Source: Acidobacteriota bacterium | Lineage (GTDB): Bacteria > Acidobacteriota > Thermoanaerobaculia > Thermoanaerobaculales > Thermoanaerobaculaceae | NCBI GenBank assembly: GCA_004298115.1 | Contig: SCRJ01000120.1 | Location: forward strand, 1 to 33,115 | Direction of reading: 5' to 3' | DNA length: 33,115 nucleotides | Part shown: positions 1-33,115 of the stretch, in pieces | How the letters are laid out: each line of letters begins with the position of its first letter | How positions within the stretch are numbered: the stretch's first letter is position 1 | Notes under the pieces: model-generated | What the model was told of the DNA's origin: nothing | The model's database searches: none | Seen by the model: only the letters and a program-made list of their open reading frames with translations | Translations under genes and position numbers: made by a program

Positions 1-13
1 GCTCTTCCGATCT
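1..13. other. Residual Illumina adapter sequence
   Basis: The first 13 bases (GCTCTTCCGATCT) are identical to the 3' end of the standard Illumina TruSeq adapter. The reading frame of the truncated RND gene begins just inside this point. The bases are therefore most likely untrimmed adapter at a contig end and not genomic DNA. Confidence 0.9.
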
Positions 14-1226
14 CCACCACCTCGCCGATGGCGATGGCGAGCCCGCCGAGCGTCATCGTGTTGAGCGAGATACCGAGGCGCTCGAGCACGGTGACCGCGG
101 CGAGCAGCGAGAGCGGGATCGCCGTGCACGAGATCGCCGCGGTGCGCAGGTTGAACAGGAAAAGGCTGAGAACCACCACGACCAGGAGGGCGCCCAGCAG
201 CAGCGCCGAGCGCACGTTGCCGGTGGCGGTCGCGATGAAGCGCGCCGGGCGCAGGATGTTGTCGGCGTCCAAGCGCACGCCCTGCGCCTCGAGGGTCCGC
301 CGCAGCTCGGCGAGCGCCTGGTCCACCCGGCCGGTCACCTCCACGGTGTTGGTCCGGTACTGGGAAGAGACCATGAGCATGACGCCGGGCTTGCCCATGA
401 TGCCGGCCGCCCCGACCGGCGGCTCGGCGCCGTCCACGACCTTGGCCACGTCGCCGAGACGCACGACCGCGCCGCCGTGGCCGGCGACGACGGTGTCGGC
501 GAGCTCGGCGGGGGTGAGCGCCTGCCCCTCGGTGTGCAGCACCAGACGCTGGTTGACCGTGTCCACCTGTCCGGCGCCGCGCACGCCGGTGGCGCGCCGC
601 GCCGCGGCCACGACGTCGTCGAGCGCGAGGCCGAAGCGCACGAGACGTTCCGGCTCGACCTGCACCTGGAGCTGCCGCACGTCGCCGCCGAACACCGCCA
701 CCTTGGCGACGCCGGGCACCGCGAGCAGGCGCTGCCGCACCGTCCAATCGGCGATGGTGCGCAGGTCCATGAGGCTGCGGGTCGAAGACGTCAGGCCGAC
801 CGCCAGCACGGTGCTGGTGGACGAGGTCAGGGGCGTCATCTCCGGCGGTCCCAGCCCTGCCGGCAGGCCGCTCGCCACCGCGGCGAGCCGCTCCGCCACC
901 AGCTGGCGGTCGAGGAAGATCTCGCTGCTCGGTTGGAAGATGACGGTGATGACCGACAGCCCCTGGATCGAGCCGGAGCGCAGCGACTCGATCCCCTGCA
1001 GGCCGTCGAGGACGTTCTCGATCGGCTGGGTGACGAGCGCCTCGACCTGCTCCGGGGAGAGGCCCGGCGCCCCGGTCTGGATCTGGACCTGCGGCGGGGC
1101 GAATTCGGGGAAGACGTCGTAGCGCGCCTGGAACAGCGAGTAAACGCCGTAGCCGAGGAACGCCGCGGCGAGGGCGATGACGACCCCGCGGAAGCGCAAC
1201 GCGAAACGGACGATGGCGGATAGCAT
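14..1226 (-). CDS. HME-family RND efflux pump inner-membrane subunit (CusA/CzcA-like), C-terminus missing
   Basis: The frame read on the minus strand from ATG at 1226 stays open to the contig end, giving about 404 N-terminal residues of a protein that normally exceeds 1000. It begins with a cytoplasmic stub and a first membrane helix (residues ~10-31), then a porter-domain start containing DVFPEFAPPQVQIQT and GLSPEQVEALVTQPIEN. This is the typical opening of heavy-metal efflux RND proteins. Further in are a second helix (LLGALLVVVVLSLFLF) and the run NTMTLGGLAIAIGEVV. Family role: a trimeric proton/metal antiporter that passes substrate to the adaptor and outer-membrane channel. It follows the adaptor gene by 15 bp, so it is the last visible gene of the operon. 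The metal cannot be read from this part; Cu/Ag or Co/Zn/Cd are both possible. The long open frames on the opposite strand are GC-driven shadows. Confidence 0.93.
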
Positions 1227-1241
1227 CCCGGTTCCCGCCCG

Positions 1242-2291
1242 TCAGCCCTCGGAACCCTGGATGGCGGCGCGGCCCTCCTCCGAGAGCAGCATCTGCGCGC
1301 CGCGCACCACCACCCGGCTCCCCGCCGCCACGCCGGCCGTCACGAACCAGCCGCCGGGGACCGGCGCGTCCGTCGTCACCGCGCGCCGCACGAAACGCCC
1401 CGGCGCCTCTTCGAGGTAGACCCACGCCCGCCCCTGCCACCACACGACCGCCGCGGCCGGCACCGTGACGCCCTTGACAGCCGGCCCGGCGGGAAGGAAG
1501 GCCTCGACGACGGCGCCAGGGAGCAACCCGGGCGCGGCCGGCGCGGCGTAGTAGTAGCTCGCGCCCTGGATTTGCGGGTCGGTGCGCGGGGCCGGCGAGA
1601 CCAGGCGCGCCGACACCGCGTCGCCGCCGGCGCGCACGATGGCCGTGGCGGGCGCCGTTGGCAGCGCCGTTCCCGGCGGCAGCGTGATCTGGACCAAGCG
1701 CAGCCGCTGCGCCAGCAACGCCTCGAGTTCGGAGGAGCCGCGCTCGAGCCACCCTGAGACCACCGCGCCCCAGCGTTGGCGCGCCGCGGCCGTCTGCGCC
1801 GCCAGCGCCGCGTTCGCGCCCCGGCTATCGGCCTCGTCGCCGCGCCACCTCGCGGTCGCCTCCTCGAGCGCCTTGTCGGAGGCGTTGCGGTCGTCGGCGT
1901 GCAGCGTCCGGACGCGCTCGAACTCGGCGCGTGACGCCACCAGCAGGACGCGCGCCTTGTCCACCCGCGCCGCGGCCGCGACGATCGTGCCGCGGGCGTC
2001 GGCCAGCTCGGTCAGGTCGAGCACGACGCCATACGCGGCCGTCTCCGCCTGGTGCGACTGTGCCGCCAGCGCCTCGGCCTCGATTCCGCTACGCGCCAGC
2101 GTGGCGCGGTCGAACGTGACGACCGTCTCGCCGTTGACCACGGCCACCCGGGGCGGCGCCGAGACCGGTGGCGCGGTGTCGTCCTCGTCCGCCTCGCTGC
2201 GAGCAACGCCGCCTGCCACCAGCAGCGCGAGGGCGACGGCCGCAGCAGCGGCCCGCGCCCATGCGACCACGATCTGGTCCCTGGATCTCAC
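1242..2291 (-). CDS. RND efflux periplasmic adaptor (membrane-fusion protein)
   Basis: A 349-residue protein with an N-terminal signal sequence or anchor (residues ~9-28, rich in Ala/Val/Leu). An alpha-helical hairpin region follows (around 95-185, many Arg/Ala/Glu), then beta-barrel and membrane-proximal segments (VTVPAAAVVWWQGRAWVYLEE, GSRVVVRGAQMLLSE). This is the domain order of CzcB/CusB-type adaptors. It should bridge the inner-membrane pump and the outer-membrane channel. The start is GTG and overlaps the stop of the upstream outer-membrane-factor gene (GTGA), with AAGGAGG seven bases upstream, indicating translational coupling. No His- or Met-rich metal-binding stretch is evident, so substrate cannot be inferred from this subunit. 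The length is slightly short for the family. Confidence 0.88.
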   Translation of the reverse strand: MRSRDQIVVAWARAAAAAVALALLVAGGVARSEADEDDTAPPVSAPPRVAVVNGETVVTFDRATLARSGIEAEALAAQSHQAETAAYGVVLDLTELADARGTIVAAAARVDKARVLLVASRAEFERVRTLHADDRNASDKALEEATARWRGDEADSRGANAALAAQTAAARQRWGAVVSGWLERGSSELEALLAQRLRLVQITLPPGTALPTAPATAIVRAGGDAVSARLVSPAPRTDPQIQGASYYYAAPAAPGLLPGAVVEAFLPAGPAVKGVTVPAAAVVWWQGRAWVYLEEAPGRFVRRAVTTDAPVPGGWFVTAGVAAGSRVVVRGAQMLLSEEGRAAIQGSEG

Positions 2292-3715
2292 GGCCGACCC
2301 TCCTTGGCGTCCCGCGGTCCGCTGGCGCCGACGGCCGGCAGCGGGCTGGCCGGCGCCAGCGGTCGCCGTACCGCGTCCTCGACCCGGCCCAGCGCCCGCT
2401 GCGCCTTCGCCTGGGCGTCCACGAAGGCGAGAGCCCCGGCGCCGCGCGCGACCTCGGCGTCCACCAGGCTCGAGCGGCCGGCCTCGCCGGCGGTGAACTG
2501 CCTGGCGGCGGCGGCGAGCGCGGCATCGTCCGCCGCCAGCAGCGCGCGAGCGGTGCCGAGCGTCGCCAAAGCGCCGCGATAGCCGGCGAGCGCCTCGTCA
2601 ACCTCGCCGGCGACCCGCGCCTGCAGCGCGACGAAGCGGGCCGCCGCCTCGCGCCGCCGCGCCTCGGCCTCGGCGATCGGTCCCTGGTTCCGGTTCATCA
2701 ACGGGAGCGCCAGCGCAACGCCGAGCGCCCACTGGTTGCTGCCCTTGTCGAACGTGTACCCCGGGCCGAGGTGGATGTCGGGGTACTGGCGCGCCACCTC
2801 GAGCTGCAGCGCCGCCTCGCTGGCGGCGTACTCCGCCAGCGCGGCGAGGATGTCGGGCCGGTTCAGCAGCGCTTGGGCCCGCACGGCCCGCGTTCCCAGT
2901 TCTGCCTCGGCCGGCAGCCGCCCGGTAAAGCCGAAGTCGATCGCGTCGCCGGCCAGCGCCGGCGCGCTCACGCCGATCGCCTCGGCCACCCGCACCAGGG
3001 CCGCGGCCCGCTGTTCCCGCGCCTGTCCCAGGGCGAGCGCAACGCGCTCGCGCTCGCGCCGCCCGAGGATGACCTCGAGCCGGGCGGCCTCGCCGTTGGC
3101 GAACCGTGCGTCGAGCAGGCGCATGCGTTCCTGCGCTGCTGTGTCCTGCCGCAGCAGCAGCGCCTCGGCACGCCCAGCCTGCCAGAGATCCACCAGCCGG
3201 ACCCGCAGCCGCGAGCGCACCTGCCACGCCTCGTCGCCGAGGCGCAGGCGCGCCACCTCGGAAAGGTTGCCCGCCTCGGCGATGCGGATGGTGCGCTTGC
3301 CCGCCGTCGTCAGCGGGACGTCGAGGGCCACCGACAGCACCCACGGCGTCACGCCCGCCGGCGCGTTGCTCACCCATTCCGGGGTGGCGGCCAGAGCGGG
3401 GTTCGCACGCTGGCCGGCCGTCACCACCGCCGCTTCGGCCGCGGCGAGCTGCGCCCGCGCCACGTCGAGGTCCGGGCTGAAGTACAGCGCCGCGAGGGTG
3501 AGGCGGCCGAAATCCCACGACGGCGGCGGCCACGCGCCGACCGTCTCGCCCCGCTGCTCCTCGATGAAGCGCCGGAGTCCGGGGTCTGCCAGGGAGCGCG
3601 CGGCAAACGCCGCAGCCGTGCGCTCAGGCTCCACGCGGCGGGCGACGTAGGGCACACAGCCGGCGGACATCCCCGCCAGCAGACCACACAGCAACAATCG
3701 CGCGCCACCCGTCAC
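2288..3715 (-). CDS. Outer-membrane efflux protein, TolC/CzcC-like
   Basis: A 475-residue protein with a short hydrophobic leader ending in a lipobox-like LAGMSAGC, so the mature protein is probably a lipoprotein, as in many CusC/OprM relatives. Two long helical repeats are visible, each with a typical outer-membrane-factor phrase: NRPDILAALAEYAASEAALQ and the region of HLGPGYTFDKGSNQWALGVA followed by LPLMNRNQGPIAEAEARR. The latter is the classic OMF signature 'lPlfnr.qG.ia.A.a'. Role: trimeric channel through the outer membrane for the RND pump encoded downstream. The GTG start at 3715 has no clear Shine-Dalgarno. An ATG at 3723 is closed by an early stop, so GTG is preferred. It lies 57 bp after the histidine kinase gene, and an inverted repeat in that gap may be an operator. 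Confidence 0.9.
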   Translation of the reverse strand: MTGGARLLLCGLLAGMSAGCVPYVARRVEPERTAAAFAARSLADPGLRRFIEEQRGETVGAWPPPSWDFGRLTLAALYFSPDLDVARAQLAAAEAAVVTAGQRANPALAATPEWVSNAPAGVTPWVLSVALDVPLTTAGKRTIRIAEAGNLSEVARLRLGDEAWQVRSRLRVRLVDLWQAGRAEALLLRQDTAAQERMRLLDARFANGEAARLEVILGRRERERVALALGQAREQRAAALVRVAEAIGVSAPALAGDAIDFGFTGRLPAEAELGTRAVRAQALLNRPDILAALAEYAASEAALQLEVARQYPDIHLGPGYTFDKGSNQWALGVALALPLMNRNQGPIAEAEARRREAAARFVALQARVAGEVDEALAGYRGALATLGTARALLAADDAALAAAARQFTAGEAGRSSLVDAEVARGAGALAFVDAQAKAQRALGRVEDAVRRPLAPASPLPAVGASGPRDAKEGRP

Positions 3716-3732
3716 GACAACATGAGACCAGC

Positions 3733-3755
3733 TGTCACCTTGCAGGATCCTGACA
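3733..3755. promoter_or_regulatory. Candidate operator: inverted repeat TGTCA-N13-TGACA upstream of the efflux genes
   Basis: The 57-bp gap between the sensor-kinase stop and the outer-membrane-factor start contains TGTCA at 3733-3737 and TGACA at 3751-3755 in inverted orientation, centre-to-centre about 18 bp. TGACA-type half sites are common for CusR/CopR-family regulators, and the cognate regulator is the first gene of this cluster. No convincing -35/-10 pair was found beside it. That it binds the regulator is inference. Confidence 0.35.
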
Positions 3756-3772
3756 CGTTGCTTGCGACGCCG

Positions 3773-5221
3773 TCAGGTTGCGGCCGCGCCGGGATACTCA
3801 TCACCGAGGCACGGCGGGAACCACAGCGTGACAGTGGTGCCTCGCCCGATCTCGCTGGTCACCGTCGCCCGCCCACCGTGAAGCTCCATGATCGAGTGCA
3901 CCAGGGCAAGCCCCAGGCCGCTTCCTTCCGGGTGTGCGACCCGCGCCCGGCGCCCGCGGTAGAAGCGGTCGAACACGTGCGGCAGCTCATCGGGCGGGAT
4001 GCCGCAACCCGCGTCGGCGACGCTGACCAGCACTCCGCCGGCACCGTCACCGCCCACTTCGACACGCACCACCCCGCCGGCCGCGGAGTACTGCAGCGCG
4101 TTGGCCAGCAGGTTCGAGAGCGCGCGGCGGAGCAGAACGGTGTCCGCCCACACCGTGGTGCTCCCGCCCGCCTCGACCCGCACCCCACGCTCGTCCGCCA
4201 ACGGCGCGAAGAATTCGCACACCGTCGCCACCTCGGTTGCGGCGTCGAGGCAGGTCCGGGCGGGCGACGTCTCGCCGCTCTCGGCGCGCGCCACGAACAG
4301 GAGCCCATCGATCATCTGGGCGAGACGGTCGTACTGCTCGAGGCTCTCGGTCAGCAGCTCGCGGTACTCGTCGCCGCTGCGCGCACGAGAGAGGGCCACC
4401 TCCGTGGCACCGCGCAGCGTGGCGATCGGAGTCCGCAGCTCGTGGGCGAGGTTGGCCGAGAACTGCGACAGGCGGGTGAAGGCGTCCTGCAGGCGGTCGA
4501 GCATGGCGTCGAACGCCGCCGCCAGCTCCCGCAGCTCCACCGGCCACTGCGTTTCGCCCACCCGCGCGTCGAGCCGCCGCGAGGACACGTCGCGAACCGA
4601 ACGCACGATCTCGCCCAGGGGGTGCATCCCACGGCGCGCGACGGCCACCCCGCCGGCCACCGCCGCCAGCGCCCCGATGCACACCACGGCCAGCAGCCCG
4701 TGGCGGTACGACGCGAGCAGCGCCTGGTCGCGACTGGTATCCAGTGCGACCTGGAGTCGGAGCGGCTCGCCGCCGTGCGCCGGCGAGCTCCACCCGGCCG
4801 CCAGCACGTAGCGGTGCCCATCGCTGCGGAACGCGCCGAACGCGGGCCCACTGCGCTCCGGCGGGGCCGGGAACGCCGCTACCGGGGCAACCCGCGCCAT
4901 CCCTGGCGTCTCGCGCATCACCCGGCCCCCGGCCTCCACAACGCGGGCGAAGAACGGCACGTAGGCCGACGCCCCACCTTCCCACGTCACCTCCTCCTCG
5001 AGCGCCATCGGGTTGTCGGGGAGGTGAGCGAGGATGACCCGGAGCACGTCGAGCTTGGCGAGGAGAAACCGCCGGTCCTCACTGACCAGGCTGGCGGTGA
5101 AGACCCAGTACATCCCCAACGCGGCGGCCAGGAGCAGCGCGACGGTCACGGTCGCAATGAGCACGGCTAGGCGGGTCGCGATGGCGGTGGGACGTCGCGC
5201 TCGAAGAAGCCGCTGCGTCAT
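3773..5221 (-). CDS. Sensor histidine kinase, CusS-like
   Basis: A 482-residue membrane kinase. TM1 spans about residues 17-43 and TM2 about 172-196, enclosing a periplasmic sensor of ~125 residues. A HAMP segment starts near [21 protein letters not shown]. The H-box is [12 protein letters not shown] (phospho-acceptor His260). The N-box is [15 protein letters not shown], the G1 box [21 protein letters not shown] and the G2 box [18 protein letters not shown]. This is the layout of the heavy-metal sensor kinases (CusS/CopS). It overlaps the response-regulator stop (ATGA), so the pair is translationally coupled, and the efflux genes follow on the same strand. It most likely senses the exported metal or toxicant in the periplasm. 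The ligand cannot be deduced. Confidence 0.92.
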
Positions 5222-5907
5222 GCCGGAGCGCCGCCTTCCCTTTCCTCGAGGACGTACCCGACCCCGCGGACGGTGTGCACCAGCTTGACCGCGAACGGGT
5301 CGTCCACCTTGGCGCGGAGCCTGCGGATCGCCACCTCGACGACGTTGAAGTCGGAGTCGAAGTTGATGTCCCAGACCTGCTCGGCGATCACGGTGCGCGA
5401 CAGCACCTCGCCGGCGTGTCTGGCGAGCAGCGCGAGAAGGGCGAACTCCTTGGGCGTGAGGTTCAGCCGCGCGCCGCCGCGGCTGGCCCGGTGGCGCGGG
5501 AGGTCGACCTCGAGGTCGGCGATGGCCAGCACCTCGGAGTGCCGCGCCGGCCCGCGGCGCAGCACGCTGCGCACGCGGGCGAGCAGCTCGGCGAAAACGA
5601 ACGGCTTGACCAGGTAGTCGTCGGCCCCCAGCTCGAGCCCGCGCACGCGATCTCCGACCGCGTCGCGAGCGGTGAGGCAGATTACCGGTGTCTGCACCCC
5701 GGCGCGGCGCAGCTCGGAGAGGACCGAGAAGCCGTCGCGCAGCGGGAGCATGAGGTCGAGGACCAGCAGGTCGTACTCCCCGGTACCGGCGAGGTGCAGC
5801 GCCTCCTCACCGTCGGCCGCCACGTCCACGACGAACCCGTTCTCGGTCAGCCCCTGCTTGAGGTAGTCGGCGATTCTCGCCTCGTCCTCGGCCACCAGTA
5901 GGCGCAT
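5218..5907 (-). CDS. OmpR/PhoB-family response regulator (CusR/CopR-like)
   Basis: A 229-residue two-domain regulator. The receiver domain has the acidic pocket EDE at 7-9, phospho-acceptor Asp51 in LVLDLMLP, Thr79 in CLTARD and Lys101 in YLVKPF. The C-terminal winged helix contains [22 protein letters not shown] and ends in the usual [13 protein letters not shown] wing. It is the first gene of the efflux operon and should control the downstream pump genes when phosphorylated by the kinase with which it overlaps. There is no Shine-Dalgarno before the ATG. Instead a TAGACT hexamer sits six bases upstream, consistent with a leaderless transcript. Confidence 0.94.
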
Positions 5908-5913
5908 ACCGCA

Positions 5914-5919
5914 AGTCTA
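5914..5919 (-). promoter_or_regulatory. Candidate -10 element of the response-regulator gene (leaderless arrangement)
   Basis: On the minus strand TAGACT is followed by six bases (TGCGGT) and then the ATG of the regulator. This places the expected transcription start on the A of the start codon. No matching -35 is evident. The same spacing is seen at larA, the sirtuin gene, brnT and hicB. Confidence 0.5.
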
Positions 5920-5953
5920 CGTCAGTACGCGGACCGACGGCCGCTGCACCCGT

Positions 5954-6853
5954 TCAGCGGGGGCCCAACAGGAACGAGTATCCGAGCAAGCGGTAAGCCA
6001 GTTTCGCGGCGAGGAAGTCCGGCGCGACCAGGCCGGGGATCGGCGCCAGCTCCACCACGTCGAACCCGACGATGCGCTTGCGCCGCGCCACCTCGCGCAG
6101 CACCGCGAGGGCGCAATACCAGTCGAGGCCGCCCGGCTCCGGCGTGCCGGTGGCCGGCATGATCGCCGGGTCGAACGCGTCGAGGTCGACGGTGACGTAG
6201 ACCTCCTCCGGCAGCGCCGCGACGATGCGGCCGATCCAGCTCTCGACCGGCGCGCCCACGGCCTCCGGCGCGAACACCGTGCAGACCCCTCGCGCCCGGA
6301 TCAGCTCCCGCTCCTCGCCGGTCAGGGAGCGGACCCCGACCTGCGCCAGCGGTACGCCGTCGTCGAGCAACCGGTGCATCACGCAGGCGTGGTTGTGCGG
6401 CGAGCCCTCGAACGAGTCGCGCAGGTCGGCGTGGGCGTCGAGCTGAAGGACCCCGACCTTGGGATGCCGCGAGCGCACGGCGCGCACCAGCGGCGCCGTG
6501 ATCGAGTGCTCGCCGCCGAGCGCGACGAGGAAGCGGCCGGATTCGACGATACCGCGCGCGACGGCCTCGATGCGGCGCATCGTCGCCTCGGGGCCCGAGG
6601 TGTCGGGCACCACGGCGGAAAGCGTCTCGATCCCCACCTCCTCCCAGGTCTCGCGCTCCAGCTCCTCGTCGTACGTCTCGAGGTGCGTCGAGGCCTCGAG
6701 GATCGCGAGCGGACCGCGCCGAGCGCCGGGCTGGTACGAGGTCGTGAGGTCGTACGGCACCGGCAGCACCGCGACACGAGGCGCGCGCGCCGGCTTGAGG
6801 TCGGCGGGGACGCCCAGGAACTCCTGGTACGGCGCGTAGCGCTCCTCGCTCAT
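5954..6853 (-). CDS. speB: Agmatinase (ureohydrolase family)
   Basis: A 299-residue member of the arginase/agmatinase family, hydrolysing agmatine to putrescine and urea in the cytoplasm. All binuclear-manganese ligands are present: His116 in GGEHS, Asp139/His141/Asp143 in DAHADLRD, and Asp224/Asp226 in DLDAFDPAIMP. The run SPHNHACVMHRL after the second motif matches the agmatinase substrate loop better than an arginase one. The last motif, GTPEPGG, is intact. It is the third gene of a minus-strand operon with a deoxyhypusine-synthase-like gene (25-bp gap) and a pyruvoyl arginine decarboxylase, which supports agmatine as substrate. Upstream GGGGGAG serves as ribosome binding site. Confidence 0.93.
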   Translation of the reverse strand: MSEERYAPYQEFLGVPADLKPARAPRVAVLPVPYDLTTSYQPGARRGPLAILEASTHLETYDEELERETWEEVGIETLSAVVPDTSGPEATMRRIEAVARGIVESGRFLVALGGEHSITAPLVRAVRSRHPKVGVLQLDAHADLRDSFEGSPHNHACVMHRLLDDGVPLAQVGVRSLTGEERELIRARGVCTVFAPEAVGAPVESWIGRIVAALPEEVYVTVDLDAFDPAIMPATGTPEPGGLDWYCALAVLREVARRKRIVGFDVVELAPIPGLVAPDFLAAKLAYRLLGYSFLLGPR

Positions 6854-6878
6854 GTCCGGGCTCCCCCGTCGGCCCGCG

Positions 6879-7985
6879 TCATGCCTTCGTCCCCAGCCGC
6901 GCCACGTAGTCGTCGCGCAGCCGCGCCAGCAACGCGTCGCGCCGGTCGTACAGGCGCTTGAGCGGGCGCGGCTCGCGGTTGGCCAGGGCGTACGCGGCCA
7001 GCAGCGGCAGCGCGATCGTCGAGTCGGTGTAGACCACCACCGCGCTCGGGAGCTGCTCCGGATCGATCTTCCCCCACGAGACGGCCTCGGACGGCGTCGC
7101 CCCGGAGAGGCCGCCGGTGTCGGCGCGGGCGTCGGTGATCTGCAGGAAGTAGTCGTGCCCCTTCTCCGCCAGGCCGAGGACCTCCTGGATCTGCGGCTCC
7201 GTCTGCAGCACGAAGTTCTTCGGGCTGCCGCCTCCCAGGATCAGCACGCCGCTCTTGCCGCCCTCCCGTTTGGCGGCGTAGACGATCGCGGCGGTCTCGT
7301 TGACGTCGAGGTTGGGGTCGATCACGAGCTTCGAGCCGGTGAGCGCCATCGCGGCGACGTTCATGCCGATCGAGGAGTCCCCGGGCGAGGACGTGTAGAC
7401 CGGCACGCCGGCGCGGTGGCAGGCGGCGATCAGCGAGTGGCCCTCGGTCGAAAGGAGCTTCTCGCGCTCCGCGACGTATCCGCCGAGGCGGTGGTGGAAC
7501 TCCGCCGACGACATCGGCCGGCCGAACTCGGGCGCCGCGATCACCTCGCGCACGAACGCGTCGGTGTCGAGCAGCACGTCGTACTCGAAGAAGATGTCGT
7601 AGATGCGGATGACGCCGGCTTGTCTCAGCTCGACGTCGGAGACGAACGGCGAGCCGTGGTGGAGGTGCATCCCGAGGCCGTAGTGCATGTCGTGGTAGAG
7701 ATTCGCGCCGGTCGAGACGATCCAATCGACGAACCCGGCCTCGATCAGGGGCACCAGGCAGGAGATGCCGTACCCACCGGGCGTCAGGGCGCCCGTCAGC
7801 GAGACCGCGACCGTCGTCTCCGGCGCCAGCATCTTGCGGGCGAACAACCGCGCGCCCTCGCGCAGGCGGGCGGCGTTGTAGGCGGAGAACACGCCGTCGA
7901 CCAGCTCCGCGGCGCTCATGTCGCCACGCACCCTGGGGGGCAGGATCCTGCCGCCGCCGAGGTACTTCTTCGTCGCTCCCGCCAT
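6879..7985 (-). CDS. Deoxyhypusine-synthase-like aminobutyl transferase, probable homospermidine synthase
   Basis: A 368-residue protein of the deoxyhypusine synthase fold. Visible family landmarks are [12 protein letters not shown] and [15 protein letters not shown] (NAD-site region), [26 protein letters not shown], and the catalytic-lysine motif EAVSWGKI with Lys306. These enzymes use NAD+ to cut an aminobutyl group from a polyamine, hold it as an imine on the lysine and pass it to an acceptor. Bacteria lack eIF5A, so hypusine formation is unlikely. In bacteria this family is associated with making homospermidine from putrescine. Its place between arginine decarboxylase (10 bp upstream) and agmatinase (25 bp downstream) supplies exactly that putrescine. 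Acceptor and product are inference. Good Shine-Dalgarno (GAGGGGGAG). Confidence 0.9.
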
Positions 7986-7995
7986 CGCTCCCCCT

Positions 7996-8553
7996 CTAGT
8001 CGAACAGCAGCACCGCGGCCGCGACGACCGTGGTCCACTTGCCGGAGCGGCCGACGATCGCCGACTGCGTGACGTTGCGCGTCGTGACGATCTTGTTGGA
8101 GATCTTCCAGATCTGGCGCTTTTCGTCCCACGACTGGTTCTCGTCGAACTCGACGCCGAGGGTGGAGGCGAGCATCGAGGCCGCGAGGTCCTCGGCGTAG
8201 TCGCCCGCCTCCTTGCCGGTCTGGCCGAACGCGTGGTGCTCGGAGAGGTAGCCGTACATCCGCTTGTCGGCCGGCACCGCCACGCCGATCGAGGCGGCGG
8301 CCATCCGGTGCGGCTCGTTCGTCTCGGCGCGGCTCATCACCACGAACGCGATCTGGCCGGGCTCGAGGTACTCCTCGCCCTTGGCGCGGGTGATGATCCG
8401 GCAACCCGGCGGGTAGATCGACGACACCGAAACCAGATTCAGGGCGGCGATGCCGGCGTCCCGGAGCGCGAGCTCGAACGACTGCAGCTTCTCCTGGTGC
8501 ACACCGACACCATTGGTGAGGTAGAGCTTCTTCGGCACGAGGTTCGTCGGCAT
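7996..8553 (-). CDS. Pyruvoyl-dependent arginine decarboxylase
   Basis: A 185-residue proenzyme of the PvlArgDC family converting arginine to agmatine. The self-cleavage motif [11 protein letters not shown] is present; cleavage is expected between Ser44 and Ser45, turning Ser45 into the pyruvoyl group of the alpha subunit. Other family features are [27 protein letters not shown] and [30 protein letters not shown]. The start at 8553 is chosen because AAGGGGAGG lies six bases upstream and the N-terminus [19 protein letters not shown] fits the family; an upstream in-frame ATG at 8622 would add an arginine-rich tail. It is the first gene of the polyamine operon. Confidence 0.93.
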
Positions 8554-8593
8554 CCGGCCTCCCCTTGAACGTCCCCGCCGCGCGGGCGTGCGG

Positions 8594-8622
8594 AGCGTAG
8601 TCGGAAAGTCCCCCGACATCAA
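8594..8622 (-). promoter_or_regulatory. Possible sigma-70 promoter of the polyamine operon
   Basis: In the 152-bp divergent gap the minus strand carries TTGATG (8617-8622), a 17-bp spacer and TACGCT (8594-8599). It lies 41-69 bp upstream of the decarboxylase start. The hexamers match the consensus only partly (4/6 and 3/6). Confidence 0.3.
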
Positions 8623-8705
8623 GCGCCTCTCGCCCGGGCGTCCGCCGGAGGGGACCGGCCGGCACCGTCCGGCCGCATCACGCGCATCTGTGCGACCATT
8701 GTCCC

Positions 8706-9389
8706 ATGCTCGGCAAGGTGATCGACATCAGCCGCCCGCTCGAACCGGCCACCGCGGTGTGGCCGGGTGACACCCCGTTCGCGGCACGGTGGACGCACCC
8801 GCACGGAACCGGCCAGGCGGCCGTGACCTGTCTGCAGTTCTCGCCGCACGTCGGCACCCATCTCGACGCGCCGTTGCACGTCGTTCCCGACGGGCGCGAC
8901 GTGGCGAGCGTCCCGCTCGCCGCGTGCGTCGGCCGCTGCGAGGTCGTGGCCGTCCCCGGGCACCGCGGCCCGATCTCGGAATCGCACCTGCCGGCCGGCT
9001 GGTCGCCCTCCACGCCCCGCATCCTGTTCGCCACCGGAACCTGGCCCGCCGGCACGGCGATCCCGCCGGCGTTCGCGAGTCTTGCCCCCGCCTTCGTGGA
9101 CTTCCTCGCCCGCGCCGGCGTGGTCCTCGTCGGGCTCGACACGCCCTCCGTGGACAGCGCCGACGCCACCGACCTGCTCGCGCACCGCCGTTGCGCCGCG
9201 CAGACGATCCTGGTCGTGGAGGGACTCGACCTCACCGGGGTGCTCCCCGGCCCGTACACGCTCGTCGCGGCGCCGCTGCGCATGTCGGGGATCGAGGCGT
9301 CGCCGGTCCGCGCCCTGCTCCTGCCGGCGAAGGCGTTGCCGCAGGGCCTCACCGAGCGGCTCGGAGGCTTGCCGGCGGTACCCCGCTGA
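8706..9389 (+). CDS. Cyclase family protein, kynurenine formamidase (KynB)-like
   Basis: A 227-residue metal-dependent hydrolase of the bacterial cyclase family. It has the zinc motif HxGTHxDxPxH as HVGTHLDAPLH (His48, His52, Asp54, His58), an upstream WPGD (Asp22), and the C-terminal GLDTPSVDSAD and PLRMSGIEASPVRALL runs typical of KynB and its relatives. KynB hydrolyses N-formylkynurenine in tryptophan breakdown, but other members act on isatin or other cyclic amides. There are no kyn genes beside it, so the substrate is open. It reads away from the polyamine operon. The ATG at 8706 has no strong Shine-Dalgarno. Confidence 0.82.
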   Translation: MLGKVIDISRPLEPATAVWPGDTPFAARWTHPHGTGQAAVTCLQFSPHVGTHLDAPLHVVPDGRDVASVPLAACVGRCEVVAVPGHRGPISESHLPAGWSPSTPRILFATGTWPAGTAIPPAFASLAPAFVDFLARAGVVLVGLDTPSVDSADATDLLAHRRCAAQTILVVEGLDLTGVLPGPYTLVAAPLRMSGIEASPVRALLLPAKALPQGLTERLGGLPAVPR

Positions 9390-9508
9390 GGGATCGCACG
9401 GCGGGCCCGCCGTCGCTCCCACGACGGCGCCGGGCGGCGCGCCGCCCCGGGGTTTCTCTCGACGCCTCCGCCGGAGCTACCATCCGGGCTGCGGTCTGGG
9501 AGGTGGCG

Positions 9509-10321
9509 ATGGACAGCACGATCGCACGAGCGATCAGGGCCGAGCACGAACCGGTCGCGCTCCTCTTCTCCGACGAGCTGCCGCAGGGTGCGATGCAGTT
9601 CGCCGAGGGGAAGTGGGGTTGCGTCATGTGGCTCCTGCTCGCGGCCGCGGCGAAGGGAAAGCCGGCCGCGGCCGACCGCCGCACGTTCGGCTGCCTCGGT
9701 GGCGGCACCGGGCTGGGGTTCGGCAACCAGTACGAGAACTGGCCCGGGGGGATCGAGTGCTTCTACAACTTCCTCTCGACCGGCAACGGCCCGCAGGACG
9801 GCTCCGCGGCAGCGCCGGGGCCAGGGCTTCGGCGCGACGCCGGCGGCGACCTCGCCTTCGGCGAGCGGTACCTCAAGGACCCCGCGACCACCAAGCGCTT
9901 CGTCGACGCGCTGCCGATGACGAACGTCCCGACGCGCTACGTCGTCTTCAAACCGCTGTCGCAGGTACGGCCCAGCGAGCGGCCCGAGGTCGTGGTCTTC
10001 CTGGTCGACCCCGACCGCCTCTCGGCGCTGGTCGTGCTCGCGAATTACGGTCGCGACGACAACGACAACGTGATTATCCCCTGGGGCGCGGGCTGTCAGA
10101 CGATCGGCATCCTGGCGTACCGGGAGGCACGCGCCCAGAGGCCGCGCGCGATCGTCGGCCTGACCGACCTGTCGGCGCGCAAGTACGTCGCCAAGCAGCT
10201 CGGCCACAACCTGATGACGTTCGCGGTGCCGCTGGCGATGTTCGAGGAGATGGAGGCGAACGTCCCCGGCTCGTTCCTCGAGCGCGACACCTGGCGCGAG
10301 CTGATGGAGGGCGCCGGCTAG
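9509..10321 (+). CDS. DUF169 family protein
   Basis: A 270-residue protein matching the DUF169 pattern: an early PVALLFSDELPQGAMQFAEGKWGCVM, a Gly-rich CLGGGTGLGFG, YLKDPATTKRFVDALP, and a late VIIPWGAGCQTIGILAYRE. Conserved cysteines in the first and last of these (GCVM, GCQTI) are a family feature and suggest metal or cofactor binding, but the function of DUF169 is not established. The start at 9509 is set by GGGAGG six bases upstream; the open frame extends further upstream with no support. It follows the cyclase gene by 119 bp and converges on the larA-like gene. Confidence 0.85.
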   Translation: MDSTIARAIRAEHEPVALLFSDELPQGAMQFAEGKWGCVMWLLLAAAAKGKPAAADRRTFGCLGGGTGLGFGNQYENWPGGIECFYNFLSTGNGPQDGSAAAPGPGLRRDAGGDLAFGERYLKDPATTKRFVDALPMTNVPTRYVVFKPLSQVRPSERPEVVVFLVDPDRLSALVVLANYGRDDNDNVIIPWGAGCQTIGILAYREARAQRPRAIVGLTDLSARKYVAKQLGHNLMTFAVPLAMFEEMEANVPGSFLERDTWRELMEGAG

Positions 10322-10344
10322 CGCTCCCCGCGGCCGGAACCGCG

Positions 10345-11610
10345 TCAGCCGTGCCGCGGGTACACCGGCGGCCCGGCGATCAGGCCCACCGGCTCGCCGG
10401 GGTCCTCGTCACGCCAGTGGTCGAGCACCGCCTCCACGTCGCCCTCGGGGCGCATCCCGAGCCGTTCGGCAAGCTCGCGCGGCAGCTCGGTCCTCGCGAG
10501 CACGCAAAAGCGTCCCGTCTTCTCGACGAGACGCAGCGTCGTGTGCCCGTACTGGACGTAGTCTTCGGCGAGGCGCGCCACGATCGCCGCCGCACGCGGG
10601 TCGGCCAGGAACGGCTCCATCGCCGGCGAGCCGGCACCGCCGTCGCACGCCGCCACGAACAGGACCTCGGCGTCCGGGCTGGCGAACCGGCACGCCGCGT
10701 CGAGGGCCTTGTGCGCCTGGATCAGCGTGTGGTCGGTGGGAAAGCCCCCCGCCGCCACGACCATGCGGCGGAACGGCCCGGCTTCGACCTCGAACCACTC
10801 GCGCACCTTCTCGCACGCCTGCGGGAACACCGTCTCGAGCGACCCGCCGGCCGCCCACGCCGGCGCGCCCTCGACACCCGCCACCAGCAGCAGCGCGAAC
10901 GCCGGAGGGCACAGGCGCGCCGCGGCGAGGATCTCCTGGGCCACCGGGTTCCCCTCGACCACGCCGGGCTCGCAGCGCGGGTGCCGCCGCGGCGGATCGC
11001 TCGCGAGGTCGAGGACCTTGCCGTGGTTCGCCTGGATCTCCGCGTACCCCGCAACGCCGGGAAACACCATCTTCGGGCCGCCGCCGAAGCCGACGAAGTA
11101 GTGGTGCTGGACCGTCGAGATCGCGAGCAGGAGGTCGGCCTCCACCGCGGCGCGGTGCAGGCGGACCGGCTCGCCCGAGGCGAGGGCGCCGACGCGCACC
11201 AGCGTCGATTCGTCGCGGGCGTCGTGCTGCAGCACGCGCACGCCGGCGGGGAGCTGGCCGACCAGGGCCGCGAGCCCCGCCGCACCCGCCGGTGGGTGTG
11301 TGCCGCACGCCACCAGAACCGTGACCGCTTCGGCCGCGACCCCGGCGGCGGCCAGCCGGTCGAGCACGACCGGCAGCACCTCCGGCAGCGACGCCTTGCG
11401 CGTGGCGTCCGGAACCAACACGGTGGCCCGCCGCGCCCCGCGGGCGAGCTCGGCGAGCCCGCGTCCGGCGGCCGGCTGGTCCAGCGCCGCGGCGACCAGC
11501 GCCGCCACCGCCGGCGCATGCCGCGGGGCGGCGGGCCGCAGCTCGCGGCAGTGCAGCCCGCGCAGGTCGGCGGTGATGGAGCCGTGCCCGTACGGGAGGC
11601 GGAGGATCAT
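10345..11610 (-). CDS. larA: LarA-family (DUF2088) nickel-pincer racemase/epimerase
   Basis: A 421-residue homologue of lactate racemase LarA. Residues known to matter in LarA all have counterparts at the right spacing: the DxTR-type PDATR near 68-71, His105 in ACGTHPP, His170 and Lys180 in HHYFVGFGGGPKMVFPG, and His196 in NHGKV. The Lys normally carries the covalent nickel-pincer nucleotide and the last His binds nickel. The family also racemises or epimerises other 2-hydroxy acids and sugar acids, so lactate is only one option. The maturation genes larB, larC and larE are not in this window. A TACAAT hexamer six bases before the ATG and no Shine-Dalgarno suggest a leaderless mRNA. Confidence 0.87.
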   Translation of the reverse strand: MILRLPYGHGSITADLRGLHCRELRPAAPRHAPAVAALVAAALDQPAAGRGLAELARGARRATVLVPDATRKASLPEVLPVVLDRLAAAGVAAEAVTVLVACGTHPPAGAAGLAALVGQLPAGVRVLQHDARDESTLVRVGALASGEPVRLHRAAVEADLLLAISTVQHHYFVGFGGGPKMVFPGVAGYAEIQANHGKVLDLASDPPRRHPRCEPGVVEGNPVAQEILAAARLCPPAFALLLVAGVEGAPAWAAGGSLETVFPQACEKVREWFEVEAGPFRRMVVAAGGFPTDHTLIQAHKALDAACRFASPDAEVLFVAACDGGAGSPAMEPFLADPRAAAIVARLAEDYVQYGHTTLRLVEKTGRFCVLARTELPRELAERLGMRPEGDVEAVLDHWRDEDPGEPVGLIAGPPVYPRHG

Positions 11611-11616
11611 GGGTTC

Positions 11617-11622
11617 ATTGTA
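11617..11622 (-). promoter_or_regulatory. Candidate -10 element of the larA-like gene (leaderless arrangement)
   Basis: TACAAT on the minus strand is followed by GAACCC and the ATG at 11610, so the start codon falls at the expected +1. It lies in the 67-bp gap after the metG stop. No clear -35. Confidence 0.5.
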
Positions 11623-11677
11623 GGTGGTCGCCCGGCGGCCGTTGCGGCCGATCGTTGGCCTTGGGCCGCCGCGCGTC

Positions 11678-13630
11678 TCACTTCACCCCTGTCCCCGGCG
11701 CCACCTCGCCGTCGGGGGCGAGCAGGAACGGGGCGCCGTCGAGCGAGGCGGCGAGCAGCATGCCGCGCGACTCGACGCCCATCAGGACCGCCGGCTTGAG
11801 GTTGGCGACCACGACGATCTGGCGGCCGAGGAGTTGCTCGGGCTGGTACCGGTCGCCGATGCCGCCGACGATCTGGCGCAGCGCCGGCTCGCCCAGGTCC
11901 ACCTCGAGCCGGATCAGCTTCTTCGACTTCGGCACGCGCTCGGCCGTCCTGACGGTTCCTACGACCAGCTTGACGCGCGCGAACTCGTCGATGCCGATCT
12001 GCTCGACCCCGACCGCTGGAGCCGGCGCTGGCGCCGCAGCCGCGGGCGCGGCCGGGGCCGAAACTGGCGGTTGCACGGGTTTGGATTCGTCCACCTTGAC
12101 CTCCGAAAAGAACGCCTCGACGTCGGCGCGCGGGAACAGCGCGCCCTCCGGCCCGAGCGGCTGCCCGGTTCCGAGACCACCCCACTCCAGCGAGCCCGGA
12201 GCTTCCGGCGCGCCGAGCTGCGCGAGCAGTCGCGCGCTCATCGCGGGCATCACGGGCGACACCATCACCGCCGCCAGGCGCAGCGACTCGAGGCAGTTGT
12301 AGAGGACGTGCTGCAGCCGCGGCGACGACACCCCTTCCGTCTTCGCGATCCCCCAGGGGGCCTTCTCGTTGACGTAGGCGTCCACGGCCGCGAGCAGCTC
12401 CCACACCGCCTCGAGGGCGCGGTGGAACTCGAACGCGTCCATCGTCTCGCGCCAGCGGCCGACCACCTCTCCGGCCTTGGTGCGCAGCACGCTGTCGTCG
12501 CACGACTCGCTCGGCGTGCGCCCGTCGCCGTAGCGGCGCGCCATCGCGAGCACGCGCGAGGCGGCGTTGCCGAGACCGTTGGCGAGGTCGGCGTTGTAGC
12601 GGGCGAGGAACCCCTCGTCCGAGAAGCTCGCGTCCGCTCCGAACGTCATCTCGCGCAGCATGAAGTAGCGCAGCGCGTCGGGCCCGAACCGCTCGAGCAG
12701 GGCGTCCGGCCGGACCACGTTGCCGAGAGACTTCGACATCTTGCGCTCGTCGCGCAGCCACCAGCCGTGGCCGAACACCTGGCGCGGCAACGGCAGCCTG
12801 GCCGACATCAGGAACGCCGGCCAGTAGACGCAGTGGAAGCGCAGGATGTCCTTGCCCACGAGGTGCAGCGTCGCCGGCCAGTAGCGCTCGTACAAGCTCG
12901 CGTCGCCGGAGCCGAAGCCGAGCGCCGAGATGTAGTTGGTGAGCGCGTCGAGCCAGACGTAGACGGTGTGCTCCGCGTCGCCGGGCCAACCGATACCCCA
13001 CCTGATCGTCGCCCGAGAGATCGAGAGGTCCTTGAGGCCCCCTTCGACGAAGCGCACGACCTCGTTGTAGCGGGTGCCGGGCCGGATGAACTCGGGGTGC
13101 TCGCGGTAGAACGCGAGCAGCGGCTCCTGGTACGCCGACAGGCGGAAGAAGTACGACTCCTCCTTGAGCAGCTCGACCGGGTGCCCCTGGTCGGGGCAGG
13201 TGCCGTTGACCAGCTGCGTCTCCGGGAAAAACGCCTCGCACCCCGAGCAGTACCAGCCCTCGTACGACCCCTTGTAGATGTCGCCCTTGGCCTGCATGCG
13301 GGCGATCACGGCGTGGACGCCCGCGCGGTGCCGCGCGTCGGTCGTCCGGATGAAGTCGTCGTTGGTGATCTCCAGGCGCCGCCACAGCTCCTCGTAGCGG
13401 CGCACGACCTCGTCGGCGAGCGCTTTGGGCGCGACACCGCGCGACCGGGCGCTGCGCTCCATCTTCTGGCCGTGCTCGTCGGTGCCGGTGAGGAAGCGGA
13501 CGTCGAAGCCGCCCATCCGCTTGTAGCGCGCTATCGTGTCGGCGACCACCGTGGTGTAGATGTGGCCGATGTGCGGCAGGTCGTTGACGTAGTAGATCGG
13601 CGTCGTGATGTAGAACGTTTCGCGTGCCAC
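11678..13630 (-). CDS. metG: Methionyl-tRNA synthetase
   Basis: A 650-residue class I synthetase charging tRNA-Met in the cytoplasm. The HIGH motif (PHIGH, residues 19-23), the KMSKS motif (298-302) and TGTDEHGQKME are all present. The zinc region reads CSGC (129, 132) and CPDQG (146); the usual fourth cysteine is Gln149. A linker rich in Pro and Ala precedes a C-terminal EMAP-II-like tRNA-binding domain (from about residue 540; GIDEFARVKLVVGTVR, GRQIVVVANLKPAVLMGVESRGM), ending after 'FLLAPDGEVAPGTGVK'. The GTG at 13630 is preferred because it has GGGAGAG just upstream and gives the standard family N-terminus ARETFYITTPIYYVND. An in-frame ATG at 13723 would run through a repetitive spacer. 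Confidence 0.96.
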   Translation of the reverse strand: MARETFYITTPIYYVNDLPHIGHIYTTVVADTIARYKRMGGFDVRFLTGTDEHGQKMERSARSRGVAPKALADEVVRRYEELWRRLEITNDDFIRTTDARHRAGVHAVIARMQAKGDIYKGSYEGWYCSGCEAFFPETQLVNGTCPDQGHPVELLKEESYFFRLSAYQEPLLAFYREHPEFIRPGTRYNEVVRFVEGGLKDLSISRATIRWGIGWPGDAEHTVYVWLDALTNYISALGFGSGDASLYERYWPATLHLVGKDILRFHCVYWPAFLMSARLPLPRQVFGHGWWLRDERKMSKSLGNVVRPDALLERFGPDALRYFMLREMTFGADASFSDEGFLARYNADLANGLGNAASRVLAMARRYGDGRTPSESCDDSVLRTKAGEVVGRWRETMDAFEFHRALEAVWELLAAVDAYVNEKAPWGIAKTEGVSSPRLQHVLYNCLESLRLAAVMVSPVMPAMSARLLAQLGAPEAPGSLEWGGLGTGQPLGPEGALFPRADVEAFFSEVKVDESKPVQPPVSAPAAPAAAAPAPAPAVGVEQIGIDEFARVKLVVGTVRTAERVPKSKKLIRLEVDLGEPALRQIVGGIGDRYQPEQLLGRQIVVVANLKPAVLMGVESRGMLLAASLDGAPFLLAPDGEVAPGTGVK

Positions 13631-13657
13631 GGTCTCTCCCGCGCCTCCAAAAGCGTG

Positions 13658-13666
13658 AGGATAGCA
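13658..13666 (-). promoter_or_regulatory. Candidate extended -10 element upstream of metG
   Basis: The minus strand reads TGC followed by TATCCT, an extended -10 (TGnTATnnT-like), 27 bp before the metG GTG. This leaves room for a short leader with GGAGG. No -35 is recognisable. Confidence 0.35.
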
Positions 13667-13706
13667 CCGCCCGCGCGCCCCGCCCCTACACCCGTGGACG
13701 CCGCGT

Positions 13707-13738
13707 CGTGGTCCACGGACCACGGACCACGGACCACG
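13707..13738. repeat. Short tandem/inverted repeat of GGACCAC
   Basis: The gap between metG and the DUF4388 gene contains three direct copies of the 7-mer GGACCAC preceded by its reverse complement (CGTGGTCC AC GGACCACG). The block can form a stable hairpin on either strand. There is no T-run, so it is not a standard intrinsic terminator, though it could still end or stabilise the upstream transcript. Confidence 0.7.
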
Positions 13739-13747
13739 TCTCTTCTT

Positions 13748-14875
13748 TCAGCGGGCGCCGAGGCGCTCCTGCAGCGTCCGCAGCCTGATCGCGAGGGCGG
13801 TCTTCTCCATGGCGAGCCCCGCCTCCAGCATCAGCAGCTCGAGGCCGTCGATCGCGCCGATCGGCTCGCCGGTGGGCTGGTTGTCGCCGTACAGCACGGC
13901 GACGACGTTGCCGCTCACCACCATCGGGACGACGACGACCTCGGCCGGAAACCCGCCGCCGAGCTCGGCGACCAGGCGCTCGTCCCAGGGGTCGTGCGAG
14001 AGCTTGCCGAGGAACGCGGTCTGGCTGGTGATGACGCCCTGGAAGACCGACGGCTCGTCGGCCGGAATCCGGAGCCGCCGCAGCCGCTCGCCGACGCCGC
14101 CGCCCTCTTCGTCGAGCCCGATCTGGCCCATGCCGCGGACGCCCTCCTTGGAGATGGAGAACAGAGCGCACCGCCGCACGACGCCGGATGCGTAGCGCAG
14201 GAGCCAGAGGGTGATCTCGCCGCCGAACGCCGGCGCGCGCAGCTCGGTCATGATCGACTTGAGCGAGGCGAGGTTGGCCCCGGGCGCCTGGCTGCCCGTC
14301 CGGCCTCCGCTCCCCTCCTCCCGGGCGCGGTTGTAGCTCACGGGTTGCGTCTCGAAGTTCATCGCGTCGAGCGACTCGCGCGCGACGTCACCGGCGTCGA
14401 GCCCGGCCTCGATCACCAGGTCGCGCGCATCGACGCTCACCTCGCCCTGCTCGGGGATCTCGAGCGGTTCGAACGCGAAGAACCCGCTGCCCCAACCGCA
14501 CAGCTCGCGGATGATGCCGGTGGTCTGCTGGCGGATCACCCGGTCGAGGTCGCCGGCCGCCAGCGCCCCCATCTCCACCAGGATCGCGCCCAGCCGCTTC
14601 TCCTCCGGCGAGGTGTGCTGCAGGTCGAGCGCATGCGCCAGCGTGGCCTCGTCGATCAGGCCCTGGCACACGAGGATGTTGCCGAGCGCCTCCCGGGCCG
14701 CGTTCGAGGCCGCGTAGATGATGCGCCCCTCGCGCAGGACCGCCAGGCCGTTGCCCTCCCGACTCGTCAAGGTCAGCTTGCCCGTCCTCGCCTTGACCGC
14801 CAGCATCTGCAGCAGTCCCGGCAACGTCACGTCCTCGAGCCGGCCCGCGAGCCTCGGGGCGACGGCCGTCATCAC
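13748..14875 (-). CDS. DUF4388 (PATAN-like) domain protein
   Basis: A 375-residue cytoplasmic protein. Residues ~8-110 form a DUF4388 domain (LAGRLEDVTLPGLLQMLAVKARTGKL, GRIIYAASN, GNILVCQGLIDEATL, RLGAILVEMGALA). This module occurs in Myxococcota, Acidobacteriota and Geobacter-type regulators and is thought to act in signalling. The middle (GWGSGFFAFEPLEIPEQGEVS, DARDLVIEAG) also fits this family. The C-terminal ~150 residues (LFSISKEGVRGMGQIGLDEEGGG through VVPMVVSGNVVAVLYGDNQ) resemble a GAF-like sensor domain. There is no receiver or output domain. It may be a scaffold or sensor; the function is not known. Two adjacent ATGs (14875, 14872) are possible. Confidence 0.75.
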   Translation of the reverse strand: MMTAVAPRLAGRLEDVTLPGLLQMLAVKARTGKLTLTSREGNGLAVLREGRIIYAASNAAREALGNILVCQGLIDEATLAHALDLQHTSPEEKRLGAILVEMGALAAGDLDRVIRQQTTGIIRELCGWGSGFFAFEPLEIPEQGEVSVDARDLVIEAGLDAGDVARESLDAMNFETQPVSYNRAREEGSGGRTGSQAPGANLASLKSIMTELRAPAFGGEITLWLLRYASGVVRRCALFSISKEGVRGMGQIGLDEEGGGVGERLRRLRIPADEPSVFQGVITSQTAFLGKLSHDPWDERLVAELGGGFPAEVVVVPMVVSGNVVAVLYGDNQPTGEPIGAIDGLELLMLEAGLAMEKTALAIRLRTLQERLGAR

Positions 14876-15061
14876 GCCGCCGCCCCCGCGCGCGTCCCCG
14901 CGGCGGGCTGGCGGCGCCTCGGAAACCTGACGGCCGCAACGTCAACGAAAGGGGTGCCGGAGAGCATCGTTGGGCGACGATGATACAACGATTGTCGCGC
15001 CGTTGCAGGCGCCACGGGCGCGTGCCCCGACCGCCCGAAACTCCCGGCCGGGCCGGACCGG

Positions 15062-15745
15062 TTACCGCCCCGGCAGCACCCCGCGCTGCCGGAGCGACAC
15101 GAACCCCGACCTGCCGACGACGATGTGGTCGAGGACGGCAATGTTGAGAAGCCGGCCGGCGTCGGCCAGGCGCCGGGTCAGGGTCACGTCGTCCTCGGAG
15201 GGCGCCGGGTCGCCCGAGGGGTGGGTGTGCCAGACGATCAGCCCGTGCGCGTTGTCGAGGATCGCGCTGTTGAACACCTCCGACGGCTCCACGTCCGCGT
15301 GCGAGCGCGCCCCGCGGTGGAGCTCGTGCACCTGCAGCAGGCGGTTGCGCGCGTCGAGCGTCAGCGTCCCGAACTTCTCGACCCGGCTCGACCCGTACGA
15401 GCGGGCGAGGTACTCCGCCACCACCTCGGGCCGGTCGAGTAGCGGCTGCCCCTGCAGCGCCAGACGGGCGAGCCGCCGTCCGACCTCGAGCGCCGCCGCG
15501 ACGACCGCGCCCTTGGCGGGGCCGACCCCCTTGGCGCGCAGGACCATGCGGCGGTCCGCGGCGGCCAGGCCGGCGAGGCCGCCGGCGTCGGTGAGGAGCT
15601 TCTCGGCCAGCGCCAACACGTCGGTGCCGGCCGTGCCGGTGCGCAGCAGCAACGCGACCAGCTCCGCGTCGGAGAGCGCCTCCGGGCCGACGCGCAGCAG
15701 CTTCTCCCGCGGCCGTTCCGCGCGCGGCAGCTCCGCGACCCGCAC
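15062..15745 (-). CDS. radC: RadC family JAB/MPN-domain protein
   Basis: A 227-residue RadC. An N-terminal helix-hairpin-helix segment (ALSDAELVALLLRTGT, KGVGPAKGA) is followed by the JAMM-like domain with HTHPSGDPAPSEDD, supplying His173, His175 and Asp186. Family members were once called DNA-repair proteins; the role is unresolved, and a metallopeptidase or nuclease activity has been suggested. GTG at 15745 is chosen because GGGAGG lies six bases upstream and the family N-terminus (ELPRAERPREKLL) begins there; the open frame extends far upstream as a shadow. It starts 2 bp after the sirtuin gene, so the two are co-transcribed. Confidence 0.92.
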   Translation of the reverse strand: MRVAELPRAERPREKLLRVGPEALSDAELVALLLRTGTAGTDVLALAEKLLTDAGGLAGLAAADRRMVLRAKGVGPAKGAVVAAALEVGRRLARLALQGQPLLDRPEVVAEYLARSYGSSRVEKFGTLTLDARNRLLQVHELHRGARSHADVEPSEVFNSAILDNAHGLIVWHTHPSGDPAPSEDDVTLTRRLADAGRLLNIAVLDHIVVGRSGFVSLRQRGVLPGR

Positions 15746-15747
15746 GC

Positions 15748-16449
15748 TCAGCCTCCCGCCAGCAATGCGTCGACCCGCGGCAGCATCTCCCCCGCCGGCC
15801 CGCGCAGGGTCACGCCGGCGAGCCCCGCGAGCGCGCTCGCCGCCGGGTTCACCTCGATCACCGTCGCGCCCGCCGCCGCCGCGATGCCGACGAGGCCGGC
15901 GGCCGGGTAGACCACGGCCGCCTGCGCGGCCAGGAACGCCTCGGCCGGCACCGCCTCGCCGAACCAGACCACGCCCGGCCGTTCCATCGCGCCGCACGCG
16001 GCGCAGCGCGGCGGCAGCTCGCGCAACGGCGTCGTGCGGTCCTCCCGCTCGCGGCCGCAGCCGGTGCAACGCACCCGCCAGAGCGAGCCGTGCAGCTCGA
16101 TCACGCCGCGCGAGCCGGCGCCCTGGTGCAGCCCGTCGACGTTCTGCGTCGCCAGCGTGAAGCGCCCGAAGCGGTCCTGCCACCCCGCCAGCACCATGTG
16201 CGCCGGGTTGGGCCGCGCCTTCGCCGCGTTCGTGCGCCGCTGGTCGTAGAAGCGCCACACACGCATCGGGTCGGCGGCGAACGCGTCCGGGGACGCCACC
16301 TCCTCGACGCGGTGACCCTCCCACAGCCCGCCCGCGCCGCGGAACGTCGCGAGGCCGCTCTCCGCCGACACGCCGGCGCCGGTGAACGCCGCCACCCGTC
16401 TGGCCGAGCGCAGCGCCTCGACGGCACGCCCGACATCGTCTTGGAGCAT
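15748..16449 (-). CDS. cobB: NAD-dependent protein deacylase, CobB-type sirtuin
   Basis: A 233-residue sirtuin removing acyl groups from protein lysines with NAD+. Motifs: GAGVSAESGLATFRG (24-38), TQNVDGLHQ (101-109), catalytic His120 in LHGS, zinc cysteines 128, 131, 149 and 152, and VIEVNP near the end. FYDQR carries Tyr68 and Arg71, the Y-x-x-R pair of class III sirtuins that accept succinyl or malonyl lysine, so desuccinylation is likely alongside deacetylation. It is followed after 2 bp by radC. TAGAAT lies six bases before the ATG, suggesting a leaderless message. Confidence 0.93.
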   Translation of the reverse strand: MLQDDVGRAVEALRSARRVAAFTGAGVSAESGLATFRGAGGLWEGHRVEEVASPDAFAADPMRVWRFYDQRRTNAAKARPNPAHMVLAGWQDRFGRFTLATQNVDGLHQGAGSRGVIELHGSLWRVRCTGCGREREDRTTPLRELPPRCAACGAMERPGVVWFGEAVPAEAFLAAQAAVVYPAAGLVGIAAAAGATVIEVNPAASALAGLAGVTLRGPAGEMLPRVDALLAGG

Positions 16450-16455
16450 GTCCTG

Positions 16456-16461
16456 ATTCTA
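16456..16461 (-). promoter_or_regulatory. Candidate -10 element of the sirtuin-radC operon (leaderless arrangement)
   Basis: TAGAAT on the minus strand, then CAGGAC, then the ATG at 16449. The AGGA is too close to the ATG to be a normal Shine-Dalgarno. This lies in the 29-bp gap after the transporter gene. Confidence 0.5.
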
Positions 16462-16478
16462 GACCAGGCGGCGGCGGA

Positions 16479-17393
16479 TCAGCCGCCCAGCGCCACGACC
16501 CACCCGACGTAGGTCGCGACCGACAGGACGGTCGTCGCCAGCACGCACGCGCCCGCGAGGTCGGTGTCGCCTCCGAGGTCGGCGGCGACCGAGTTGGACG
16601 CCACCGCCGTCGGCGCCGCCAGGAGCAGCACGCCGACCGCGCACTCGAGCGGCGACGCGCCCAACCGCTCCAGGAGCCACCAGCCGAGCGCCGGCATCGC
16701 GACCAGCTTGATCGCCGACACCGCGGCGAGCGGCCGCCAGAGCGCGGCCAGGCGCCCGAACTCGAGCTCGGCCCCCAGTGCCAGCAACGCCCCCGGGAAC
16801 GCGAGGTCCGCGAGGGCGTTGAGCGAAGCCGCGAGCCAGCCCCACGGCTTCCAGTGGGCGATCGCGAGGGCGAGGCCGAGGAGGGCGCCGACCACGAGCG
16901 GGTTGGCGAGCACCCGCACGGCGACCGGCACCCGGTTCGCGCCGCGCGGCCGGTACGCCTCGAGCGCGGCCACCGCGAACAGGTTCATCGCCGGGATCAG
17001 GACCGTCGAGGTGACGGCCGCGAGGCGCAGGCCCGTGTCGCCGTACGTCGCCAGGATCAGCGGGAAGGTGAAGTAGACGATGTTGCCGCGCAGCGCGCCC
17101 TGGGTGAACACGCCGCGCTGCGGACCGGGCAGCCGCCACCAGCGCGCGATGGCGAGGCCGGCGACGGTCGCGATCGCCGTCACCCCGACCGTGACCAGCA
17201 TCGTCCGCGGCGAGAACGCCGACTCCAGCGGCGAGCCGCCGACCTTGATGATGAACAACGCGGGGAGGGCGAAGTTCGCGACCAGGCCGTTGAGCCCGTC
17301 GGCCGCGGCCTTGTTCAGCATGCCGAACCGCCGCGCCGCCATGCCGAGCGCGATCAGCAGGAAGACCGGAACGAGGCCGGCGAGCAGCGTCAC
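16479..17393 (-). CDS. AEC (auxin efflux carrier) family transporter
   Basis: A 304-residue integral membrane protein with about ten predicted helices in two halves, as in the AEC/BASS fold. The first half includes LVPVFLLIALGMAARRFGML and VANFALPALFIIKV; the second includes a run from VLIPAMNLFAVAALE through ANPLVVGALLGLALA and LVAMPALGWWLLERL. In bacteria these carry carboxylates such as malate or malonate; the substrate here is unknown. The GTG at 17393 fits the family N-terminus; the longer frame would run into the tRNA gene. An extended -10 (TGG-TAGACT) sits eight bases upstream, and there is no good Shine-Dalgarno. Confidence 0.85.
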   Translation of the reverse strand: MTLLAGLVPVFLLIALGMAARRFGMLNKAAADGLNGLVANFALPALFIIKVGGSPLESAFSPRTMLVTVGVTAIATVAGLAIARWWRLPGPQRGVFTQGALRGNIVYFTFPLILATYGDTGLRLAAVTSTVLIPAMNLFAVAALEAYRPRGANRVPVAVRVLANPLVVGALLGLALAIAHWKPWGWLAASLNALADLAFPGALLALGAELEFGRLAALWRPLAAVSAIKLVAMPALGWWLLERLGASPLECAVGVLLLAAPTAVASNSVAADLGGDTDLAGACVLATTVLSVATYVGWVVALGG

Positions 17394-17401
17394 AGGCGGG
17401 G

Positions 17402-17410
17402 AGTCTACCA
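17402..17410 (-). promoter_or_regulatory. Candidate extended -10 element of the AEC transporter gene
   Basis: TGG followed by TAGACT on the minus strand matches an extended -10. It lies eight bases before the GTG start, implying a leader of at most a base or two. It is divergent from the tRNA promoter 20 bp away. Confidence 0.45.
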
Positions 17411-17429
17411 GCCCGCGGCGCGCGCCCGC

Positions 17430-17458
17430 TTGAGCGCGATCGGCTTTGACCCTATCCT
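17430..17458 (+). promoter_or_regulatory. Promoter of the tRNA-Ser gene
   Basis: TTGAGC (17430-17435), a 17-bp spacer and TATCCT (17453-17458) end 11 bp before the first base of the tRNA. Spacing and position are ideal for a housekeeping sigma-70 promoter. Confidence 0.6.
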
Positions 17459-17469
17459 GACCGCACCGC

Positions 17470-17557
17470 GGAGGGGTGGCCGAGCGGTTGAAGGCAGCGG
17501 TCTTGAAAACCGCCGTCCCGCAAGGGACCAGGAGTTCGAATCTCCTCCCCTCCGCCA
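17470..17557 (+). tRNA. tRNA-Ser, anticodon TGA, CCA encoded
   Basis: An 88-nt cloverleaf. Acceptor arm GGAGGGG pairs with CCCCTCC, discriminator G, CCA encoded. The anticodon loop is CTTGAAA with anticodon TGA. A long variable arm (around CCGTCCCGCAAGGGACC) is typical of tRNA-Ser. The T-arm is AGGAG-TTCGAAT-CTCCT. It reads UCA and UCG-type serine codons. No second copy of its 3' end occurs in the window, so nothing shows it as an integration site. Confidence 0.97.
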
Positions 17558-17622
17558 ACTCCCGGCCGTTCGCAGCCCGCAGCCCGCCTCGGACGCCGAA
17601 CGTCCGCCGTCGTCGCGCCGCG

Positions 17623-17964
17623 CTACCGGTCGGGGAGGCGGCGTGCGAACGCGTAGATGCGGGCGATCACCGGCGCCAAGCCGAGCAGCGGCACGACCAG
17701 CCAGACGGGTGCCCACGGGCTCGTCGGCGGCGGCGCGAGGTCGCGGCCGAGCCACCCGACGGCGAGCAGGAACAGGCCGAAGCCGAACAGCAGCGTGCCG
17801 CCGTAGGCGTTGATCTCGTACCAGTTTTCGGAGGAGACGAACGCCTTCGGGATGCGGACGCCGTACAGGTGGTTCATCGGCACCCTGCGCAGGATGAGCG
17901 GGATGGAAACCAGCGCCGTCAGCAAACCGATGCCGACGTGGACGGACGGGATGGGAACGATCAC
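17623..17964 (-). CDS. SdpI/YhfL-family membrane protein
   Basis: A 113-residue protein with three or four predicted helices. The stretch RRVPMNHLYGVRIPKAFVS followed by ENWYEINAYGGTLLFGFGL is the hallmark of the SdpI family (R-x-P ... W-x-x-N ... G). SdpI itself is a Bacillus immunity and signalling protein; in other phyla the role is unknown. GTG at 17964 is preferred, with GGAGGAG eight bases upstream; an upstream start would add a hydrophilic tail. Confidence 0.7.
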   Translation of the reverse strand: MIVPIPSVHVGIGLLTALVSIPLILRRVPMNHLYGVRIPKAFVSSENWYEINAYGGTLLFGFGLFLLAVGWLGRDLAPPPTSPWAPVWLVVPLLGLAPVIARIYAFARRLPDR

Positions 17965-18021
17965 GAAGCTCCTCCGTTCAACAGCCGCCGCCGGCGGCGA
18001 ACCCGCGCACAACGACGCCGA

Positions 18022-18471
18022 TCACTTCTTGACCGCGGGCAGCGCGAACGTCGCCTTCGAGGAAAGGAGCACCTTCCCCTCCGCGGCCGAGATGACCGTC
18101 AGCCACGCGCCGGCCCGCGGACCGGCGGCGTCGATCGCGCACGTGAGCGTGGCGCGGATCCCGGGCGCGACCTCGGCCGAGGCAGAGTCCGACTCGCCGG
18201 AGAACAGGACGACATCGAGGTCCCCGTTCCACGGCCGCATGCTCTTCGGCGACGTCCGGAACGAGGCGGTGCACAGGTAGGGGGTGTCGCCGGGCCAGCG
18301 CGGCGGGCGGATGACCGGCTCATCCGTCACCGGCTTAACGGCCAACTCGCTGGCGATCTCCGGGCCGACCACCATCGGCGGGTGCGTTACCTGCGCGGCG
18401 ACGGGACCGGCGGGCGCGATGCCGGCGACCACGACCAACACGCCGATGACGGCACCCGGGACTCGTCGCAT
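18022..18471 (-). CDS. Secreted hypothetical protein
   Basis: A 149-residue protein with a clear signal peptide (RRVPGAVIGVLVVVAGIAP, cleavage likely after GPVAAQ). The mature part is rich in beta-prone runs (LDVVLFSGESDSASAEV, GAWLTVISAAEGKVLLSS), with two cysteines (LCTASF and LTCAID) that may form a disulphide. It probably adopts a small periplasmic beta-sandwich. No family recognised. GGGGAGG six bases before the ATG supports the start. It lies 57 bp upstream of the SdpI-like gene on the same strand. Confidence 0.65.
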   Translation of the reverse strand: MRRVPGAVIGVLVVVAGIAPAGPVAAQVTHPPMVVGPEIASELAVKPVTDEPVIRPPRWPGDTPYLCTASFRTSPKSMRPWNGDLDVVLFSGESDSASAEVAPGIRATLTCAIDAAGPRAGAWLTVISAAEGKVLLSSKATFALPAVKK

Positions 18472-18568
18472 CGCAAACCTCCCCTGCCCGATCGAATCAA
18501 GCTCAGCGTACCGCCCCCGGCGGCCGAGGGCAAACGCACGCGCCAGGCCGGCGCCGCGCCCTCCCGGC

Positions 18569-18985
18569 TCAGCCCTCCGCGCCCGCTGCCGTCCGAACCA
18601 GTCGTCTGACGATCACGGCGTAGAGCGTGAACTCGACCACCCCGGCGAGGAACCACAGGCAGGCGAGCCGACCGGGGATCGGCAGGAGCACGTACTGGTT
18701 GAGGTCGACGAGCACGCCGGCGACGGCGGCGAAGAAGAGGCCGTAACCGATCGCCTCGCGCAGCGAGCCGGAGCGGGCGAACCGCACGTAGCCCGCGACG
18801 TACACCACGACTGTCGCCACCGCTGCCAACACCGACAGCCACATCCGGTCCGCCAGGTCGGGGCGGTACAGGGGCCGCACGGCGGCTTCGGCCGCGCGCA
18901 GCACGACGAGGTGGAGCAGCCCGTTCCAGGCCAGGGCGAAGGAGAAGAGCGCCGCGCACGCCAGGAGGAAACGCCTCACGCCCAT
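18569..18985 (-). CDS. Small four-helix membrane protein, unknown function
   Basis: A 138-residue protein with four predicted membrane helices (residues ~6-28, 50-66, 77-95, 106-126). Polar landmarks are NGLLHLVVL in helix 1 and DLNQYVLLPIPGRL between helices 3 and 4. It resembles the small integral membrane proteins often annotated only as hypothetical. GGGAGG with six-base spacing supports ATG at 18985. It sits between a LysE exporter and a secreted protein, but gaps of 44 and 97 bp do not prove an operon. Confidence 0.6.
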   Translation of the reverse strand: MGVRRFLLACAALFSFALAWNGLLHLVVLRAAEAAVRPLYRPDLADRMWLSVLAAVATVVVYVAGYVRFARSGSLREAIGYGLFFAAVAGVLVDLNQYVLLPIPGRLACLWFLAGVVEFTLYAVIVRRLVRTAAGAEG

Positions 18986-19029
18986 GTCGAGCCTCCCAAC
19001 CCGGCCGCCGCCCCGGGGGCGGCCGCCGG

Positions 19030-19650
19030 CTAGAACCCCATCAACCGCGGCACGCTGACGGCCAACTGGTACGCCCCGAGGACCGCGAGCGCGGCCGCCG
19101 CGACCGCGATCAGGCCGCGCCGCGCGCCGGCGCTGATGTAGCGCGCCGTGCCGAAAAGGACCACGAACGCCGCGAGCGTCGCGACGATCGTGGCGTAGAA
19201 CGCGACGACCAGCGCGACGGCGCTGGCCGGATCGCGATGCCACGCCGCGACCGAGGCCGGTCCGAGCACGAGCGCCCAACCGAGGTACGGGTTGGGGTTC
19301 AGCACGTTGACCAGCACGGCCGCGAAGAACGTGCGCGGCGCCGAGGGCGGGGCCGCCGCGGGCGCCTCGGGCGGCAAGCGCAGCTGCCGGAACGCCGCCA
19401 AGGCGAGGTAGACGAGGAGGACGCCGCCGGCCGCCCGCAGCCCCTGTTGCGCGGCCGCCGGCAGCCGTCCGAGCACCAGCAGGACGAGCGCGGCGATCGG
19501 GATGTCGGAGAGGAGCGGGGCCAGGACCGCCGGGAGGGTCCGCTTCCAGCCGCCCGCCGCCACGCGGGCGAGCAGGAACGCCTGCAACGGGCCGGGCTGG
19601 ATCGCCGCCGCGAACGCGAAACCGCTCCCGAAGACGATCGACTCGATCAC
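19030..19650 (-). CDS. LysE/RhtB family exporter
   Basis: A 206-residue transporter with six predicted helices. The N-terminus FAFAAAIQPGPLQAFLLARV holds the family PGP signature, and helices near 60-75 and 110-135 (LVNVLNPNPYLGWALVLGP, with the conserved NPN/P) fit LysE translocators, which export amino acids or related small molecules. GTG at 19650 with AGGAA upstream gives the usual family start; a longer frame begins at 19698. Substrate unknown. Confidence 0.85.
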   Translation of the reverse strand: MIESIVFGSGFAFAAAIQPGPLQAFLLARVAAGGWKRTLPAVLAPLLSDIPIAALVLLVLGRLPAAAQQGLRAAGGVLLVYLALAAFRQLRLPPEAPAAAPPSAPRTFFAAVLVNVLNPNPYLGWALVLGPASVAAWHRDPASAVALVVAFYATIVATLAAFVVLFGTARYISAGARRGLIAVAAAALAVLGAYQLAVSVPRLMGF

Positions 19651-19839
19651 GCCGCTTCCTGCGGCGTCACCCGGCGCGCTCGATGAGCGCCGCTGCAAGC
19701 GCGGCGGCGACGAGCGCCCCGCCGGGCTCTCCGTGCGGCCCGCCCTCGCTGTCCGTTGCCGCGAAGCCCGTACCGCACCCCCCGGGGTATCGCCCCACGC
19801 ATTCGCCCGGAGGCGGCCGACGCCCGGACTCGGTTCACG

Positions 19840-20310
19840 CTAGGCCGCCAGCGCGCGCACTGCGAAGAAGGCCATCATGCCCACGTAGGCCAGCGTGAGG
19901 ACGACACTACGCCAAAGCCTCGCCGGCGAGCGCCGTTCATCCGTCAGGTACCGGTAGAGGTGCAGCATCGCGGCCTGAAACAGGTAGAGACAGTACCCGG
20001 CAAGAACGACGCCGCAGAGCTTGGCGTCGAGGCTGCCGAGACCCGCCCAAAAGCCCATCAGACCAAAGGCGAGGTTGGCGAAACCGACTTCGAACATCCA
20101 GTCGGGACGGTCCGTCTGCCACCCGAGGCGCTCGGCGTCCGAGCGAAAGAAAACGACGTGACGGACGAAGGCCAGGATGCCGACGAGCCCCACCGTCGTC
20201 ACCGTCACGATCGCGATCGAGGTCCCGGGCGCGGCGGACAAAAAGTAGAAACCGAAGAAGATGCCGACCCCACCGATCGCCATCGCAGCACCATTGAGGA
20301 TCCGGGCCAC
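19840..20310 (-). CDS. DUF6790-like membrane protein
   Basis: A 156-residue protein with four or five predicted helices. WMFEVGFANLAFGLMGFWA and LAGYCLYLFQAAMLHLYRYL resemble the DUF6790 pattern, recalled from memory and not searched. The function is unknown. The GTG start has AAAGGAG five bases upstream. Downstream (19651-19839) is a 189-bp gap with no recognisable feature. Confidence 0.6.
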   Translation of the reverse strand: MARILNGAAMAIGGVGIFFGFYFLSAAPGTSIAIVTVTTVGLVGILAFVRHVVFFRSDAERLGWQTDRPDWMFEVGFANLAFGLMGFWAGLGSLDAKLCGVVLAGYCLYLFQAAMLHLYRYLTDERRSPARLWRSVVLTLAYVGMMAFFAVRALAA

Positions 20311-20447
20311 GCGCGCTCCTTTCCCGACCGACCGGCCGGTCGCCGAACATGAACCGTCCGGCCACGTCTCCCCGGTCTGATTGCCCTGAAGTCATCATAT
20401 GCCCGCAGCGTCGCGAAGCCCGAGGCCGGGCGCGACGCGGCGTCGCC

Positions 20448-20990
20448 TCACGCGGCGCCCGGCGGCGTCCCGACCATGGTGGCCGGGGAGATCAGCTTGA
20501 GGTGCGCGAGCAGCGCGTCCGGATTCGCGGGCGAAACCACCACGACCCGAGACTCGTAGCGCAGCACCACCGCCTTCTTGGGGTCGGTGACGAACGCGCG
20601 ATAGCGGCCCAGCGCGGCGTTCTGGAACAGGCCGGTGACCGCGTAGAGCCCGCCGTTGCCGAACAGGCGCAGCGAGCGCTTCATCGCGACGGGATCGTGC
20701 CAGGCGGCCGTGAGTCCTCCCAAGCCGATGGGCGTGCGCCAGAGCAGGCGTTCCACCCAGAAGCCCGTCGTGTCGAGCTCGTAGCCCTTGACGAGAAACA
20801 AGAGCGCACCGAGCAGGATGGCGAGAGGCACGAAGACGACGAGCGTTCCGAACGTTTCGGCGAAGGGGACGCGCGTGCCGCGCGGGACCGCCCGGTCCAG
20901 GACGAACGTCACGCCGACCAGGGCGAGCGTCGCGACGGTCGACACCACCCTCAGCGAGACGGGCCACGCGGCGGCTGCGAACCGTTGCAT
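20448..20990 (-). CDS. Membrane-anchored PH-domain-like protein
   Basis: A 180-residue protein with two helices (residues ~13-32 and 47-68), then a soluble C-terminal part of mainly beta strands (LDTTGFWVERLLWRTPIGLG, YRAFVTDPKKAVVLRYES, RVVVVSPANPDALLAHL). This resembles the bacterial PH-like domains (bPH family) that follow one or two transmembrane helices. DPKKAVVLRYESRVVVVSP is the typical last strand pair of that family. ATG at 20990 has TTGGAG upstream. Function unknown. Confidence 0.6.
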   Translation of the reverse strand: MQRFAAAAWPVSLRVVSTVATLALVGVTFVLDRAVPRGTRVPFAETFGTLVVFVPLAILLGALLFLVKGYELDTTGFWVERLLWRTPIGLGGLTAAWHDPVAMKRSLRLFGNGGLYAVTGLFQNAALGRYRAFVTDPKKAVVLRYESRVVVVSPANPDALLAHLKLISPATMVGTPPGAA

Positions 20991-20999
20991 CGCGCTCCA

Positions 21000-21005
21000 A
21001 GTGTA
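21000..21005 (-). promoter_or_regulatory. Possible -10 element of the PH-like gene
   Basis: TACACT on the minus strand lies nine bases before the ATG, so any leader would be two or three bases long. It competes with a Shine-Dalgarno reading (TTGGAG) of the same spot. Weak evidence. Confidence 0.25.
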
Positions 21006-21072
21006 CGCGAGGCCGGCGCGCCGCCGTCGGTCGCGCCGGCCGCTGGCCGCCGCGCTCCGGATCCCGCGGCCG

Positions 21073-21522
21073 TCATCCGCCGCCGAGCCGGTCCCGCAGG
21101 GCGGCGCAGGCGCCGGCAACCGATCCGGCTCCTACCGGAACGCTTCCGCCGGCCGCGAGCGCGGTGCGCGCCCATTCGAACAGGAGCGGCCCGTTGATGG
21201 GTTGGTCCCTGCTCTCCGTCGCGCGCCAGTACTCGTCGAGGATCCAGGGCGTCCGTGGGAACAGGTGGAAGTGCAACCGCCGGTCGAGCTCGGCGAACGA
21301 GAGGCAGTAAACGCGGTCCGCGCCCACCGCTTCCTCGATCGCTCGCGTCACCCTCGAGAGCAACCGCCCCAGGGCCTCGGCCCTCAGCGGCGCGAGATCG
21401 GAGAGAGACGTCGCGGGCCCCTTGAGGCGAACGAGGACGTACCCGGGGACGATGCAGGAGGAGGAGTGGTCGACCGTGAACAGCTCGTCTTCGAAAATCC
21501 TCAGGTCGGCCGTTTCGTTCAT
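21073..21522 (-). CDS. HIT-like (histidine triad) family protein
   Basis: A 149-residue protein. VPGYVLVRLKGPATSLSDL and LLSRVTRAIEEAVGADRVYCLSF precede the motif LHFHLFPRTPW (His84, His86, Pro89, Arg90). This is close to the HxHxxPR form of HIT-superfamily nucleotide hydrolases and transferases. The third histidine of a canonical triad is absent (HFHLF), so activity may differ or be lost. ATG at 21522 gives the natural start. A perfect hairpin lies 19-44 bp upstream. Confidence 0.65.
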   Translation of the reverse strand: MNETADLRIFEDELFTVDHSSSCIVPGYVLVRLKGPATSLSDLAPLRAEALGRLLSRVTRAIEEAVGADRVYCLSFAELDRRLHFHLFPRTPWILDEYWRATESRDQPINGPLLFEWARTALAAGGSVPVGAGSVAGACAALRDRLGGG

Positions 21523-21540
21523 CGGTTCACCCTTGCTCCC

Positions 21541-21566
21541 GCCGCTCGCGTCCATCCGCGAGCGGC
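21541..21566. repeat. Perfect 10-bp inverted repeat, possible leader hairpin or terminator
   Basis: GCCGCTCGCG, six-base loop TCCATC, CGCGAGCGGC. It lies between the methyltransferase stop (21694) and the HIT-like start (21522). There is no U-tract after it, so a rho-independent terminator is not clear-cut. Confidence 0.6.
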
Positions 21567-21693
21567 ACGCCCGCCGAGGTGGGGGCCGCGGGCACGGCGT
21601 GACCGGCGGCGACGGCACGTCCGTCGCGCAAACGCGCCCGGACACCCGGCCACCGCCGCGGCCGCTCAGGCGCGCACCGCTCGCGACCCCGGT

Positions 21694-22530
21694 TCAAGCG
21701 ACCCTCGCGGCGACGATCACGTCCTGGAAGCTGTAGAACTCGGGCCGCCCGCACCACGCGCCGTACGCCGTCGGACCCAGGGGCGCAAGACGGCTTTGCC
21801 GAAGCAGCTCGGCCACGTCGCGCTCGTTGTAGGCAACGGCCGCCGCCGGCGCACCGCGCTTGAGCAGCCGGCAACCCTGCGCCTGGTGGGCGAAGACCAG
21901 CATGCTGGCGCCGCTGGCCTGCAGGGTCAGGGACTCTTCATTGAGCAGGAAGAACGTTGCGACGAGCCTCCCACCGGGAGCGAGCACACGGGAGGTCTCG
22001 CGGAGGTAGTTCGCGAGGTCCGAGGGGAGGAGGTGGGTAAAGAGCGACGTCGCCACGGCGAAGTCGAAGGAGGAATCGGGATACGGAAAGCGGAACGACG
22101 CGGCGTCGACCGGGCCATCCGGGTTGTACTCCTCGTTGTGAACGTCGGCGAACGTGAAGCTGAAGGCCGGATAGAGCGGGGAGAGCGCCGCGCGACACCA
22201 GTCGATCGCCTCACGGTCGACATCCAGCCCCTCGTAGCGACCCGGAGGGATGAGGACCTTGGTCAGCGGCAGCGCGACGCGGCCGGCGCCGCAACCGATG
22301 TCGACGACCCGTGCCGTAGGCTGCAGCCCGCCCCGATCGACCAGGACGCGCAGGAGGTCTTGCCCGACCTGGTGGAAGTCGCAGCCGCCGGCGCGGGCGA
22401 CGAGTCGGGCCGGAGGCGTCAGCGCGTCGGCGCGGCCGGACAGGCGGCCGGCAAGGTCAGCGAGCAGGTACCGGGCGTTGCGGACCGCCGAGACGACGGG
22501 CGTGCGGAACGACGATCGGGATCGGGTCAT
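21694..22530 (-). CDS. SAM-dependent class I methyltransferase
   Basis: A 278-residue enzyme. Motif I is VVDIGCGAGRVALPL (77-83 DIGCGAG), followed by the ribose-binding acidic GLDVDREAIDWCR and motif LFTHLLPSDLANYLRETSRVLAPGGRLVATFFLL, typical of methyltransferase_11/25 members. Substrate cannot be deduced. It has an arginine-rich N-terminus and lacks a membrane segment. CGGAG four bases before ATG acts as ribosome binding site; TACAAT lies 12 bases upstream. Confidence 0.85.
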   Translation of the reverse strand: MTRSRSSFRTPVVSAVRNARYLLADLAGRLSGRADALTPPARLVARAGGCDFHQVGQDLLRVLVDRGGLQPTARVVDIGCGAGRVALPLTKVLIPPGRYEGLDVDREAIDWCRAALSPLYPAFSFTFADVHNEEYNPDGPVDAASFRFPYPDSSFDFAVATSLFTHLLPSDLANYLRETSRVLAPGGRLVATFFLLNEESLTLQASGASMLVFAHQAQGCRLLKRGAPAAAVAYNERDVAELLRQSRLAPLGPTAYGAWCGRPEFYSFQDVIVAARVA

Positions 22531-22542
22531 CGCGCTCCGGGC

Positions 22543-22548
22543 ATTGTA
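22543..22548 (-). promoter_or_regulatory. Possible -10 element of the methyltransferase gene
   Basis: TACAAT on the minus strand, 12 bases before the ATG, would give a leader of about five bases. No -35 seen. Confidence 0.3.
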
Positions 22549-22744
22549 GGTCCTGGGAGGCGCGACACGTCAGCCGTACGCCGGGCGGCCGCCTTGCTCC
22601 TCTCGCCTGAAATGACTGACCTCGTCCTTCCCGGGCGGCCGAGGCCCTCCCTGGGCCGCACGCCGGCTCGGCCGGTTGCCGGCGACGACAGACGGCCCGT
22701 TCCGCCGCCGTCCACGCCCCGTCGGAGGCCTCGCCGTTGCGGGC

Positions 22745-23251
22745 TCAATGGAGACGCGCGCGCAGCCAGCGGATCTGGCCGCGGTGGTTGATCTCGTCCT
22801 CGGCCACATGGAACCACGCCCAGTGCGCGTTGAGCTCGGGCGCCGCCGCCAACGGGCGTTCGAGCCAGGCGTCGTCCCGTTTCGCCAGCGCCGCGAGCGT
22901 CACCTTCCGAGTCCCGGCCAGCTCGTCGACGTAGGAGTGCGGCTCGCGCCCCCTGAGCTGTCGCCGTCCCTCGTCGCCCAGCTCCAGCGCCGCGGACCAC
23001 GTGGCCGCCTCGCTCGCGGACAGCTCGCGGTCCTCGAAGGTGAGCGCCTGATACCAACGCTCCACCGCGGCCGCGTGTGCGAGCAAGGCGCCGATCGAGT
23101 TGCTCCTCGCGTCGTGCAGGTGGTCGAGGTCCTCGCGCGACAGCCCCTCGACCGCCGCGAGCAGCGTCTGGCGGGCGTACGCCAGCACGCAGACCAGTCG
23201 CCCGATGGTCGGGGTGTAGCCGGCGAGCGGCTCGATGCGGAGGGACTTCAT
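22745..23251 (-). CDS. DinB-family (DUF664-like) protein
   Basis: A 168-residue four-helix bundle of the DinB/YfiT class. Candidate metal-binding histidines are in IGALLAHAAAVERWYQ and in WAWFHVAEDEINHRGQIRWLR, the last matching the H-x3-E-x3-H pattern of the family. Members include thiol transferases and many uncharacterised proteins. A second, distinct DinB protein is encoded at 27027-27566. The upstream gap (23252-23408) contains nothing recognisable. Confidence 0.8.
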   Translation of the reverse strand: MKSLRIEPLAGYTPTIGRLVCVLAYARQTLLAAVEGLSREDLDHLHDARSNSIGALLAHAAAVERWYQALTFEDRELSASEAATWSAALELGDEGRRQLRGREPHSYVDELAGTRKVTLAALAKRDDAWLERPLAAAPELNAHWAWFHVAEDEINHRGQIRWLRARLH

Positions 23252-23408
23252 GCGTCGGGCCTCACGCCCTTCGGCGTCGAGCGCCGGCCGGCGTCCGGCT
23301 GCAACGGCGGCGCCGGCGACGCGGAGCCAGGTGCGGGTGCGCGGGCCATGCGCACAGCATAGCCGACGGCGCGACCGCCGGCGGGCGCCGGGCGCCGCGC
23401 GACCGGCC

Positions 23409-23903
23409 TCAGGCGCCGGGAGGCTTGAGCTCGACCTCCCCTTCGATCTCCACCGGGAGGTCGAACGGCAACCCCGCCATGCCGACCGCGCTCCGGCTGT
23501 GCGCCCCGACCTCCGGGCCGAACAGCTCGAGGATGAGATCGGAGAAGCCGTTGATGACGCTCGGCTGCCGGTCGAAGCCGGGGGCCGAGTTCACCATGCC
23601 GAAGACGCGCACCCAGGCCCCGATCCGATCCAGGTCGCCGAGCTGGCGCTGCAGGCTGCCCAGGATCGAGAGGGCGGTGAGGCGGGCGGCGGCGTAGCCC
23701 TGCTCGAGCGACACCTCCGCCCCGACCTTGCCCAGGGGCGGCGCGAAGCCGCCGTCCGCGGCCTGCGGCCCGTGCCCGGAGATCAGGACGCGCGCCCCGA
23801 CGACGTGCACGAACCGGAACGGGAGGACGACGCCCTCGGGAGGCCGAGGCGGCGGCGGAAGGTAGAGTCCAAGGGCCGAAATTCGTTTCTCGATCACGGA
23901 CAT
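23409..23903 (-). CDS. RidA (YjgF/YER057c/UK114) family protein
   Basis: A 164-residue RidA-like protein. VHVVGARVLISGHGPQAADG, EQGYAAARLTALSILGSLQRQL and VRVFGMVNSAPGFDRQPSVINGFSDLILELFG match the longer RidA subfamily (about 150 residues). The end, AHSRSAVGMAGLPFDLPVEIEGEVEL, is also typical (R-x-x-G-...LP). RidA proteins hydrolyse reactive enamines or imines; the members with this C-terminus are less well studied. GAGGAGG six bases before the ATG supports the start. Confidence 0.88.
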   Translation of the reverse strand: MSVIEKRISALGLYLPPPPRPPEGVVLPFRFVHVVGARVLISGHGPQAADGGFAPPLGKVGAEVSLEQGYAAARLTALSILGSLQRQLGDLDRIGAWVRVFGMVNSAPGFDRQPSVINGFSDLILELFGPEVGAHSRSAVGMAGLPFDLPVEIEGEVELKPPGA

Positions 23904-23941
23904 CGGGCACCTCCTCGACGATGATCCGGCGCTCGGCGCCG

Positions 23942-25261
23942 TCACGTGCCGTCCGACTCTCCCGGCGCCCGAAGCGGCGCCTCGTCTGCGTGGGTGAGAT
24001 GAGGGCCATGAAAGCGGTCGCCGTCGTGGTCGCCTCGTGCCTCGCCGCCCCCCGACCGCCGGTCGCCCGTGCCGAACAGGCTGACGAGCACGTCGCCCAC
24101 GTGATGGGTCCACGTCACGGCGCTGTGGCCCTCGGGCACCTCGGTGTAGTCCACGGCGTGGCCGGCGGCGGCGAGCACCAGCCGCAGGCCGCGCGCGGTC
24201 GCGACGTTGGCCAGGTCGTACCGCCCCGCCACGATCGCCACTCGCAGGTGAGCACCCCGGCGTCCCGGGATCGCAGCGATGTCCGCGGGGCCGATCCTGC
24301 GGCCGGGGATCAGCAGCCCCAGCCGGCCGAACCCGCCGGCGGCCCGGCCGGAGGCGAGCGCCGCGTCGAGCGCATCCTTCGCGCCGAACGAGATGCCGAG
24401 GATCGCGCGCCGGCTCGCGGCCCTGGTGACGCCGTACCGCGACGCCAGCCACCCCGGCAGCTCACCGGTGAGGAACGCGCGCAGCGGCGCGCCCGTGACG
24501 TACTCGCCGCCGTGCGGTTCTGGGCCCACGAACACCGCCACGATCGGCTCGATCTCGTGGTGGGCGATCAGCCAGTCGAGCACGCGCGCCACCTGGCCCG
24601 AGCGCAGGTCGAGGAACACCGCCACCGGGTACGCCCCGTCGCGGCGATAGCCCGGCGGCGTGTAGACGATGAGGCGGCACGGCCCGCCCAGCGCCCGGCT
24701 CGCGACCGTCGTCTCGGTGGTCGCGCCGGCGGGCGAAGTCGGCGGGTCCGCGAACTCCGGCGGCGGCCGGTAGCCGGGCGTCACGAACTCGGATGCCGGC
24801 AGCCCCCCGAACTCCGGCCCGGCCGCCTGACGCGGGTTGTGCGGGTCGAGCCGGTAATCGGACGGGCCGTCGGCGATCAGGTACTCGATGCGCGCCCGCG
24901 GCGCCACGCTCGCCTGCAGCGAGTACCACTCCGTCCGGCCCACGCGCGTCATCGTGCCGGCCGCGACGTCGAACGTGCCGTCGGCGTGCTCGCCCCAACC
25001 GGTCACGTCCGACACGACGCGCGGCACCGAACCGCCCGCGCGCTTCGCGAGGAACGTCACCGTCGCGTCGCCCCCGGCCGCCGGCCCGGCGACGACCGGC
25101 GTCGTCCGGCTCCCCGCTTCGATCGCGGCGATCGCCGCCGGCAGCGCCGTCGCCTCCGCCGCCGGGGCACGCGGCCGCGCCGGGCCCGAGCGCCAGGCGT
25201 ACACGCCGAGCGCGACAACGCCGGCGACCGAGAGGATCACGAGGGGTGTGCGGCGGTGCAT
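23942..25261 (-). CDS. Alpha/beta-hydrolase esterase, enterochelin-esterase-like
   Basis: A 439-residue protein with an N-terminal signal or anchor (residues ~6-22), then an E-set-like N-terminal domain (roughly 65-165, ending with DYRLDPHNPRQ) and an esterase domain. Catalytic features: GISFGA (Ser291), VAGRYDLAN (candidate Asp), EGHSAVTWTHH (candidate His). The architecture fits Fes/IroE-type esterases, which act on esters in the periplasm or cytoplasm. The C-terminus is arginine-, glycine- and histidine-rich. ATG at 25261 has GGAG four bases upstream; starts at 25285 or 25279 are also possible. No siderophore genes are nearby, so a siderophore substrate is not implied. Confidence 0.8.
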   Translation of the reverse strand: MHRRTPLVILSVAGVVALGVYAWRSGPARPRAPAAEATALPAAIAAIEAGSRTTPVVAGPAAGGDATVTFLAKRAGGSVPRVVSDVTGWGEHADGTFDVAAGTMTRVGRTEWYSLQASVAPRARIEYLIADGPSDYRLDPHNPRQAAGPEFGGLPASEFVTPGYRPPPEFADPPTSPAGATTETTVASRALGGPCRLIVYTPPGYRRDGAYPVAVFLDLRSGQVARVLDWLIAHHEIEPIVAVFVGPEPHGGEYVTGAPLRAFLTGELPGWLASRYGVTRAASRRAILGISFGAKDALDAALASGRAAGGFGRLGLLIPGRRIGPADIAAIPGRRGAHLRVAIVAGRYDLANVATARGLRLVLAAAGHAVDYTEVPEGHSAVTWTHHVGDVLVSLFGTGDRRSGGGEARGDHDGDRFHGPHLTHADEAPLRAPGESDGT

Positions 25262-25330
25262 GAAACTCCGTCGTCGCATCGTCAAGACGGGCGAACGGCG
25301 GGCTCCGGGGGCGGCACGAAGGCCGTCTCC

Positions 25331-25385
25331 CGGATGCCGCCGTCAGGCCCCGTTCGCGACCCTGCGCTCGGTCACGAGAATCCGG
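25331..25385. repeat. 55-bp dispersed repeat, copy 1
   Basis: About 90% identical (five mismatches in 55, no gaps) to 27672-27726. This copy covers the last codons of the small membrane protein gene (ending ILVTERRVANGA-stop on the minus strand) and 12 bp downstream of its stop. Confidence 0.75.
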
Positions 25386-25732
25386 ATGTAGCCGATTGCG
25401 AGAAGGGCCTCGACCGCGGCGCTCGCCAGAATGGCTGGCCCGGTGCGGCCAGCGGAGAACTCGTAGACGCTGAGGAATGCCAACATCGAGCACGCCGCCG
25501 CCGTTCCCGCACCCAACGCCGTCCGCGCGGCCGACACGGGTGCGGACCTGGCCAGGAAGAAGATGACACAGAGGCCGAGATAGAGTGCCCCGAGCCGCCT
25601 GCCGAGCAGGAGGACGCTCGCCGTGGGCTCAATCTGCCAACGGCCGACCAGGAGCGTCCCGGCGAATAGGTAACCAGCACCGAGCACGAGCGTCACGATG
25701 GCGGTGATGACGGCGATGGTTCTGAAGCTCAT
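25343..25732 (-). CDS. Small four-helix membrane protein, unknown function
   Basis: A 129-residue protein with four predicted helices (residues ~5-25, 42-62, 67-88, 95-115). GRRLGALYLGLCVIFFLAR and AVEALLAIGYIRI are its best-defined segments. It resembles small DoxX- or DUF4345-like proteins without a clear assignment. ATG at 25732 has AAAGGAG five bases upstream. Its 3' end overlaps the 55-bp repeat. Confidence 0.6.
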   Translation of the reverse strand: MSFRTIAVITAIVTLVLGAGYLFAGTLLVGRWQIEPTASVLLLGRRLGALYLGLCVIFFLARSAPVSAARTALGAGTAAACSMLAFLSVYEFSAGRTGPAILASAAVEALLAIGYIRILVTERRVANGA

Positions 25733-25871
25733 GGCAGCTCCTTTCGCCCCCTGGATGGGGTTCCGACGCCGCGTCCGTGTCACGGTTGGAGTGCTTCACG
25801 GCGATGCAGTTCGGGGCGTTGTCCGCTCCGAAGCGCCTTTGGACGCCTCGGGGGCCGGTGCCGACCCGCTC

Positions 25872-26366
25872 TTAGAAGACACGGGGAACCACTCTCTTCG
25901 TCGTCGCCGCGTACGAAGCGTGCTCCGGGTAGCGCTGCAGGAGGAGGCGCTCCTCGGCGAGGATGCGAGCGAGGCTGCCGGCGAGGACGAGAAGAACCAG
26001 CCCGGCCGCGATGAACGAGGCGTGCGCGCAGGCGCCTGCGACGGCGAAGACGCACACGGCCGTGTAGATGGGGTGCCGGACGAAACGGTACGGCCCGGTC
26101 GTCACGAGGCCGCCTGCGGTCGGATCGGCGCTCGCGTGGAAGCTGCGTCGGCCGAAGGTGACGCGTGCCCACACCATGAGTGCGACGGCGGCGGCCTGGA
26201 CGGCGATCACGAGCGCAGCGCGCGACCGCAGCGAGTGGGCCGCGAGGAGGCCCGCCAGGCCGCCGACCATGAGCAGAAGACCCGCGACGGAGATCGTCCT
26301 CAGCACGCGCTCGTCCCCCGAGGAGAGCCGGGGCGGCGACTGCCGCCCTTCGGCGACACGCCGCAT
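25872..26366 (-). CDS. Isoprenylcysteine/phospholipid methyltransferase-like membrane protein
   Basis: A 164-residue protein of the ICMT/PEMT type with about four helices. The conserved C-terminal core reads GLVTTGPYRFVRHPIYTAV, then LARILAEERLLLQRYPEHAS and YAATTKRVVPRVF. RHPIYT plus EE...L...Y is the SAM/lipid-site signature. The protein probably methylates a small lipid or thiol; the substrate is not known. ATG at 26366 is preferred (CAGGG upstream), although one further upstream (26438) is in frame. Confidence 0.8.
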   Translation of the reverse strand: MRRVAEGRQSPPRLSSGDERVLRTISVAGLLLMVGGLAGLLAAHSLRSRAALVIAVQAAAVALMVWARVTFGRRSFHASADPTAGGLVTTGPYRFVRHPIYTAVCVFAVAGACAHASFIAAGLVLLVLAGSLARILAEERLLLQRYPEHASYAATTKRVVPRVF

Positions 26367-26507
26367 GGCCGGCCCTGGTTCGGCATAACTCGATGATAAG
26401 CGACGACATGCCCGCCGAGCGCACGCGCCTCTCGGCATGCCGGCTGCGAGCGCCGGTGGTCCGGAGCTCTGTTCGTGGGTCCCCCACCCCTCCTTCCCGC
26501 AGAAGCT

Positions 26508-26882
26508 CTACTTGGCGGCGACCGGCGACCGACTCTGACGCACGCACAGGGCCGTCCAAACCGCGCCTAGAAGGTCGACACAGCCAAAGAGCGCGAGCGC
26601 GGGCACGGCGAGCTTCAACACCGAAAAGGCCGCAAGACACACGAAGACGAACGCCCGGACCCTGACCGTCCATTGAAAGAACTCGACCATCTCCCGCCTC
26701 GCCGCCAGCACGTAATAGGTCGCCAAACACAGCACCAGAACCCCGACAACGCGCACCCACACCTCGGTAGTGGAGGCAAATCCGAAGATCCGCAGGAGAA
26801 CGTTGGGGACCATGACAAGGAGGAGCCCAAGAAACACCAGGTACACGCCAAACACGAAGACGCTCGTGGCACTCTTGCTCAT
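26508..26882 (-). CDS. Small membrane protein, unknown function
   Basis: A 124-residue protein with four predicted helices. Visible runs are VFVFGVYLVFLGLLLVMVPN, VRVVGVLVLCLATYYVLAARR and VPALALFGCVDLLGAVWTAL. The arrangement (short loops, 'P-N' after helix 1) resembles the preceding small membrane gene at 25343-25732 in size and helix order, but no clear sequence identity. GGGGAGG upstream supports the start. G+C of this region is a little lower than its neighbours by eye. No family recognised. Confidence 0.6.
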   Translation of the reverse strand: MSKSATSVFVFGVYLVFLGLLLVMVPNVLLRIFGFASTTEVWVRVVGVLVLCLATYYVLAARREMVEFFQWTVRVRAFVFVCLAAFSVLKLAVPALALFGCVDLLGAVWTALCVRQSRSPVAAK

Positions 26883-27026
26883 GTCACCCTCCCCAGGTTT
26901 TCGGGTCTGTTCGCAGCGCCGGCAACACAAGCGTGCCGCCTGGCGGCGCCGTTCGGCCACTGGGCCGAGTCTGCCGGGGGCGTCGCGCCGATCGGAAGAC
27001 GAGTGGCAGTCGGCCGCGACCGCATG

Positions 27027-27566
27027 TCAGGCACCGGCCGTTCTCTTCGCGCGCGACTCCTTGAGACGCGACGACCACTGCCAGAGACCCGCGGCCACCT
27101 CGGGCGGGAGCCGGTGTCCGAGCTCGCGAGCCATGAGGAGGAGCTGGCCCCGATGGTGGGCCTCGTGGGAAACCGCGTATGCCGTGAAGAGAACGACGTT
27201 GCGCGGCATGGCGCCCCAGACGAACGCGCTCGAAACGCCGGGGAACGCCCCGCCGGCGTCCTGGCCCGCCTCCAGCATGCGCAGGATCGCCTTGCCGCTC
27301 GAGGCGAGAGCCGTCACCAAGCCTCTGCGGGTGACGGCGAGGCGGTCGACCGGGCGCGGGATCGGAACGGCCGTGCCGACTGCGAGGCTGCGCATCCAGC
27401 TGCAGCGCGAGTTGTGCAGGTGCGCCGCGACGCCGCGGACGGTGCGGCGCGGCGAAGCCGGCAGTCCGGCAGCCCAGACCGCCGCGGGGATGTTCGCGAC
27501 GAGGAAGGTCGTGACGCGGGCGTTGATGCGCCAGGCTTCGAGGATCGCTTCTTCGGGTGAGGTCAT
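27027..27566 (-). CDS. DinB-family protein
   Basis: A 179-residue DinB-type four-helix bundle. The three candidate metal histidines occur in GVAAHLHNSRCSWM and in AYAVSHEAHHRGQLLLMARELGH; HEAHHRGQ is a strong family signature. Role in the family is varied, often thiol-dependent chemistry, and unproven here. ATG at 27566 has GGAG five bases upstream. This is the second DinB protein in 5 kb and shares only the general motif with the first. Confidence 0.85.
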   Translation of the reverse strand: MTSPEEAILEAWRINARVTTFLVANIPAAVWAAGLPASPRRTVRGVAAHLHNSRCSWMRSLAVGTAVPIPRPVDRLAVTRRGLVTALASSGKAILRMLEAGQDAGGAFPGVSSAFVWGAMPRNVVLFTAYAVSHEAHHRGQLLLMARELGHRLPPEVAAGLWQWSSRLKESRAKRTAGA

Positions 27567-27671
27567 AGGCGCTCCGAGTTCGTAAGGGTGCTGATGGCTG
27601 ACGCGAGTATTCACCTCTCAAGCCTACAACGGGTCGCGGGCCGTGCGAGCCTCGCGAGCGCCCCTGTCCGC

Positions 27672-27726
27672 CGGATGCCGTCGTCAGCCCCCGGTCGCGA
27701 CGCTGCGCTCGGCCACGAGAATCCGG
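27672..27726. repeat. 55-bp dispersed repeat, copy 2
   Basis: Lies alone in the 201-bp gap between the DinB start and the 3' end of the next gene. On the minus strand it still reads RILVAERSVATGG-stop, matching the tail of the membrane gene at 25343-25732, but the preceding codons do not match. Either a leftover of a duplicated gene or a member of a dispersed repeat family. Confidence 0.75.
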
Positions 27727-27767
27727 CTGAGTCCGGCCCGCGCACGCCGTCCCGCGGCGACCTCCTG

Positions 27768-28139
27768 TTACGCGGCGTCCCCGTCCGTCTCGACGACGCA
27801 CGCCTCGGCCGCGAACACGAACGCCTTCCCCGGCCGGATCGCATGCGGGACGTTCTCACGCCACCACCTCGCAGCCGCCGGGTCGCGGGTCTCGAGCGCC
27901 GCCATCGCCGCGACCGCCGCAACCGCGTACCCGCGATGCCGCTCCAGCCGGCCGGAGAGGAGCGCCGACACGCGTGCCACGAGGCCTTTCGGGCCCGTCA
28001 GGACCCCGGACGACCGCCACTCCCTGGGATGTCGGTGGAACAGAGGCAGCGGAATGCGAACCCCCACCCACGCCCTGCGAACCTCCTCGGGCGCTTCCCC
28101 CGGGGGAACCGCGATGATCCGAATGAACCGGCGCGTCAT
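27768..28139 (-). CDS. Hypothetical protein
   Basis: A 123-residue soluble protein. MTRRFIRIIAVPPGEAPEEVRRAWVGVRIPL looks like a beta strand plus helix; GPKGLVARVSALLSGRLERH is a likely amphipathic helix. The end (VVETDGDAA) is acidic. No family recognised. GGGAGGGAG before the ATG gives a strong ribosome binding site, so it is probably translated. Confidence 0.55.
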   Translation of the reverse strand: MTRRFIRIIAVPPGEAPEEVRRAWVGVRIPLPLFHRHPREWRSSGVLTGPKGLVARVSALLSGRLERHRGYAVAAVAAMAALETRDPAAARWWRENVPHAIRPGKAFVFAAEACVVETDGDAA

Positions 28140-28207
28140 GGCCGCTCCCTCCCTGCAGATTCGCCTTCCCGTTCGCCGGCGGGCGCTGTCGGCCTGCAGC
28201 GGCCGCG

Positions 28208-28594
28208 CTATACCGCGCCCGGTTCGGCTCCCCCGAGCGCCGCACGACGGAACAGCCACGCCGATCCGGCGAACAGCGCCACGAAGAACCCGTTCAGAAT
28301 CACGAGCTCGAGCGCTCCGCTCCACGGCAAGCCCAACCCCGCGATCACCGCGAACACGGCGACCGACGTCTGGGCGAGCGCCGTGGCGACCAGCGCGCGG
28401 GCCATCCCACCCGGGCGGAAGCGCGCGACGAGGGCGCCGATCACCCCGACTCCGAGCACCCCGAAGTACATCAGGTTGGCGGGGTCGCCATCCCTCCCGA
28501 TGATGCCGACGCCCAGGCTCAGCCAGACGAGGAAGAGCGCCGCCACGAGCGCGACGACGACGGCCCATCGATACGTGGTCTTCCGAGTATGCAT
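28208..28594 (-). CDS. Small membrane protein, unknown function
   Basis: A 128-residue protein with four predicted helices (residues ~9-30, 41-60, 68-88, 94-116). The loop GRDGDPANLMYFGVLGVGVIG and the pair GGMARALVATALAQ are its clearest features; the order fits small DUF-type 4TM proteins common in soil bacteria. GGGAGGGCC upstream supports the ATG at 28594. The ORF ends 67 bp before the hypothetical gene that follows it. Confidence 0.6.
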   Translation of the reverse strand: MHTRKTTYRWAVVVALVAALFLVWLSLGVGIIGRDGDPANLMYFGVLGVGVIGALVARFRPGGMARALVATALAQTSVAVFAVIAGLGLPWSGALELVILNGFFVALFAGSAWLFRRAALGGAEPGAV

Positions 28595-28631
28595 GGCCCT
28601 CCCAACGAGAGTGCGTGCGTCGAGCCACACT

Positions 28632-28895
28632 CTACTCGACCCCGTCGAGCCATGCCTCTCTGCCGTTCCTGGGCGCTCTCATGAGCGGCAACGAGCCGAG
28701 CAGGCCACAGGGCTCCGCCGCTATTGCGAACGACCACCCGACACCGGAGGGATCCTGCAGCCGAGCACGCTCCCGGATGATCCACCAAAGTTGGACGAAC
28801 ACCCACAACGAGGTCGCGACACGACGGCGCCGCAGTGGCGAGCCGGCCACAGGATCGGCGCCGAGCGGAACGATCGGCGGCGACGCGACTTCCAT
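28632..28895 (-). CDS. Possible small protein in the leftmost cassette, uncertain
   Basis: An open frame of 87 codons from ATG 28895 (alternative start 28937, 101 codons). It contains ATSLWVFVQLWWIIRERARL, a possible membrane-associated segment, and GWSFAIAAEPCGLLGSLPLM. Composition looks protein-like and it ends short of the 3' neighbour. AAGG four bases before ATG is a weak ribosome binding site. If the attC at 28966 is real, this frame would be the gene of the cassette to its left, read in reverse like most others here. Otherwise the 28595-28965 stretch holds nothing recognised. Confidence 0.35.
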   Translation of the reverse strand: MEVASPPIVPLGADPVAGSPLRRRRVATSLWVFVQLWWIIRERARLQDPSGVGWSFAIAAEPCGLLGSLPLMRAPRNGREAWLDGVE

Positions 28896-28965
28896 CACGC
28901 CTTGCGCCACGGGCGACCCCATCCTGACCACGGTCATGCCGGAGCCCCCGCTTCCTCCTCGAGGA

Positions 28966-29091
28966 GGTTAACGCTGCGCTTCAGTGGGCCGGCCACTTTC
29001 ACCCTTGGCATACGACCAGCCTACCCCTGGACACCGCACGACGGCGGACTTGCCAGCCGTGTGGCCGGTCCACTGCAAGCTCCTGTTAGCT
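28966..29091 (+). repeat. attC site 0 (divergent)
   Basis: R'' GGTTAAC (28966-28972), R' GTTAGCT (29085-29091). Inner arms pair well: GCTTCAGTGG with CCACTGCAAGC, leaving an unpaired C in the right arm as in ordinary attC, and GGCCGGCCAC with GTGGCCGG. Both core boxes deviate from consensus, but the fold and the match of TTAGCT with the R'' of the next site support it. Confidence 0.75.
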
Positions 29092-29095
29092 GGCC

Positions 29096-29124
29096 TTGAC
29101 ATGTGCAGACAACGTGCATATAGT
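29096..29124 (+). promoter_or_regulatory. Promoter and likely operator of brnTA
   Basis: TTGACA (29096-29101), 17-bp spacer, TATAGT (29119-29124): near-perfect sigma-70. The GTG of brnT starts six bases after the -10, so it should be the +1. The spacer holds an imperfect inverted repeat ATGTGCA-N7-TGCATAT (29101-29121), which also gives GTGCA twice 11 bp apart. It is a good candidate for BrnA binding. Confidence 0.75.
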
Positions 29125-29130
29125 GATCCT

Positions 29131-29403
29131 GTGAGCTTCGAGTGGGACCCGCGGAAGGCCGACGCCAACCTCCGGAAACATGGCGTGGACTTCGCTGACG
29201 CCGCTCTGGCCCTTGAGGACGAGCACGCGATCACGATACCGGACGCGGCGAGTGCTTCGGAGGAGCGGCTCATAACCCTGGGCATGGACCCACTCGGCAC
29301 AGTTCTTGTGGTCGTGTACACCTGGCGCTCCGAGACGATTCGTCTCATCTCGGCCCGCAAGGCAACCCGCCGCGAAGCGCGGCAGTATGGGGAATGGCGA
29401 TGA
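29131..29403 (+). CDS. brnT: BrnT-family ribonuclease toxin
   Basis: A 90-residue toxin of the BrnT (RelE-fold) family. Landmarks: FEWDPRKADANLRKHGVDFA, GMDPLGTVLVVVYTWRSETIRLISARKA and RREARQYGEWR, all characteristic. BrnT cleaves RNA and is neutralised by BrnA, with which it is coded in one cassette (cassette 1). The GTG start at 29131 gives the family N-terminus and follows the -10 by six bases. An ATG at 29101 would overlap the -35 element. Its stop overlaps the brnA start (ATGA). Confidence 0.93.
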   Translation: MSFEWDPRKADANLRKHGVDFADAALALEDEHAITIPDAASASEERLITLGMDPLGTVLVVVYTWRSETIRLISARKATRREARQYGEWR

Positions 29404-29654
29404 AGAGCGAATACGACTTTGCTGGTGGCAAGCGGGGACCCGTGGGCAAGCCAGTTCCGGGCAAGACCCGGATCACGATCCGCATCGACAACGATGTGCT
29501 GGCCTGGTTCCGGGACGAGGTTCATCGTCGGGGCGGCGGCAACTACCAGAGCCTTATCAACGACGCCCTTCGCGAGCACATGAGCGCCAACCGGGAAGCC
29601 CTGGAGCTGAAGCTGCGGCGGATCATTCGTGAGGAACTCAAAAGGGCCAGCTAA
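29400..29654 (+). CDS. brnA: BrnA-family antitoxin
   Basis: An 84-residue antitoxin. The central PGKTRITIRIDNDVLAWFRDEV is the ribbon-helix-helix of BrnA, followed by GGGNYQSLINDALREHM. BrnA binds and neutralises BrnT and represses the operon. The ATG at 29400 is favoured over 29394 because GGGGA lies six bases before it and it overlaps the brnT stop. Its stop codon TAA lies inside the R'' box of the following attC (AGCTAAC), so the gene fills the cassette exactly. Confidence 0.94.
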   Translation: MKSEYDFAGGKRGPVGKPVPGKTRITIRIDNDVLAWFRDEVHRRGGGNYQSLINDALREHMSANREALELKLRRIIREELKRAS

Positions 29655-29749
29655 CGCTCGCGCTGACCTGCGGGCCGGGCTGGCGCGCCCGTTGCACCCC
29701 TGCAACGGGCGTGACAGGACGGGCCGTCAGGTCCAGCGCGCTGTTAGGT
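29649..29749 (+). repeat. attC site A (end of cassette 1)
   Basis: R'' AGCTAAC (29649-29655), R' GTTAGGT (29743-29749). Inner arms GCGCTGACCTG and CAGGTCCAGCGC pair with one unpaired C on the right. Central stem GCCCGTTGCA/TGCAACGGGC with a CCCC loop. Confidence 0.92.
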
Positions 29750-29762
29750 CGCTCTTGTCTGC

Positions 29763-30458
29763 TTACAGCCATCTCCTGACTCCTTCGACGATGCCAGCCA
29801 CGCCTGCTACCGAGCTTGTAAGGAGTTGTAGAGCTGATACACCTATGCCGCGAAACTGAAAGTCCACCCAGACGATTCGGTCAACGCGCTGGGCCGGGTG
29901 GGGCACCGGCAACTGAGTTCCAGGGTCGATGGGCACACCCCCGATGAAGACGCCCGCGCCGAACTTCACAGCTCTCGGGTCCCACCTCACTTCCCCGTCT
30001 CCAGGACCCGAGACTCTTACACGCTCTGACTCCACCCTGGACTGTTCGAGCAGCTCTCCATGCTTATTCTCGGAGTTGACACGGTTGAAGTCGCCGAGCC
30101 ACTCGCAGCCCTGGTGATAGGGTTGCTCCGACTCGAGGTATGCCCAGAGGTCTGGGCAGGCGGTTGCTAAGCCCGCAAACCAAGACGAGACCTTTTGCTC
30201 AAACGCCTGCCGTGACGGGAGAATGGGAAAGTAGAACCGCACACGAGGGTCGGCGCTGGGACAGTGTCTGGCGCGGAGGTCCTGCGCAAGATAGTCGAGG
30301 GCTGAGCGAAGATTACCGCACAGGTTCTTGATGTCGATTCTAAGGTCCGGGTCAATCTGCTTCGCCGCCAGGGAGGCCTTGTACCGGTTCATTATCGTGT
30401 CGAGATCTCGTCGTGAACGGTCCAAGAGGGCATCGATGCTGGTAGCACGACTACTCAT
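29763..30458 (-). CDS. Cassette 2 protein, unknown function
   Basis: A 231-residue soluble protein read against the attC direction. The first ~90 residues are mostly helical (SIDALLDRSRRDLDTIMNRY, LCGNLRSALDYLAQDLRARH), and a later NRVNSENKHGELLEQS is helix-forming. The last part is beta-rich (FGAGVFIGGVPIDPG, IVWVDFQFRG). The helical N-terminus with N-x-x-x-KH has a HEPN-like look, but the family is not recognised. GGGAGGG sits six bases before ATG; the start is 22 bp from the end of the cassette, so its promoter would lie in the attC or beyond. Confidence 0.7.
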   Translation of the reverse strand: MSSRATSIDALLDRSRRDLDTIMNRYKASLAAKQIDPDLRIDIKNLCGNLRSALDYLAQDLRARHCPSADPRVRFYFPILPSRQAFEQKVSSWFAGLATACPDLWAYLESEQPYHQGCEWLGDFNRVNSENKHGELLEQSRVESERVRVSGPGDGEVRWDPRAVKFGAGVFIGGVPIDPGTQLPVPHPAQRVDRIVWVDFQFRGIGVSALQLLTSSVAGVAGIVEGVRRWL

Positions 30459-30479
30459 GCCTGCCCTCCCTGAGAGGCG

Positions 30480-30602
30480 ACCTAACGCCGCCGTTCAGCC
30501 GCCCGCCGGCTGACCCCCTGAACTTGGGCATGGCACGACGATGAACCGAGGCCCGACTGCTGTGCAGGCAGCCCGGTCGCCTGGTCCAGCGCGCTGTTAG
30601 GC
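30480..30602 (+). repeat. attC site B (end of cassette 2), mosaic
   Basis: R'' ACCTAAC (30480-30486), R' GTTAGGC (30596-30602). The left arm is like sites C and D (GTTCAGCCGCCCGCCGGCTG) but the right arm (GGTCCAGCGCGCTGTTAGG) is like site A. The L boxes do not pair with each other, so folding is likely impaired. Confidence 0.85.
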
Positions 30603-30608
30603 CGCAAC

Positions 30609-30830
30609 CTACGGCGCGACGAGTTGCTCATGAGACAACTCGGTGTCGCGAAGGATCTTGGCCATCAGCCCCCGACCGATAGTCTCCCCCGCGTGAACGG
30701 GCACGACCGTGGCACGCCCGTCGGGATGCCGCAGAAACTGATGACTGCCCCGGGTGCGGATCACCTCGAACCCATGAAGCTTCAGCGCGGCGACGATCTC
30801 CTTGCCACTGAGCGCTCGATAGGGGTTCAT
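30609..30830 (-). CDS. hicA: HicA-family mRNA interferase toxin
   Basis: A 73-residue HicA with the double-stranded-RNA-binding fold. Features: GKEIVAALKLHGFEVIRTRGSHQFLRHPDGRA, with catalytic histidine in GSHQFL, and VPVHAGETIGRGLMAKILRDTEL. HicA cleaves mRNAs and is blocked by HicB. It starts inside the hicB stop (4-bp overlap), so hicB comes first and hicA second on the minus strand. Cassette 3 is read opposite to the attC orientation. Confidence 0.94.
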   Translation of the reverse strand: MNPYRALSGKEIVAALKLHGFEVIRTRGSHQFLRHPDGRATVVPVHAGETIGRGLMAKILRDTELSHEQLVAP

Positions 30831-31042
30831 GCGGGGATGCGAACGCGCTGCACACCGATAAAGTCGAGCGACTCCGCCGGCTCGCCCTCGACTTCCAGGC
30901 AGAGGCGGATCGCCTCGCGGGCCCGCTCCATGAGCTCGTCCAGCGAGCGCGCTTGCGTGTGGCAGCCACGCAGCGAAGGAACGGAAGCCACGTAGAATCC
31001 GTCCGCGTCCCGCTCCACGATGACGTCGAATTCCCGCTCCAT
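30827..31042 (-). CDS. hicB: HicB-family antitoxin (short form)
   Basis: A 71-residue HicB with the RNase-H-like partial fold: EFDVIVERDADGFYVASVPSLRGCHTQARSLDELMERAREAI. It ends soon after GVQRVRIPA, so there is no C-terminal DNA-binding domain like the one in many longer HicB proteins. It may thus neutralise HicA without repressing its own promoter strongly. TAGACT lies six bases before the ATG, implying a leaderless message; there is no Shine-Dalgarno at the right distance. Confidence 0.92.
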   Translation of the reverse strand: MEREFDVIVERDADGFYVASVPSLRGCHTQARSLDELMERAREAIRLCLEVEGEPAESLDFIGVQRVRIPA

Positions 31043-31048
31043 GCTGTA

Positions 31049-31054
31049 AGTCTA
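31049..31054 (-). promoter_or_regulatory. Candidate -10 element of hicBA (leaderless arrangement)
   Basis: TAGACT on the minus strand followed by TACAGC and then the hicB ATG, with exactly the same hexamer and spacing as at the response-regulator gene. No -35 is recognised; the region upstream is attC. Confidence 0.5.
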
Positions 31055-31074
31055 CACCCTTCTCCCCGCTTGCG

Positions 31075-31172
31075 GCCTAACGCCGCCGTTCAGCCGCCCG
31101 CCGGCTGGCGCGCGGCTTGCGCACGCAAGCCGCGTGACAGACGCGCGGGGCGGCTGCAACAGCTGGTTAGGC
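31075..31172 (+). repeat. attC site C (end of cassette 3)
   Basis: R'' GCCTAAC (31075-31081), R' GTTAGGC (31166-31172). GTTCAGCCGCC pairs with GGCGGCTGCAAC, leaving an unpaired C. Stem GCGGCTTGCG/CGCAAGCCGC in the middle. Confidence 0.95.
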
Positions 31173-31178
31173 AGCAGC

Positions 31179-31649
31179 CTAATAGCGAGGGACATATCGC
31201 CCATCGCGCGGAGGGCAGTCATAGGCGGGCATGACCATCTCCGGGAACACTTCAAGCTCGACAAAGGTGATTTGGCGCCGATATTGGCCGAGATGGCCGT
31301 AGTGACCCGGCCTAGAGATGTAAGCCGTCCCGCGGACGAAGACGTACCACCGCGGGTCTGGAAGGCTGTTCCATGGCGTCTCGTCGATCCAGAACCTTTC
31401 CATCGTCTGACAAGGTGCGAAGTAGGTACCATCACGAACTCGGACCCAGTGCCCAAGAACGGCCACAATTGGCTGCCCTGGCCCGCGTGGGGGGACACGC
31501 AGGAGCGGAGCGTCGGGTGCTGGACTAAGAAGGGCGACTCGTGGTGCGGGAGGCAACTCGGGGAGGCGCCGAACGTGTAGGCGGCTCCATGCCAGAAGCC
31601 CGATCATCAGCAAGAGCGCCGCGAGCAGCCAAGCGGAACGCCTAATCAC
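31179..31649 (-). CDS. Cassette 4 membrane-anchored protein, unknown function
   Basis: A 156-residue protein with one N-terminal helix (AWLLAALLLMIGLLAW, residues ~6-22) and a periplasmic or extracellular domain. The region WYVFVRGTAYISRPGHYGHLGQYRRQITFVELEV and VRVRDGTYFAPCQTMERFWID suggest a beta-rich fold; two cysteines (PCQ, DCPP) may pair. No family recognised. GTG start at 31649 with GGACGAG upstream; the gene fills the cassette to within 12 bp of each end. Confidence 0.65.
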   Translation of the reverse strand: MIRRSAWLLAALLLMIGLLAWSRLHVRRLPELPPAPRVALLSPAPDAPLLRVPPRGPGQPIVAVLGHWVRVRDGTYFAPCQTMERFWIDETPWNSLPDPRWYVFVRGTAYISRPGHYGHLGQYRRQITFVELEVFPEMVMPAYDCPPRDGRYVPRY

Positions 31650-31665
31650 TGTCGCTCGTCCTGCT

Positions 31666-31763
31666 GCCTAACGCCGCCGTTCAGCCGCCCGCCGGCTGGC
31701 GCGCCGGTTGCGCACGCAAGCGGCGTGACAGCCGAGTGGGGCGGCTGCAACGGCATGTTGGGC
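31666..31763 (+). repeat. attC site D (end of cassette 4)
   Basis: R'' GCCTAAC (31666-31672), R' GTTGGGC (31757-31763). Very like site C in length and left arm. GTTCAGCCGCC pairs with GGCGGCTGCAAC. Confidence 0.95.
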
Positions 31764-31776
31764 ACTGCCCTCGATC

Positions 31777-32277
31777 CTACCTTCCCTTTCCTGTGTCGCC
31801 GAGGAGCTTCAGCACTTCCTTGGCAGCTGCTACCGTTGCCGAATTCCCACACGTGTCGATTGTCAGTCTTCGACCGATCGGATCATCAAAGGTCTCTTCT
31901 GAAATGAAGAGGAGGTACTCTCCCCCAATTTCCAGCCAGAACCGTGCCGTCGAGTTCTCACTGAATAGCGCGACCTTGGGACCGGGACGCCCCTTGATGA
32001 CCCAAAGCACCTTGATTTCGTAGACAGCGCCAGCGTACGGATCGAAGCCCCAGGGCCTCGGACTGCCGCTTTGGAACGGCGGCTGGAGGGGCTTCGGTTT
32101 ACCGTCGTCTCCAAGCCAGGTCTCGCTTACCACGCGCCCCACGACCACATACTGAGACCGCGCCAACTCCTTTGACACCGAGTAGTAGTCTGGGTCGTAC
32201 CCGGGAAGAGAGGAATCCGAACCTTGGCAGTAGGCCAGAGCGATGACGGGCATGACCAAGATCATCGCGCTAAACAT
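31777..32277 (-). CDS. Cassette 5 secreted protein, NTR/TIMP-like pattern
   Basis: A 166-residue protein with a signal peptide (FSAMILVMPVIALAYCQG). The mature part has ARSQYVVVGRVVSETWLG, VYEIKVLWVIKGRPGPKVALFS and LEIGGEYLLFISE, then LTIDTCGNSATVAAAKEVLKLLG. This order (xxVVVGRV, strand with V-x-W-K-G, GG-x-Y-L-x-F, then C-G) resembles the netrin/TIMP-like secreted proteins found in many soil bacteria; most family cysteines are absent here. The function is unknown. ATG at 32277 lies seven bases from the attC; there is no ribosome binding site. Confidence 0.65.
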   Translation of the reverse strand: MFSAMILVMPVIALAYCQGSDSSLPGYDPDYYSVSKELARSQYVVVGRVVSETWLGDDGKPKPLQPPFQSGSPRPWGFDPYAGAVYEIKVLWVIKGRPGPKVALFSENSTARFWLEIGGEYLLFISEETFDDPIGRRLTIDTCGNSATVAAAKEVLKLLGDTGKGR

Positions 32278-32283
32278 GCATGT

Positions 32284-32378
32284 GCCCAACGCCGCCGTTC
32301 AGCCGCTGGCGCGAGCCTGCGCGGCGCGCAGCGCCGGCTTGCAGGCGAGTGACAGGCGGCTGCAACGGCCTGTTAGAC
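32284..32378 (+). repeat. attC site E (end of cassette 5)
   Basis: R'' GCCCAAC (32284-32290), R' GTTAGAC (32372-32378). CAGCCGC pairs with GCGGCTG and GTT pairs with AAC across an unpaired C. About 92% identical to site F (8 differences in 95 bp). Confidence 0.95.
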
Positions 32379-32381
32379 GGC

Positions 32382-32410
32382 TTGACGCCATAGCGTTCTA
32401 GCACTATATT
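32382..32410 (+). promoter_or_regulatory. Promoter of the RHH/RelE cassette
   Basis: TTGACG (32382-32387), 17-bp spacer, TATATT (32405-32410), ending seven bases before the ATG at 32418. The expected start of transcription is on or next to the A of the start codon. It starts four bases inside cassette 6 after the R' box. Confidence 0.72.
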
Positions 32411-32417
32411 GAACCCC

Positions 32418-32648
32418 ATGAGTGATGCTCGTCGCGTGACCGTCTACTTCGAACCGAACGTTCATCGTGCGCTGAAGCTGAAGGCTGCCTCCAGCGACCG
32501 GTCGGTTTCCGAGATGGTGAATGATGCTGTGCGTGCGGCCCTCGCCGACGACGCCGAGGACCTCGAGGCGTTTGAGAAGCGAGCCAACGAACCCGAGCGG
32601 GCCTTCGAGGACTTTGTGAGGTCGATGAGGCGAAGTGGGAAGATATAG
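32418..32648 (+). CDS. Ribbon-helix-helix antitoxin (CopG-like)
   Basis: A 76-residue antitoxin. RRVTVYFEPNVHRALKLKAA is a ribbon-helix-helix beta strand plus helix; SVSEMVNDAVRAALADDAEDL is the second helix; EKRANEPERAFEDFVRSMRR is an acidic C-terminus that should wrap the toxin. It overlaps the relE-like gene by 14 bp. ATG at 32418 is chosen over a TTG at 32409, which falls inside the -10. It is predicted to neutralise RelE and to repress the operon. Confidence 0.85.
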   Translation: MSDARRVTVYFEPNVHRALKLKAASSDRSVSEMVNDAVRAALADDAEDLEAFEKRANEPERAFEDFVRSMRRSGKI

Positions 32649-32904
32649 CCTCCGGATCAAGGACTCTGCGGCAAAGGAGGTCGAGCGGATCGAGCCGAAG
32701 AAGGTCCGGCGACAGATCGTCACTCGCATCCAAGGTCTTGCGACAGACCCGCGCCCACCCGGCTGTGAGAAGCTCGCCGGCGCAGGCGACCGCTACCGCG
32801 TCCGACAGGGAGCCTACAGGATCGTGTACGAGGTTCGCGACCTCGAACTCGTGGTGGTGCTGGTCAAGGTAGGACATCGGAGCCACGTCTACAAAACCCT
32901 CTAG
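32635..32904 (+). CDS. RelE/ParE-family toxin
   Basis: An 89-residue RelE-like toxin. Landmarks: YSLRIKDSAAKEVERIEPKKVRRQIVTRI, a dPrp-type GLATDPRPPGCEKLAG, and DRYRVRQGAYRIVYEVRDLELVVVLVKVGHRSHVYK, which is the family core (R-V-R-x-G-x-Y-R and GHR-x-x-VY). It is probably a ribosome-dependent mRNA interferase; ParE-type gyrase activity is the alternative. GTG start at 32635 with GAGGCGAA upstream, overlapping the antitoxin. The stop TAG ends two bases before the attC. Confidence 0.9.
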   Translation: MGRYSLRIKDSAAKEVERIEPKKVRRQIVTRIQGLATDPRPPGCEKLAGAGDRYRVRQGAYRIVYEVRDLELVVVLVKVGHRSHVYKTL

Positions 32905-32906
32905 CC

Positions 32907-33001
32907 GCCTAACGCCGCCGCTCAGCCGCTGGCGCGAGCCTGCCCGGCGCGCAGCGCCGGCCTGCGGGCGAGTGCCAGGCGGCTGCAGCGGCCTGTTAGG
33001 C
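32907..33001 (+). repeat. attC site F (end of cassette 6)
   Basis: R'' GCCTAAC (32907-32913), R' GTTAGGC (32995-33001). Same length as site E. A T-to-C change in the left arm (GTT to GCT) is matched by A-to-G in the right arm (AAC to AGC), so the pair is kept. Confidence 0.95.
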
Positions 33002-33115
33002 GGCAAACAACGGTAGACGCACATCATTTGGCTCAACGCAAACGACATCCGTGGCACCCACCTTAACCAGTTCGCCACCGAGGTCCTTAACGACGTGGGT
33101 GCAAAAAGCCTCGGC
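32996..33115 (-). CDS. C-terminal part of the cassette 7 protein (truncated by contig end)
   Basis: The minus strand reads 39 codons and a TAA. The visible end is THVVKDLGGELVKVGATDVV then PNDVRLPLFAA. The stop codon TAA occupies 32996-32998, the very first bases of the cassette (TTA of the TTAGGC core), so the gene fills the cassette completely at this end. The start lies beyond the window. No family can be assigned from 39 residues. Read against the attC direction, like cassettes 2-5. Confidence 0.7.
   Translation of the reverse strand, partial: AEAFCTHVVKDLGGELVKVGATDVVCVEPNDVRLPLFAA

Follow-up and report, generated by a model that had tools for sequence, protein, structure and literature searches.

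The window analysed here, a stretch of 33,115 nucleotides from the genome of an Acidobacteriota bacterium, ends on its right side in the tail of an integron cassette array (28966–33001). The array tail carries seven attC sites, W, A, B, C, D, E and F, all on the minus strand; the letters used throughout for attC families (A, CD, EF, T, U, W and S) were coined here. Site W (28966–29091) is the W-type attC of a brnTA cassette and the last in the window array. Site A (29649–29749) is an intact A-type attC and belongs to the cassette of a 231-codon open reading frame. Intact attC of the CD type are found at C (31075–31172) and D (31666–31763), and of the EF type at E (32284–32378) and F (32907–33001). 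Site B (30480–30602), the subject of this report, lies between cassette open reading frames in an array with other attC, which is the context of an attC.

The right arms of sites A, C, D, E and F hold an extra, extrahelical base. The canonical top strand is therefore the minus strand, so that the array runs leftwards and the cassette at 30609–31042 (minus strand), which encodes the toxin-antitoxin pair HicBA, is the one to which B belongs. Its genes hicA (30609–30830) and hicB (30827–31042) match the Pfam families HicA (PF07927, 65.9 bits) and HicB-like (PF15919, 32.3 bits). The next cassette after HicBA is that of the 231-codon frame (ORF231; 29763–30458, minus strand), which matches no family in Pfam or NCBIfam and is served by attC A, and then follows brnTA with attC W. 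Two of the three toxin-antitoxin cassettes, BrnTA (29131–29654) and a RelB-like/ParE-like pair (32409–32904), are transcribed against the direction of the array, with their attC in normal orientation. An integron integrase is encoded apart from the window, on contig C9 of the same genome (TIGR02249, 459.3 bits against a cutoff of 265). This genome, of a soil bacterium and referred to as G000, comprises 3.97 Mb in 203 contigs and is 96% complete.

What kind of attC is B? Both core boxes, R'' and R' (RYYYAAC / GTTRRRY), are present, as ACCTAAC at 30480–30486 and as GCCTAAC on the minus strand at 30596–30602. The L' arm and the greater part of the R' box (30483–30512, minus strand) are identical to the corresponding arm of sites C and D, and an alignment of 36 bases (30477–30512) matches these sites at 97% and 94%, respectively. 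The diagnostic arm of B agrees with the CD family at 17 of 17 bases and with the T family at 12 of 17. The R''/L'' arm at the other end (30578–30602, minus strand) is of the A type: GGTCCAGCGCGCTGTTAGG occurs exactly in both B and site A, and the right 19 bases of it in B are those of A. The 18-mer CTAACAGCGCGCTGGACC has five exact places in the 3.97-Mb genome, every one at an attC; allowing up to three mismatches adds one further match, and the reversed-pattern control gave 3+3, so that the arm matches of B are not due to chance. Four exact copies of the A-type 18-mer exist in the genome besides that in B.

A search of the genome with B returned a second long match, at C9:8826–8924, where the cassette that directly follows the integrase gene has its attC. 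All 99 of 99 bases are identical (30481–30579 of the window, minus strand), the CD-type arm and the long, T-type central loop included. The R''L'' arm of the C9 site is unlike that of B (AAGCGCTTGCAGCAG...), and the rest of B beyond the shared stretch, TAACAGCGCGCTGGACCAGGCG, is an A-type arm. The two parts overlap by the bases CG at 30578–30579, which probably mark the junction between the A-type arm and the C9-like stretch. Accordingly, the 5' arm of B was assigned to A, its loop to T and its 3' arm to CD, and both parental kinds, the C9 site and the A-type copies, are present in the same genome. B is a composite of three families, an A-type R''L'' arm, a T-type loop and a CD-type L'R' arm, in which the junction of CD arm and T loop is older than B itself, since it already exists in C9. 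An earlier note on this DNA had taken B for a mosaic of two attC families, with the left arm of C and D and the right arm of A. That B is a true mosaic of these two arms is confirmed; the third family had been missed, and came to light with the C9 match. An intact, identical site in another genome, which the note held would speak against its reading, was not encountered: no other copy of B was found among 148 genomes of the class. B is likewise without a match among the PLSDB plasmids (distant mode), and its junction pattern occurs zero times in viral contigs.

The bottom strand of these sites, here the plus strand of the window, was folded and compared with 200 shuffled sequences. B scores a z of only −1.27, against −7.62 for A, −4.88 for C and −6.34 for D; the values for E, F, W and the C9 site are −2.53, −4.54, −2.67 and −2.38. 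The duplex between B's own arms (−11.2 kcal/mol) is the weakest of 55 sites measured, 44 family-concordant sites ranging from −36.7 to −14.9 kcal/mol, and is weaker than three quarters of chance pairs of arms from different families (median −13.3). Expected L''–L' pairs, computed for 63 sites, number 1.8 in B and at least 6.4 in the 46 concordant sites (median 17.7); shuffling the interior of B yields a mean of 3.6. Pairing persists between the R boxes of B (5.9 expected pairs). An attC is recognised by L''/L' boxes that are complementary and have an extrahelical base, and such boxes are lacking in B. Comparison with A, C and D, the check that the earlier note had put forward, reveals no normal attC fold for B and bears out its claim that the inner boxes are unpaired. 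On these folding models, B probably no longer folds like a normal attC.

Is B an isolated case? We surveyed 63 attC sites of the genus and one relative, from eight genomes (G000, G003, G006, G007, G008, G009, G010 and G013), at loci picked for likeness to B or to the cassettes of the window or of contig C13, so that the counts describe a biased sample. As the array region matched nothing in Rfam, attC were sought without a curated model. A fold-based attC finder, run on all loci, performed well on intact sites, missed or mis-cut several mosaics and reported many false hairpins in coding DNA; the site list was completed by finding arm patterns. When both arms of every site were assigned to seven reference families, 46 sites proved concordant and 14 discordant, with neither arm assigned in another 3; one U-type site at a contig overlap (L043:16635, L045:12162) may have been counted twice.

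We accept 8 of the 14 discordant sites as mosaics, about 8 of all 63: three CD/T sites, three T/CD sites including that of C9, one S/EF site (L043:14850), and B. Seven of them hold the seven lowest L-pair values among the 63 sites, and the eighth, L043:17207, still pairs (14.3). The junctions of the T/CD mosaics fall inside a common AGCYGGCG, and these three sites are not clearly each other's nearest relatives. No more than 4 or 5 positions in 17 distinguish the 3' arms of T and CD, so that part of the family contrast rests on few positions, though each mosaic matches one of the two families at 15–17 of 17 or 16 of 18 bases and the other at 12–13 of 17 or 14 of 18. Other sites flagged by the script were not counted: L045:7483 and L045:4307 are short with weak scores, L011:2429 is a CD site whose loop is deleted, and L043:12890, L011:4525 and L041:14785 have one arm unassigned. 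By arm assignment, then, mosaics recur in the genus and B is one case of the pattern. Repeated patchwork sites in close relatives suggest that attC reshuffling is commoner than the textbook picture allows.

Two individual sites may be mentioned here. At L043 (G010:C33):12890–13014, an A-type R''L'' arm is combined with a T-like loop and a 3' arm whose assignment is weak, and the arms partly pair. The attC of the first cassette after the integrase gene, L008 (G000:C9):2281–3926, is itself a mosaic, T-type in one arm and the loop and CD-type in the other arm; these arms pair poorly, so that even this cassette may be excised with difficulty.

A cassette is usually defined as one gene together with its own attC. 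Does this partnership endure among orthologous cassettes? In five cassette groups an attC, or what remains of one, could be classified in two or more copies, and in four of the five (HicBA, RelBE, BrnTA and the C13 cassette L011:2985) the attC family differs somewhere; in two further groups the tails of the G005 copies are unclassified. The HicBA ortholog of genome G010 is 90% identical over all 472 bases of the cassette body, and homology stops at R'': the attC is the mosaic B in G000 and a normal EF-type site in G010. RelBE is followed by an EF site in G000, a CD site in G008, a site in G010 that joins a CD arm and loop to a T arm, and decayed, CD-like sites in G011 and G013. BrnTA has a W site in G000, G007 and G010 and a U site in G006, and the C13 cassette a CD site in G000 and a T site in G007. 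The attC of hicBA2 is of the same family (U) across copies, truncated in G000. No recognisable attC accompanies the copies of RelBE in G008:C93, of BrnTA in G003 and of hicBA2 in G008:C53.

The change between EF and CD in RelBE may concern the loop only, as both L boxes are common to the two families. When the RelBE sites of G008 and G010 are compared, 66 of 74 bases are the same between R'' and the junction and 17 of 25 beyond it, which shows replacement of an arm within one cassette lineage. Another RelBE copy, at L138 (G008:C93):6630–7160, is 78% identical and possesses the cassette end sequences, with an attC on neither side; it may be a cassette inserted outside the integron, or a pre-cassette copy. 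A HicBA cassette with an A-type attC was not found among 31 HicA-relative loci in genome contigs, the flanks of 14 of which were inspected by eye; among these 14, only the G010 locus (L065) has an attC beside it. With about one site in eight a mosaic and orthologs that differ from R'' onward, we propose tentatively, as a distinct possibility and not as the likelier view, that attC are not permanent partners of their genes in this genus, and that arms, loops and whole sites are swapped between families.

Contig C13 of the same genome holds attC from which parts are missing. At L011 (G000:C13):2935–2985, a second hicBA cassette and the one behind it are fused: the U-type attC of hicBA ends with the L'' arm, and the following cassette begins immediately after it, at AGACGCACC. 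A CD-type attC at L011:2429–2479 has lost its loop between two CGGCTG repeats, and a W-type attC at L011:4037–4133 is without its L'' box. The truncated and the loop-deleted sites show that deletions inside attC do happen in the genome of B.

How could B have arisen? Canonical integrase exchange carries an attC intact along with its gene, and so could not have made B; the earlier note's view that exchange at R' cannot generate such a site is upheld. We regard it as fairly probable that B, a genuine mosaic in three parts, came about when attC sites recombined at a place other than the R' crossover that they normally use. A deletion, or a template switch, between two nearby attC hairpins at short common sequences would be the most likely route, by which an A-type arm would have been joined to the edge of a C9-like loop through the two-base overlap CG. 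The same process would account for the remaining mosaics, that of C9 among them, and for the sites of C13 that are truncated or have lost a loop. Three points count against this explanation. The parental sites that the earlier note had sought were recovered in the genome as the C9 partner and the A-type copies, but an A-type parent with the exact flank of B (GGACCAGGCG) was not found there, the nearest being a 22-mer on contig C60 with one mismatch. The only ortholog of the HicBA cassette carries an EF-type attC, so that at least one further change is needed. Finally, a junction of two bases fits simple end joining as well.

Could part of a C9-like attC instead have been copied into an A-type attC of HicBA, by gene conversion or replication template switching, with no cassette lost? 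The presence of both parental kinds in the genome, and a tract identical at 99 of 99 bases, as a recent conversion would give, are consistent with such an event, which would leave the same traces as deletion; yet the HicBA ortholog is without an A-type attC, and we consider conversion unlikely. Less probable still is a swap made by the integrase itself, through rare top-strand recombination that cuts at R'', or through cutting within the attC, after which genes and attC would be re-paired. A gene with a strong integron integrase match exists, the homology of orthologs ends at R'' in both HicBA and C13_2985, and for the attC aadA7 top-strand recombination was measured at about 100-fold below that of the bottom strand (PMC6393395). 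The visible junction of B, however, lies at the edge of the loop and not at a GTT core, the T/CD junctions in AGCYGGCG likewise have no core site, and R'' is conserved across all families, so that short homology predicts the same breakpoints.

That the assembly joined two different sites at the 99-base repeat is quite improbable. The genome is indeed divided among 203 contigs, with the 99-base stretch occurring more than once, but the junction of A-type arm and loop is the entry into that repeat and is needed in the reads however the repeat is resolved, and G010, which was assembled separately, has similar mosaics on contigs 32 to 738 kb long. Least plausible of all, and disfavoured, is that B is a normal member of an attC family that has been sampled little, and that its likeness to the other sites reflects common ancestry: the T and CD 3' arms are indeed alike at 12 or 13 of 17 bases, but an intact family must pair with itself, as B fails to do, and 99 of 99 bases shared with C9 followed abruptly by an A-type arm do not resemble gradual divergence.

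With an L box unable to form, the integrase would be expected to bind or cut the site poorly. Were B inactive, the HicBA and ORF231 cassettes would tend to move as one compound cassette between C and A, a locking that we infer from the modelled fold. Inactivity is not certain: the R boxes still pair, and a truncated attC elsewhere that can still be excised is cited in PMC4670013.

Should reshuffling of this kind be real, attC turnover would be normal in some chromosomal integrons, and cassettes might plausibly acquire or replace an attC in this way, with consequences for the still open question of how cassettes originate. Mosaics whose arms pair badly would serve as a natural brake, keeping pairs of cassettes fixed. 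Similarity between attC, if these are swapped between cassettes, would record the history of the site and not that of the gene. The pattern of mosaics and orthologs allows the unsolved question of how genes and attC became paired to be tested in a set of sibling genomes. The sequence of attC has served to trace the origins of cassettes (PMC8352920).

In the open-access papers searched, we found neither recurrent mosaic attC nor orthologs of one cassette with attC of different families described for a chromosomal integron. Hybrid attC as such are already known, singly, from clinical integrons. For the loss of attC in fused cassettes, a review gives slippage or illegitimate action of the integrase as proposed causes (PMC8876359); the same two classes of mechanism are candidates for B, but there they are proposed for the loss of attC, whereas here full-length hybrid sites would result. 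Gene cassettes fused after partial loss of an attC are described as well, for example blaGES-1/aacA4 (PMC4670013). Like the defective attC of that pair, with which two cassettes move together, B is predicted to link HicBA and ORF231. Unlike that truncated attC, B is full length, retains both R boxes and takes its arms from different families; contig C13 of the same genome has a truncation like that of GES. The closest parallel is the hybrid arr-3/catB3 attC of the class 1 integron In1085, for which its authors judged recombination unlikely (PMC5454043). Like that site, B is an attC built from parts of the sites of different cassettes. In1085, as reported, is a single clinical case on a plasmid integron, with two parental sites, whereas B combines three families in an environmental genome, has an identical 99-base partner in that same genome, and belongs to a pattern that recurs in sibling species.
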